DNA of 45,213 nucleotides from Candidatus Eremiobacter antarcticus (GTDB lineage Bacteria; Vulcanimicrobiota; Vulcanimicrobiia; Eremiobacterales; Eremiobacteraceae): contig QHBK01000009.1 in assembly GCA_003244105.1 (NCBI GenBank), positions 1 through 45,213 of the forward strand. The letters are read 5' to 3'. The translations under genes were made by a program, and so were the position numbers. A model generated the notes under the pieces. It was not told the origin of the DNA. It did not search any database and saw only the letters and a list, made by a program, of their open reading frames with translations. The stretch's first letter is position 1; every line of letters begins with the position of its first letter. This document shows positions 1 to 45,213 of the stretch, piece by piece.

Positions 1-225
1 AAGGGTGAAATGGTGCGGTAAGAGCGCACCGGCGCGGGCGAAAGCCTGCGGCCGGGCAAACCCCACCCGGAGCAAGACAGTTGAGGCCGCCGCCATTGCG
101 CGGCGCGGGCAGCCGGCCCGATCTCACAGCACGTCGCACGAGGCATCCGGTGACGGATGTCCACAGAGAGATGGTCGTCGCCGCCTTCGGGCGGTTACAG
201 AACCCGGCTTACAGGCGCGCCTCAG
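1..225 (+). ncRNA. rnpB: RNase P RNA (3' part)
   Basis: Catalytic RNA of ribonuclease P, which removes 5' leaders from tRNA precursors. The first 75 bases hold the strongly conserved core of bacterial class A RNase P RNA: GGGTGAAA, then GGTGCGGTAAGAGCGCACCG (15-30 region), the CAAACCCCACCCGGAGCAAGA block near 57-76, and near 185-213 the closing GCCGCCTTCGGGCGG hairpin followed by ACAGAACCCGGCTTACAG. The 5' half lies outside the window, so the P1 stem cannot be paired and the exact 3' end (about 213-228) is estimated. The gene converges on the DUF2203 gene that ends at 259. Confidence 0.9.
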
Positions 226-258
226 CGGTCAAACTCGAGCCGACAGCGGCGTTTCGCG

Positions 259-660
259 TTACTGGTTGCGCCGTCTCGACAGCGATTTGCGAGCCGCAAA
301 ACCCTCGTCCATGCCGTGCCAAAAAGCGATGGTCGGCTCATCCAGCTTCCAGCACAGGTTGATGAGTTGACCGCTTCGGATCGCCGGAAAATCGAGCAGG
401 CCAAGATCGATGTCCTTCAGCGTGCAGCCGTAGCTTTGGATGTCCTCCGCCAGCCGCGCGATGCGCGCTTGCAGAACTCTCGCCTGGTTTGCGAGCGTTG
501 CAGCTCTCCCGCTCATGCCGGCGTCGGGCTGCATGCGCGCAGCGGCATCGACTTCGAGCAGTCCAATTGCCAGATCTCGCCGCAAGCGCACGATTTCGCA
601 CACTAAGGGGCGCAGCGTCCCCAGGAGCGCGGTGGCTTCTTCTAGTCGGAAGGTCTTCAT
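259..660 (-). CDS. DUF2203 family protein
   Basis: Small soluble protein of 133 residues from the chosen start. It resembles DUF2203: an N-terminal FRLEEA segment, a long helical middle rich in Arg, Leu and Ala, and the C-terminal signature CWKLDEPTIAFWHGMDEGFA. The family's function is not known. I chose the ATG at 660 (MKTFRLEEA) because family members begin close to this point; an in-frame ATG at 672 and TTG at 684 lie just upstream. No strong ribosome binding site precedes any of the three. It is divergent from rapZ with about 150 bp between. Confidence 0.8.
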   Translation of the reverse strand: MKTFRLEEATALLGTLRPLVCEIVRLRRDLAIGLLEVDAAARMQPDAGMSGRAATLANQARVLQARIARLAEDIQSYGCTLKDIDLGLLDFPAIRSGQLINLCWKLDEPTIAFWHGMDEGFAARKSLSRRRNQ

Positions 661-798
661 GATCCACGTCATGTTTCGCCGCAAATCCGCCGATGCGCCT
701 GTCGCGCATGGCCGTCAAAGGCCTGTGTCGTACGCGAGGCGACCCCCGCCGGCCTGTCTCTGAAGAAGGGTGAAGCGGGGTCTCTCCGCCCGCTCGCT

Positions 799-804
799 AA
801 TACT
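799..804 (+). promoter_or_regulatory. possible -10 element, leaderless rapZ start
   Basis: AATACT matches the -10 consensus at four of six positions, including the second A and the last T. It ends six bases before the GTG start of rapZ. No Shine-Dalgarno sequence and no convincing -35 box are present. If it is real, the transcript would begin at or next to the start codon. Weak on its own; see the similar arrangement at ctaC and aroA. Confidence 0.25.
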
Positions 805-810
805 GCAACC

Positions 811-1725
811 GTGGATCCCCTGCCGGCCGAGTCTGCATCGATAGCCAGCGCGGACGCATTGCCCGCGGGCGGCGTTCATTTCGTGATCGTGACCGGCCTG
901 TCGGGCGCCGGCAAGAGTCAGGCCGCCAAATGCCTCGAGGACCTCGGCTACTTCTGCGTCGATAATTTGCCCCCGAGCCTCATCCCTAAGTTCGCCGAGT
1001 TGTGCTCGGTCAGCCGCAACCTGCGCAACGTGGCCGTCGTCTTGGATATTCGCGGCGAGGAGATCTTCGGGCACCTGCTCGAGAATCTGCGGGTGCTCGA
1101 CCGGGATCGCATCCCCTATCGGGTCCTTTTCCTGGACGCAAGCGACGCGGTGCTGGTGCGACGCTATTCGGAGTCGCGCCGCAAGCATCCGCTCGCGGAC
1201 CGCGGCCGCATCAGCGACAGCATCGTCGCCGAACGAGAAGAGCTCAAGCCCATCCGCGATGCGGCCGACGTCATCGTCGATACGTCTACGTTGACGCTCA
1301 CGGCTTTGAAAGACAAGCTGGCGCACGCGGTGACCGGCATCAGCGCCGAACGTGCGTTGAGCGTGTCGATCGTGGCGTTCGGATTTAAGTACGGCGTGCC
1401 GCTGGATGCCGACCTGGTCTTCGACGTCCGCTTCTTGCCCAATCCGAATTACGTTCCGGACCTTCAACCGCTCACGGGCGAGCACCCGGCCGTCATCGAG
1501 TTCTTGAGCCGCACGTCTGAGGTGCAGGCGTTCCAGCGGGAATTCCACCGCTTCTTAGATTTCTTGCTGCCGCAGTTCTTGGCTGAGGGGAAATCGCACT
1601 TGACCATCGCGATCGGCTGCACGGGAGGGCGCCATCGTTCGGTCTACATCGCTCATCAGCTGGCCCGCCATCTGCAGGCGCGACGGGTGAAGGCATTCGT
1701 TGAGAACCGCGACTCGCAACGTTGA
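811..1725 (+). CDS. rapZ: RNase adapter / nucleotide-binding protein RapZ
   Basis: RapZ/YvcJ family P-loop protein of 304 residues. In enterobacteria RapZ binds small RNAs and guides RNase E; in Firmicutes YvcJ is a nucleotide-binding protein of less clear role. The Walker A motif GLSGAGKS is at residues 29-36, followed by the family block KCLEDLGYFCVDNLPPSLI. The C-terminal hallmark IAIGCTGGRHRSVYIA is intact. The GTG at 811 leaves about 20 residues before the usual family start and has no clear ribosome binding site; a TTG codon at about 858 is an alternative. It is followed after 13 bp by yvcK, a pairing widely conserved in bacteria. Confidence 0.92.
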   Translation: MDPLPAESASIASADALPAGGVHFVIVTGLSGAGKSQAAKCLEDLGYFCVDNLPPSLIPKFAELCSVSRNLRNVAVVLDIRGEEIFGHLLENLRVLDRDRIPYRVLFLDASDAVLVRRYSESRRKHPLADRGRISDSIVAEREELKPIRDAADVIVDTSTLTLTALKDKLAHAVTGISAERALSVSIVAFGFKYGVPLDADLVFDVRFLPNPNYVPDLQPLTGEHPAVIEFLSRTSEVQAFQREFHRFLDFLLPQFLAEGKSHLTIAIGCTGGRHRSVYIAHQLARHLQARRVKAFVENRDSQR

Positions 1726-1738
1726 CGGTCAAACCCGC

Positions 1739-3079
1739 ATGACTCGTCTCTTGCGGTGGCTTTCGCCCGGCATGAAATTGAAGCGTTGGCTTTTGCTGGC
1801 GGCCATCGGCGGTTTTTTGATCCTGGACGCCTTCGGCCGCGTGCTGGACGCTCACCATTTCAATTTTCACGTCAACGAGACGATCAACCGCGCAGCCGGA
1901 CCAGCCGCCGCCTCCATGGCGTTCGAGTCGGCGTTGATCGTCTTGGGACTGGCGCTCGTGTATTTCGGCATCCGGCAGTGGATGCGGTCCATCGTCTCCG
2001 CCGTCAGCCCGCACGACGGCCAGCACCTGATCGAGGTCATCTACGAGCGCCGTCAGCTCGACCGTGGTTATCGAACCGTCGCGATCGGCGGCGGCACCGG
2101 TCTTTCCACGCTGCTGCGCGGCCTCAAAGAGTACACCTCAAACCTGGCCGCCATCGTCACGGTCACGGACGACGGCGGGAGCAGCGGCAGGCTTCGCACG
2201 GAGCTCGGAGTTCCGCCGCCGGGAGACGTCCGCAACTGTCTGGTCGCGCTGGCTGACAGCGAGTCGATGATGGCGGATCTGTTCCAGTATCGTTTCAACG
2301 AAGGCGATGGGCTGAGCGGCCACTCGTTCGGAAACCTGTTCATCGCAGCGATGTGCGGCATCGCGGGCGATTTTGACCGTGCGATCAAAGAGAGCAGCCG
2401 TGTCCTCGCGATCAAAGGCCGCGTGCTGCCCTCGACGCTCTCCAACGTCTGCTTGGAAGCCACGCTGGCCGACGGCACGACCGTGACAGGTGAGACGTCG
2501 ATCTCGCGCTCGACCTTGCCGATACGCCGCCTGCGGCTGGTGCCCGGAAATTGCCAAGCACTGCCGGAGGCGCTGGAGGCTATCGGCGCAGCCGACCTGA
2601 TCGTCTTGGGGCCCGGGAGCCTCTACACGAGCATCATGCCGAACCTGCTCGTCCCCGGCATCGCGGAGGCGATCGAACGCTCGAAGGCGATCAAGGTTTT
2701 CGTTTGCAACATCATGACGCAGCCGGGAGAGACGAGCGGCATGTCGGCGAGCGACCACGTTCGCAGTATGCTGGACGCCACCGATCGCCGACTGTTCGAC
2801 CGGGCGCTGATCAACATCGAGCAGCCGAATCGCCTGCTGCCGCTGTACGAGCGCGACGGCGCTTTTCAGGTGGTGCCCGACTTGGACAATGTCGTCGCCT
2901 ACGGCGTGAAACCGCTGACGGGCAACTTCATCTCGGAGAGCCACTCGGTGCGTCACGACACCAAGAGGCTCGCGCAAGCGATCATGAACCTCGTGATCGA
3001 GCGTTCCGACGCCCATCCTTTCAACGCGCTGCTGCCGTCCGTTCAGCGCCGCGCATCGCCCGTCGCAAAAACCCCTTAG
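1739..3079 (+). CDS. yvcK: YvcK/CofD-like gluconeogenesis factor with N-terminal membrane anchor
   Basis: Member of the YvcK (CofD-like) family, which binds UDP-sugars in Bacillus and is needed for growth on gluconeogenic carbon sources and for normal cell-wall synthesis. The family core starts with YRTVAIGGGTGLSTLLRG at about residues 111-128, followed by VTVTDDGGSSGRLR and GDVRNCLVAL. Ahead of it lie about 110 residues with two hydrophobic segments (about 17-33 and 61-79), so the protein is probably membrane-anchored. Length is 446 residues, against roughly 320 for the soluble Bacillus form. I chose the ATG at 1739; the frame opens at a TTG (1700) inside rapZ. The downstream whiA gene found in Firmicutes is absent here. 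Confidence 0.9.
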   Translation: MTRLLRWLSPGMKLKRWLLLAAIGGFLILDAFGRVLDAHHFNFHVNETINRAAGPAAASMAFESALIVLGLALVYFGIRQWMRSIVSAVSPHDGQHLIEVIYERRQLDRGYRTVAIGGGTGLSTLLRGLKEYTSNLAAIVTVTDDGGSSGRLRTELGVPPPGDVRNCLVALADSESMMADLFQYRFNEGDGLSGHSFGNLFIAAMCGIAGDFDRAIKESSRVLAIKGRVLPSTLSNVCLEATLADGTTVTGETSISRSTLPIRRLRLVPGNCQALPEALEAIGAADLIVLGPGSLYTSIMPNLLVPGIAEAIERSKAIKVFVCNIMTQPGETSGMSASDHVRSMLDATDRRLFDRALINIEQPNRLLPLYERDGAFQVVPDLDNVVAYGVKPLTGNFISESHSVRHDTKRLAQAIMNLVIERSDAHPFNALLPSVQRRASPVAKTP

Positions 3080-3084
3080 CGTTT

Positions 3085-4230
3085 TTAGTCTACGTCTTCT
3101 AACCGCATTGCGAGCGCGCGCGCAAGCCGCTCCGCGGCGTCGCTGAGCAGCTGGCCCGCCTGCGCCGTCGCTTCTTCCAGTGACAGAGGACCAGGTACGA
3201 GCGAGATCGCCGTCCCGATGCCGTGCTGCGCTAACTCCGTCGGCGGGCAGTCAACGCTGCCGGCCAGAGCAACGACAGGAATGCCAGCCGCCGAGGCCGC
3301 CTGGGCCACGGCATGCGGCGCCTTGCCGCAAAACGTCTGACGGTCCAACCGCCCTTCCCCGGTCACGACCAAGGTCACGCCCTCCAGGTGACGGTCGAAG
3401 TCGAGCACTTCGAGCACCAATTGCGCGCCGGGGCGAAGCGTCGCATGCGCCAGCGATAAAAAGCCCGCGCCCATGCCGCCGGCCGCGCCGGCACCAGGTA
3501 CGTCGCGCACATCAGCCCCTGTCTTGCGGGCCGCGACGTCGGCGAAGCGGCGAAGAGCGTCATCCAGCAGCTGCACTTGGTGCGGTGACGCGTCCTTCTG
3601 GGGACCGTAGACGGCGGCAGCGCCGCGAGGGCCGCACAACGGGTTGGTCACGTCGCTTGCGACCTCGATGGCGATTCCGTGCAAGCGCTCCTCGAGCCGG
3701 GTGACATCGATGTCTGCGAGCGCGCGCAGACTCCCGCCACCGGGCGGCAATGGCCGGCCGGAGTCATCCAAGAAGCGAGCTCCTAATGCGCTCAGCGCGC
3801 CCGTGCCCGCATCCGTCGTCGCGCTGCCGCCGATGGCAACGATGATGCGCCGCGCTCCGGCGTCGAGCGCCTCCGCGATCAGCTGCCCGGTGCCGAAGGT
3901 GGTCGCCGTCATGGGATCGTTGCGGCCCGCCGCCAAAAGCGCGAGACCGCTCGCTTGAGCCAGCTCAACGACAGCGATTCCGGCTTGCGCTGAAAGCCCG
4001 AAGTTCGCCTCGACCTCGACCCCATCTGGACCGCACACCCGCTTGCTCATCATGCGGCCGTCCAATGCGCTCGTCAGGGTTTCCGCGGTCCCCTCGCCGC
4101 CGTCGGCGACGGGCATGCAGTCGATGCGAGCGCGGGGGAACACTCGCCGGAAACCCGCCGCAATCGCTCGAGCGGCTTCGCCGGCCGAAAGGCTTCCCTT
4201 AAATTTGTCGGGCGCGACGAGAATGCGCAG
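3085..4230 (-). CDS. glycerate kinase (probable CTG start)
   Basis: Glycerate 2-kinase type (GlxK/GarK family), phosphorylating D-glycerate with ATP. The expected family N-terminus (RILVAPDKFKGSLSAGEAAR) is encoded upstream of the first conventional start, a GTG at 4143. Between the upstream gene's TAG stop and that GTG there is no ATG, GTG or TTG. The best start is therefore CTG at 4230, preceded by AGAGG (4237-4241) with a 6-base spacer; this gives 381 residues. Further signatures are VADGGEGTAETL and GGSATTDAGTGALSALGARF. It is the last gene of a reverse operon after the IclR regulator and the hydroxyacid dehydrogenase, consistent with glyoxylate/hydroxypyruvate use. It converges on yvcK with 5 bp between. 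Confidence 0.88.
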   Translation of the reverse strand: MRILVAPDKFKGSLSAGEAARAIAAGFRRVFPRARIDCMPVADGGEGTAETLTSALDGRMMSKRVCGPDGVEVEANFGLSAQAGIAVVELAQASGLALLAAGRNDPMTATTFGTGQLIAEALDAGARRIIVAIGGSATTDAGTGALSALGARFLDDSGRPLPPGGGSLRALADIDVTRLEERLHGIAIEVASDVTNPLCGPRGAAAVYGPQKDASPHQVQLLDDALRRFADVAARKTGADVRDVPGAGAAGGMGAGFLSLAHATLRPGAQLVLEVLDFDRHLEGVTLVVTGEGRLDRQTFCGKAPHAVAQAASAAGIPVVALAGSVDCPPTELAQHGIGTAISLVPGPLSLEEATAQAGQLLSDAAERLARALAMRLEDVD

Positions 4231-4236
4231 CGCGGG

Positions 4237-4241
4237 CCTCT
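4237..4241 (-). promoter_or_regulatory. Shine-Dalgarno overlapping upstream stop codon
   Basis: AGAGG lies six bases before the CTG proposed as the glycerate kinase start. It overlaps the TAG stop (4240-4242) of the dehydrogenase. This arrangement supports reinitiation at CTG, since the ribosome terminates directly on the binding site. Confidence 0.5.
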
Positions 4242-5238
4242 AGCTGGGCCGCTGGGATGCCAGTACTTGCGGATTGAGCGCCGTGGGAGGCGTCTTGCCG
4301 TCGAACAGAGCGATCACGTTTTCCGCAGCGATCTGCGCCATCTTGCCGCGCGTCGCGAAGCTCGCACTGCCGATGTGCGGCAACAAGACCACATTCGGCA
4401 CATCCGCAAGGCCTGCGGCCAGTTTCGGCTCGTGTTCGTACACGTCCAGCCCTGCGGCCGCGATCACGCGTTCGCGCAACGCGTCCACCAGCGCCGATTC
4501 ATCAATGACGGGACCGCGCGAGGTGTTGATCAAGACGGCCGTCGGCTTCATGCGCTTCAGCGCGCGGCGGTCGATCAAGTGATGGGTCTCAGGCGTCAGC
4601 GGCACGTGGACGCTGACGAAGTCGGACTCAGCCAACAGCTCTTCGAACGGCAAATACGTCGCGCCGAACTCCCGTTCCACGTCCGCCGGTACGCGTTGCG
4701 CATCGTGGTAACTCACCTTCATCTCAAATCCGCGCGCGCGCCGGGCAACCCCACGGCCGATGCGCCCAAAGCCCACGATTCCAAGCCTGCCATGGTGCAC
4801 GTCGTGGCCGAGCAATTGCATGATGCCCCAACCATCCCAGCGCCCGCTGCGCACGAGGCGGTCTCCCTCGGGAAGCCGGCGCGCGGCCGCCATCAACAAG
4901 GCGAATGCCAAGTCGGCGGTGGTGTCGTCGAGCACGCCGGGCGTATTGGTCATGATCACGCCGGCCGCGGTGCCGGCGTCGATGTCGAGATTGTCAAACC
5001 CCACGGCGACGTTGGCCACGATTTTGAGCGTGGGCGCGGCAGCAAGCACGCCCGCATCGATCTTCTCCGTCAGCAAGCACACAAGGGCGTCCATGCCGCG
5101 GCAGGCAGCGATAAGCTCGTCCGCAGTTGGCGGCCGTTCGTGCGGCCACATGGTGACATCGCAACGGCGGCGCAGCGGCTCAAGACCCGCGTCCGGAATT
5201 TTCCTGCTGACGAAGACCCGCGGCTTGTCGGCTGTCAC
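4240..5238 (-). CDS. D-2-hydroxyacid dehydrogenase (glyoxylate/hydroxypyruvate reductase type)
   Basis: NAD(P)-dependent oxidoreductase of 332 residues, probably interconverting glyoxylate/glycolate or hydroxypyruvate/D-glycerate. The Rossmann motif GFGRIGRGVA follows the HHGRLGIV strand. The catalytic Arg is in NTSRGPVIDE, the Glu in VYEHEP and the His in LLPHIGSAS, so the active site is complete. It starts at GTG, which abuts the TAA stop of the IclR gene (TAAGTG), so the two are translationally linked. The neighbouring glycerate kinase supports a role in making D-glycerate for phosphorylation. The exact substrate cannot be read from the sequence. Confidence 0.9.
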   Translation of the reverse strand: MTADKPRVFVSRKIPDAGLEPLRRRCDVTMWPHERPPTADELIAACRGMDALVCLLTEKIDAGVLAAAPTLKIVANVAVGFDNLDIDAGTAAGVIMTNTPGVLDDTTADLAFALLMAAARRLPEGDRLVRSGRWDGWGIMQLLGHDVHHGRLGIVGFGRIGRGVARRARGFEMKVSYHDAQRVPADVEREFGATYLPFEELLAESDFVSVHVPLTPETHHLIDRRALKRMKPTAVLINTSRGPVIDESALVDALRERVIAAAGLDVYEHEPKLAAGLADVPNVVLLPHIGSASFATRGKMAQIAAENVIALFDGKTPPTALNPQVLASQRPS

Positions 5239-6069
5239 TTAGCCCAGGGACGCAGCCTTGGGGCGGCCGGTATAACCGAGTTTGCCCGAGATGTCCTGGG
5301 CGGCTTGCACGACGGCTTTCACGAGGCGGTCCTTTTGAACGGGCTGCGGCCCCATCTTGGGCACCGAAACGGAGATCGCCGCGACCGGCCTTCCGGAGTA
5401 GCCGAACACGGGCGCGCCAACGCAGTACAGACCCTCTTCCATCTCTTCGTTGTCCTCGGCGTAACCCTGGCGGCGGACCTTTTCGAGTTCCTGACGCAGC
5501 GTGTCGACGTCCGTGATCGTGTTCTTGGTATGCTGCTGGGGAGGTTTTTGGCTGAGGATGCGGTCGATCTCAGCGCGGTCGAGTTGCGCCAGGAGCGCTT
5601 TGCCGCTCCCAGTCGAGTACAACGGTTGACGGCTCCCGATATCCGCATACATGCGCACCGAGCGGCGGCCATCGATCTTATCGATGAAGACGAGCTCAGA
5701 CTCGTCCACAACGCCCAGGAACGCCGTCTCTCCAAGCGTGCTGACGAGCTGCTCGAGATAGGGTTTGGCGGCGCCATGGACTTCCATCGACCGCAAGATG
5801 CCGCACCCGACCTCAAAGGCCCGCATGCCGAGCGAGTAACGGGCGTTGTCGGGATTCCATTTGACGAAGCCCCGAGATCTTAGCGTCTGAAGAATGCGAT
5901 GGACGCTGCTTTTGGAAAGGCCGATCGATTGGCCAAGTTCCCGAACGCCGACTTCTTTTGTCTGGGTGCCGAGATATTCCAAGATCACAAGCGCGCGGTC
6001 GACGGAATTGACCTTCGACTCGCCGCGGGGCTTGGACGGGACAGTGATTTCAGCGGAACCGATCGCCAC
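5239..6069 (-). CDS. IclR family transcriptional regulator
   Basis: Regulator of 276 residues with an N-terminal winged helix (VDRALVILEYLG, then LSKSSVHRILQTL) and a C-terminal effector-binding domain. Family landmarks include LYSTGSGKALLAQL and the late CVGAPVFGYSGRPVAAISVS block. I chose the GTG at 6069 because GGAGGA (6074-6079) sits four bases upstream; a TTG at 6087 would add six residues but has no binding site. It is the first gene of the operon with the dehydrogenase and glycerate kinase and probably regulates them in response to a glyoxylate- or glycerate-related ligand. The ligand is inferred from context only. Confidence 0.9.
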   Translation of the reverse strand: MAIGSAEITVPSKPRGESKVNSVDRALVILEYLGTQTKEVGVRELGQSIGLSKSSVHRILQTLRSRGFVKWNPDNARYSLGMRAFEVGCGILRSMEVHGAAKPYLEQLVSTLGETAFLGVVDESELVFIDKIDGRRSVRMYADIGSRQPLYSTGSGKALLAQLDRAEIDRILSQKPPQQHTKNTITDVDTLRQELEKVRRQGYAEDNEEMEEGLYCVGAPVFGYSGRPVAAISVSVPKMGPQPVQKDRLVKAVVQAAQDISGKLGYTGRPKAASLG

Positions 6070-6197
6070 GCTTTCCTCCACCGGCAAACACCCTGCTTCC
6101 CATCACACGTAGGTGAGCGGACAAATACGCGCCCGCACCGCGCAATCTACGTACAGCTACGGGACGAAACTTGGGTTCAACTCCGGGACACAAATTC

Positions 6198-6212
6198 CCG
6201 CCCTTTGGGCGG
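6198..6212 (-). terminator. possible terminator after lipoprotein gene
   Basis: A perfect six-base-pair GC stem (CCGCCC/GGGCGG) with a three-base loop, 13 bp beyond the stop of the reverse-strand lipoprotein gene. On the reverse strand it is followed by GAATTTGTGT, a modest U-rich run. It lies between this gene and the IclR operon start. Confidence 0.45.
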
Positions 6213-6224
6213 CTCGTTGCCGTT

Positions 6225-6602
6225 TTACGACGGGGTCAGCGTGAAATTGACCTGAACGCTGGCGCCGGACTGCACTTGGACGTCGGAGCGGGGAGGCGGG
6301 GTTTGATATCCTTGGGCTGTCACTTGAACGATCGCCGGTGCGGCGGGCGTCGTCACCGGCACCGTTTGCACCGTGTACGCGCCATCCGCTTTGCTGGTCG
6401 CCGTAATGCTGTAGTCAACGGTGATGGTCGCCCCCGCGACCGGCCGCCCTGAGTTGGACATGATCTTGCCGGTGATGGTTCCGTAATTGCCTTGCGGAGC
6501 GGCGGGATTGCTGCACGCGCTCAGCGCCGATGCGACGACTGCGGCAATGAACGAGGCCGCAAGCGACATGCGGGACCGGCGACGAGTGTGGGGATGCGAC
6601 AT
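6225..6602 (-). CDS. lipoprotein with carboxypeptidase-regulatory-like (CarboxypepD_reg) fold
   Basis: Secreted lipoprotein of 125 residues. The N-terminus is basic (HTRRRSR), followed by a hydrophobic stretch and the lipobox LSAC with the lipidated Cys at residue 30. The mature part (GTITGKIMSNSGRPVAGATI, then KADGAYTVQTVPV) has the pattern of carboxypeptidase regulatory-like beta-sandwich domains. The ATG at 6602 is supported by AAGGAG nine bases upstream. It lies 47 bp after the SCO gene and may be cotranscribed with it. A function in substrate binding or envelope structure is possible but not shown. Confidence 0.7.
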   Translation of the reverse strand: MSHPHTRRRSRMSLAASFIAAVVASALSACSNPAAPQGNYGTITGKIMSNSGRPVAGATITVDYSITATSKADGAYTVQTVPVTTPAAPAIVQVTAQGYQTPPPRSDVQVQSGASVQVNFTLTPS

Positions 6603-6649
6603 GGTCTGGAACTCCTTGGTGGGTGCCAGCGGGCTACTGCGCGACTCCG

Positions 6650-7471
6650 TCATGCTCCTTGCGCGAACAGCCGCCGGCCGAGCCAGTAAAAGGCGGCGAC
6701 GCCCAGGCCGGCCACCAACAGGGCCATGACCACGTCGATCACCCCGGCCGCCGTCTGGTACGAACTGCCGCAGAGAGCGGCGACCGCTTTCGTCAGCGCG
6801 AGGTTCGCGCGAGCCAGTGGATTCGCAGCCTTCCCGGCCAAATGTTTCATGCCGGCCGCAACCGCGCTCTGCGACCAGCCGGCAGCATCGATGACGTCGG
6901 CCAACGTGCCATCTGCGGCTACCAAAAGCAGCCGGTCGTTGTGGATCAGTTCACCTCTCCCGTCGTCGATGACGGCGACGCCTGCAGAGCGCCATAGGCT
7001 CGAAAGCGCGGCCTCCGAGCCGGTGATAAGGGACCAGCCGGAGCCTGAGGCGCCGTACTTGCGCGCGTAACGCGCGAGCGCGTCCACCGTATCGTGAGCC
7101 GGATCGATCGTTGCCTCGACATAGCGGTACGATCCAGTGCCCAGCTCCGCGCGCAGCCGCCCGATCTTTTGCGTGATGAGCGGGCAGGCGTCAGTGCAAC
7201 GAGTATAGATGAAGGCGACGAGGACGACGTTTCCTCGCAACTGCTCGAATCTGAACGGCCGGCCGGCTTGATCGCGAAATTCAGTGGAAGAAAGGCGGTC
7301 GCCGATGCGAAGCGGCACGATCCTGTCTTCGAACGGATTCCCAGACGAACTCGGGGCAGCAGCTCTTTGGCCCGCCGCCGCAGGCCACACGCAGGCCAGC
7401 ACCGCAGCCAAGCACGCCGCCCCAAGCAGGGCGCCGGGGGCACGCGGAGCGATCAGCGAAGAGCCGTCCAT
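6650..7471 (-). CDS. SCO1/SenC family copper chaperone
   Basis: Thioredoxin-fold protein of 273 residues that in this family delivers copper to the CuA centre of cytochrome oxidase subunit II. The copper-binding motif CTDAC lies in FIYTRCTDACPLITQK, and the distal ligand His is in ELIHNDRLLLVAADG. A signal-like hydrophobic segment is at about residues 12-34, and a second one near the C-terminus (VIDVVMALLVAGLGVAAFYW) suggests anchoring at both ends. The ATG at 7471 has GAGGA about ten bases upstream. It overlaps head-to-head with the forward gene at 7470. The nearby oxidase genes support the copper role. Confidence 0.88.
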   Translation of the reverse strand: MDGSSLIAPRAPGALLGAACLAAVLACVWPAAAGQRAAAPSSSGNPFEDRIVPLRIGDRLSSTEFRDQAGRPFRFEQLRGNVVLVAFIYTRCTDACPLITQKIGRLRAELGTGSYRYVEATIDPAHDTVDALARYARKYGASGSGWSLITGSEAALSSLWRSAGVAVIDDGRGELIHNDRLLLVAADGTLADVIDAAGWSQSAVAAGMKHLAGKAANPLARANLALTKAVAALCGSSYQTAAGVIDVVMALLVAGLGVAAFYWLGRRLFAQGA

Positions 7472-8090
7472 GCCCGACCATTCCTCACCGGCGCCTCCCT
7501 TGACTCCCGACCAGCGGCGCCGGCTGTTGGCAATGCGGAAGTGGCGTCCGGACGAACGGCGCATCGTGGTGCGTGGCCTTTTCGGCAGAATGGCAATCGC
7601 GGTCGAACCTGCCTTGCTCGCCGCGCTCTTCGCCTTCTTCACCGTGGCCCTGCTGCGCCTCGCCTACGACGGCGATGAGAATCACGCGGGCTTGCAGCTG
7701 TTGGCTCCGATCTTCGGTGTAGGCGCGGTAGCCTTTGCCATATACGCGCTTTGGCTGTTGAAACAACCCCTGCGCGCGTTGCGCGAGACTCGCGAGCCCA
7801 TCTTCATCGTCGACGGCTACGTGAGGACGCGCGGGCGCGATGATTTTTCGGAGCGCGGGTTCAATGGCTACGTCGCCGTTTTGCTCGACGATCGCCGGGT
7901 CGCCTGCGAGTGGCCGACCGTCGGCAGCGGAGAGCTTGCTCTGTCAGAGACTGCCGCTCTGCTCGAGTTCAGCGAGTACGGCGGCATCCACGCGATCGAC
8001 GGTCAGAAGACCGGAGTGCTGCCCGAGGACTTCCCCAACATCGGCATCGGCGGGAACAAGCCGCCACGCCGCAGCCCAGCGAACAGATAA
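7470..8090 (+). CDS. unknown membrane protein with two transmembrane segments
   Basis: Not recognised. The predicted 206-residue protein has a basic N-terminus (RKWRPDERR), two hydrophobic segments around residues 45-63 and 74-92, and a soluble C-terminal half with a possible small beta domain (EPIFIVDGYVRTRGRDDF, later GYVAVLLDDRRVACEW). The ATG at 7470 shares the palindrome CATG with the start of the divergent SCO gene; a weak AAGAG lies upstream. A later ATG at about 7533 is an alternative. It sits inside the oxidase region and converges on the small oxidase-linked genes, so a respiratory role is conceivable but unproved. Confidence 0.65.
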   Translation: MPDHSSPAPPLTPDQRRRLLAMRKWRPDERRIVVRGLFGRMAIAVEPALLAALFAFFTVALLRLAYDGDENHAGLQLLAPIFGVGAVAFAIYALWLLKQPLRALRETREPIFIVDGYVRTRGRDDFSERGFNGYVAVLLDDRRVACEWPTVGSGELALSETAALLEFSEYGGIHAIDGQKTGVLPEDFPNIGIGGNKPPRRSPANR

Positions 8091-8136
8091 ACGGGGCGCT
8101 GGCCGGCTGCGTCGAGCGGTCTACCGTGCGGCGTCT

Positions 8137-8337
8137 CTAGCGGAAGGAGCCGTACACCGGCGTCTTGTCGGTCGTGGCGGCCGGCCAGCGATGGAACTCG
8201 TGAGCATAGATGATCGAGATGGCGCTCATGATGAAGATCGTGAGGAGGCCCAACCCGAACAGCAGGCGGACGACCGGCGGGATGCCCCGGCTGCGCGGAA
8301 TCTCATACTGCGATTGCTCGGGTCCGATAGCCATCAA
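8137..8337 (-). CDS. small single-span membrane protein, last gene of oxidase operon
   Basis: 66 residues with one hydrophobic helix (VVRLLFGLGLLTIFIMSAISI), a Gln/Tyr/Pro-rich N-terminus and a short tail ending in TPVYGSFR. No family was recognised. It starts six bases after the stop of the next small gene and follows oxidase subunits II, I and III in the same direction, so it is probably translated with them. By position it may be an accessory subunit or assembly protein of the caa3 oxidase. Confidence 0.65.
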   Translation of the reverse strand: MMAIGPEQSQYEIPRSRGIPPVVRLLFGLGLLTIFIMSAISIIYAHEFHRWPAATTDKTPVYGSFR

Positions 8338-8343
8338 AAGCTC

Positions 8344-8541
8344 CTACGTGCGGCCGGCCACGCCGACCGCCACCAGCACGACGATGATGCATCCCACGGT
8401 CAAAAGAGCGAGCATGATCTTGGTGACGTGGTCGTCCAGACCCGTCTTCTTCCATTCCGCGCGCAACGATGTCAACGCGCAGCCCGCGACGACGAAGGCT
8501 CCGAGCAAGGCGATGATCCGTTCGATGGCGGTTGCGTTCAT
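8344..8541 (-). CDS. small two-span membrane protein of oxidase operon
   Basis: 65 residues with two hydrophobic helices (about 9-24 and 42-62) joined by a charged loop (LRAEWKKTGLDDHVTK). No family was recognised; the layout is reminiscent of small oxidase subunit IV-like proteins but without a recognisable motif. It follows ctaE after 22 bp in the same direction. Role as an oxidase accessory protein is inferred from context. Confidence 0.65.
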   Translation of the reverse strand: MNATAIERIIALLGAFVVAGCALTSLRAEWKKTGLDDHVTKIMLALLTVGCIIVVLVAVGVAGRT

Positions 8542-8563
8542 ATGCGCATCCTAAAGCCTCGTC

Positions 8564-9148
8564 CTAGTACACATAGAACAGGAAGAACAACGCCACCCAG
8601 ATGACGTCGACGAAGTGCCAGTACAGCGTCGCCGCCGTCAGCCCGAAGTGGCGCATGGGCGTATAGGTCCCGCGCAGCGTCTGCACGAGCACGGTGATGA
8701 GGAAGATGACGCCGATGAAGACGTGGAAACCGTGCATGCCGGTCAGCGTGAAGAACGAGGCTCCGAACGTGCTGCCCGCCCAAGTGTCGTGCAGGTGGGT
8801 GTACTCGTACGCCTGACCCGACAAGAACATGCAGCCGAGGATGATCGTCGCCACGGTGAACGCGGTGAAGCGCCTGACGTTGGCGCGGCGGATCGCCTCC
8901 ATGGCATAATGCATGGTGGCGCCGCTGCCGAACAGGACGATCGAGTTGACGGCCGCCAGGTACAGGCCGGGTCGTTCGACGCCCGCCGGGGGCCACACGG
9001 GCGATGCGTTGCGTATGTAGAGATACACGAAGATGAACGAGCCGAAGATGACGCAGTCGCTGATCAGGAAGAACAAGAATCCGAGCAGCCGCTGGCCGGC
9101 TACCTCAGTGTAGAGCGCGTCGTCTGCGGTGGCGGCGTGTGAGGCCAT
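8564..9148 (-). CDS. ctaE: cytochrome c oxidase subunit III
   Basis: Integral membrane subunit of the heme-copper oxidase, 194 residues with five predicted helices, the short bacterial form. Family landmarks are GFLFFLISDCVIFGSFIF at the first helix, the SGQAYEYTHL segment, TGMHGFHVFIGVIFL and the C-terminal LYWHFVDVIWVALFFLFYVY. The conserved Glu in QAYEY is present. It lies 19 bp after ctaD and is cotranscribed with the other subunits. Confidence 0.95.
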   Translation of the reverse strand: MASHAATADDALYTEVAGQRLLGFLFFLISDCVIFGSFIFVYLYIRNASPVWPPAGVERPGLYLAAVNSIVLFGSGATMHYAMEAIRRANVRRFTAFTVATIILGCMFLSGQAYEYTHLHDTWAGSTFGASFFTLTGMHGFHVFIGVIFLITVLVQTLRGTYTPMRHFGLTAATLYWHFVDVIWVALFFLFYVY

Positions 9149-9167
9149 CTAGGACCGTCTCTCTTCT

Positions 9168-10823
9168 TTAATGGGTCGGCACCGTCGCGAGCTCCGGTTT
9201 GATGTTCGCGTATGGCAGCGGCTTGCCATAATCGTAAGGGCCCGACAACACGATCGGGATCTCGTCGAAGTTGTAGTAAGGCGCGGGCGACGAGATCATC
9301 CACTCAAGCGTGCGTCCGCCCCACGGATTCGGTCCTGCGACCTCGCCCTGCTTCGCGCTGCGCAGCGCGTTGTAGGCGAAGATCAAGAACGACAAGCCGA
9401 GCACAAAGGCCGATATCGACACGAAGAGGTTGGTGCTCGCATAGATCGGATCGTAGGTTGCGACGCGGCGCGGCATGCCGTGCAGACCGATCCAGTGCAT
9501 CGGCAAGAACGTGGCGTTGAAGCTGATGAACATCAGCCAGAAATGCAGCTTGGCGAGGCGTTCGTCGAGCAGCCGTCCGGTCATCTTCGGCCACCAGTAA
9601 TATAAGCCGGCGAAGATGCCGAACATGCTGCCGCCGAACAGCACGTAATGCAGGTGCGCCACCACGAAATAGGTCGCGTGTTCGTGGATGTCCACGGGCA
9701 CCGACGCCAGCAATACGCCTGTGATGCCGCCGAAGGTGAACGTCGAGAGGAAGCCCAGCACGAAGAGCAGCGGCGAGCACAGATGGATCTTGGCGCCCCA
9801 CATGGTGGCAAGCCAACTGAAGATCTTGATGCCGGTCGGTATGGCGATGAGCATGGTGAGCGCCATGAAGGCGAACTGTTCCCAGTGTTGCAGGCCGCTC
9901 GTGAACATGTGGTGCGCCCACACCATGAACGACAGCAGCCCGATGCTCACCGACGAATACGCGATGGCTTTGTATCCGAAGATCGGCCGCCGGCAAAACG
10001 TCGGCAGCACTTCGCTGACGATGCCGAATGCCGGCAAGATCATGATGTAGACGGCGGGATGGGAGTAGAACCAAAAGACGTGCTGCCACAAGACCGGGCT
10101 GCCGCCTTTGGCCGGATCGTAGAACGGCACGCCGAAGGTGCGCTCGATGAAAAGGCCCGCAAGGGCGGCCGAGAGGTTGGCAGTGGCGATGAAGGACAGA
10201 AACGCTGTCACGCCTGTGGCCCACACGAAGAGCGGCATGCGCGTCCAGGTCATGCCGGGCGCGCGCATCTTCACGATGGTGACCAAGAAGTTGATGCCGG
10301 TGATAGTGCTCGAGACGCCGATGAGGAAGATCGCCATGCACCACATGGACGTGCCGAACGGCATCTGCAAGCTGATCGGCGGATACTCGGTCCAGCCCGC
10401 TTGCGGCGCTCCGAACAAAAAGCTGCCGAACAGCAAGATGCCGGCCGGCGGGAACATCCAAAAGCTGACCATGTTCAGCCACGGAAAGGCGACGTCGCGG
10501 GCGCCGATCTGCAATGGCATGATCAAGTTGCCGAAGGCGCCGGTCAGCACGGGGATGGTCACGAGCCACACCATGGCCGAGCCGTGCACGCTGAAAGCTT
10601 CATTATACGTGGCCACGCTGAGCACGTGGTTGTTGGGACCGGTGAGCTGCGCTCGCATGAGTTCCGCAAGCAGGCCGGCGAGGACGAAGAACAGGCCGCT
10701 CGTGATGAAATACTGCACGCCGATGACCTTGTGGTCCAGGCTGAAGACGTATTTCTTGACGAACGTGTCCGGCGGCGGGTGGATGTGGCCCGTCCTCACG
10801 TGTCCGAGATCAGCAACCGACAT
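9168..10823 (-). CDS. ctaD: cytochrome c oxidase subunit I, A2-type
   Basis: Catalytic heme-copper subunit of 551 residues with about twelve helices. Heme a and a3 and CuB ligands are present: His80 (FSVHGSAMVW), His255 with the cross-linked Tyr259, the pair His304/His305 (VWAHHMF), and His390/His392 (AHLHYVLFGG). Helix VI reads YSHPAVY (residues 253-259) instead of GHPEVY: the D-channel Glu of A1-type oxidases is replaced by the Tyr-Ser pair that defines A2-type enzymes. Together with the cytochrome c domain on subunit II this is a caa3-type oxidase. It sits 24 bp after ctaC. Confidence 0.96.
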   Translation of the reverse strand: MSVADLGHVRTGHIHPPPDTFVKKYVFSLDHKVIGVQYFITSGLFFVLAGLLAELMRAQLTGPNNHVLSVATYNEAFSVHGSAMVWLVTIPVLTGAFGNLIMPLQIGARDVAFPWLNMVSFWMFPPAGILLFGSFLFGAPQAGWTEYPPISLQMPFGTSMWCMAIFLIGVSSTITGINFLVTIVKMRAPGMTWTRMPLFVWATGVTAFLSFIATANLSAALAGLFIERTFGVPFYDPAKGGSPVLWQHVFWFYSHPAVYIMILPAFGIVSEVLPTFCRRPIFGYKAIAYSSVSIGLLSFMVWAHHMFTSGLQHWEQFAFMALTMLIAIPTGIKIFSWLATMWGAKIHLCSPLLFVLGFLSTFTFGGITGVLLASVPVDIHEHATYFVVAHLHYVLFGGSMFGIFAGLYYWWPKMTGRLLDERLAKLHFWLMFISFNATFLPMHWIGLHGMPRRVATYDPIYASTNLFVSISAFVLGLSFLIFAYNALRSAKQGEVAGPNPWGGRTLEWMISSPAPYYNFDEIPIVLSGPYDYGKPLPYANIKPELATVPTH

Positions 10824-10847
10824 GTGTCTTCCTCCGCTCCTGGCCGC

Positions 10848-11987
10848 TCATTTGTGCAACGTCTGCAAGTAAGCGACGAGATTCGCCACGTCTTTCTGGC
10901 TCAGCCCATTGACCTGCATGGGCGGCATCGTTCCCATGTCCCCGTGGGCGCCGTGTTCGATGATGTCGGCCACGTTGGCGGGAGTGGCGGGCTTGCCAGT
11001 GACCAGATTGGGATGCGACGGGTCGTGGAAAAGGTTGCCCAAGCCGGGCCCAACCAGCTTTTGTTCAAACGGCGCCGCCTTGTGACAGGCAACGCACTTC
11101 GCGTTGAACGTCGTCTGACCGGCGCCGGCATCGCCGGGGGCCAGGCTGATGGGCTGCACCCCTTTGGCCTCCGCCTGCTCCGAACGCTTTTGGTCGGCAT
11201 ACCACTTGTCGAAATCCGAACGCGAGTCCACGATGACCTTGCCCCACATATGGGAGTGGCCAAGACCGCAGAACTCGGTGCATACGATGCGAAACGTCCC
11301 GGTCTCACGCGGCGTGAAGTGCAAAGGCACCACCATGCCCGGGACCATGTCTTGCTTGATGCGGAACTCCGGCACCCAAAACGAATGGATCACCGCTTCG
11401 TTGTTCACGTCTTGGCTCGACTCCAATGACGTGATATCCATCGTGACGGGAACCCCGATGGGCAGGTGCGCATCGTTCATGACGGAGTTGCGCAGGCCCG
11501 GGTAGCGGAACTCGTAGTAGAACTTGTGGCCGATCGCTTCCATGGTCACGGCGCTCGCTGCGGCTTGGCCCGTCGGGTAGTATTCGGGGATGACGAAGTA
11601 GCTCAGCACCGCGAGCGTCACCATAAGCACCGCCGGCACGACAGTCCACCACGTCTCAAGAGCGCGGTGATCGTGGATCTGTGAGCCGATGGCGCTATCG
11701 GGATCTTCCGGCCGGCGCCGGTACCTGATGGCGAAATAGATCAGAAAGCCGTTGACGAAGACGAGGATGGGAACGCTGAAGAACATGCTGAACTTGAAGA
11801 GCTTGTCGATATCGACGCTCGTGGTGGAAGCCTCAGGAAGGAACCACGGGTCGATAGGATAGGCGACGACCACGGCCATCAGCACGACGCTGATGACGGC
11901 CATCACCCAGACGGCGCGCCAGAATCCCGCGTCTAAGTAGTGCCCCTGATCGTCCTTCAACCGCTTGCTTTCTCCATCGCTGGCCAC
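10848..11987 (-). CDS. ctaC: cytochrome c oxidase subunit II with fused cytochrome c domain
   Basis: 379 residues. An N-terminal membrane region has three hydrophobic segments (about 23-43, 70-88, 114-134). The cupredoxin domain holds the CuA ligands His201, Cys236, Glu238, Cys240, His244 and Met247 (CTEFCGLGHSHM). A C-terminal c-type cytochrome follows with heme motif CVACH (298-302) and a distal Met in the GTMPPMQVNG region. This fusion marks caa3-type oxidases. The start is GTG at 11987 without a ribosome binding site; a TATAAC box ends six bases upstream, so translation may be leaderless. First gene of the oxidase operon. Confidence 0.95.
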   Translation of the reverse strand: MASDGESKRLKDDQGHYLDAGFWRAVWVMAVISVVLMAVVVAYPIDPWFLPEASTTSVDIDKLFKFSMFFSVPILVFVNGFLIYFAIRYRRRPEDPDSAIGSQIHDHRALETWWTVVPAVLMVTLAVLSYFVIPEYYPTGQAAASAVTMEAIGHKFYYEFRYPGLRNSVMNDAHLPIGVPVTMDITSLESSQDVNNEAVIHSFWVPEFRIKQDMVPGMVVPLHFTPRETGTFRIVCTEFCGLGHSHMWGKVIVDSRSDFDKWYADQKRSEQAEAKGVQPISLAPGDAGAGQTTFNAKCVACHKAAPFEQKLVGPGLGNLFHDPSHPNLVTGKPATPANVADIIEHGAHGDMGTMPPMQVNGLSQKDVANLVAYLQTLHK

Positions 11988-11993
11988 GCACGA

Positions 11994-11999
11994 GTTATA
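11994..11999 (-). promoter_or_regulatory. probable -10 box of the oxidase operon (leaderless)
   Basis: TATAAC on the reverse strand matches the -10 consensus at five of six positions and ends six bases before the ctaC GTG, the distance at which transcription would begin at the start codon itself. A TTGCGA 19 bases further upstream could be a weak -35 box. No Shine-Dalgarno sequence is present. Confidence 0.4.
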
Positions 12000-12083
12000 C
12001 GCGTCAAATCCGGCATCCTCGCAAGCGTTTCGCCATCATGGAGTTTGGTCGCACGTCGTCGTTCGTAACTGACGGTGTCCTCG

Positions 12084-12168
12084 TGCCGAAGGTGGGAATC
12101 GAACCCACATGAGGGGTGACCTCGCGCGATTTTGAGTCGCGTGCGTCTGCCAGTTCCGCCACTTCGGC
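12084..12168 (-). tRNA. tRNA-Leu (anticodon CAA)
   Basis: An 85-base class II tRNA. The acceptor stem pairs GCCGAAG with CTTCGGC, followed by discriminator A; CCA is not encoded. The D arm contains GGCGGAACTGGCAGACGC, the anticodon stem CGCGA/TCGCG encloses the loop CTCAAAA with CAA in the centre, a long variable arm (GAGG/CCTC stem) is present, and the T arm contains GTGGGTTCGATTCCCAC. It decodes UUG leucine codons. It lies 15 bp after the MFS transporter gene and upstream of ctaC, all on the same strand. Confidence 0.95.
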
Positions 12169-12183
12169 TTGCGCTTGCCCTTC

Positions 12184-13641
12184 TCAGCGCGCAGAAATGC
12201 GACCTCCGGCCTCCGGTGCCAGCGGCGCGGGCAGCCGCGCGTTCTCGTCGGACGGTTGGGGAAGCAAACCGGCCAGCGGCACGCACGCCGTGCACACGAT
12301 AAACGATGCGAAATACTCGAGCCGGAAGCTTTGCGGAATCGTCAGCCCGCTGTAGTGGAGGAAGGCCGTCACGAGCGCGGGCGCGGTGATGGCGCCAGTG
12401 CTTCCCATCATCGTCAGGAACCCTGTCGCGGCACCGCTGCGCTCGGCCGCCACATAGCGCAAAACGAGCACATTCGGCGGCGCGCTGGCCAACCCCATCC
12501 CGAAGCCGGCCAATGCGAAGGCGAGCAGCACTCCCGCTCGCGACGGCACGAGCGCGAGCACGATCTCGCCTGCAGCAAGCGCGATCAATCCGGCGACGAG
12601 CAAGGCCTTCAATCCCAACCGCTTTGTCAGCCGCCCGCCGGCGCCCTGACCGGCGCCCAAAGGCAAAGCAAGGGCCAACAGCGCCAATCCGCTGTTTGCG
12701 GCGGTCGCCTGGAATTGAGCCATGTAATACGCGGCGGCGTACATCGTCACTGAGAAGATCGGGATGCCGCTCAAAAAGGCGATGACCGACACGAGCGACA
12801 GTCCTCGCTCTTTGAACAAGGCCGGATCGATGAGCGGGTGCGCGGCCTTGCGCTCGCACGCCGACAATGCGGCCAGGCAGAGCATCGCCAGCACGATCCA
12901 TGCAGCCGCGAAGCGCTGTGCCCCGCTTGCGGCCATCATCAGAGACAGAGCGACCGCGCAGATCAGCGCGATAGCGGCGGCGTCAACGCCGGCCTTCTTT
13001 CCGTTCGGCTGGTCGGCAGGAATGCGCAGCGCCAAGCATACGGTGATCAGCGCCAAAGGCAGGTTGATCCAAAAGATGAGGTGCCAAGGAAATGAGCCCA
13101 GCTCGTTGCGCAGCCCCGCTGACAAGTACGGTTGCGCGGCCAGAGCCTGTGCGCCGTCGATGAGCGCTCCTCCGAGCACGGCTCCGAGCGCTCCTGCGAG
13201 CGCGAACATCCCATAGGTTGCATACAGGGCGCCGCTTTGTCGTTCGGGTGGCACGCGCTGACCAATGAGGGCGATCGCCGCCGGCTGCACGCCGCCTGCA
13301 CCGAGCGACTGCACGACGCGGCCCGCGATAAGCCAAGGCAGAGATGTCGAAAGCGCGCACACGAGCGACCCGAACGCGAAGACGGCAACCGAGGCGATGA
13401 AGAGCAAGCGGCGGCCGCGAGCATCGGACAGGCGGCCTGCGATCGGCTGCGCGATGAGGGAGCCGGTCGCGTACACCGCCATCACCCAGCCGACGTCGGC
13501 CAACGTGGCACCGAGCGAGTGGGCGATATTGAGCAGCGACGGCGCGATCACCGTCATCTGCAGAGCGCGCATGAAGATGCCGAGCAGAACCGGCGGGAGC
13601 AAAACCCTTGGGCTGTATCGCTCTCCGGCTTGGCCGCTCAC
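12184..13641 (-). CDS. MFS transporter, DHA2-like drug:proton antiporter type
   Basis: Major facilitator of 485 residues with about fourteen hydrophobic segments. The loop 2-3 motif A is present as AGRLSDARGRRLLF, and the motif C-like region reads YGMFALAGALGAVLGGALI. The overall pattern fits the DHA2 (14-helix) multidrug efflux group; substrate unknown. It starts at GTG 24 bp after the CtaA-CtaB fusion gene and may share its transcript. No ribosome binding site is evident. A role in heme synthesis is not suggested by sequence. Confidence 0.85.
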   Translation of the reverse strand: MSGQAGERYSPRVLLPPVLLGIFMRALQMTVIAPSLLNIAHSLGATLADVGWVMAVYATGSLIAQPIAGRLSDARGRRLLFIASVAVFAFGSLVCALSTSLPWLIAGRVVQSLGAGGVQPAAIALIGQRVPPERQSGALYATYGMFALAGALGAVLGGALIDGAQALAAQPYLSAGLRNELGSFPWHLIFWINLPLALITVCLALRIPADQPNGKKAGVDAAAIALICAVALSLMMAASGAQRFAAAWIVLAMLCLAALSACERKAAHPLIDPALFKERGLSLVSVIAFLSGIPIFSVTMYAAAYYMAQFQATAANSGLALLALALPLGAGQGAGGRLTKRLGLKALLVAGLIALAAGEIVLALVPSRAGVLLAFALAGFGMGLASAPPNVLVLRYVAAERSGAATGFLTMMGSTGAITAPALVTAFLHYSGLTIPQSFRLEYFASFIVCTACVPLAGLLPQPSDENARLPAPLAPEAGGRISAR

Positions 13642-13665
13642 CAGAGGAGAAGAATGGCGCGGACG

Positions 13666-15546
13666 CTACGCTCCGCCACGGCCGAACCGGTCGATCACCA
13701 TGGCCGTGAACAGCAACGCCAAATAGAGCATAGAGAAACGGTACATCAGCCCTTGGCTCTTCTTTGTGCTGACGGCGGCCACCCAAACTGCGCCGGCCAG
13801 GAATAGCGCATCCAGAACGAGCGCGCAGACGAGATACGTGACGCCCATGAGATGCAGAGGCACCATGACGACGGTCAGCGCGGTCAGGGCGATCGTGTAC
13901 CAGATGATGTGACGTTTTGTCACAGCCTCGCCCCTCACCGCCGGCAACATCGGAATGCCGACGCGGGCGTACTCTTCCTTCTTCATGAGCGCGAGGCACC
14001 AGAAATGCGGCGGCGTCCAGACGAACACGATGAAGAACAGCAACACGGCCGTGAGATCGAGCCGGTGCGTCACAGCGGCCCAGCCGACAAGCGGCGGAAT
14101 AGAACCGGCAGCGCCTCCGATGACGATGTTCTGCGGCGTCGTGCGCTTCAGCCACATGGTGTAGACCAAGACGTAATACAAGATGCCGGCGCTGGAAAGC
14201 AGCGCTGCCAGCCAATTCACCGAGAACCACAGCTCCACGAACGCGGCGATGCCGAGCACAACGCCAAAGCGCAGCGCGTCGACGGGCCGGACCCTGCCGC
14301 TGGGTATCGGCCGCAGCCGCGTGCGAGACATCTGCGCGTCGATGTCCGCATCCAGGTACATGTTGATGCTCCCCGATGAAGCGGACGCGAGCGCCCCGCC
14401 CAGCAGCGTCCAGAACACCAGCGCAGGCGACGGAAAGCCGCCCGCCGCGATCATCATCGCCGTCAGCGTCGTGAACAGCAGCAGTGACATGACGTTGGGT
14501 TTGGTCAGCGCGATATAATCGCGGATGCGAGCGCCTGGCTGTGCGCGAGCGCTCGCTTGTGGCTCCGGCCGTGATGCCCGAGAAGCCGCTGCGCCGGCTG
14601 GCGAAATTTCCAACGTCGCAGACCGCCGCGCATCAGAAGCGACGGCTCGCGACGCCAATGCGACGTAGCTCAGCAGCGCGAGCATGGCCGCGAGCAACAC
14701 GCCATTGGCCTGGTGCACGACGCGCAGCAGAGGCAGCAATCCGGACATCACGGTCAAGGCGCCCAGGCAGATCTGGACGACGGCCAGCGCAGCGATGATT
14801 CCGATGGTGGTGCGCAGCCGCTCGACGCCCACCGCCGCAAAAGCGCGCACCGCAAGCGTCAGCACGATCAGCAGCGTCGCGTACGCGGCGAAACGGTGGC
14901 CCATGTGGATCATTTGCGCAGCCGTGTGGCCGCCCGACCAGCCGTCGCACAGCGGGAAGCCGCGGCAGGCCAACCCGGCGTGAGACGCGCTCATGAAGCC
15001 GCCTGCGAAGATGGCCGCAAACGCGCTCAGCATTGCGAGCAACGCCAGGCGCCCCAGGCCCAGATAGGCGGGGTCGTCGACTGCCGGCCGCTGTCGACCG
15101 GCTGAGAAAACGCTGTAGGCGAGCAACGCCAGCACGGTAAAAGTGCTTGCACCGACCAGCAGATGCGACGCGACGCTCGGCGCGCTGTTCCCGAACCGTA
15201 TGGTCAGGCCGCCCAAGATGATCTGCACGACGATCAGCCCGATGGCTGCCCACGCGAACGGGAGCGCCTGCGGGATGACTCGGCGCGACCGGTAAGCCAA
15301 AAAGCACGTGACGACGATGAGCAGCGTCAAGATGGGCGCGCCCGCTCGGTGGGCGAACTCGTACACCACGGAACCGCTCAGATCGGGCAGCCAAACACCA
15401 CGGCAGCGAGGCCAATCAGGACAGGTCATCCCGGCGCCGTTGATGCGGACGACCGCTCCCCAGATGACGAGCGCATATGCGAACGCCGCAGCCAATAGGC
15501 TGGAGGTTTTCAGGGCGCGGAAAGGATGAGAGCGTGCGGTTTCCAT
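13666..15546 (-). CDS. fused heme A synthase - protoheme IX farnesyltransferase
   Basis: A 626-residue fusion of CtaA/COX15 and CtaB. CtaB farnesylates heme b to heme O, and CtaA oxidises heme O to heme A, the cofactor of the adjacent aa3 centre. Residues 1-305 are CtaA-like, with His66 (YEFAHR), His128 (VASHLL), His217 (MGHRF) and His278 (VVHQANG) as heme ligands and two Cys pairs (42/48, 194/200). A linker of about 35 Ala/Arg/Pro-rich residues follows. Residues 341-626 are CtaB, beginning IRDYIALTKPNVMSLLLFTT, with the prenyl-diphosphate motif NMYLDADID at 395-403. ATG at 15546 has GAGGG close upstream. The two domains catalyse consecutive steps. Confidence 0.93.
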   Translation of the reverse strand: METARSHPFRALKTSSLLAAAFAYALVIWGAVVRINGAGMTCPDWPRCRGVWLPDLSGSVVYEFAHRAGAPILTLLIVVTCFLAYRSRRVIPQALPFAWAAIGLIVVQIILGGLTIRFGNSAPSVASHLLVGASTFTVLALLAYSVFSAGRQRPAVDDPAYLGLGRLALLAMLSAFAAIFAGGFMSASHAGLACRGFPLCDGWSGGHTAAQMIHMGHRFAAYATLLIVLTLAVRAFAAVGVERLRTTIGIIAALAVVQICLGALTVMSGLLPLLRVVHQANGVLLAAMLALLSYVALASRAVASDARRSATLEISPAGAAASRASRPEPQASARAQPGARIRDYIALTKPNVMSLLLFTTLTAMMIAAGGFPSPALVFWTLLGGALASASSGSINMYLDADIDAQMSRTRLRPIPSGRVRPVDALRFGVVLGIAAFVELWFSVNWLAALLSSAGILYYVLVYTMWLKRTTPQNIVIGGAAGSIPPLVGWAAVTHRLDLTAVLLFFIVFVWTPPHFWCLALMKKEEYARVGIPMLPAVRGEAVTKRHIIWYTIALTALTVVMVPLHLMGVTYLVCALVLDALFLAGAVWVAAVSTKKSQGLMYRFSMLYLALLFTAMVIDRFGRGGA

Positions 15547-15603
15547 GGTCCCTCGTCACGCGCTTCAATGCTGAACGCGCAAATCTCCTGTGCTGCGCTG
15601 CTA

Positions 15604-15622
15604 CCAGCGGATCACCCGCTGG
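15604..15622. promoter_or_regulatory. perfect inverted repeat in divergent spacer
   Basis: CCAGCGG and CCGCTGG separated by five bases, in the 154-bp region between the divergent starts of the heme synthase fusion and aroA. It could be an operator or a hairpin in the leader of the heme gene (about 60 bases before its start). No known regulator site was recognised. Confidence 0.4.
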
Positions 15623-15689
15623 GGATGAGCTGGCAAACGAAACGCGCACGCGGCGCCGGCATGACCGTGTGTACGGTCCGATGCTAAGC

Positions 15690-15695
15690 CATAAC
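15690..15695 (+). promoter_or_regulatory. possible -10 element, leaderless aroA start
   Basis: CATAAC matches four of six -10 consensus bases and ends five bases before the aroA ATG. There is no ribosome binding site. The geometry resembles ctaC and rapZ. A recognisable -35 box is absent. Confidence 0.3.
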
Positions 15696-15700
15696 GTGCT

Positions 15701-17032
15701 ATGAGATTGCCTCGCGCCCGCCCAGGGGCGGCGGCCGTCCAGGTGCCGGGCGACAAGTCCATATCGCATCGGGCGCTCATTCTGTCCGCGATGCTGCCTG
15801 AACCAACGTCGATCGCGGGCCTCAACCGCGGAGCCGACGTTCGGGCCACCGTCGCAGCATTGCGCTCACTGGGAGCGACCATCCACCTTCCGGCGACGGC
15901 AAACAAGGCTGCAACGGTGCGCGGAGTCGCCCAACTCCGGGATCCGGGCAGGGCACTCGACTGCGGAAACTCCGGTTCGACCATGCGCTTGCTGATGGGC
16001 TTTGCAGCGGGCAGGGTAAACGCGGTGCTCGACGGGGACGCGAGCTTGCGTCGGCGCCCGATGGCTCGCGTCGCCATTCCGCTGCGACTGATGGGCGCGG
16101 AAATAGAGCTGCGCGCCGGCGAGTATGCTCCCGTGACGATGCACCGCTCTCCCGACGGGCTCGAAGGCGTCGACTATCGCCTGCCCGTGGCCTCCGCGCA
16201 GCTCAAGTCGGCCTTGCTAGTGGCAGGCCTTCGGGCTCACGGGATCACCAGGGTTTCGAGCCCCGAGCCGACGCGGGACCATACCGAGCGCATGCTGCGC
16301 CTCATGCACGCGTCGGTCGCGATCGGGCCGCGGGCGCGTGGCCGGACGTCCGTCGTGTGCACAGTTCGACCCTCGCGGTTGCGAGGCCCGAAGCGAATCA
16401 ACGTTCCCGGCGATTTCTCGAGCGCTTTCTATCTGCTCGCCGCGGCTGCTGCGTTGCCGGCGGGTTCGTTGCGGCTGGTCGGCGTGGGAATCAATCCGAC
16501 CCGCACTGCTGCGTTGGCCGTCGCACGCGACATGGGTGTCGACATTCGCATCCACAATCGCCGCGCCCAGAGCGGCGAGCCGGTGGGCGACCTCGTGGTT
16601 CGAGGCGGGGCCGTCTTGCGCGCGGTCGACGTCCGGCGGAGCTTGGTGCCATTGCTTATCGACGAGATACCGGCCATCTGCGCGCTGGCCGCCATCGCCC
16701 GCGGAACGTCAAGGATCGAGGGCGCCGCGGAATTGCGGCGCAAAGAATCTGACCGCATCGCGACGACCGTCGAACTGGTGCGAAGCTTTGGCGCGCAGGC
16801 CCGCCCGCGCGCAGACGGGATGACCGTCACGGGAACGGCGTCCCTTCGATCGCCCGCAACCGCGGATACGCACGGCGATCATCGAATCGGCTTGGCCGCC
16901 GCCATTCTTGCGGCCGCCGTAGGCGCGCCCCTAGAGATTGCTAATGCAGAGTGCATCGCGACGTCGTTTCCGGGCTTCTTGAGAACGTGGCGCGCCGCTT
17001 TTGGATCGAGCCGAGGCTCGCCCCGCCCTTAA
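15701..17032 (+). CDS. aroA: 3-phosphoshikimate 1-carboxyvinyltransferase (EPSP synthase), class II-like
   Basis: Sixth enzyme of the shikimate pathway, joining shikimate 3-phosphate and phosphoenolpyruvate. 443 residues. Substrate-binding motifs are PGDKSISHRA (16-25), CGNSGSTMRLLMG (88-100), RRPMARV (118-124) and GDHRIGLAAAI near the C-terminus, with RRKESDRI before it. The four short motifs used to define class II enzymes are all present: GDKS, SAQLK (165-169), RDHTE (192-196) and NPTR (265-268). The Gly at the position of E. coli Gly96 is retained. ATG at 15701 lacks a ribosome binding site. The gene stands alone between divergent and convergent neighbours. Confidence 0.93.
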   Translation: MRLPRARPGAAAVQVPGDKSISHRALILSAMLPEPTSIAGLNRGADVRATVAALRSLGATIHLPATANKAATVRGVAQLRDPGRALDCGNSGSTMRLLMGFAAGRVNAVLDGDASLRRRPMARVAIPLRLMGAEIELRAGEYAPVTMHRSPDGLEGVDYRLPVASAQLKSALLVAGLRAHGITRVSSPEPTRDHTERMLRLMHASVAIGPRARGRTSVVCTVRPSRLRGPKRINVPGDFSSAFYLLAAAAALPAGSLRLVGVGINPTRTAALAVARDMGVDIRIHNRRAQSGEPVGDLVVRGGAVLRAVDVRRSLVPLLIDEIPAICALAAIARGTSRIEGAAELRRKESDRIATTVELVRSFGAQARPRADGMTVTGTASLRSPATADTHGDHRIGLAAAILAAAVGAPLEIANAECIATSFPGFLRTWRAAFGSSRGSPRP

Positions 17033-17043
17033 GGGGGCTTTAT
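17021..17043. terminator. possible bidirectional terminator
   Basis: Between the convergent stops of aroA (17032) and the small membrane protein gene (17040) lies the palindrome CCCTTAAGGG, extendable to GCCC/GGGC, followed on the forward strand by TTTAT. The stem is short, and part of it overlaps coding sequence. Confidence 0.3.
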
Positions 17044-17369
17044 GGAAAGAGGCTATGCAGCATCCGCTCGGTAGCGGCGCCCAGCAGCCGCACGTTCATG
17101 CGCACCACCCAGGACGCTTCCACGATCTGCGCGACATTGCGCGCGATGACGGGCATGCGCGCTCTGATGATTTGCAGCCGCACGGGCAGCTCGTGCAGGT
17201 CAGGGCCCTCGACGCCGGTCTGCAACGCCAACATCGTGGGATGAGCACGCAGCGCTTCGGATCTGCGCCGCAAGGCCATGACTCGGAAGACCGCGCGACC
17301 GACGGTGAAGGCGCAGAACGCGAGGCAAACGGCGATGACGATGAGCGCGATGGCAGCGCTCGCTCTCAT
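17040..17369 (-). CDS. small single-span membrane protein of unknown function
   Basis: 109 residues; no family recognised. One N-terminal hydrophobic helix (IALIVIAVCLAFCAFTVG) is followed by an Arg-rich helical segment and a long amphipathic region (LQIIRARMPVIARNVAQIVE). Its ATG overlaps the stop of the FmdB-like gene by four bases (ATGA), so the two are coupled. It is the last gene of the cluster that includes ftsQ, ftsA and ftsZ, so an envelope role is possible but unproved. Confidence 0.7.
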   Translation of the reverse strand: MRASAAIALIVIAVCLAFCAFTVGRAVFRVMALRRRSEALRAHPTMLALQTGVEGPDLHELPVRLQIIRARMPVIARNVAQIVEASWVVRMNVRLLGAATERMLHSLFP

Positions 17370-17794
17370 GCCTTCTCCTTGCCGCCTGAAGAGTTCGAAC
17401 TCGCGCCTGAAGCCGGCGATTTCTTCTCAGACGATCCGCTCGACGTTGATTTTCCGTCGGCGGGCTTTGCGGGGGCCGATTTCGATTCGGTCGACTTGCC
17501 CTCACTCGCCTTTTGGCCTGACGCCGCCGCCCCCTCAGGCTTCTTGCCCCCAGCGCTGTCCCCGGAAGCAGCTGCGGGAGCCTCGGAGGAATCGCCGACC
17601 CCGGACCGCGCGCCCGACTTGGTGTAGTCGTTCTTATGGAAGCCTGAGCCTTTGAAGACGACCCCGACCGGGTGGAACACGCGCGCCAGCGTGCCGCTGC
17701 ATTCGGGGCACACAGTGGGGCGCTCGTCGTTGAAACCGTGTTCGATCTCGTGCGTCTTGCCGCATGTCTTGCAGCGGTACTCGTAGACCGGCAT
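17366..17794 (-). CDS. FmdB family zinc ribbon protein with disordered tail
   Basis: 142 residues. The first 55 form the FmdB-type zinc ribbon: MPVYEYRCKTCGK with the first CxxC, then VCPECSG with the second, and FHPVGVVFKGSGFHKNDY at its end. The remaining 85 or so residues are low-complexity Ser, Ala, Gly, Lys and Glu and are probably disordered. The family was named from a formamidase operon regulator, but most members have no established role. It lies 27 bp after the SRPBCC gene and overlaps the next gene. Confidence 0.85.
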   Translation of the reverse strand: MPVYEYRCKTCGKTHEIEHGFNDERPTVCPECSGTLARVFHPVGVVFKGSGFHKNDYTKSGARSGVGDSSEAPAAASGDSAGGKKPEGAAASGQKASEGKSTESKSAPAKPADGKSTSSGSSEKKSPASGASSNSSGGKEKA

Positions 17795-17821
17795 ACGGCG
17801 TTTTTTCTTCGCCGCTCGGCT

Positions 17822-18361
17822 TTAGCCCACCCGCACCGCGCGGCTGTCTTCGCTTCGTTCGACGCTCTCGCGAGACGCAGGCGTCGCGTCGTAGTCGTCG
17901 ATATGGGCAGTCGCCGGATAATCGTCCTCGAGCGCGTTTTTGAGATGCACGAGCGACTGCCGCAGCTCCCGCGCGACTCGCGGCCGCCGGAACATCGCGT
18001 CGAGGCCTGCAGGCACCCAGCCGCCGAACACGGGGTACCCGATGCCGCATGCGAGGCGCGTGACCTCACCGCGGCGCTCGAAGCGGAAGTCGATGCGCCG
18101 CGCTGCCGAGTCGACCGCCTCGAATGACAAGAATGCGCCGCGGATGAAGCGCGTGGCTTCGAACGTCTCTTGCCAGCGGTGTTTGCCCGCCTGCAGGCAG
18201 AGGCGCACTTCTTCGTCGCGGGCGAGCGCGCGATTTTCCGGCTGCTGCGCCGATACGATGCACGCGAACCACATGGGCCAGCGCGCCAGATCCGCCACGT
18301 AGTCGAAGACAACCTCGGCGGTCGCGCCGATGTCAACGCGTTCCTGGCACAGAACCTTCAT
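17822..18361 (-). CDS. SRPBCC (START-like) family protein
   Basis: 179 residues with the features of a polyketide cyclase/dehydrase-like START domain: VDIGATAEVVFDYVADLARWP at the N-terminus, a middle of alternating beta segments, and a long C-terminal helix (LRQSLVHLKNALE). Such domains bind hydrophobic ligands. The ATG at 18361 is chosen because the fold begins there; the open frame continues upstream antiparallel to nothing functional, in another frame of ftsZ. It starts 13 bp after the ftsZ stop. The tail after residue 150 is acidic and polar. No specific ligand can be assigned. Confidence 0.75.
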   Translation of the reverse strand: MKVLCQERVDIGATAEVVFDYVADLARWPMWFACIVSAQQPENRALARDEEVRLCLQAGKHRWQETFEATRFIRGAFLSFEAVDSAARRIDFRFERRGEVTRLACGIGYPVFGGWVPAGLDAMFRRPRVARELRQSLVHLKNALEDDYPATAHIDDYDATPASRESVERSEDSRAVRVG

Positions 18362-18374
18362 GCTGCGCTCGCCT

Positions 18375-19436
18375 TTAGCGGTTGTAGCGCAAGAACGCGG
18401 GCACCTCGATTTCGTCCATGCTGACGGGCGCCACCTTTTCAATCTCGCCGACGCCCATGACGCGCTGCTTGTCGCGCGCCCGCGTTCCGAAGCCGGTCGC
18501 GAGCACGGTGACGCGCACCTCGTTTTGCAGCCGTTCGTCGATGGTCGCGCCAAAAATGACTTCGGCGTCCGGATCGACGGACTTGCTGATCAGCTCGGCC
18601 GCTTCGTTGGCCTCGAACATCGAGAGATCCGGGCCTCCATAGATGTTGAAGATCACGCCGCGCGCCCCCTCGATCGTCGCCTCGAGGAGAGGACTCGAAA
18701 TCGCCTTGTGCGCAGCGTCGGCGGCGCGATGCTCACCCGTGCCGGTGCCGATGCCCATCAATGCCGAACCCGCATCGGTCATGACGCGCCTGACGTCGGC
18801 GAAATCCAAGTTGATGAGACCCGGTTGAGTGATGAGATCCGTGATGCCTTGGATGCCTTGGCGCAAGATGTCGTCGGCGTATGAAAACGCCTCCAACAGC
18901 GGGGTGCGCTTCTCGACGACCGTCAACAGCCTGTCGTTGGGGATGACGATCAATGTGTCGACCTTCTGCTCCAATTCGGCGATGCCGCGATCCGCGATTT
19001 GCGCGCGCCGGCGCAGCTCGAAGCCGAACGGTTTGGTGACGACGCCCACCGTCAGGGCGCCCGCGCCGCGCGCGAGTTCCGCCAAGATCGGACACGCCCC
19101 CGTACCCGTGCCGCCGCCCATGCCGGCCGTGATGAAGACGAGGTCGGTGCCTTCCACGAGCATCGAGAGGTCGTCGCGTGATTCTTCTGCGGCTTGCCGT
19201 CCGATCTCGGGGTCCGCCCCGGCGCCCAAGCCGCGGGTGAGGTTCTGACCGATCTGCACCGTGTTGTCCGTGCGGGCGGATTTGAGCGCCTGCACGTCCG
19301 TGTTGACGGCGAAGAATTCGGCGCCTTTGATGCCGGAATCCACCATGCGGTTGACGGCATTGCAACCTCCGCCGCCGATGCCGATGACCTTGATGGTTGC
19401 CATGTGCTCCGGTACGTAACGGCGCTGCTCGATCAT
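18375..19436 (-). CDS. ftsZ: cell division GTPase FtsZ
   Basis: Tubulin-like GTPase that assembles the division ring; 353 residues from the chosen start. The nucleotide site begins with IKVIGIGGGGCNAVNRM and the tubulin signature GGGTGTG is at about 108-114. The C-terminal peptide that binds FtsA reads EIEVPAFLRYNR; the linker before it is only about 15-20 residues, much shorter than usual. Three starts are possible: ATG at 19538, overlapping the ftsA stop as ATGA; ATG at 19436 with AGGGGAG three bases upstream; and ATG at 19403. I favour 19436 for the strong binding site and the family N-terminus. Confidence 0.95.
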   Translation of the reverse strand: MIEQRRYVPEHMATIKVIGIGGGGCNAVNRMVDSGIKGAEFFAVNTDVQALKSARTDNTVQIGQNLTRGLGAGADPEIGRQAAEESRDDLSMLVEGTDLVFITAGMGGGTGTGACPILAELARGAGALTVGVVTKPFGFELRRRAQIADRGIAELEQKVDTLIVIPNDRLLTVVEKRTPLLEAFSYADDILRQGIQGITDLITQPGLINLDFADVRRVMTDAGSALMGIGTGTGEHRAADAAHKAISSPLLEATIEGARGVIFNIYGGPDLSMFEANEAAELISKSVDPDAEVIFGATIDERLQNEVRVTVLATGFGTRARDKQRVMGVGEIEKVAPVSMDEIEVPAFLRYNR

Positions 19437-19466
19437 GTGCTCCCCTTTCTCGGGCGGCGGTGAAGT

Positions 19467-19483
19467 GACGCGCGGTGCGCGTC
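19467..19483. repeat. perfect hairpin upstream of ftsZ (proximal)
   Basis: GACGCGC and GCGCGTC form a seven-base-pair stem with a three-base loop, about 31 bases before the favoured ftsZ start. It lies in the 98-bp stretch between the ftsA stop and that start. If translation begins at 19538 the hairpin is inside the coding sequence. Confidence 0.5.
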
Positions 19484-19501
19484 TGACTTTGGGCGTTGGG
19501 T

Positions 19502-19518
19502 CCGCGCCTTTGGCGCGG
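19502..19518. repeat. perfect hairpin upstream of ftsZ (distal)
   Basis: CCGCGCC and GGCGCGG form a seven-base-pair stem around TTT, 16 bases after the ftsA stop. No U-run follows on the reverse strand, so it does not look like a standard terminator; it could stabilise or process the ftsZ message. Confidence 0.5.
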
Positions 19519-19534
19519 CGGTTCTTGGGCGTCG

Positions 19535-20761
19535 TCATCCGAAGATCTCGGAGACCCAGGATGACACGCGCGACCAGGGACTCTTGCCGTTCCTGTGCGG
19601 CGCCTGCAGCGCTCCGTCGGCTTTGGCCCCGAACAGCACCAACCCGACGGTCGCGGCATAGGCGGGGTGCTTGATCGTATCAGTCAGACCGCCGACGTGC
19701 ATCGGCACGCCGATGCGCGCGGGCAGGTCGAAGAAATCCGCTGCGAGCACATCGATGCCTGCGAGCTGGGCGCCGCCGCCCGTCAAAACGAGTTCGGCGA
19801 GCATCACCTCGGGCGGGCAGTTCTCCGCCAAGTTGGCGCGCACGATCTTGAAAATCTCGTTCATGCGCGCGACGATGATCTGGCGAAGAAAGCTCTTGGC
19901 CGCTGAGCGAGTCGTGCGTCCGGAAAGCGCTTTGACCTCGAACGTCTCCTCGGCGACGTCGGTCGTGACGTCCGCGGTGCCGTAGAGCTGCTTGATGTTC
20001 TCAGCTTCGCTGAAGCTCGTCTTCAGGCCCAACGCGATGTCGTTGGTGATGATGTTGCCGCCGACCGGAACGGTCCAGGTGTGATAGACTCCGCCGCCCC
20101 AGTACACGGCGATATCGCTGGTGCCGCCGCCGATATCGATGAGCACCACCCCGGCGTTGCGCTCTTCCGGCAGCAACACCGCCGCGCCCGCGGCCAGCGG
20201 CTCGAAGATGACGCCCCGCGGTTCGATGCCTGCGCGGTGCACGCACTTCAGGACGTTTGCCACGAACGACGAGCCGGCGGTGACGATGTGCGTGTCCACT
20301 TCGAGGCGGGCCGCCGACATGCCGATCGGATCGGTGATGCCGTTTTGGCCGTCGACCAAATATTCGCGCGGCAGTGAGTGCACGAGTTGGCGCTCGGCGG
20401 GCAGGCTGATGATCGTGCTGGCGTCGACGACGCGCTTGACGTCGAGAGGCACGACCTCGCGGTCATCTCCGCTCACCGCCACAATGCCATGGGAGTTCAG
20501 GGACTTGATGTGCTCGCCGGTGATGCCGACGAAGGCATCGCTGATGTGAACGCCCGCCATGCGCTCGGCGTTTTCGATGGCCGCTTCCACCGATTTGACG
20601 GTCTCTTCCAGATCGGTGACCACGCCCTTGCGAAGGCCGAACGATGGCGCGACTCCGAAGCCGGTGACATCCATGGAACCGTCTTTCGCGACGCTGGCGA
20701 TGACGGTCGCCGTCTTCGTGGTCCCGATATCGAGACCACAGATCACATCACTGCGTGCCAA
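19535..20761 (-). CDS. ftsA: cell division protein FtsA
   Basis: Actin-like ATPase that tethers FtsZ to the membrane, 408 residues. Actin-fold motifs are CGLDIGTTKTATVIASV at the N-terminus, VLIDIGGGTSDIAVYWGGG in the middle and VLTGGGAQLAGI later. The C-terminus (SPWSRVSSWVSEIFG) is a short amphipathic membrane-targeting helix, as expected. The start is TTG at 20761 with AGGAGG a few bases upstream. Its stop overlaps the distal possible ftsZ start. It follows ftsQ after 125 bp, in the usual ftsQ-ftsA-ftsZ order. Confidence 0.95.
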   Translation of the reverse strand: MARSDVICGLDIGTTKTATVIASVAKDGSMDVTGFGVAPSFGLRKGVVTDLEETVKSVEAAIENAERMAGVHISDAFVGITGEHIKSLNSHGIVAVSGDDREVVPLDVKRVVDASTIISLPAERQLVHSLPREYLVDGQNGITDPIGMSAARLEVDTHIVTAGSSFVANVLKCVHRAGIEPRGVIFEPLAAGAAVLLPEERNAGVVLIDIGGGTSDIAVYWGGGVYHTWTVPVGGNIITNDIALGLKTSFSEAENIKQLYGTADVTTDVAEETFEVKALSGRTTRSAAKSFLRQIIVARMNEIFKIVRANLAENCPPEVMLAELVLTGGGAQLAGIDVLAADFFDLPARIGVPMHVGGLTDTIKHPAYAATVGLVLFGAKADGALQAPHRNGKSPWSRVSSWVSEIFG

Positions 20762-20886
20762 GAGGCCTCCTCAATAGAATTTGAGCAGCGATGATGCTTG
20801 ACTGCCTGGCACGCACCTGCCATTCCAAGTGTGCAACCACATCCCTGCCGTACAATTTTGCGCGACTGCCGCGCAATGCTTCGCTC
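20762..20886. other. ftsQ-ftsA spacer
   Basis: 125 bp without a coding region, large for this tightly packed cluster. Apart from the ftsA ribosome binding site (AGGAGG, near 20766-20773) I see no convincing promoter or hairpin. It would be the natural place for an internal ftsA-ftsZ promoter. Confidence 0.4.
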
Positions 20887-21672
20887 TCATCGGTACAACA
20901 CGGTTGGCGCGTGAAGGCTGCGCACATCGACGTACACCACCTGCCGAGGTGTGGATATCTTTGCGACGATCGCTTGGAAGAGCGCCGCCTTCTTCGCGAG
21001 GTCCTCGTTGTCGCCGAACAACACGTGCAGATCGCGGTCTGCGCGAGCGCTGATCCCGGTGGCGCGCGCGATGGCGACTTCCGAGATCTCCAAGTGCAGC
21101 GCTTGCAAGGCAGTCAGCGCTTGCAAGGCGGCGCCGACTTCCGGCTGACTCAACCGTAACCCCGGTCTGACGGCGTCGGACGGCGCCGGTTCGATGAGCA
21201 GCAGGGGAGGATCGCCGAAGCGGTCCTTCGTCCATGGCTCTAAGGCGAGCACGCGCTGGGTCTTGTCGATCAAGGCCTGCTGCCGAATGGGTTCTTCCGA
21301 CAGGGCGCTCGACGCCAACATGACGCGTGCCACCGGCTGGCGCTCGGTCACCGCGATGCGCACGGCGTTGGGCCAGCTGACCCCTACCGCCGCACTCTGC
21401 ACCCAGGGCAACGCTTCGATCCGCAAGCGAAGCGCCGTGCGATTGATGAGCCAGACGTTTTGCGAACGCGCGAGCGCGGCCGCCCTCTGCACCTCCGCGG
21501 TCGTGGTGCGCAGGTTGCCTTCGACCTGGACCGGGCCTACCCGGAAGCGCGGGTCATTGGCTCCTCGAACAGCGCCATACCCCAAAGCTGTCGCGACGAT
21601 TACGCACAGCAAGAGGAGCCCCAGCCGGCGCGGAGCGTGTCTCGCTCGAACGCGGCGCACGGGTTTAGGCAT
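20887..21672 (-). CDS. ftsQ: cell division protein FtsQ/DivIB
   Basis: Single-pass division protein of 261 residues. A basic N-terminus (RRVRARHAPRR) precedes one membrane helix (LGLLLLCVIVATALGYGAV). A POTRA domain follows (FRVGPVQVEGNLRTTTAEVQ, then LPWVQSAAVGVSWPNAVRIAV) and the FtsQ domain occupies the rest. In the divisome FtsQ joins FtsB and FtsL outside the membrane. The start overlaps the stop of the HAD phosphatase gene by eight bases. No mur genes of the usual dcw cluster lie next to it here. Confidence 0.88.
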   Translation of the reverse strand: MPKPVRRVRARHAPRRLGLLLLCVIVATALGYGAVRGANDPRFRVGPVQVEGNLRTTTAEVQRAAALARSQNVWLINRTALRLRIEALPWVQSAAVGVSWPNAVRIAVTERQPVARVMLASSALSEEPIRQQALIDKTQRVLALEPWTKDRFGDPPLLLIEPAPSDAVRPGLRLSQPEVGAALQALTALQALHLEISEVAIARATGISARADRDLHVLFGDNEDLAKKAALFQAIVAKISTPRQVVYVDVRSLHAPTVLYR

Positions 21673-22516
21673 GCGGCCGAGCCTGCGTCGCGAGCAGCTC
21701 GCCCAGCGCGGCCGCCACCCCGCCGCTGCCGTGGGGCGGGACTAGCGCGTGCGCTGCTTGTTTGGCGGCGGCGGTCGCGTTGCCGACTGCAAACGAGCGC
21801 CCGGCGACGCGCAGCATAGGCACATCGTTGTCGGAGTCGCCGATGGCGGCGGTTTCCGCGAGCGGGATGCTCAGCATCTTGGCCACCCAAGCGAGCGCAA
21901 ACCCCTTGTTCGCGTCCGGGTTGGTCACTTCCAAATAGACAGGCAAACTCTTGAAGACGCTGGCACTGCTGCCAAGCAGGTCCGCAAGCTCTGGAATGGC
22001 CGCGCTCACCGCAACCGGTTCGCCGATGGCCAGCACCTTCATGGGGCCCGGATCTTCTGGCAATTGATCGACGAGCAGCGGACGCAAATCCGGCACCATG
22101 ATGGGATCGACGCGCGAAAGATCCAGGTAGAATCGCGCCGCCTCGTTGATCTCGTCGAGGTACAGCCGGTCGCCGAAGTAGAGCTGGAGGTGAAAACCGC
22201 GCGCTTTGAGGTCGTCGTAGGCCGCCAGCGCAACGTCCTGCGCCAAGACCGTGCACAGAAGGCGCGCCCCCGAAGCGATATCGTACACGGCGCTGCCTTG
22301 CAGCACGATGATCGGGCCTGTCAAACTTAGCGCTTGCGCGAACGGGCGCGATGCTGCGTATAACCGTCCGCTCGCGAGACACACGACGCATCCCGCGTTG
22401 CGCGCGCCCCTCACGGCTGCCGCATCCGCCTCATCGATAACGAGCGACTCGTCGATGAGCGTGCCATCCAGGTCGATTGCGACCAGGCGGCAGGTCACGG
22501 GTTGTGGCCCGTCCAT
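21665..22516 (-). CDS. HAD superfamily hydrolase, Cof-type phosphatase
   Basis: 283-residue sugar- or nucleotide-phosphate phosphatase. Motif I is AIDLDGTLIDESLVIDE with the nucleophile Asp and acid/base Asp; CLASGR is motif II; the metal motif IV reads AAIGDSDNDVPMLRVAG. The C2B-type cap between the motifs places it in the Cof group. Physiological substrate unknown. The start overlaps the end of dnaE by 22 bases, and its stop overlaps ftsQ, so the three are coupled. Confidence 0.88.
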   Translation of the reverse strand: MDGPQPVTCRLVAIDLDGTLIDESLVIDEADAAAVRGARNAGCVVCLASGRLYAASRPFAQALSLTGPIIVLQGSAVYDIASGARLLCTVLAQDVALAAYDDLKARGFHLQLYFGDRLYLDEINEAARFYLDLSRVDPIMVPDLRPLLVDQLPEDPGPMKVLAIGEPVAVSAAIPELADLLGSSASVFKSLPVYLEVTNPDANKGFALAWVAKMLSIPLAETAAIGDSDNDVPMLRVAGRSFAVGNATAAAKQAAHALVPPHGSGGVAAALGELLATQARPHA

Positions 22517-25500
22517 ACGTTCTCGCAGCCGAAGATGAGGTCGAACTCTTCTTTCAATCCAGCCGTCAAAGTGACGAGCTGACGCAGCGCTCGGGATTGT
22601 CCGTTTCCTCCCGCGTGCAGGAAGACGCGATCGTTGCCTCCGCCTGCCCGCTCGACCACGCTGCGCAACTTGGCAAGCCGCAGCGCATCCTCTGCATCGC
22701 CCGGCAGCCGGATGTGCACGTCGAGCGCCGCCGCAGGTTGCGCTGCTGACGAGAACGCTTCCCCGGCCGGCGCCGCCGGCTGCTGCTCGCGGCTGCCCAC
22801 AATGCCGTTGCCGGCGCTCCCCGCCGGTTGGCGCGCGGGCGATGCAGTGGCGTAGTCCGAGAGAATTCGCGCCTGCGAGAAGGGCCAGGCCTCAAGCGCT
22901 TGCAGGCTCACATCGGGCCGCTCTTGGCGTTCCTCTTCCGCCCCCGCGGGAGCCACATAGGCGGGCGGCTTGCCGATCGCGCGCCGTTCTTTAACTTTGC
23001 CTTTGACCACGAGCACGGCACCGTCGAGAAACAACGGCGAGAGGTCGGCAAACCATTTCGGAAAGACCACGATCTCGACGGTCCCGCTCATGTCTTCTAA
23101 TTTGGCGACCAGCATCTGGCTGCCGGCTTTCGTCACGACGCGCCGGCTGGCGGTCACGATGCCCCCGACGACGGCCGTTTCATCTTCGGGCAGCTCGCGC
23201 AGGGCGACGATCGTCGACGTCGTGCGTTTTGCCAGTTCCACGATTTTGTCCGACAACGGATGACCTGAGATGTACAGACCCAGCGCGTCCTTTTCTTGAG
23301 CGAGCCGCGCCGCCGCGGTCGGTTCGGGCTTGGAGGGCAATGACGGCGGCGGCAAACCGCCCGATGCGTCCAGGCTGAAGAGAGACGCTTGGCCCAGCGC
23401 ACGCTGCTGCGCGCCGTGCTGGCCGTGCTCCAGCGCCGCATCGAGACCCGCGAGCTTTTCGTTCCGGTTGCCCGGCAGCGCGTCAAGAGCGCCGCCTTTG
23501 ATCAGCGTCTCGAGGACGCGCCGGTTCACGATCCTGCAATCGGCGCGCGCGCAGATGTCCGCCAATGATGTGAACGGCGCCGTGGTGCGCTTGACGATCA
23601 GCTCGCGCACGGCGCCATCCCCGACGTTCTTGACGGCGCTGAGTCCGAACCTGATAGCGTCGCCCACCACTGCGAAGTCTCTGCCGCTTTCGTTGACATC
23701 GGGCGGGAGGATCTTCAAGCCGCGCTGCGCGCAGTCGGCGAGATACTCCACGAGCTTGTCGTTGTTGTGCTTGACCGACGTCAACAGCGCAGCCATGAAC
23801 GCCAGCGGATGATTGGCCTTCAGCCAAGCGGTGCGATAAGCGAGCAGCCCATAGCACACGGAATGAGCCTTGTTAAACCCGTAGCCGGCGAACGGCTCGA
23901 TGAACTGCCAGATGCGCTGCGCCAGCTGTTCGTCGATGCCGTGCCCGACGCAACCGTCGATGAACTTCTGGCGCTCGGCTGGGATCTTCTCTTTGATCTT
24001 CTTGCCGATGACCTTGCGCATGGCGTCGGCTTGGCCGACCGTGTAACCGGCCAGGTCGCGGCACATCTGCATCACCTGCTCTTGATAGACCGCGATGCCA
24101 TACGTCTCTTCCAAAATGGGCTCGAGTTTGGGATGCAGATAGGTGATGGTACGCCGCCCGTGCTTGCCCGCGATGAAGTCGTGGATCCAGTCCATCGGTC
24201 CGGGGCGGTAGAGGGCGACCATCGCGATCACGTCCTCGATGCGGGTGGGCTTCAGATCGGCGATGTAGCGGCGCATACCCGCGCTTTCGAGCTGGAAGAC
24301 GCCGGTCGTCTGCCCGGCCGAGAGCATCGCAAACGTGCGGGCATCGTCAAGCGGGATGCCGTCGACGGAGAACTCGGGATCCGCGGAAGCGCGGATCTGC
24401 TCTTCAGCCGCCGCCAGCACGGTCAGGGTGCGCAACCCCAAGAAGTCCATCTTGAGCAGCCCGACGCGTTCCACCCATTCCATCGAGTACTGGGTGTTGA
24501 TGTCATCGTCGCCGAGCTTCGCCAGCGGCGCGTAGTCTGTGATCGGTCCCGGCGCAATGACGACACCGGCCGCGTGCGTGGATGCATGCCGCGCCAGACC
24601 TTCGACGCGTTTGGCGGTGTCCAAGAGTTTGCGGGCTGCAGGCTCGCGCTGATAGAGCCCTTTCAGTTCGGGAACCGCTTCGATCGCCTGCGCGATGGAC
24701 ACCGGATTCGCCGGGATGTTCGGGATGAGCTTCGCGATGCGGTCGACGTCGCTGAGCGGCACGCCCATGACGCGTCCGACATCCCTGACGGCCGCGCGAG
24801 CCGCCATGGTCCCGAACGTGACGATCTGCGCGACTCGGTCGGCGCCGTACTTGTGCATGACGTATTGGATCACTTCATCGCGCCGCTCGTAGCAGAAATC
24901 AGTGTCGATGTCGGGCATCGAGATGCGTTCGGGATTGAGGAAGCGCTCGAAGAAGAGGTTGTAACGCAGCGGGTCGACATCCGAGATCTTGAGCACGAAG
25001 GCGACGATGCTGCCCGGGGCCGAGCCGCGGCCCGGACCGACGGGAATGCCTTGCTCGCGCGCGTAGCGGATGAAATCCCACACGATCAAGAAGTAGGATG
25101 CATACCCCATGCGGTTGATGACGTCCAGCTCGTACTCGAGCCGAAGACGGTGTTCGGCAGACGGTGAGCCGTAGCGCTCGACCAAGCCCTGTTCGCACAG
25201 GCTGCGCAGGTACGCTTGGTCGTCTGCCTGGCCTGGCGGCACGGGGAAGGCGGGTATCGCGAAGGTCGCCGTGGTCATGTCGAAATCGACCATGTCCGCT
25301 ATCGTCAGCGTCGCGTCGCAGGCCTCCGGCTCGTCGGCGAACAGCGCTCGCATCTCTTCCGCCGTCTTGAAGTAGAAATCGTCGCCCTCGAATCGCAGCC
25401 GGTCTTTGTCCGAGACCATCTTGCCGGTGCCGATGCACAGCAGCACGTCATGGGCCGGCGCGTCGTCGCGCCGCAAGTAGTGGAAGTCGTTGGTGGCGAC

Positions 25501-26094
25501 GGGGCGGATGCCGAGCTCCCGCGCGATGCCGAAGAGCTGCGGCCTGATGCGGTCCTCGAGCGGATGGTGGTGGTGATGGATCTCGATGAAGTATCGCTCG
25601 CCGAAGATCGCCCGGTAGTCGCGAGCGAGCCGACGCGCCGCATCCGCTTTTCCCAGCATGAGGCTTTGCGCCAAGGCGCCCCCGAGGCAGCCTGAGAGGA
25701 CGATCAATCCCTCGTGATGCTGCGCCAGCAAGTCCATGTCGACGCGCGGCTTGTAATAGTAGCCGTCCAAAAAACCGATCGAGACGAGCTTGATGAGGTT
25801 GCGATAGCCCGCCTTGTCCGCCGCCAACACCGTCAAGTGGTGATCGTCGCGCACCGTTCTGTCGCGGTGGCCGCGCGGCGCCACGTACATCTCGCATCCG
25901 ATGATCGGCTTGATGCCTTTGGCCTTGGCCTCGAAATAGAACTCCATGGCGCCGTAGAGCACGCCGTGGTCGGTCAGCGCCAGCGCGGGCATACCGAACT
26001 CAGCGGCGACCGTCGCCAGCTCCGTGGTGCGGCACGCGCCGTCCAGCAGTGAATACTCGCTGTGGCTATGGAGATGAACGAAGCTTGGGGCCAT
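22495..26094 (-). CDS. dnaE: DNA polymerase III alpha subunit
   Basis: Replicative polymerase of 1199 residues. The N-terminal PHP domain has HLHSHSEYSLLDG, TDHG and a His run (HHHHHPLED, about 173-181), so metal ligands appear complete. Catalytic aspartates are in PDIDTD (394-399), with GPGRGSAPGS just before and the third in GLLKMDFLGLRTLT. A helix-hairpin-helix region and an OB fold (AVVGGIVTASRRVVTKAG) follow. Between the OB fold and the final small domain lies an Ala/Pro/Gly-rich insert of about 60 residues (DNA near 22740-22960). No epsilon-type exonuclease domain is present. ATG at 26094 has GAGGA a few bases upstream. Confidence 0.96.
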   Translation of the reverse strand: MAPSFVHLHSHSEYSLLDGACRTTELATVAAEFGMPALALTDHGVLYGAMEFYFEAKAKGIKPIIGCEMYVAPRGHRDRTVRDDHHLTVLAADKAGYRNLIKLVSIGFLDGYYYKPRVDMDLLAQHHEGLIVLSGCLGGALAQSLMLGKADAARRLARDYRAIFGERYFIEIHHHHHPLEDRIRPQLFGIARELGIRPVATNDFHYLRRDDAPAHDVLLCIGTGKMVSDKDRLRFEGDDFYFKTAEEMRALFADEPEACDATLTIADMVDFDMTTATFAIPAFPVPPGQADDQAYLRSLCEQGLVERYGSPSAEHRLRLEYELDVINRMGYASYFLIVWDFIRYAREQGIPVGPGRGSAPGSIVAFVLKISDVDPLRYNLFFERFLNPERISMPDIDTDFCYERRDEVIQYVMHKYGADRVAQIVTFGTMAARAAVRDVGRVMGVPLSDVDRIAKLIPNIPANPVSIAQAIEAVPELKGLYQREPAARKLLDTAKRVEGLARHASTHAAGVVIAPGPITDYAPLAKLGDDDINTQYSMEWVERVGLLKMDFLGLRTLTVLAAAEEQIRASADPEFSVDGIPLDDARTFAMLSAGQTTGVFQLESAGMRRYIADLKPTRIEDVIAMVALYRPGPMDWIHDFIAGKHGRRTITYLHPKLEPILEETYGIAVYQEQVMQMCRDLAGYTVGQADAMRKVIGKKIKEKIPAERQKFIDGCVGHGIDEQLAQRIWQFIEPFAGYGFNKAHSVCYGLLAYRTAWLKANHPLAFMAALLTSVKHNNDKLVEYLADCAQRGLKILPPDVNESGRDFAVVGDAIRFGLSAVKNVGDGAVRELIVKRTTAPFTSLADICARADCRIVNRRVLETLIKGGALDALPGNRNEKLAGLDAALEHGQHGAQQRALGQASLFSLDASGGLPPPSLPSKPEPTAAARLAQEKDALGLYISGHPLSDKIVELAKRTTSTIVALRELPEDETAVVGGIVTASRRVVTKAGSQMLVAKLEDMSGTVEIVVFPKWFADLSPLFLDGAVLVVKGKVKERRAIGKPPAYVAPAGAEEERQERPDVSLQALEAWPFSQARILSDYATASPARQPAGSAGNGIVGSREQQPAAPAGEAFSSAAQPAAALDVHIRLPGDAEDALRLAKLRSVVERAGGGNDRVFLHAGGNGQSRALRQLVTLTAGLKEEFDLIFGCENVWTGHNP

Positions 26095-26419
26095 AATCCT
26101 CGTCTAGGCGCCGATCGTGAGAATGTGACGCAGCCTGCCTTTCCTGCGGGCTTGTGGAATGGCTTGTGCATCTCGTGTGCATGCCGGTGGGCAACCGAGG
26201 AATTCTGTGGATGAGACGGACGCCGGAATTGTCCCACCCACCCTCTCTCGTGTCACGCGGACGCGGTCGGAATGCTCCGATGATGCCTCCATGCAGGTTT
26301 TATCGCTGTGACGAAACGCAGAGGCGACGCCCGAGCCGCAGGAAGCCCGAAAATACGTTCGTAAGCCTGCTAAGACCACACCTACGCTGCGCTGACCTTG
26401 CGGGGAGATCATCACCATC
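26095..26419. other. divergent spacer between dnaE and pckA
   Basis: 325 bp between two divergent starts. It must hold promoters for the dnaE-division cluster (reverse) and pckA (forward), but no strong -35/-10 pair stands out. A reverse-strand TCATCCACA near 26216 differs by one base from a DnaA box; a single copy is not meaningful. A short palindrome TACGTTCGTA lies at 26354-26363. Open frames here lack family features. Confidence 0.5.
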
Positions 26420-28015
26420 ATGGCGTTGCTTGCCGGCGAATCGACAGGTCTCGAGCGGTTTGGTTTCGGTCCGTCCGCACAGGTCAGGCGCAACCTTGCG
26501 ACCGCTACCCTGTTCGAAGAGTGCATCCGCAGAGAAGAAGGCTGGGCCGCGGCGCACGGGCCTCTGGTCGTGCGAACGGGCAAACATACCGGACGCTCGC
26601 CGCAAGACAAGTTCTTCGTCGAGGAGCCGGGCAGTCAAGCGCACATCGACTGGGGAAAAGCCAACAAGCCGTTTGACCCGGAGAAGTTCTCGGCGCTCTT
26701 GGCGCGCGTCGATGCGTATCTGAGCGACAAGGAAGTCTTCGCTTTGGACGCTTTCGCGGGAGCGGATCCGAAGTACCGCGTTCCTATTCGCGTGGTCACC
26801 CAACTGGCTTGGCACAATCTTTTCAGCCGCAACCTCTTCATCCCCGCGACTGGTCAGGACCTGCGCGGCTTCGTCCCCGAGTTCGCGGTAGTGGATGCCT
26901 GCAATTTTCTTGCCGACCCTGCTCGCGACGGCACTCGCTCGGAGACCTTCGTGATCATCGACTTCGGCCGACGCCTCGTGCTCATCGGCGGCACCACGTA
27001 CGCGGGCGAAATCAAAAAATCGGTCTTCACGATCATGAATTATTTGCTGCCCTTGCGCGATGTCATGCCGATGCACTGTTCGGCGAACGTGGGGGTGGGC
27101 GGAGATGTCGCTGTCTTCTTCGGGCTCTCGGGGACCGGAAAGACGACCTTGTCGGCAGACCCCAACCGCGCCCTGATCGGCGATGACGAACACGGCTGGA
27201 GCGACCGCGGAATCTTCAACTTCGAAGGCGGTTGCTACGCAAAGGCCATCCACTTGTCCGCCGATCTGGAGCCGCAGATCTTCCCGACCACGCGGACGTT
27301 CGGGACCGTGCTGGAAAACGTCGTCATGGACCCGGTCACCCGCGAGCTCGATCTCGACGACGACTCGCTGACCGAGAACACTCGTGCCGCGTATCCATTG
27401 AGTTCGGTGCCGAACACCGTGCCCCACGGTGTCGCGGGCCATCCGCGTCACATCGTCATGCTGACCTGCGATGCTTTCGGGGTGCTGCCGCCTATCGCGC
27501 GCATGACGCCGGCCCAGGCCATGTACCACTTCTTGTCAGGCTATACCGCCAAGGTGGCCGGCACTGAGAAGGGCGTCACCGAGCCGCAGACGACGTTCTC
27601 CCATTGCTTCGGCGCGCCGTTCATGGTGCACCAGCCGACGGAGTATGCCAAGATGCTCGGGGCGAGGATCGCGCGCCACGAGGTCGACTGCTGGCTGGTC
27701 AACACCGGCTGGAGCGGCGGACCGTATGGAGTTGGCAGGCGCATCAAGCTCCCATACACTCGCGCGATGGTGAACGCTGCGCTCTCGGGCGCCTTGGACG
27801 ATGCGCGCTTGACTGCAGACCCGATTTTCAAAATCAGCGTTCCCGACCGCGTGCCGGGCGTCCCGAGCGAGGTGCTCAACGCCCGAGACACGTGGACCAG
27901 CGGCGAAGCGTACGACGCGAAAGCGCGCCAGCTGGCGCAGAAGTTCGCGGAGAACTTCGAGAAGTTCGCGGCGAGTGCGTCGCCCGAGGTCAAAGCCGCC
28001 GCGCCCACGGTCTGA
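26420..28015 (+). CDS. pckA: phosphoenolpyruvate carboxykinase (ATP)
   Basis: Converts oxaloacetate and ATP to phosphoenolpyruvate, the first committed step of gluconeogenesis. 531 residues, the usual size of the ATP-dependent enzyme. The N-terminal RTGKHTGRSPQDKFFVEEP is typical of this class. The kinase P-loop GLSGTGKTTLS is at about residues 235-245, followed by the metal and ATP block LIGDDEHGWSDRGIFNFEGG. The later ENTRAAYPL and TAKVAGTEKGVTEP segments are conserved. ATG at 26420 has GGGGAG about twelve bases upstream, a rather long spacing. The yvcK product encoded about 23 kb away is also linked to gluconeogenic growth. Confidence 0.96.
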   Translation: MALLAGESTGLERFGFGPSAQVRRNLATATLFEECIRREEGWAAAHGPLVVRTGKHTGRSPQDKFFVEEPGSQAHIDWGKANKPFDPEKFSALLARVDAYLSDKEVFALDAFAGADPKYRVPIRVVTQLAWHNLFSRNLFIPATGQDLRGFVPEFAVVDACNFLADPARDGTRSETFVIIDFGRRLVLIGGTTYAGEIKKSVFTIMNYLLPLRDVMPMHCSANVGVGGDVAVFFGLSGTGKTTLSADPNRALIGDDEHGWSDRGIFNFEGGCYAKAIHLSADLEPQIFPTTRTFGTVLENVVMDPVTRELDLDDDSLTENTRAAYPLSSVPNTVPHGVAGHPRHIVMLTCDAFGVLPPIARMTPAQAMYHFLSGYTAKVAGTEKGVTEPQTTFSHCFGAPFMVHQPTEYAKMLGARIARHEVDCWLVNTGWSGGPYGVGRRIKLPYTRAMVNAALSGALDDARLTADPIFKISVPDRVPGVPSEVLNARDTWTSGEAYDAKARQLAQKFAENFEKFAASASPEVKAAAPTV

Positions 28016-28021
28016 AGTCGG

Positions 28022-28050
28022 GCCGCCCGCAAGCCGTGCTGCCGGGCGGC
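28022..28050 (+). terminator. GC-rich hairpin after pckA
   Basis: Perfect eight-base-pair stem GCCGCCCG/CGGGCGGC with a 13-base loop, beginning six bases after the pckA stop. No T-run follows, so it may be a weak or factor-assisted terminator or a 3' stabilising structure. It separates pckA from the MobB-like gene. Confidence 0.4.
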
Positions 28051-28089
28051 GGCACTTAGGCGACAGTACCCGGCCAGGTCTGACGCGAA

Positions 28090-28836
28090 GTGACTCCCGT
28101 GGAAATCCTGATCGTCGGCGGCCCTCACTCGGGCGTCGGCAAGACACTTGCGTCCGAGGTCGCGCTGCGGGCGCTTTCCGGCCGCAGCTTCGGCGCCATA
28201 AAGCTCACCGTCGCCGACGGCGAGCGGGACCCTCAGCACGACCACGGCGCATCTGCCCTGGCGGTCGCCGATGCTGCCGGCATCTGCGGCCGAGGCGCGT
28301 CCTGCGGCGTCTGCGAAACGGTATCGACGCGCATACCCAGCCGGCTCATCACAACTCTTCGCGCCATCCGCAAGCCCAATACCGACACGTGGCGGCTCAG
28401 CGAGGCGGGCGCCCTGGCCGTGGCCTGGGTCATCGCCTTGCGGGAAGGCGCGCCCCAAGCCGTCGACGCGGCGCTGCGCTATCTGGCCGACCACGGCGCC
28501 CGCGGAGCGGTGATCGAAGGAACGACCGCGCTCGAATGGATGAACCCGAAGGCGTCGGTGATGGTCGCAAGTTCGCCGGGAAAGCGCTGGAAGGACGTGG
28601 CGGTCCGCTACGTCGGGCGGTGCGACATCGTGCTGTGCAACCGCGTGCCGCACGTCGTCGGTGACGTCCCTCCGCCGGAACAGTTCTTCGCCGCCGAGCC
28701 GCTGTCGTGCGATCTCGCCTCGCCGGCGGATCCGGGCACGCGCGCCTACATCGGTCGGGTGCGTGACCTCATGAGCTATGGAGCTGAGGCAGGCTTTGAA
28801 GGCCAACGAGGAACGGGCGGCGCGTTGACGGCGTGA
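28090..28836 (+). CDS. MobB-like P-loop nucleotide-binding protein with a cysteine cluster
   Basis: 248 residues. The P-loop is IVGGPHSGVGKTLASE (about 8-23). FGAIKLTVADG and the later DTWRLSEAGALA (99-110) resemble the MobB pattern (a KHT-type strand and a DSxRxxxAGA segment), so it belongs to or near the SIMIBI group. Between them is CGRGASCGVC, with Cys66, Cys72 and Cys75 (C-x5-C-x2-C), not expected in MobB. EGTTALEWMNPKAS suggests a further conserved site. No molybdenum cofactor gene is nearby. It starts at GTG (28090; another GTG at 28099). Its last 61 bases overlap the convergent dehydrogenase. Function not assigned. Confidence 0.7.
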   Translation: MTPVEILIVGGPHSGVGKTLASEVALRALSGRSFGAIKLTVADGERDPQHDHGASALAVADAAGICGRGASCGVCETVSTRIPSRLITTLRAIRKPNTDTWRLSEAGALAVAWVIALREGAPQAVDAALRYLADHGARGAVIEGTTALEWMNPKASVMVASSPGKRWKDVAVRYVGRCDIVLCNRVPHVVGDVPPPEQFFAAEPLSCDLASPADPGTRAYIGRVRDLMSYGAEAGFEGQRGTGGALTA

Positions 28837-29762
28837 CGGGGCGGTTCCCCGATGGCGAAGCGGTAGAGGTTGGCCGCGACAGCATGCGCGATGCCGCGAT
28901 ACGACTCGTCGGTGACTCCCGCGATGTGGGGCGTGGCGATCACGTTGTGATGGAACATGGCGTGCTGCGGATCGACCGGCTCTTGCGAAAAGACGTCCAG
29001 GCCTGCGCCGCCGATGCGTCCCGAAGCGAGCGCCTCAAGCAACGCGTCTGAGTCGACGAGCCCGCCGCGCGCCACGTTCACCAGAATCGCGCCGCGCTTC
29101 ATAGCGTCGAAAGCTCCGCGGTCGATGAGATTGCGGTTCGAGTCTTCCAGGCGCACGCACACGATGACGAAGTCCGCCTCGCGCAAGGCGTCATGCAGCC
29201 GGTCCGGTCCGAGGATCTTCATGGCCGGCACGTCGGGGGGGCTCCCTTTTGTTGGGTTCGCCCGGACACCGCACAGGCGCATGCCGAACGCGTGCAGCCG
29301 GCGCGCGAGCGCTGCTCCAACATCTCCCAGGCCGACGATGGCGGCCGTTTTATGCAGCAACGCCTTGCCGGCCGGCTGGCCGGTGATTTTTTGGTCGAGC
29401 ATGGCTTGCGCCTCACGCATGCGCCGCGCGAGCGCGAGCATAAGGAGGATGGCATGCTCCGCCACTGATTCGGCGTTGCCAGTGCCGCCGCTGGGGATGC
29501 GCGCAACCCACACTCCCGCAGCCGTCGCCGCCGGCACGTCGACGGTTTCTAAGCCTACGCCGAACTGCTGGATGAGTCCGAAGGAGCCGCGGTTGATGAC
29601 GTCGCTCGAGATGACGGAGCCGTACGGCACGATGACGTCAACGTCACTCAGATTGGCAGCGACTGCGTCTTTCGCGCATGTGGCGACGTGCCAGGCCGGA
29701 ATCAGCGGCGCAAGCTGCGTGCGGCTCTCCGCATAGCCGATGTCGCAGAAAAGTATCTTCAT
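28776..29762 (-). CDS. D-isomer specific 2-hydroxyacid dehydrogenase
   Basis: 328-residue NAD-dependent dehydrogenase. The Rossmann motif is IVGLGDVGAALARRL, the catalytic Arg lies in VNVARGGLVDSDAL, the Glu in DVFSQEPVD and the His in ATPHIAGVTDES, so all active residues are present. The sequence differs clearly from the first dehydrogenase in the window (4240-5238), so it is not a recent duplicate. It could act on 3-phosphoglycerate, glyoxylate or a branched 2-keto acid; there is no C-terminal ACT domain, which argues against a long-form SerA. Its 3' end overlaps the convergent MobB-like gene. Confidence 0.88.
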   Translation of the reverse strand: MKILFCDIGYAESRTQLAPLIPAWHVATCAKDAVAANLSDVDVIVPYGSVISSDVINRGSFGLIQQFGVGLETVDVPAATAAGVWVARIPSGGTGNAESVAEHAILLMLALARRMREAQAMLDQKITGQPAGKALLHKTAAIVGLGDVGAALARRLHAFGMRLCGVRANPTKGSPPDVPAMKILGPDRLHDALREADFVIVCVRLEDSNRNLIDRGAFDAMKRGAILVNVARGGLVDSDALLEALASGRIGGAGLDVFSQEPVDPQHAMFHHNVIATPHIAGVTDESYRGIAHAVAANLYRFAIGEPPRHAVNAPPVPRWPSKPASAP

Positions 29763-29860
29763 CGTGCGTGGGCCCGAGTGGTCGCGTCCAGCCGGATTGT
29801 GGGTTGGCTGAAGTGCGGGCGCCTAGGGCAGCGCCTTGGGGCTGCTGGCGCGGCCGGCTA
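29763..29860. other. spacer after the ribosomal superoperon
   Basis: 98 bp between the rplQ stop and the dehydrogenase start, both on the reverse strand. It contains an imperfect GC-rich repeat (GGCGC ... GCGCC around 29820-29845) but no T-run, so I do not call a terminator. A promoter for the dehydrogenase should lie here but is not obvious. Confidence 0.35.
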
Positions 29861-30214
29861 TCATTGCAGCAGCTCGAGCTGGGCCATCGGCGCGGCGTCG
29901 CCTTTGCGGATGCGCGTGCGCACGATGCGGGTGTATCCGCCGCTGCGCCCAGCGAGGGTGGGCGCGATGACGTCGAAGAGCTTGCGCACGACGTCCTCAG
30001 AGGTCAGATAGGCGGCCACCAGCCGTCGGCTGTGCAAGTCGCCTCGCTTGGCGCGCGTTATCATGCGAGAAGCCGTGCGCGAGACCTCTTTGGCGCGCAC
30101 GACCGTCGTCTCGATCGTGCCGTGCGTGAACAGCGACGTCGTCAGGTTGCGCAACAGCGCGCGGCGATGGTCGTCGTTTCTACCCAGGCGCTTATCGGCT
30201 TTGCGGTGGCGCAT
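29861..30214 (-). CDS. rplQ: 50S ribosomal protein L17
   Basis: 117 residues, the normal bacterial length. The N-terminus MRHRKADKRLGRNDDHRRAL and the block TTSLFTHGTIETTVVRAKEV are diagnostic. L17 binds 23S rRNA near the tunnel exit. It is the last gene of the alpha operon, 30 bp after rpoA, and the final gene of the superoperon in this window. Confidence 0.96.
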   Translation of the reverse strand: MRHRKADKRLGRNDDHRRALLRNLTTSLFTHGTIETTVVRAKEVSRTASRMITRAKRGDLHSRRLVAAYLTSEDVVRKLFDVIAPTLAGRSGGYTRIVRTRIRKGDAAPMAQLELLQ

Positions 30215-30244
30215 GATTTCTCACTCGGCTGTTCGCGCGGCCCT

Positions 30245-31255
30245 TTACGGCCGCAACGAGAGGTTGCGTTCCTGGAGCTTTTCCTTGATCTCGTCGACCG
30301 ATTTCTTGCCCAGGTTGCGCATGTTCATGATCTCGTCTTCGGTCTTCTGCAAAAGCTCGGAGATCTTGGTGATCCCAGCCCGCTTCAAGCAGTTGTAGGA
30401 GCGCACCGAGAGGTCCAGCTCGTCGACCGGGATATCCCAGTTGGCGAACGGTTTGACTTCTTCGCTCGGCGCTTCGATCTCGGGGCGGCCGCTGAAGTTG
30501 ACCAAGAGCGACAGCTGGTCTTGCAGGATCCTCGCCGCGGTGCTGAGCGCCTCGTCCGGCGTGATGCTCCCGTTGGTCTCGATTTCCATGATCAGACGGT
30601 CGTAGTCCGTCGTCTGCCCAACGCGCGTGTCTTCGATGTGGTACGCCACCTTTCTCACCGGTGAGAAGATGGAATCCACCGGTATCAAGCCGATGATGTG
30701 CTCGACGTTTCGCTGCTTCTCGGCCGTCACGTAGCCGCGCCACTTCTCGACGCCGATCTCCATGTAGAGCCGCGCCTTCTTGTCGGACAGCGTCGCGATG
30801 TGGTACGAAGGGTCCAACAGTTCCACATCCGCGTCCGGTACTATGTCGGCAGCGGTCACTTCTCGCTCCCCGCTCGCCTCCACCCGCAGCACCTTCGGCT
30901 CATCGTTGTTCAGCTTGAGCGGCAAGCCCTTGAGGTTGAGGATGATGTTGGTGACGTCTTCCACGACACCCGGGATGGTCGCAAACTCATGCAGCACGCC
31001 GTCGATCTTGACGTACGTGACGGCCGCGCCCGGCAGCGACGACAACAGCATGCGCCGCAGCGAGTTCCCGAGCGTGATCCCAAAACCGCGCTCGAGCGGC
31101 TCGATGACGAACGTCGCGCTGCTGTCGCGTCGCTCGCGCACCTCAATCGATGGGCGTTGGAATTCAGAGACGGACATGCTGTTCAAGCCGTGCGTGCCGG
31201 CCGGCCGTCCGATCGGGTCGTATGCAGCCTGCGGCTGCCCGGTGAATTGCATCAT
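30245..31255 (-). CDS. rpoA: RNA polymerase alpha subunit
   Basis: 336 residues with the N-terminal dimerisation domain ([20 protein letters not shown]) and the C-terminal helix-hairpin-helix domain ([17 protein letters not shown], then [13 protein letters not shown]) that contacts UP elements and activators. The frame begins at ATGATG overlapping the rpsD stop (TGATGATG), which favours coupling; this gives an N-terminal stretch about 26 residues longer than usual. An internal ATG at 31177 ([13 protein letters not shown]) would match family length but has no ribosome binding site. Confidence 0.95.
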
Positions 31256-31914
31256 CAGCGCGAATAGTACTCCACAATCAGCTGCTCTTCGACGTTCGTG
31301 TCGATGTCCGCTCGCGTCGGCATCTGCACCACTTTGGCCGTAAGACTTTGCTCGTCATATTCCAGCCAGCCGGGCACCCGGCGGCCTTTCGCGTATTCAG
31401 TGAGCGACTGAAACAGCGTCGTCTTAGCGCTCGACTCGACGATCTTGAGCTCGTCGCCCGGGCGCACTTGCATGGACGGCACGTTGACGCGGCGCCCGTT
31501 CAGGACGAAGTGCCGGTGCCGCACCAGCTGGCGCGCCTGCGCGCGAGAGGTCGCGAGATTCAGCCGGTAGATCACGTTGTCCAAGCGCGCCTCGAGCAGC
31601 GCGAGCAGCGCGGCGCCGGTCTGGCCCTTGCGCGCGCTCGCCTTGTCGAAATAGTTCTCGAACTGCTTCTCCAGCACGCCGTAGATGCGCCGCATCTTTT
31701 GCTTCTCGCGCAATTGCCGGCCGAACTCGGAGACCTTGGGGCGGTTCTTCGTGTTGGCCTTTTGACCGGGCGCGGCCGTGCGCCGTTCGACCGCGCACTT
31801 TTTGGACAAGCATCGCTCGCCTTTCAGGAACAGCTTGACCTTTTCGCCAGGCTTCGCGCCGCTCGCGCTCTCGCGCCGGCACATCCGGCAAACAGGCCCC
31901 GTATAACGACCCAT
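31255..31914 (-). CDS. rpsD: 30S ribosomal protein S4, zinc-binding form
   Basis: 219 residues. Cysteines in the N-terminal region (VCRMCRRE, then GERCLSKKC) make the C+ zinc form. The S4 RNA-binding domain contains [20 protein letters not shown] and [16 protein letters not shown]4 starts 16S rRNA folding and can repress its own operon. Its stop overlaps rpoA, and it begins 17 bp after rpsK. Confidence 0.96.
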
Positions 31915-31931
31915 AGATGCTTGCGCTCCTC

Positions 31932-32327
31932 CTAGACTCTGCGCCGCTTCGGCGGGCGGCAGCCGTTGTGCGGAATGGGTGTCACGTCTTTGATCAGCAC
32001 GATCTCAAGCCCGGCCGCCTGCAGCGCGCGGATGGCCGCCTCACGGCCCGCGCCCGGACCCTTGACGTAGACCTCGACCTGCTTCATGCCGTGGTCCATC
32101 GACTTTCGCGCGGCGCTTTCGGCCGCCATCTGCGCCGCGAACGGCGTCGATTTCTTGCTTCCTTTGAAGCCCATGTTGCCAGCGCTCGCCCAGGCGATCG
32201 CGCCGCCTTGCGTATCGGTGATCAAGACGATCGTGTTGTTGAAGCTCGAGTGGATGTGCGCCACCCCCTGGGAGACGTGTTTTGCCTCGCGCTTTTTGCG
32301 GGGACGAGCCTTTTTTGCAACAGCCAT
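31932..32327 (-). CDS. rpsK: 30S ribosomal protein S11
   Basis: 131 residues. Diagnostic segments are [19 protein letters not shown], the [20 protein letters not shown] block and the C-terminal [17 protein letters not shown]11 sits on the platform of the small subunit. The N-terminus is Lys/Arg-rich ([12 protein letters not shown]). It lies between rpsM (51 bp gap) and rpsD. Confidence 0.96.
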
Positions 32328-32378
32328 GCTATGACGGTTCCTGTATCACGGTGGTGGTCGGGGCGAGGCGAGTGCCGG

Positions 32379-32771
32379 TCATTTGCCGATACCGGGACCT
32401 TTCGACTTCTTCTTGCCGGCCACGGTCTTCTTGGGACCCTTGCGAGTCCTCGAATTCGTCTTGGTGCGCTGCCCGCGGACGGGCAAGCCGCGGCGATGAC
32501 GCAAGCCCCGATAACAGCCGATATCCATGAGCCGCTTGATCGCGCCCGAGATGTCACGCCGCAGATCGCCCTCCACCTTGAGGTTCTTCTCGATCTGCTC
32601 GCGCAGCCGCTGAATGTCGTCATCCGTCAGGTTTTTGACGCGCGTGTCCGGATTGACCCTCGTGCTGGTCAACAGCTTGACCGCCGTCGGGCGGCCGATG
32701 CCGAAGATGTACGTCAATGCCACCTCGACGCGCTTCTCGCGGGGCAGGTCGATTCCGGCGATTCGTGCCAT
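32379..32771 (-). CDS. rpsM: 30S ribosomal protein S13
   Basis: 130 residues. [19 protein letters not shown] and the helical [11 protein letters not shown] are typical, as is the C-terminal [20 protein letters not shown]13 contacts the head of the small subunit and the P-site tRNA. The Lys-rich tail ends [12 protein letters not shown]. First gene after rpmJ (35 bp gap). Confidence 0.96.
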
Positions 32772-32806
32772 AGGTTACTCTCCGCTCACTGAGGCTGGAT
32801 GCAAGC

Positions 32807-32920
32807 TCATCCTTGAGCCTGCTTGTGCTTGGGATTGTCGCAGATGACCCGCGTGCGTCCGGCACGCTTGATCACCTTGCACTTGTCGCAGATCTTCTTG
32901 ACGCTCGGTCTGACCTTCAT
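32807..32920 (-). CDS. rpmJ: 50S ribosomal protein L36, zinc-binding form
   Basis: 37 residues starting [19 protein letters not shown] and ending [12 protein letters not shown]. The ligand set Cys11, Cys14, Cys27 and His32 forms a zinc ribbon, the C+ form. It has the standard place between infA (7 bp) and rpsM. Confidence 0.95.
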
Positions 32921-32927
32921 CGTCTCC

Positions 32928-33227
32928 TCACTTGTACCGGTACGTGATGCGGCCTTGCGTCAAATCGTACGGTGACAGCTCCACCAACACGCGGTCACCG
33001 GGCAGGATGCGGATGAAGTTCATCCGGATCTTGCCTGATACGCGAGCCAGAACCTTATGGCCGTTTGACAGCTCGACGCGAAAAAAGGCGTTGGGCAACG
33101 GCTCGACGACCGTGCCCTCGACTTCAATGGCCTCTTCTTTGGCGGAACCTACCTTTTCGACGCGCTCGGCTTTTTTCTTTTTCCTATCCGACCGCTTGTA
33201 TCCGCCCGAACGTCTCTGGGGCGCCAA
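32928..33227 (-). CDS. infA: translation initiation factor IF-1 with N-terminal extension
   Basis: IF-1 binds the A site of the small subunit during initiation. The core OB fold ([20 protein letters not shown] to the end, GRITYRYK) is normal, but 27 residues precede it. They are basic, with [16 protein letters not shown]. The start is TTG at 33227: a perfect AGGAGG (33233-33238) lies five bases upstream, and no ATG, GTG or TTG exists nearer the canonical position, where Ser28 replaces the usual initiator Met. Total 99 residues instead of about 72. The 5' end overlaps the map gene by 44 bases. Confidence 0.94.
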
Positions 33228-34032
33228 GCTCACCTCCTGTGTCGTCGTGCCGCGCAGCAGGGCTGTACACGCGGGCTGCCGCCGCGTCCAAAGCCGTCAA
33301 GATCTCGCAGCCATCCTCGAGGACGGCGACCGTGTGCTCGAAATGCGCCGACAGCCCGCCGTCGCCAGTCACGACCGTCCATTTGTCCGCCTGCGTGCGG
33401 ACCTTCCAGGTTCCGGCGTTGACCATCGGCTCGATGGCCAACACCATCCCGGCCTTGAGCATGGGTCCTGTCCCCTTGCGGCCGTAGTTCGGCACCGCCG
33501 GCTCTTCGTGCAGGCTGAGCCCGATGCCATGGCCGACCAGAGCGCGCACCACCGAAAAGCTTTCGCCTTCGACAAAGGTCTGGACGGCATGTCCGATGTC
33601 GGAGAGATGCGCGCCCGCCCGCACTTCGCCGATGCCGCGCTCCAGCGCCTCGGCCGTCACGTCGATCAAGCGCTGCGCGTACGGGTCGACCGTCCCCACC
33701 GCCACGGTGCACGCCATATCGGAGAACCAGCCGTCGACGCACGAACCGATGTCGATCTTGAGCAGATCCCCTTGCTGCAAGCGCCGCTTTCCAGGAATGC
33801 CGTGCACGACCTCGTCGTTGACCGAGGTGCAGATGGACCCGGAGAAGCCGTGATAGCCGAGGAACGCCGGCGTGCCGCCGTCGCCGCGGATGAGCTCTTC
33901 GGCATAGCGATCGATCTCAAAGGTCGTCACCCCCGGCGCGACCGCCGCTTTGAGTTTGTGCAGCGCCCGCGCCGTCACGCGTCCGCTCGTCCGCATCTTG
34001 TCGATCTCACGGCTGCTCTTGCAAGTGATCAT
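33184..34032 (-). CDS. map: methionine aminopeptidase, type I
   Basis: Removes the initiator methionine. 282 residues; metal ligands are Asp94 (KIDIGS), Asp105 (FSDMAC), His168 (VGHGIG), Glu201 (EPMV) and Glu232 (FEHTV), with the catalytic His77 in VVHGIP. The last 35 residues lie beyond the usual family end (near ILTAL) and their codons overlap infA. Its ATG overlaps the adk stop as ATGA. No N-terminal zinc-finger or SH3 extension is present. Confidence 0.95.
33233..33238 (-). promoter_or_regulatory. Shine-Dalgarno of infA
   Basis: AGGAGG with a five-base spacer before the TTG at 33227. A GTG at 33233 overlaps this site and so is an unlikely start. The site lies inside the 3' end of map and fixes the extended IF-1 N-terminus. 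Confidence 0.7.
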
Positions 34033-34706
34033 GCTACCGGGCTCACGGGCGACTGGATCGCGCTCAAGATGCGGCGAAACACCGCTTCCACGTCGCCGTT
34101 GCCGTCGACGACTTTCAAAAGGCCGGCCGCGCGGTAGTACGAGATCAAGGGCGATGTCTTGCGCTCGTATTCGGCCAGCCTCGTGAGAACGGTCGCCTCG
34201 TCATCGTCACTGCGCACCACGAGCACGCCGCCGCAGCGGTCGCACACGTCGGGCACGGCGGGCGGGGCCGAATCGTTGTGATAGGGAGTCTGGCAGATGG
34301 CGCACAGGCGCCTGCCGGTCAACCGCCGGACGACCTCCGGACTCTGCACGTTGATCTCGATGACCGCGTCCAAGCGCTGACTGCTCTTGTGCATCAAGGC
34401 GTCGAGCGCCGTGGCCTGCGCGGCCGTGCGTGGGAAGCCGTCGAGGATGAAGCCCCGCTGCGCGTCGCTGCCGGCCAGACGCTCTTCCACCAGGCCGATG
34501 GTGACGTCGTCGGGGACCAGATTGCCGCTGTCGACGTAGGACTTGGCGGCCAGTCCCATCGGCGTGCGAGCCTTCATGGCGTTGCGGAAGATATCGCCGG
34601 TCGCGATCTCCGGAATAGCAAACGTCTGCGCCAGCTTGCGCCCTTGCGTGCCCTTGCCAACCCCCGGCGGACCGAGCAGGATCAGACGCAGTTCGCGCGT
34701 GCTCAT
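34029..34706 (-). CDS. adk: adenylate kinase, zinc-binding long form
   Basis: Interconverts ATP + AMP and 2 ADP. 225 residues with the P-loop LLGPPGVGKGTQG, the AMP-site TGDIFRNAM and GFILDGFPRT. The LID has CAICQTPYHND and VCDRC, two CxxC pairs that bind zinc in this class. The frame is open much further upstream inside secY in another frame, but MSTRELRLILLGPPG is the family start, overlapping the secY stop by ATGA. Confidence 0.95.
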   Translation of the reverse strand: MSTRELRLILLGPPGVGKGTQGRKLAQTFAIPEIATGDIFRNAMKARTPMGLAAKSYVDSGNLVPDDVTIGLVEERLAGSDAQRGFILDGFPRTAAQATALDALMHKSSQRLDAVIEINVQSPEVVRRLTGRRLCAICQTPYHNDSAPPAVPDVCDRCGGVLVVRSDDDEATVLTRLAEYERKTSPLISYYRAAGLLKVVDGNGDVEAVFRRILSAIQSPVSPVA

Positions 34707-35998
34707 TGCTTGATGAATCCCCGGTAATCGCGCATGGCGAGGCGCGCCTCGATCTGCGTCATCGTATCGAGTGCCACGCCGACCACGATCAGAAGCGACG
34801 TGCTGCCGAGGTAGAAGGTCGTGATATGCGTCATGCTCTGGGTGATGTTGGGCAAGACCGCCAGCAACCCCAGGTACACCGCCGCCACCGCCGTGATGCG
34901 GTGAAGGATCTTCTGGAGGTAGTCCGTGGTCGGTTTCCCCGGACGGATGCCCGGGATGAAGCCGCCCTGCTTCTTGAGCGAGTCGCCGATGTCCATGATG
35001 TTGACGACCACCTCGCTGTAGAAGAACGTGAAGCCGATGACGAGCACGAAGTACACGAAATTGTACAGGAGGCTGTTGTAGTTGAAGTACAGCGCCATGA
35101 ACTGAGAAAACCCGTGCAGCCACTGGGCGCCGCTCTGCTGCGCCCACGACGAGATCTGCTGAGGGAAGAGCAAGATCGAGATTGCGAAGATGATCGAGAT
35201 GACGCCAGCGTTGTTCAGCCGCAGCGGGATGTACGTGCTGCGTCCGCCGTACACCTTACGCCCGATGACGCGCTTGGCGTACTGCACCGGCACGCGCCGC
35301 GTGCCCTGATACATGAAGATGATGGAGATCAGCGAGATGATAGCGATCAGCAAGAAGATGACGAAGCTGAAGACGTTGAGCCCGCCCTTTTCGCCGAGCT
35401 GGAGCGTCTGGCTGAAATACACCGGATAGCGCAGGATGATGCCCACGAAGATGATGAGCGAGACGCCGTTGCCGATGCCCTTGTCGGTCATCTGCTCTCC
35501 CAGCCACATGAGCCAGACGGTGCCGGCCGTCAGCGTGAGCACCACCATCACCAGATAGAAAAGGTCGGTGCGCTCGAAGACGTGCGCACGCGACAGGGCC
35601 ACGACCATGGTGGTCGCCTGGATGATGGCGAGGGCGACCGTCAGCCAGCGCGTGTAGAGACCGACGGTGCGGCGCCCCTGCTCTCCGCCATGCTGCATCA
35701 TCTCTTTGATGTTGGGATACACGACCGTCAGCAGCTGCATGATGATGCTGGCGTTGATGTAGGGCGTGATGCCCATCGCGATGACGGAGAAGCGCTGCAG
35801 CGCGCCGCCGGACAGAAATCCTAAGAAGTTGAGGAACTGGCCGCCCGCAAGGATGTTCTGCCAGGCTTTGATGTTGACGTAGGGGACCTGGACGTACACC
35901 ATCACGACGAACATGGCGAATGCGCCGAACACGAACAGAATGCGGTTGCGGATCTCCGGAACCACGAGCGCGTTCGCGAGGTTGCGCCAGATGTTCAT
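34703..35998 (-). CDS. secY: preprotein translocase subunit SecY
   Basis: Channel-forming subunit of the Sec translocon, 431 residues with ten predicted membrane helices. Recognisable parts are VPEIRNRILFVFG at the start, LGITPYINASIIMQLL-like MGITPYINASIIMQLL, and GGFIPGIRPGKPTTDYLQK. The C-terminus ends YRGFIKQ. It begins nine bases after rplO and overlaps adk. The partners SecE and SecG are not in the window. Confidence 0.96.
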   Translation of the reverse strand: MNIWRNLANALVVPEIRNRILFVFGAFAMFVVMVYVQVPYVNIKAWQNILAGGQFLNFLGFLSGGALQRFSVIAMGITPYINASIIMQLLTVVYPNIKEMMQHGGEQGRRTVGLYTRWLTVALAIIQATTMVVALSRAHVFERTDLFYLVMVVLTLTAGTVWLMWLGEQMTDKGIGNGVSLIIFVGIILRYPVYFSQTLQLGEKGGLNVFSFVIFLLIAIISLISIIFMYQGTRRVPVQYAKRVIGRKVYGGRSTYIPLRLNNAGVISIIFAISILLFPQQISSWAQQSGAQWLHGFSQFMALYFNYNSLLYNFVYFVLVIGFTFFYSEVVVNIMDIGDSLKKQGGFIPGIRPGKPTTDYLQKILHRITAVAAVYLGLLAVLPNITQSMTHITTFYLGSTSLLIVVGVALDTMTQIEARLAMRDYRGFIKQ

Positions 35999-36007
35999 GA
36001 GGCGGCG

Positions 36008-36466
36008 TCAGTCCTCGAAGACAGCGCCGGCGGCCTCAAGCTTTTCGCGAGCAGCACCCGAGAAGACGATGCCGCGGAAGTGCAGGCCCGCGGGCGCGTC
36101 GCCGGCGCCGAGAATCTTCACTCCATCCTTGCGCTTGGATATGTATCGAGCGGCGAGGAGCGCCTCGGCCGTCACCTCCACGGCCGCATCCCATGACGCG
36201 AGCTGGGCGAGATTGACGACGGCGTACTCGGTGCGGAAGATCTTGGTGGAGCGCGCCTTTTGGGAGACGCCACGCCGCTGAGGCAGACGGCGAGACCAGG
36301 GCGTCTGTCCACCTTCGAAGTTGGGCCCTTTGCCGCCGCCCGACCGCACGGTCTGGCCCTTGCCGCCGCCGCCCGACGTTTTGACCAAGCCGCTGCCATG
36401 CCCGCGGCCGACGCGAACTCGCTTGCTCTTCGAGCCGTGAGCCGGCTTAAGCTCTGACAGCTTCAC
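36008..36466 (-). CDS. rplO: 50S ribosomal protein L15
   Basis: 152 residues. The Gly/Arg-rich N-terminus ([20 protein letters not shown]) and the [16 protein letters not shown] segment are diagnostic. It follows rpsE directly with a 20-base overlap; the rpmD gene normally found between them is absent. Confidence 0.96.
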
Positions 36467-36974
36467 CGTTTGTACTTCTCCCTAGGATCTCATCGACCGT
36501 TTTCTCCCGCTGCTGCGCGACGGTCTCAACGGTGCGAAGTGTGCGCAAGCCGGCGATGGTCGCCGCGATGACGTTGATCGGGTTGTTGGAACCGAGCGAT
36601 TTCGTCAGGATGTCGTGCACGCCCGCAAGCTCCAGCACCGCTCGCATCGCGCCGCCCGCGATGACGCCCGTTCCCTTGCTGGCCGGCTTCATCAGGACTC
36701 TGCCCGCGCCGATGTGCGATTCGATCGGATGCGGAATGGTGCGCCCGACCATCGGAATGGTGATGAGCGAACGGCGAGCGTCCTCGACGCCCTTGCGGAT
36801 CGCTTCCGGAACTTCGCGGGCTTTGCCAAGACCGAAGCCCACTCGTCCCTGGCGGTCGCCCACGACGACGAGCGCAGAAAACGAGAAGCGCTTGCCGCCT
36901 TTGACGACCTTCGCCACCCGGTTGACCCGGACGACCTGCTCTTCCAGCCCCGATCCGTCGGAGATGCGCGCCAC
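36447..36974 (-). CDS. rpsE: 30S ribosomal protein S5
   Basis: 175 residues. The first part ([20 protein letters not shown], then [14 protein letters not shown]) and the later [16 protein letters not shown] and GSNNPINVI are typical. S5 helps maintain decoding accuracy. It starts at GTG, three bases after the rplR stop, and its 3' end overlaps rplO. Confidence 0.96.
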
Positions 36975-36977
36975 TGT

Positions 36978-37346
36978 TTAGAACTCCAATCCGGCGCTGC
37001 GCGCCGCGTCGGCCAACGCCTTGATGCGGCCGTGGTATTTGTAGCCGCCGCGATCGAACACGACTCGGCTGATGCCCTTTTCTTTGGCGCGCTCGCCGAT
37101 GGCCGCGCCGACCTTCTGAGCAGCTCCCACGCCTTTGAGCGACGGAAGCCCCTCAGCCAGCGATTTCTCGCGCGTCGACGCGGCGGCAAGCGTTCGACCG
37201 CTGGCGTCGTCGATGAGCTGAGCGTACAGATGGTGCAGGCTGCGAAACACCGACAGCCGCGGGCACTGCTCTAGGCCCCGGATGCGCTTGCGCACGCGCG
37301 CATGGCGGCGCATGCGCAGGGCGTTCCGGCTTCCGCTTTGGGCCAT
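36978..37346 (-). CDS. rplR: 50S ribosomal protein L18
   Basis: 122 residues. [20 protein letters not shown] and the [19 protein letters not shown] block are diagnostic, as is the C-terminal [20 protein letters not shown]18 binds 5S rRNA with L5. It sits six bases after rplF. Confidence 0.95.
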
Positions 37347-37352
37347 CGTCCG

Positions 37353-37904
37353 TTACTTCTTCCCGCCGGTCTTGCCGGCTTTGCCGAGCTTGCGCCGCAC
37401 GCGCTCGCCTTCGTAGCGGACGCCCTTCCCCTTGTAGGGCTCGGGCGGGCGCAGCGAGCGGATCTGCGCCGCGACTTGACCGACTTGCTGCTTGTCGGCG
37501 CCGCTGATCTGGATCTTGTTGACGCCTTCCACTTTGATGTCAATGCCCGGCGGGGACGGGAACACGATGGGGTGCGAAAAGCCCAGTTGCAGATTGAGAT
37601 TTTTGCCCTGCATCTGCGCGCGGTAGCCAACGCCTTGGATCTCTAAATTCTTGGAGAAGCCGGTGGTCACGCCGTTCACCATGTTGGCGACGAGCGTGCG
37701 CGTCAGGCCGTGCAGCTGCCGCGTGCGCTTCTCGTCGTTGGGCCGTGTGACCGTGACAACCGAGCCGTCCAGGCTGACATCGATGGGCTCAGCGCAGCGC
37801 AGCGCCAATTCACCTTTGGGGCCCTTCACCGTGACCACGCGCTCATCCACGGCGACGGCGACGCCGCTCGGCACGCTGATGGGCATGCGTCCTATTCTGC
37901 TCAC
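37353..37904 (-). CDS. rplF: 50S ribosomal protein L6
   Basis: 183 residues with the usual [15 protein letters not shown] start, [10 protein letters not shown], and the C-terminal [16 protein letters not shown]. The terminal Lys/Gly-rich tail (KAGKTGGKK) is normal. It begins one base after the rpsH stop. Confidence 0.96.
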
Positions 37905-37905
37905 G

Positions 37906-38307
37906 TCACCACACCATCGCCATGATCTCGCCGCCGCAGTTCATGCGCTTGGCTTGGCGGCCGCTGACGATGCCTTTCGAGGTCGACACGATGACAAGCC
38001 CCATGCCTCCCATGCATTTGGGGATGTCGCCTTTGGGCGTGTATTTCCGCAACCCCGGACGGCTGATCCGCTGCAGCCCTTTGATCACGCGTTCGCGCTT
38101 GTCCCCGTACTTGAGGATGATGCGAATCGTGTCTTGGTGGGAGCCCGACAGGACCTCGAAGCCCTTGATGAAGCCCTCAGCTTTCAAGAGTTTGGCGATC
38201 TCCTTCTTCAGCGTGGACGCGGGAATGTCGACGCGCTCGTGGCGCGCGATGTTCGCGTTGCGAATGCGGCTGAGCATGTCGGCGACGGGGTCGGTCATAG
38301 TGGCCAT
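37906..38307 (-). CDS. rpsH: 30S ribosomal protein S8
   Basis: 133 residues. [20 protein letters not shown] and the C-terminal [18 protein letters not shown] are diagnostic. S8 is a primary 16S rRNA binder and represses the spc operon in E. coli. The first ATG (38307) is three codons before a second ATG (38298) that matches the family start; an AAGGAGG lies 13 or more bases upstream. Confidence 0.95.
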
Positions 38308-38336
38308 GCGATGCTAGACCTGCGCCTCCTTGCCTG

Positions 38337-38522
38337 TCACCATGACGCCTTGGTCACGCCCGGCACGTGCCCGCGGTGGGCGAGCTCCCGGAAACAGATG
38401 CGGCACAGAGCGAACTTGCGCAGGTAACCGCGCGGGCGGCCGCAGCGCAGACAGCGGTTGCGCTGACGCACTTTAAATTTTGGCTTGCGCTTGGTCCGTT
38501 CAATGAGCGCGGTTGTGGCCAT
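38337..38522 (-). CDS. rpsN: 30S ribosomal protein S14, zinc-binding (type Z)
   Basis: 61 residues, the short C+ form. The zinc ligands are in [10 protein letters not shown] and [11 protein letters not shown], two CxxC pairs; the end is [11 protein letters not shown]. No second, Cys-free S14 was seen in the window. It lies between rplE and rpsH. Confidence 0.96.
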
Positions 38523-38540
38523 GTTCTCCTCTGCCGCGCC

Positions 38541-39095
38541 TTAAGCGGCGGCGCCTTCCTTGCGGAGCGGCATCCCCATCTCTTCCAGGAACGCCAGTGC
38601 GTGTTCGTCGTTCTTGGCGGTGGTCACGATGACGATGTCCATCCCCCTGACCATGTCGATTTTGTCGTAGTTGACCTCAGGGAAGACCAGCTGCTCGCGC
38701 AACCCGAGCGCGTAATTCCCGCGGCCGTCCAGCGAGCTGCGCGACATGCCGCGGAAGTCGCGGATGCGCGGGAGCACGATGTTGACCAGCTTGTCGAAGA
38801 ACGCGTACATGCGCTCCCCGCGCAGGGTCACCTTGGCGCCGATCTGCATGCCCGCGCGCAACTTGTAGGTCGCGACGCTTTTGCCTGCGCGAGTGACCAC
38901 CGGCTTCTGTCCGGTGATGGCCACGAGATCGGACACGGCTCCGTCGATCGCTTTGGGGTTGGCGACCGCTTCGCCGACTCCCATGTTGACGACGATCTTC
39001 AGCAGGCGCGGCGCTTCCATGGGGTTGCGAAACGCGAAGCGCTTCGTGAGGCTGGGCAAGACCTTGGCGTCGTAATGCTCTCGCAATCTGTTCAT
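38541..39095 (-). CDS. rplE: 50S ribosomal protein L5
   Basis: 184 residues. [35 protein letters not shown] and [17 protein letters not shown] are typical. L5 carries 5S rRNA and touches the P-site tRNA. It starts three bases after rplX. Confidence 0.96.
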
Positions 39096-39098
39096 CGG

Positions 39099-39431
39099 CT
39101 ATGCTTTCACCGGGCGTTCGGCCGGCTCGCCGCAGCGGCGACAGACGCGTTCTTTCGCGCCTGCAGTCGAGCGCAGCGCCAGCTTCGACGGCTTGTTGCA
39201 TTTCGGGCACACATACATCAGCTTGCCCACCGGCACCGGCATCTCTTTCGGGATGATGCCGGCTTTGGCTTTTTGCGTCGCCTTGGTATGGCGTTTGACG
39301 ACGTTCACGCCTTCGACCTCAGCGACGCCTGCGGCCGCGCGCACCAATTTGATCTTGCCGCGCTTGCCCTTGTCTTTTCCGGCCAGCACGATGACGGTAT
39401 CCCCTGCTGACAGGCGCATGCGCGTCGCCAT
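39099..39431 (-). CDS. rplX: 50S ribosomal protein L24 with zinc-ribbon motif
   Basis: 110 residues. The KOW motif reads [18 protein letters not shown]. The C-terminal part holds [10 protein letters not shown] and RVCRRCGEP, two CxxC pairs suggesting a zinc site. L24 starts large-subunit assembly. Its ATG abuts the rplN stop (TAGATG). Confidence 0.95.
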
Positions 39432-39800
39432 CTACAGCACCTCCGGCGCGAGCGACACGATCTTCATGAAGTCGCGGTCGCGCAGCTCGCGCGCCACTGG
39501 GCCGAAGATGCGGGTGCCGCGCGGGTTCTTCTGATCGTTGATCAGCACCGCCGCGTTCTCGTCGAAGCGGATGAAGGATCCATCCCTGCGGCGCATCTTC
39601 TTCTTCTGACGGACGATGACGGCTTTGACGACGTTGCCCTTCTTCACCGCGGCGCCGGGTATCGCGCTCTTCACTGTCGCGACGATGATGTCGCCCACAT
39701 AGGCGTAGGGATGACGGGAGCCGCCCGTAATGTGGAAGACCATCAGCTCGCGCGCACCCGAATTGTCGGCCACCTTGAGCCGTGTCTGCGCCTGGATCAC
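39432..39800 (-). CDS. rplN: 50S ribosomal protein L14
   Basis: 122 residues beginning [19 protein letters not shown], with the later [14 protein letters not shown]-type segment [19 protein letters not shown]14 faces the small subunit. GTG start overlapping the rpsQ stop by four bases (GTGA). Confidence 0.96.
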
Positions 39801-40066
39801 TTCGCCCGCTCCAATATCTCCATCAGCCGCCAGCGCTTGCGCGCGCTCAAGGGACGCGTCTCGACGATGCGCACCAAGTCGCCGACCTTCGCTTCATTCC
39901 TCTCGTCGTGCACCGCGAAGCGTTGCGAACGCCGCATGATCTTGCCGTACTGCGCGTGCGCCGTGCGCGCTTCGGTCACGACGATGATGGTCTTCATCAT
40001 GCTGTCGGACACGACGCGTCCGGTCTTAGTCTTGCGCATGGGGCGCTGCATGACATCAGGGCTCAT
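39797..40066 (-). CDS. rpsQ: 30S ribosomal protein S17
   Basis: 89 residues. [20 protein letters not shown] and the [19 protein letters not shown] segment are typical OB-fold features of S17. The start overlaps the rpmC stop by one base (TGATG). Confidence 0.95.
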
Positions 40067-40278
40067 CAGCTCGCCAACCGCCGTTCGGCCAAGATCGTGT
40101 GCAGCTGCGCGATCTGTCTGCGCAGTTTGCCGACCGTGGCATGGTCTTCCAGATGCCCCGTCATCAGCTGAAAGCGCAGGTTGAAGAGCTCTTGCTTGGC
40201 GGCCGTGAGCTTCTCTTCCAGTTCTTTAGCCGTCAGCTCGCGCAGGCTGCGCAGCTCGCTAGGCTTCAAGCGCTTCAC
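40066..40278 (-). CDS. rpmC: 50S ribosomal protein L29
   Basis: 70-residue helical protein: [20 protein letters not shown], then [19 protein letters not shown]29 is near the tunnel exit. The GTG start overlaps the end of rplP by 20 bases. Confidence 0.94.
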
Positions 40279-40690
40279 CAGCCCTTTCGCGCTTGAGCAC
40301 CTTCGTGCGGATGGGCAGCTTGAACGCAGCCAATCGCAGCGCTTCCTTCGCGACCGCCGGCTCCACGCCGGCCAATTCGAACATCACGCGGCCTGGCCGC
40401 ACGACGGCGACCCATCCCTCAGGTTGGCCTTTGCCCGACCCTTGCCTCGTTTCCGCGGGCTTCTTCGTGAACGACTTGTCGGGGAACACGGTGATCCACA
40501 CCTTGCCGCCGCGTTTGATATGGCGAGTCATCGCGATGCGAGCCGCCTCGATCTGGCGATTGCTGATCCAAGCCGGCTCGAGCGCCTGCAATCCGAACTC
40601 GCCGAAGTGCAGGTCATTGCCCGACTGCGCTCGTCCGGTCATGCGCCCGCGCTGAACTTTGCGGTGCTTCACTCGTTTTGGCATCAACAT
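40259..40690 (-). CDS. rplP: 50S ribosomal protein L16
   Basis: 143 residues. [40 protein letters not shown] and the C-terminal [16 protein letters not shown] are diagnostic. L16 helps place the A-site tRNA. It begins three bases after the rpsC stop. Confidence 0.96.
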
Positions 40691-40693
40691 TGG

Positions 40694-41800
40694 TTAGGTT
40701 TGCTCCTCGGGAGCACTCTTAGGAAGTGCATCCGGTTCCGGCAAGGCTGTCAGCTCGGGCGCTGCGGGCAACGCGGCTTCGCTTTGCGGGCCGGCAGGCA
40801 GGGCCGCTTCGCTTTCCGGCGTTGCCTGCTCGGGAGCATCGGAAGGCGCCGGACCCTTCGACGGCACCGCCGCAGCTCCCGACGTGGTTGTTGCCGGCGG
40901 CGTTTCCGCCGGGGCGGCTTTCTCTTGTGCCGTCGACGTCGCAGCATCCGCCGTTGAGCCTTGTTCCGGCGCGGCGGCGGGCGCAGGCGCAGCTTCAGAC
41001 GGCGGCGTGAGGGGCTGCGCGGCAGCAGGCGCGGATGACGGCTCCGGCGCGCCGGGAATTCCGGCGGCGGCTCCGTCAGGCTTTGCGTCAGCCGGCCTCG
41101 CCGGTCGCGCAGGACGACGGCTCCCAGCGGGGCGCGCCGCTCTGGCGGCCGACACGTCCGGTTTCGCGCGCCCCTCCGGCAGCACTTCGCCGAGATAGAT
41201 CCAAACCTTGACGCCGATGCGGCCGAACGTCGTGTACGCTTCTGTGTGGGCGTAATCGATGTTCGCGCGCAACGTATGCAGCGGAACCTTGCCGTCGAAG
41301 TTCCGCTCGACGCGGGCGATCTCAGCGCCGCCTAAGCGGCCGCCGCACTGCACTTTGATGCCCTTGGCGCCCGCCTTGATCGTGCGTTGGATCGCCTGGC
41401 GCATCGCGCGTCGAAACGCGATGCGTTTCTCCAATTGATCCACGATGTTGTTCGCAACCAGCTTGGCGTCAAGCTCAGGATGCTTGATCTCCAACACGTT
41501 GACGTTGACTTGCCGGCCGGACGCTTTTTCCAGGCGCTTTTTGAGGTCTTCGATGCCCGCGCCGCGCTTGCCGATGATGATGCCTGGCTTGGCCGTGCTG
41601 ATCACGACGCGCACTTGACTGGCGCGTCGCTCGATCTCGAGCCTCGAGACGCCGGCAGAGCGCGACAGACCGTCGATGAGTTTGCGCATGCGCAGGTCTT
41701 CGTGCAGCCACGTCTGATATTGTTTGTCTTCGAACCAGCGCGAATCCCACGTGCGCGTGATTCCAAGACGCATCCCGACGGGATGGACTTTCTGACCCAC
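40694..41800 (-). CDS. rpsC: 30S ribosomal protein S3 with long low-complexity tail
   Basis: 368 residues, against about 210-230 for ordinary S3. The core is normal to about residue 210: [20 protein letters not shown], the KH motif [11 protein letters not shown] (72-82) and the C-terminal domain ending [16 protein letters not shown]. Residues 211-240 are Arg/Pro-rich; 241-368 are Ala, Pro, Glu and Ser. The tail contains the duplicated unit [20 protein letters not shown] (330-349). GTG start abuts the rplV stop (TAAGTG). The tail probably extends from the mRNA entry region. Confidence 0.95.
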
Positions 41801-42142
41801 TTAGCCGTTCTCTCCGTCGCTGACGATGATGGTCACATGTGACATCCTCTTCTTCTTAAATCCCGCTTGGCCGCGCGCTCGAGCCTCGACGCGCTTGATG
41901 GTCGGGCCGCCGTCGACCGTCGCCTTGCTGATGACGAGGTCCGTGCCTTTCATGCCGTGGTTGTTCTCCGCGTTTGCGGCGGCCGAACGCAGGATCTTCT
42001 CGATCGCTTTAGCAGCCCAAACAGGCGCGAAGGTCAGCATCGTCAGCGCGCGGTCCACGCGCTTGCCGCGGATGGCGTCGACGACTCTGCGAGCCTTGCG
42101 CGGCGGCACGCGCAGGAACTTCACGGTGGCTCTAGCCTCCAT
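41801..42142 (-). CDS. rplV: 50S ribosomal protein L22
   Basis: 113 residues. RVPPRKARRVVDAIRGKRVD and the C-terminal loop region TIKRVEARARGQAGFKKKR match L22, whose loop lines the exit tunnel. It starts 30 bp after rpsS and abuts rpsC. Confidence 0.95.
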   Translation of the reverse strand: MEARATVKFLRVPPRKARRVVDAIRGKRVDRALTMLTFAPVWAAKAIEKILRSAAANAENNHGMKGTDLVISKATVDGGPTIKRVEARARGQAGFKKKRMSHVTIIVSDGENG

Positions 42143-42172
42143 GATGCGACACCGCTCTCACGACCACGAGGC

Positions 42173-42454
42173 TCATTTTACCGCCGCCTTGTCCGCGCCG
42201 CTGCCGTGTCCGCGGAAAAGACGGGTGGGCGCGAACTCGCCCAGCTTGTGGCCGACCATGTTCTCCTGCACGTAGACCGGCACGTGCCGCTTGCCGTCGT
42301 AAACCGCAATCGTGTGCCCTACCATCGCTGGGATGATGGTGGATGCGCGCGACCAGGTCTTGATGACCCGCTTTTCGCGTGCAGCGTTCATCCGCTCGAT
42401 GCGCACCAGCAGATGATCGGCGATGAACGGGCCCTTTTTGGCGGATCGGCTCAT
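42173..42454 (-). CDS. rpsS: 30S ribosomal protein S19
   Basis: 93 residues. [36 protein letters not shown] and [19 protein letters not shown] are typical. S19 lies in the head of the small subunit. Its ATG overlaps the rplB stop (ATGA). Confidence 0.96.
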
Positions 42455-43278
42455 TTCTTGCTCTTCCGTTTGACGATGAACTTCGAGGTGCGCTTGTTGC
42501 GGCGCGTCTTCTTGCCCATGGTCATGACGCCCCACGGCGTCGTCGGCGGACGGCCGGCCGTCGAGCGAGCCTCGCCACCGCCGTGCGGATGGTCGACCGG
42601 GTTCATGGCGATGCCGCGCACCTGCGGCCTGCGGCCCAGCCAACGCGAGCGGCCGGCTTTGCCGACCACCTGATTCTCGTGCTCGATGTTGCCCAACTGG
42701 CCGATCGTCGCGCGGCACGTCACCGCGATTTTGCGCACCTCGCCGGACGGCATGCGGATCTGCGCGTAATCGCCCTCTTTGGCCATCAGCTGGGCAGCGC
42801 CGCCTGCGGCGCGCACGAGCTTCCCTCCACCACCCGGCGAGAGCTCGATGTTGTGAAGCACGGTGCCCAGCGGCATGTTGGACAAGGGCAGCGCGTTGCC
42901 GACTTTGATGTCGGCGGCCGAACCGGATTCGATCATGTCGCCGACGCGCAGGCCGAGCGGCGCCAAGATGTAGCGCTTCTCGCCGTCGCGGTAGTGCAGC
43001 AGCGCCAGGCGCGCCGACCGGTTGGGATCGTACTCGAGCGCCGCCACTTTGGCCGGTATGGCGTCCTTGTCGCGCTTGAAGTCGATGCGCCGGTACATGA
43101 CCTTGTGTCCGCCGCCGCGATGGCGCACGGTGATATGGCCGTTGAAGTTGCGGCCCGCGTGTTTCTTGAGCGGCTCGAGCAGCGAGTTCTCCGGACGCTT
43201 CTTCGTGAGCTCCTCAAAGGAAGAGATCGCGGCGAAGCGGCGGCCGGGCGAGGTCGCTTTGAACGTTTTTACCGGCAT
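42451..43278 (-). CDS. rplB: 50S ribosomal protein L2
   Basis: 275 residues, the normal size. The conserved peptidyl-transferase-proximal segment [15 protein letters not shown] is present, as are the N-terminal [19 protein letters not shown] and the terminal Arg/Lys-rich tail. It follows rplW after 9 bp and overlaps rpsS. Confidence 0.97.
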
Positions 43279-43287
43279 GAAGCGCCC

Positions 43288-43602
43288 CTACGATTCAAAA
43301 TAATTCACGCCTCCAAGCTCGATCTTGTCGCCCTCGCGCAGCGTCACGATCGCTTTTTTCCAGTGCGAGCGCTGCACGGACGGCTTGCGCGTCCGGCGCC
43401 GCACATCGCGTTTGAGCTTGCCTTGCACGCGAACCGTGTTCACACGCAAGACTTTGACGCGGAAGAGCTCTTCGACGGCGGACTTGACGGCGTGCTTGGT
43501 CGCGTCTTGCGCCACTGCGAACGTGTATTGGAAGCGAGCCGTCTGCGTGATCGACTTCTCCGTGACCAGCGGGCGGATCACCGTGAGGCGAGCCTCAGAC
43601 AC
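43288..43602 (-). CDS. rplW: 50S ribosomal protein L23
   Basis: 104 residues. VIRPLVTEKSITQTARFQYT and VKVLRVNTVRVQGKLKRDV are diagnostic. L23 is the docking site for trigger factor and SRP at the tunnel exit. Its start overlaps rplD by eight bases. Confidence 0.95.
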   Translation of the reverse strand: MSEARLTVIRPLVTEKSITQTARFQYTFAVAQDATKHAVKSAVEELFRVKVLRVNTVRVQGKLKRDVRRRTRKPSVQRSHWKKAIVTLREGDKIELGGVNYFES

Positions 43603-44227
43603 TGCACACCTCCGCGAGCGCGTCCAGCGCGTTCTTGGTGAGGATCACGCGGTCGTGCGAGAGCAGGGCATGCACGGAGAGCCGGTCGTGCGAGACGACG
43701 GTCGCGCGCCGCACGTTGCGGCCGGCAAGGTATATCTGACGGGCAAACACGTCGCGAGCAGCGTCGAGCGCTAAAAGGACGGAGCCGCTCCCCCCGCCGG
43801 CCCACAGCACGGCGGCCAGTTCTTTCGTCTTTGGTGAGCGCAGCTCGTCGGCGTCGACGATCGCAAGAGCGTCGGCCTGTGCTTTGGCCGCGATGGCCAT
43901 TGCAAGCGCGGCTCTGCGCGTGCGCTTGTTCATCGAGACGGCGAACGAGCGCGGGTGCGGCCCGAACACGACGCCGCCCTTGCGCCATAACGGCGAGCGG
44001 ATGCTGCCTTGACGCGCCCTGCCCGTGCCTTTTTGCCGCCACGGCTTGCGCCCGCCGCCCGCGACTTCGTCGCGCTTCTTCGTGCTCGCGGTTCCAGCGC
44101 GCCGGTTGGCGAGATGGCGAATGACGGCGCTGTGCAAAAGCGACGGTTTGATCTCACCGGCGAACACGGCCGGCAATTCCGCCGCGCCCACCGCCTTGCC
44201 GTCTTTGTCCAGCTGCTGCGCCCCCAT
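43595..44227 (-). CDS. rplD: 50S ribosomal protein L4
   Basis: 210 residues. The extended loop RRAGTASTKKRDEVAGGGRK and WRQKGTGRARQGSIRSPLW are typical. In E. coli L4 regulates the S10 operon; no leader is visible here. It follows rplC after six bases. Confidence 0.96.
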   Translation of the reverse strand: MGAQQLDKDGKAVGAAELPAVFAGEIKPSLLHSAVIRHLANRRAGTASTKKRDEVAGGGRKPWRQKGTGRARQGSIRSPLWRKGGVVFGPHPRSFAVSMNKRTRRAALAMAIAAKAQADALAIVDADELRSPKTKELAAVLWAGGGSGSVLLALDAARDVFARQIYLAGRNVRRATVVSHDRLSVHALLSHDRVILTKNALDALAEVCSV

Positions 44228-44233
44228 GTCTGC

Positions 44234-44872
44234 TTACGCCTTTGCCTTGGTCTTGCTCTTGACCGAGCGCCGCACGTACAGGACGGCGCGCCGGCCTCCG
44301 GGCACCGCCCCCTTGAGCAGCAGCAGATTGCGCTCTTGATCGGCGCGGATCACTTCCAGGTTCAGCGTCGTGATGCGTTCCACGCCGAAGTGGCCGGGCC
44401 GGTGACTACCCTTCACGGTCTTAGCCGCGTTGGTGTCGCCGTTGCTGGCCGGCTGACGGTGGATCATCGAGCCGTGGCTCGCCCCGCCGCCGACGCCGTT
44501 CCAGCGCTTCATGATGCCGGTGAAGCCCTTGCCCTTGCTCGTGCCCGTCACGTCCACCCGGTCGCCGGCGGCGAACTCCGCGACGGTCACCATGTCGCCG
44601 GCCTTGACGTCTGAGTCGCCGAGCGGAAATTCGCGCAGGACCGACTTCGGCGCGACATTGAGCTTCTCAAAGCGGCCGCGCATGGCGCGATTAAGCTTCT
44701 TGATCTTGGCGTCTTCAAAGCCCAACACGAACGCGTCGTAGCCGTGCGCCGCAGACGTCTTTCGTTCGACGACCTGGCATGGCCCGGCCTCGATCACGGT
44801 GACGGGGACGGAGCGTCCATCATCCGTGAACACGTTGGTCATGCCCACCTTGCGCCCGATGATGTGCTTCAT
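44234..44872 (-). CDS. rplC: 50S ribosomal protein L3
   Basis: 212 residues. [19 protein letters not shown] begins the protein; [16 protein letters not shown] and the later [20 protein letters not shown] region are conserved. L3 starts large-subunit assembly. The ATG at 44872 overlaps the rpsJ stop as ATGA; the longer open frame reads through rpsJ in another frame. Confidence 0.96.
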
Positions 44873-45180
44873 GCGCCCGCCTTCAGCTCGATGTCGACGC
44901 CCGCGGGCAGATCCAGATGCATCAAGGCATCCATCGTCTTCGCGCTGGCTTGCAAGATGTCGATGAGCCGTTTGTGCGTGCGGATCTCGAAGTGCTCGCG
45001 GCTCTTCTTGTCCACGTGCGGCGAGCGCAGCACGCACGAGCGCTGGATCTCGGTCGGCAAGGGCACGGGGCCGCTGACGAACGCGCCGGTCCGTTTTGCT
45101 GTCTCCACGATGCGCTCAGCGGACTGATCCAAGATCTTGTGATCGTACGCTCGCAGCTTGATGCGAATCTTGCCTGCCAT
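44869..45180 (-). CDS. rpsJ: 30S ribosomal protein S10
   Basis: 103 residues. [40 protein letters not shown] and [19 protein letters not shown] are diagnostic. S10 (NusE) also takes part in transcription antitermination. It starts 8 bp after the tuf stop, with AAAGGA close upstream. Confidence 0.97.
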
Positions 45181-45188
45181 GTTATCCT

Positions 45189-45213
45189 TTAGTCTGCCAC
45201 TTTGGTGACGACG
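45189..45213 (-). CDS. tuf: elongation factor Tu, last codons (partial)
   Basis: The reverse strand reads VVTKVAD followed by TAA, matching the end of EF-Tu (family end GVVTK plus a short variable tail). The position directly before rpsJ is the usual place of tuf. Only eight codons, including the stop, are inside the window. Confidence 0.8.

Follow-up and report, generated by a model that had tools for sequence, protein, structure and literature searches.

The window analyzed here, the whole 45,213-nucleotide stretch of DNA from Candidatus Eremiobacter antarcticus (assembly GCA_003244105.1, contig QHBK01000009.1, positions 1 to 45,213), encodes a P-loop protein that resembles MobB and carries a compact set of three cysteines. 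What might a protein of this kind do beside pckA, and what might its cysteines be for? The answer we favor, and consider reasonably probable, is that it serves Mo/W-bis-MGD synthesis as a divergent, nucleotide-binding adaptor of the MobB type, and that its three-cysteine (Cys3) loop probably binds a metal or an Fe-S cluster.

The reading frame and its similarity to MobB

The open reading frame occupies 28090..28836 on the forward strand and encodes 248 residues from a GTG at 28090. A second GTG in the same frame, at 28099, is a better match in alignment to the start methionine of its homologs, so the protein probably begins there, with 245 residues. Its landmarks, all on the same strand, are the P-loop GGPHSGVGKT (residues 10-19, 28117..28146; Pro12 stands at the first consensus position), a His50-Asp51 pair (28237..28242), the Cys3 loop CGRGASCGVC (residues 66-75, 28285..28314; C66, C72, and C75), the MobB-like motif DTWRLSEAGAL (residues 99-109, 28384..28416), recognized in sequence and profile, and the Walker-B-like strand VIEGT (residues 141-145, 28510..28524), assigned from conservation and predicted structure. 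The original prediction set CGRGASCGVC between a strand and the DT motif, and this is exact: codons 66-75, spaced C-x5-C-x2-C (as C-GRGAS-C-GV-C), follow strand 2 and precede the DT-AGA helix. Antisense to the end of pckA and to the focal gene there is also a 421-residue open frame on the reverse strand (27541-28806), which has the look of an artifact of high GC content.

The MobB-like frame that had been claimed is present in its motifs (P-loop, IKLT strand, DTWRLSEAGA) but weak as overall similarity: MobB was the sole Pfam model returned for the focal protein, at 13.9 bits against a cutoff of 26.6, and NCBIfam returned no model. Among the twelve members from the focal family, f1, MobB (PF03205) is the most frequent Pfam match, found in eleven with a best E-value of 4.3e-5, followed by DUF2292 (seven members, best E-value 0.0063); TIGR00176 matches seven of the twelve (best E-value 0.0023), and NqrF gives a weak NCBIfam match (E-value 0.22) in one. 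Comparison by hhalign with classical MobB, represented by three sequences, gave a probability of 96.7 for the wide set of Cys-loop proteins and 2.9 for the f1 profile alone. Sequence searches of the PDB returned matches that look unrelated, and nothing else. Profile searches thus found no strong match to a characterized family, and the proposal of a new nucleotide-binding family holds in the form of a distinct P-loop subfamily, marked by a conserved Cys3 loop, for which neither Pfam nor NCBIfam has a model.

MobB proper (PF03205/TIGR00176), an adaptor in the biosynthesis of molybdopterin-guanine dinucleotide, shares with the focal protein an N-terminal P-loop, the strand-2 lysine, the DT..AGA helix, and the V(I)EG strand. 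Unlike it, the three MobB references (one of them, G258, chosen by sequence reading instead of a family search) have K-H-x-x-H after strand 2, where all 12 f1 members have K-L-T-V-A-D. From the strand-2 lysine to the Asp of the DT pair there are 61 residues in the focal protein versus 14 in the MobB reference L043, and the extra segment contains the Cys3 loop.

Conservation within the focal family

In a search of 61 genomes, that of the window included, the protein occurred in 12, all from f1, the Eremiobacterota family to which the window belongs (12 of its 14 genomes), with the 11 homologs 61-70% identical to the window protein. C66, C72, and C75 are invariant in all twelve, as are H50, D51, C207, and the P-loop residues G10, G11, G17, K18, and T19; the cysteines are kept even in three members that lack 11 residues immediately ahead of the loop. 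Conservation of the Cys loop in f1 exceeds chance. The f1 alignment, used as a query against genome contigs, found six family members and no others, while the single focal protein scanned against the same contigs found no match. In G007 the P-loop reads GGPHSYVGKT (L006:1501-2193, forward strand), with Tyr replacing the usual Gly15.

Relatives and the loop beyond the family

The f1 profile, run over 149 genomes, reached two distant relatives: G121, elsewhere in the phylum, and G110, from family f2. With these two added, the profile matched 36 of 388 genomes, now beyond the phylum, and all 24 matches from outside the family were examined; a profile of the loop-bearing rows matched 35 of 386, and of its 20 new genomes eight were taken in and twelve weaker ones (E-values 2e-6 to 8.7e-4) left out. 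No relatives were found on plasmids searched with the G121 protein or on viral contigs searched with alignment A2. The resulting alignment has 46 rows: 12 focal proteins, ten others with the full loop, G186, 20 relatives lacking the loop, and the three MobB references.

Ten relatives outside f1 carry the full C-x5/6-C-x2-C, as CPRGGxGCG[VA]C in eight, CPRQNPCGAC in G121, and CPRPDPCGVC in G504; G186, with Tyr at the middle cysteine, is counted as the eleventh loop-bearing relative. These eleven come from eight other families, four of them from f50. Absence of the cysteines in homologs, which would speak against the original proposal, gave a mixed result: all twelve close members keep them, whereas the loop is missing from 20 of the 31 wider relatives.

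In a tree built with the loop columns omitted (and without G215), 42 rows, the focal group among them, separate from the three MobB references with support of 98/98, and f1 forms one clade (100/100). The fused cysteine-bearing proteins described below group with loop-less G296 and G292 and with unfused G199 and, less firmly, with loop-less G251; deep branches are unresolved. The tree thus implies repeated loss, or repeated gain, of the loop.

The loop-bearing lineages have just three cysteines in common, and no fourth conserved cysteine ligand runs across them, C207 being invariant only in the focal twelve, where it sits in the protein's own C-terminal extension. His50 and C207 were considered as universal fourth ligands and rejected, since neither is retained across other lineages; HDHG occurs outside f1 in G121 alone. 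The [2Fe-2S] ferredoxin loops of the NqrF type, which are of the C-x5-C-x2-C kind, are similar in appearance to the focal loop, in keeping with the one weak NqrF match, but differ in that a fourth cysteine is not common to the lineages here, and the fold is different. This pattern, together with the sister lineages that have no loop, is what would be expected if the cysteines formed a redox switch or a structural disulfide and no metal site at all. We regard that explanation as rather doubtful, however, because a C-x2-C plus a third cysteine recurs at near-fixed spacing in 22 of the 46 aligned rows and across eight families, and ligand sets for metals or Fe-S clusters usually look like this.

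Fusion to MobA and cofactor gene neighborhoods

Seven of the eleven loop-bearing relatives (G327, G388, G182, G389, G203, G357, and G436) have a C-terminal MobA domain, with Pfam NTP_transf_3 E-values of 3e-37 to 2.4e-34 in the four fusions tested. Like the focal protein, the fused MobB-like/MobA proteins, found at Mo/W or formate dehydrogenase loci, combine a P-loop domain with the Cys loop; unlike it, they carry MobA at the C-terminus, have C-x6 in place of C-x5, and lack HDHG and its His-Asp pair; the focal protein has instead a C-terminal extension of its own, which includes the invariant C207.

A tblastn search with 14 proteins, in which a relative's own fused MobA was not counted, placed genes for Mo/W-cofactor synthesis (moeA, moaA, moaC, mog), tungstate transport, or formate dehydrogenase near ten of the eleven loop-bearing relatives, although for G121 this amounts to a 50-residue end of a formate dehydrogenase about 8 kb away. 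The same search found such genes near 8 of 20 loop-less relatives and at none of the 12 f1 loci within the stretches obtained. Those stretches were unequal, 4.8 to 20 kb each with 45 kb for the window, and four of the eleven loop-bearing relatives come from f50, so the counts are not independent.

Near the G327 gene lie a ModE-like protein, WtpA and MoaC (both over their equivalog cutoffs), a MoeA-like protein, a MOSC-Mog protein, and a MoaA-type protein just below its cutoff; near G186 are a formate dehydrogenase piece and MobA-like, MogA-type, and TupA-like proteins, the last below cutoff. NCBIfam names the formate dehydrogenase alpha subunits encoded beside the G504, G357, and G436 genes, the first two over equivalog cutoffs and the third, scored from a partial sequence, just under. 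Classical MobB is likewise linked to MobA, MoeA, and bis-MGD enzymes, a likeness seen among the loop-bearing relatives and at none of the 12 f1 loci. The expectation that missing neighbors speak against a molybdenum cofactor link is not supported by the context of the homologs, which favors such a link.

Several other neighborhoods were seen in passing. In G251 (L099:7203-8159, reverse strand) a loop-less MobB-like domain is apparently fused to a ModE-like C-terminal part and adjoins matches to moeA, moaA, moaC, and mog. The loop-less relative in G110 (L055:5780-8843, forward strand) lies between moeA and a gene whose large-subunit product matches arsenite oxidase (TIGR02693, 901 bits); relatives in G024 and G112 (L083, L084) lie near narG. 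The loop gene of G121 (L054:5046-9015, forward strand) directly follows genes that read as GatE- and GatD-like, an archaeal-type amidotransferase and odd company for a bacterial gene. Loop-less relatives at L088 and L171 and at L097, L100, and L172 have no cofactor neighbors and sit beside DNA topoisomerase-like genes, of two kinds in two genome groups.

A tungstate-type transporter gene lies near seven of the eleven loop-bearing relatives, WtpA-like in six and TupA-like in one, which raises the thought that a metal or Fe-S cluster bound by the Cys3 loop at the nucleotide switch could act as a gate, rendering cofactor assembly selective for tungsten or dependent on redox state, in what would be a metal-bearing MobB. 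Two of the eleven genomes (G199 and G504) also keep a classical MobB over cutoff, as would fit a second, specialized branch, and in these two the roles of the proteins may differ. A TupA gene is found near loop-less G242 too, which counts against the gate, and we think it unlikely.

The cofactor pathway in the host genomes

Can the genomes that encode the focal protein be expected to make the cofactor? MoaA over cutoff, MoCoBD_2, and Molydop_binding were each found in all 14 f1 genomes; some Molydop_binding matches read as NuoG-like (L179, L183), so these alone do not prove an MGD enzyme in each genome. MobB over cutoff was found in none of the 14, with weak matches in three, and nine of the eleven loop-bearing genomes outside f1 have no MobB match at an E-value of 0.001 or better. 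In a search for the MobA family none of the 25 genomes reached the curated cutoff, but only one of 14 control genomes did so, and the focal family is thus still likely to have a true MobA.

The idea that the focal gene and MGD enzymes (NuoG aside) were lost together in G006 was rejected on the content of contig C160, where one finds the terminal part of a gene for a molybdopterin enzyme and, by our reading, a formate dehydrogenase iron-sulfur subunit; G006 thus has an apparent formate dehydrogenase operon fragment with no focal gene, and the losses are not coupled. In the window's own genome (G000), two formate dehydrogenase alpha genes are each interrupted by an in-frame TGA (L175 near 6417, forward strand; L176 near 9715, reverse strand), at a site that is often selenocysteine in this enzyme class. 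These are probably selenocysteine enzymes, in which case this member of the Eremiobacterota would make selenoproteins; selenocysteine formate dehydrogenases carry bis-MGD.

Predicted fold

The AlphaFold2 model of the focal protein (mean pLDDT 80.2, pTM 0.80) predicts a SIMIBI P-loop NTPase fold. The Cys loop is modeled poorly (pLDDT below 50 at residues 63-73); lying between strand 2 (34-42) and helix 99-105, it is read as occupying the switch-I position. Foldseek gave no match in the PDB at an E-value of 0.001 or better, its top rows being nitrogenase Fe proteins, whose query TM stayed under 0.4, and HypB standing at rank 15 with TM 0.49. A second structural comparison was headed by cyclic 2,3-diphosphoglycerate synthetase (Z 13.4, rmsd 4.0, 181 aligned), followed closely by HypB with zinc (Z 13.2, rmsd 3.7, 172 aligned) and UreG with nickel (Z 13.1, rmsd 3.6, 167 aligned); the MobB homolog 1xjc came at rank 47 (Z 9.8, rmsd 3.7, 129 of 145 residues). 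Because rows within 1 Z are tied, this ranking does not decide between families.

HypB and UreG, the SIMIBI Ni/Zn chaperones, stand above 1xjc, and their metal-binding Cys and His residues lie past strand 2 and ahead of the Walker-B strand, the place that topology gives to the focal loop. The protein might accordingly be a SIMIBI metallochaperone for another metal center, inserting Ni or Zn as they do, with its MobB likeness a matter of shared fold, and the loop-less G296 gene does adjoin genes that read as hydrogenase-like. Yet no HypB, UreG, or CobW model in Pfam or NCBIfam was returned for the focal protein up to an E-value of 10 (HMMER filters on), and the loop-bearing relatives lie near Mo/W genes in a search whose queries were Mo/W-cofactor, transport, and MGD-enzyme proteins. 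We judge this alternative quite unlikely.

The locus beside pckA

As had been stated, the gene lies next to pckA, which is directly upstream (26420..28015, forward strand); a functional link is not considered likely. A gene read as D-2-hydroxyacid dehydrogenase-like (28776..29762, reverse strand) converges on the focal gene and overlaps its 3' end by 61 bp. The absence of molybdenum cofactor genes nearby was also borne out: the 14 Mo/W-cofactor, transport, and MGD-enzyme queries gave no tblastn match at an E-value of 1e-8 or better in the whole 45-kb window. The position between pckA and the 2-hydroxyacid dehydrogenase is kept, as part of a block that extends from dnaE as far as rplQ-rpoA, with pckA less than 1.5 kb away in all ten f1 loci whose contig reaches that far (the contigs of G005 and G003 end before it). 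In G008 (L018), however, the orientation of the focal gene relative to pckA is reversed, and in G006 the gene is gone, leaving pckA intact and abutting the dehydrogenase, so co-transcription with pckA is not required, and the adjacency was dropped as functional evidence. G001 also lacks the focal gene, but its pckA match is merely 19 bits, and the absent locus may be an assembly gap. That the f1 protein has left the cofactor pathway for another role tied to this stable place, as the constant nearness of pckA and the lack of cofactor genes at all 12 loci might suggest, is decidedly improbable given that inversion and deletion, the co-inheritance of the dnaE-pckA-rplQ block, and the retention of loop and motifs in f1.

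Proposed role of the Cys3-loop subfamily

We return to the reading of the focal protein as a MobB-like adaptor. It would bind nucleotide through its P-loop and act with MobA and MoeA, the partners suggested by the fusions and operons of its relatives, in the late step that yields bis-MGD, the form of the cofactor used by formate dehydrogenases and their kin. The Cys3 loop at switch I would bind a metal ion or an Fe-S cluster, and its occupancy or redox state may be coupled to the nucleotide cycle; metal or Fe-S binding is the most likely function because the loop occupies the SIMIBI switch-I position. What the comparisons show is the conservation of the loop and, for its loop-bearing relatives, fusion and context. 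We infer from these a cofactor role for the unlinked focal gene, and we likewise infer that the focal protein binds nucleotide, that it binds some kind of metal, and that the two are coupled. With 8 of the 20 loop-less sisters near molybdenum genes, the loop is not needed for a cofactor role, and all 20 sisters and the unlinked f1 location count against an obligatory function for it.

Literature backing for the pathway role comes from MobB proper. In a 2026 report (PMC13197769), mobB of Methylorubrum extorquens is required for a tungsten formate dehydrogenase and dispensable for molybdenum formate dehydrogenases, the mechanism being left unresolved there, and a two-hybrid assay shows its MobB to interact with MoeA1. 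No cysteine-bearing MobB is described in the titles and abstract openings of the open-access papers that the literature searches listed, which is weak evidence of absence.

The focal protein is thus an uncharacterized relative of MobB. The function of MobB is unsettled, and the subfamily offers a direct handle on it: a conserved Cys3 loop that sister proteins dispense with, carried by proteins that in several lineages are fused to MobA and have tungstate transporter genes close by. If the loop is a metal site, as it may be, it would belong to a step of cofactor synthesis that is poorly understood.
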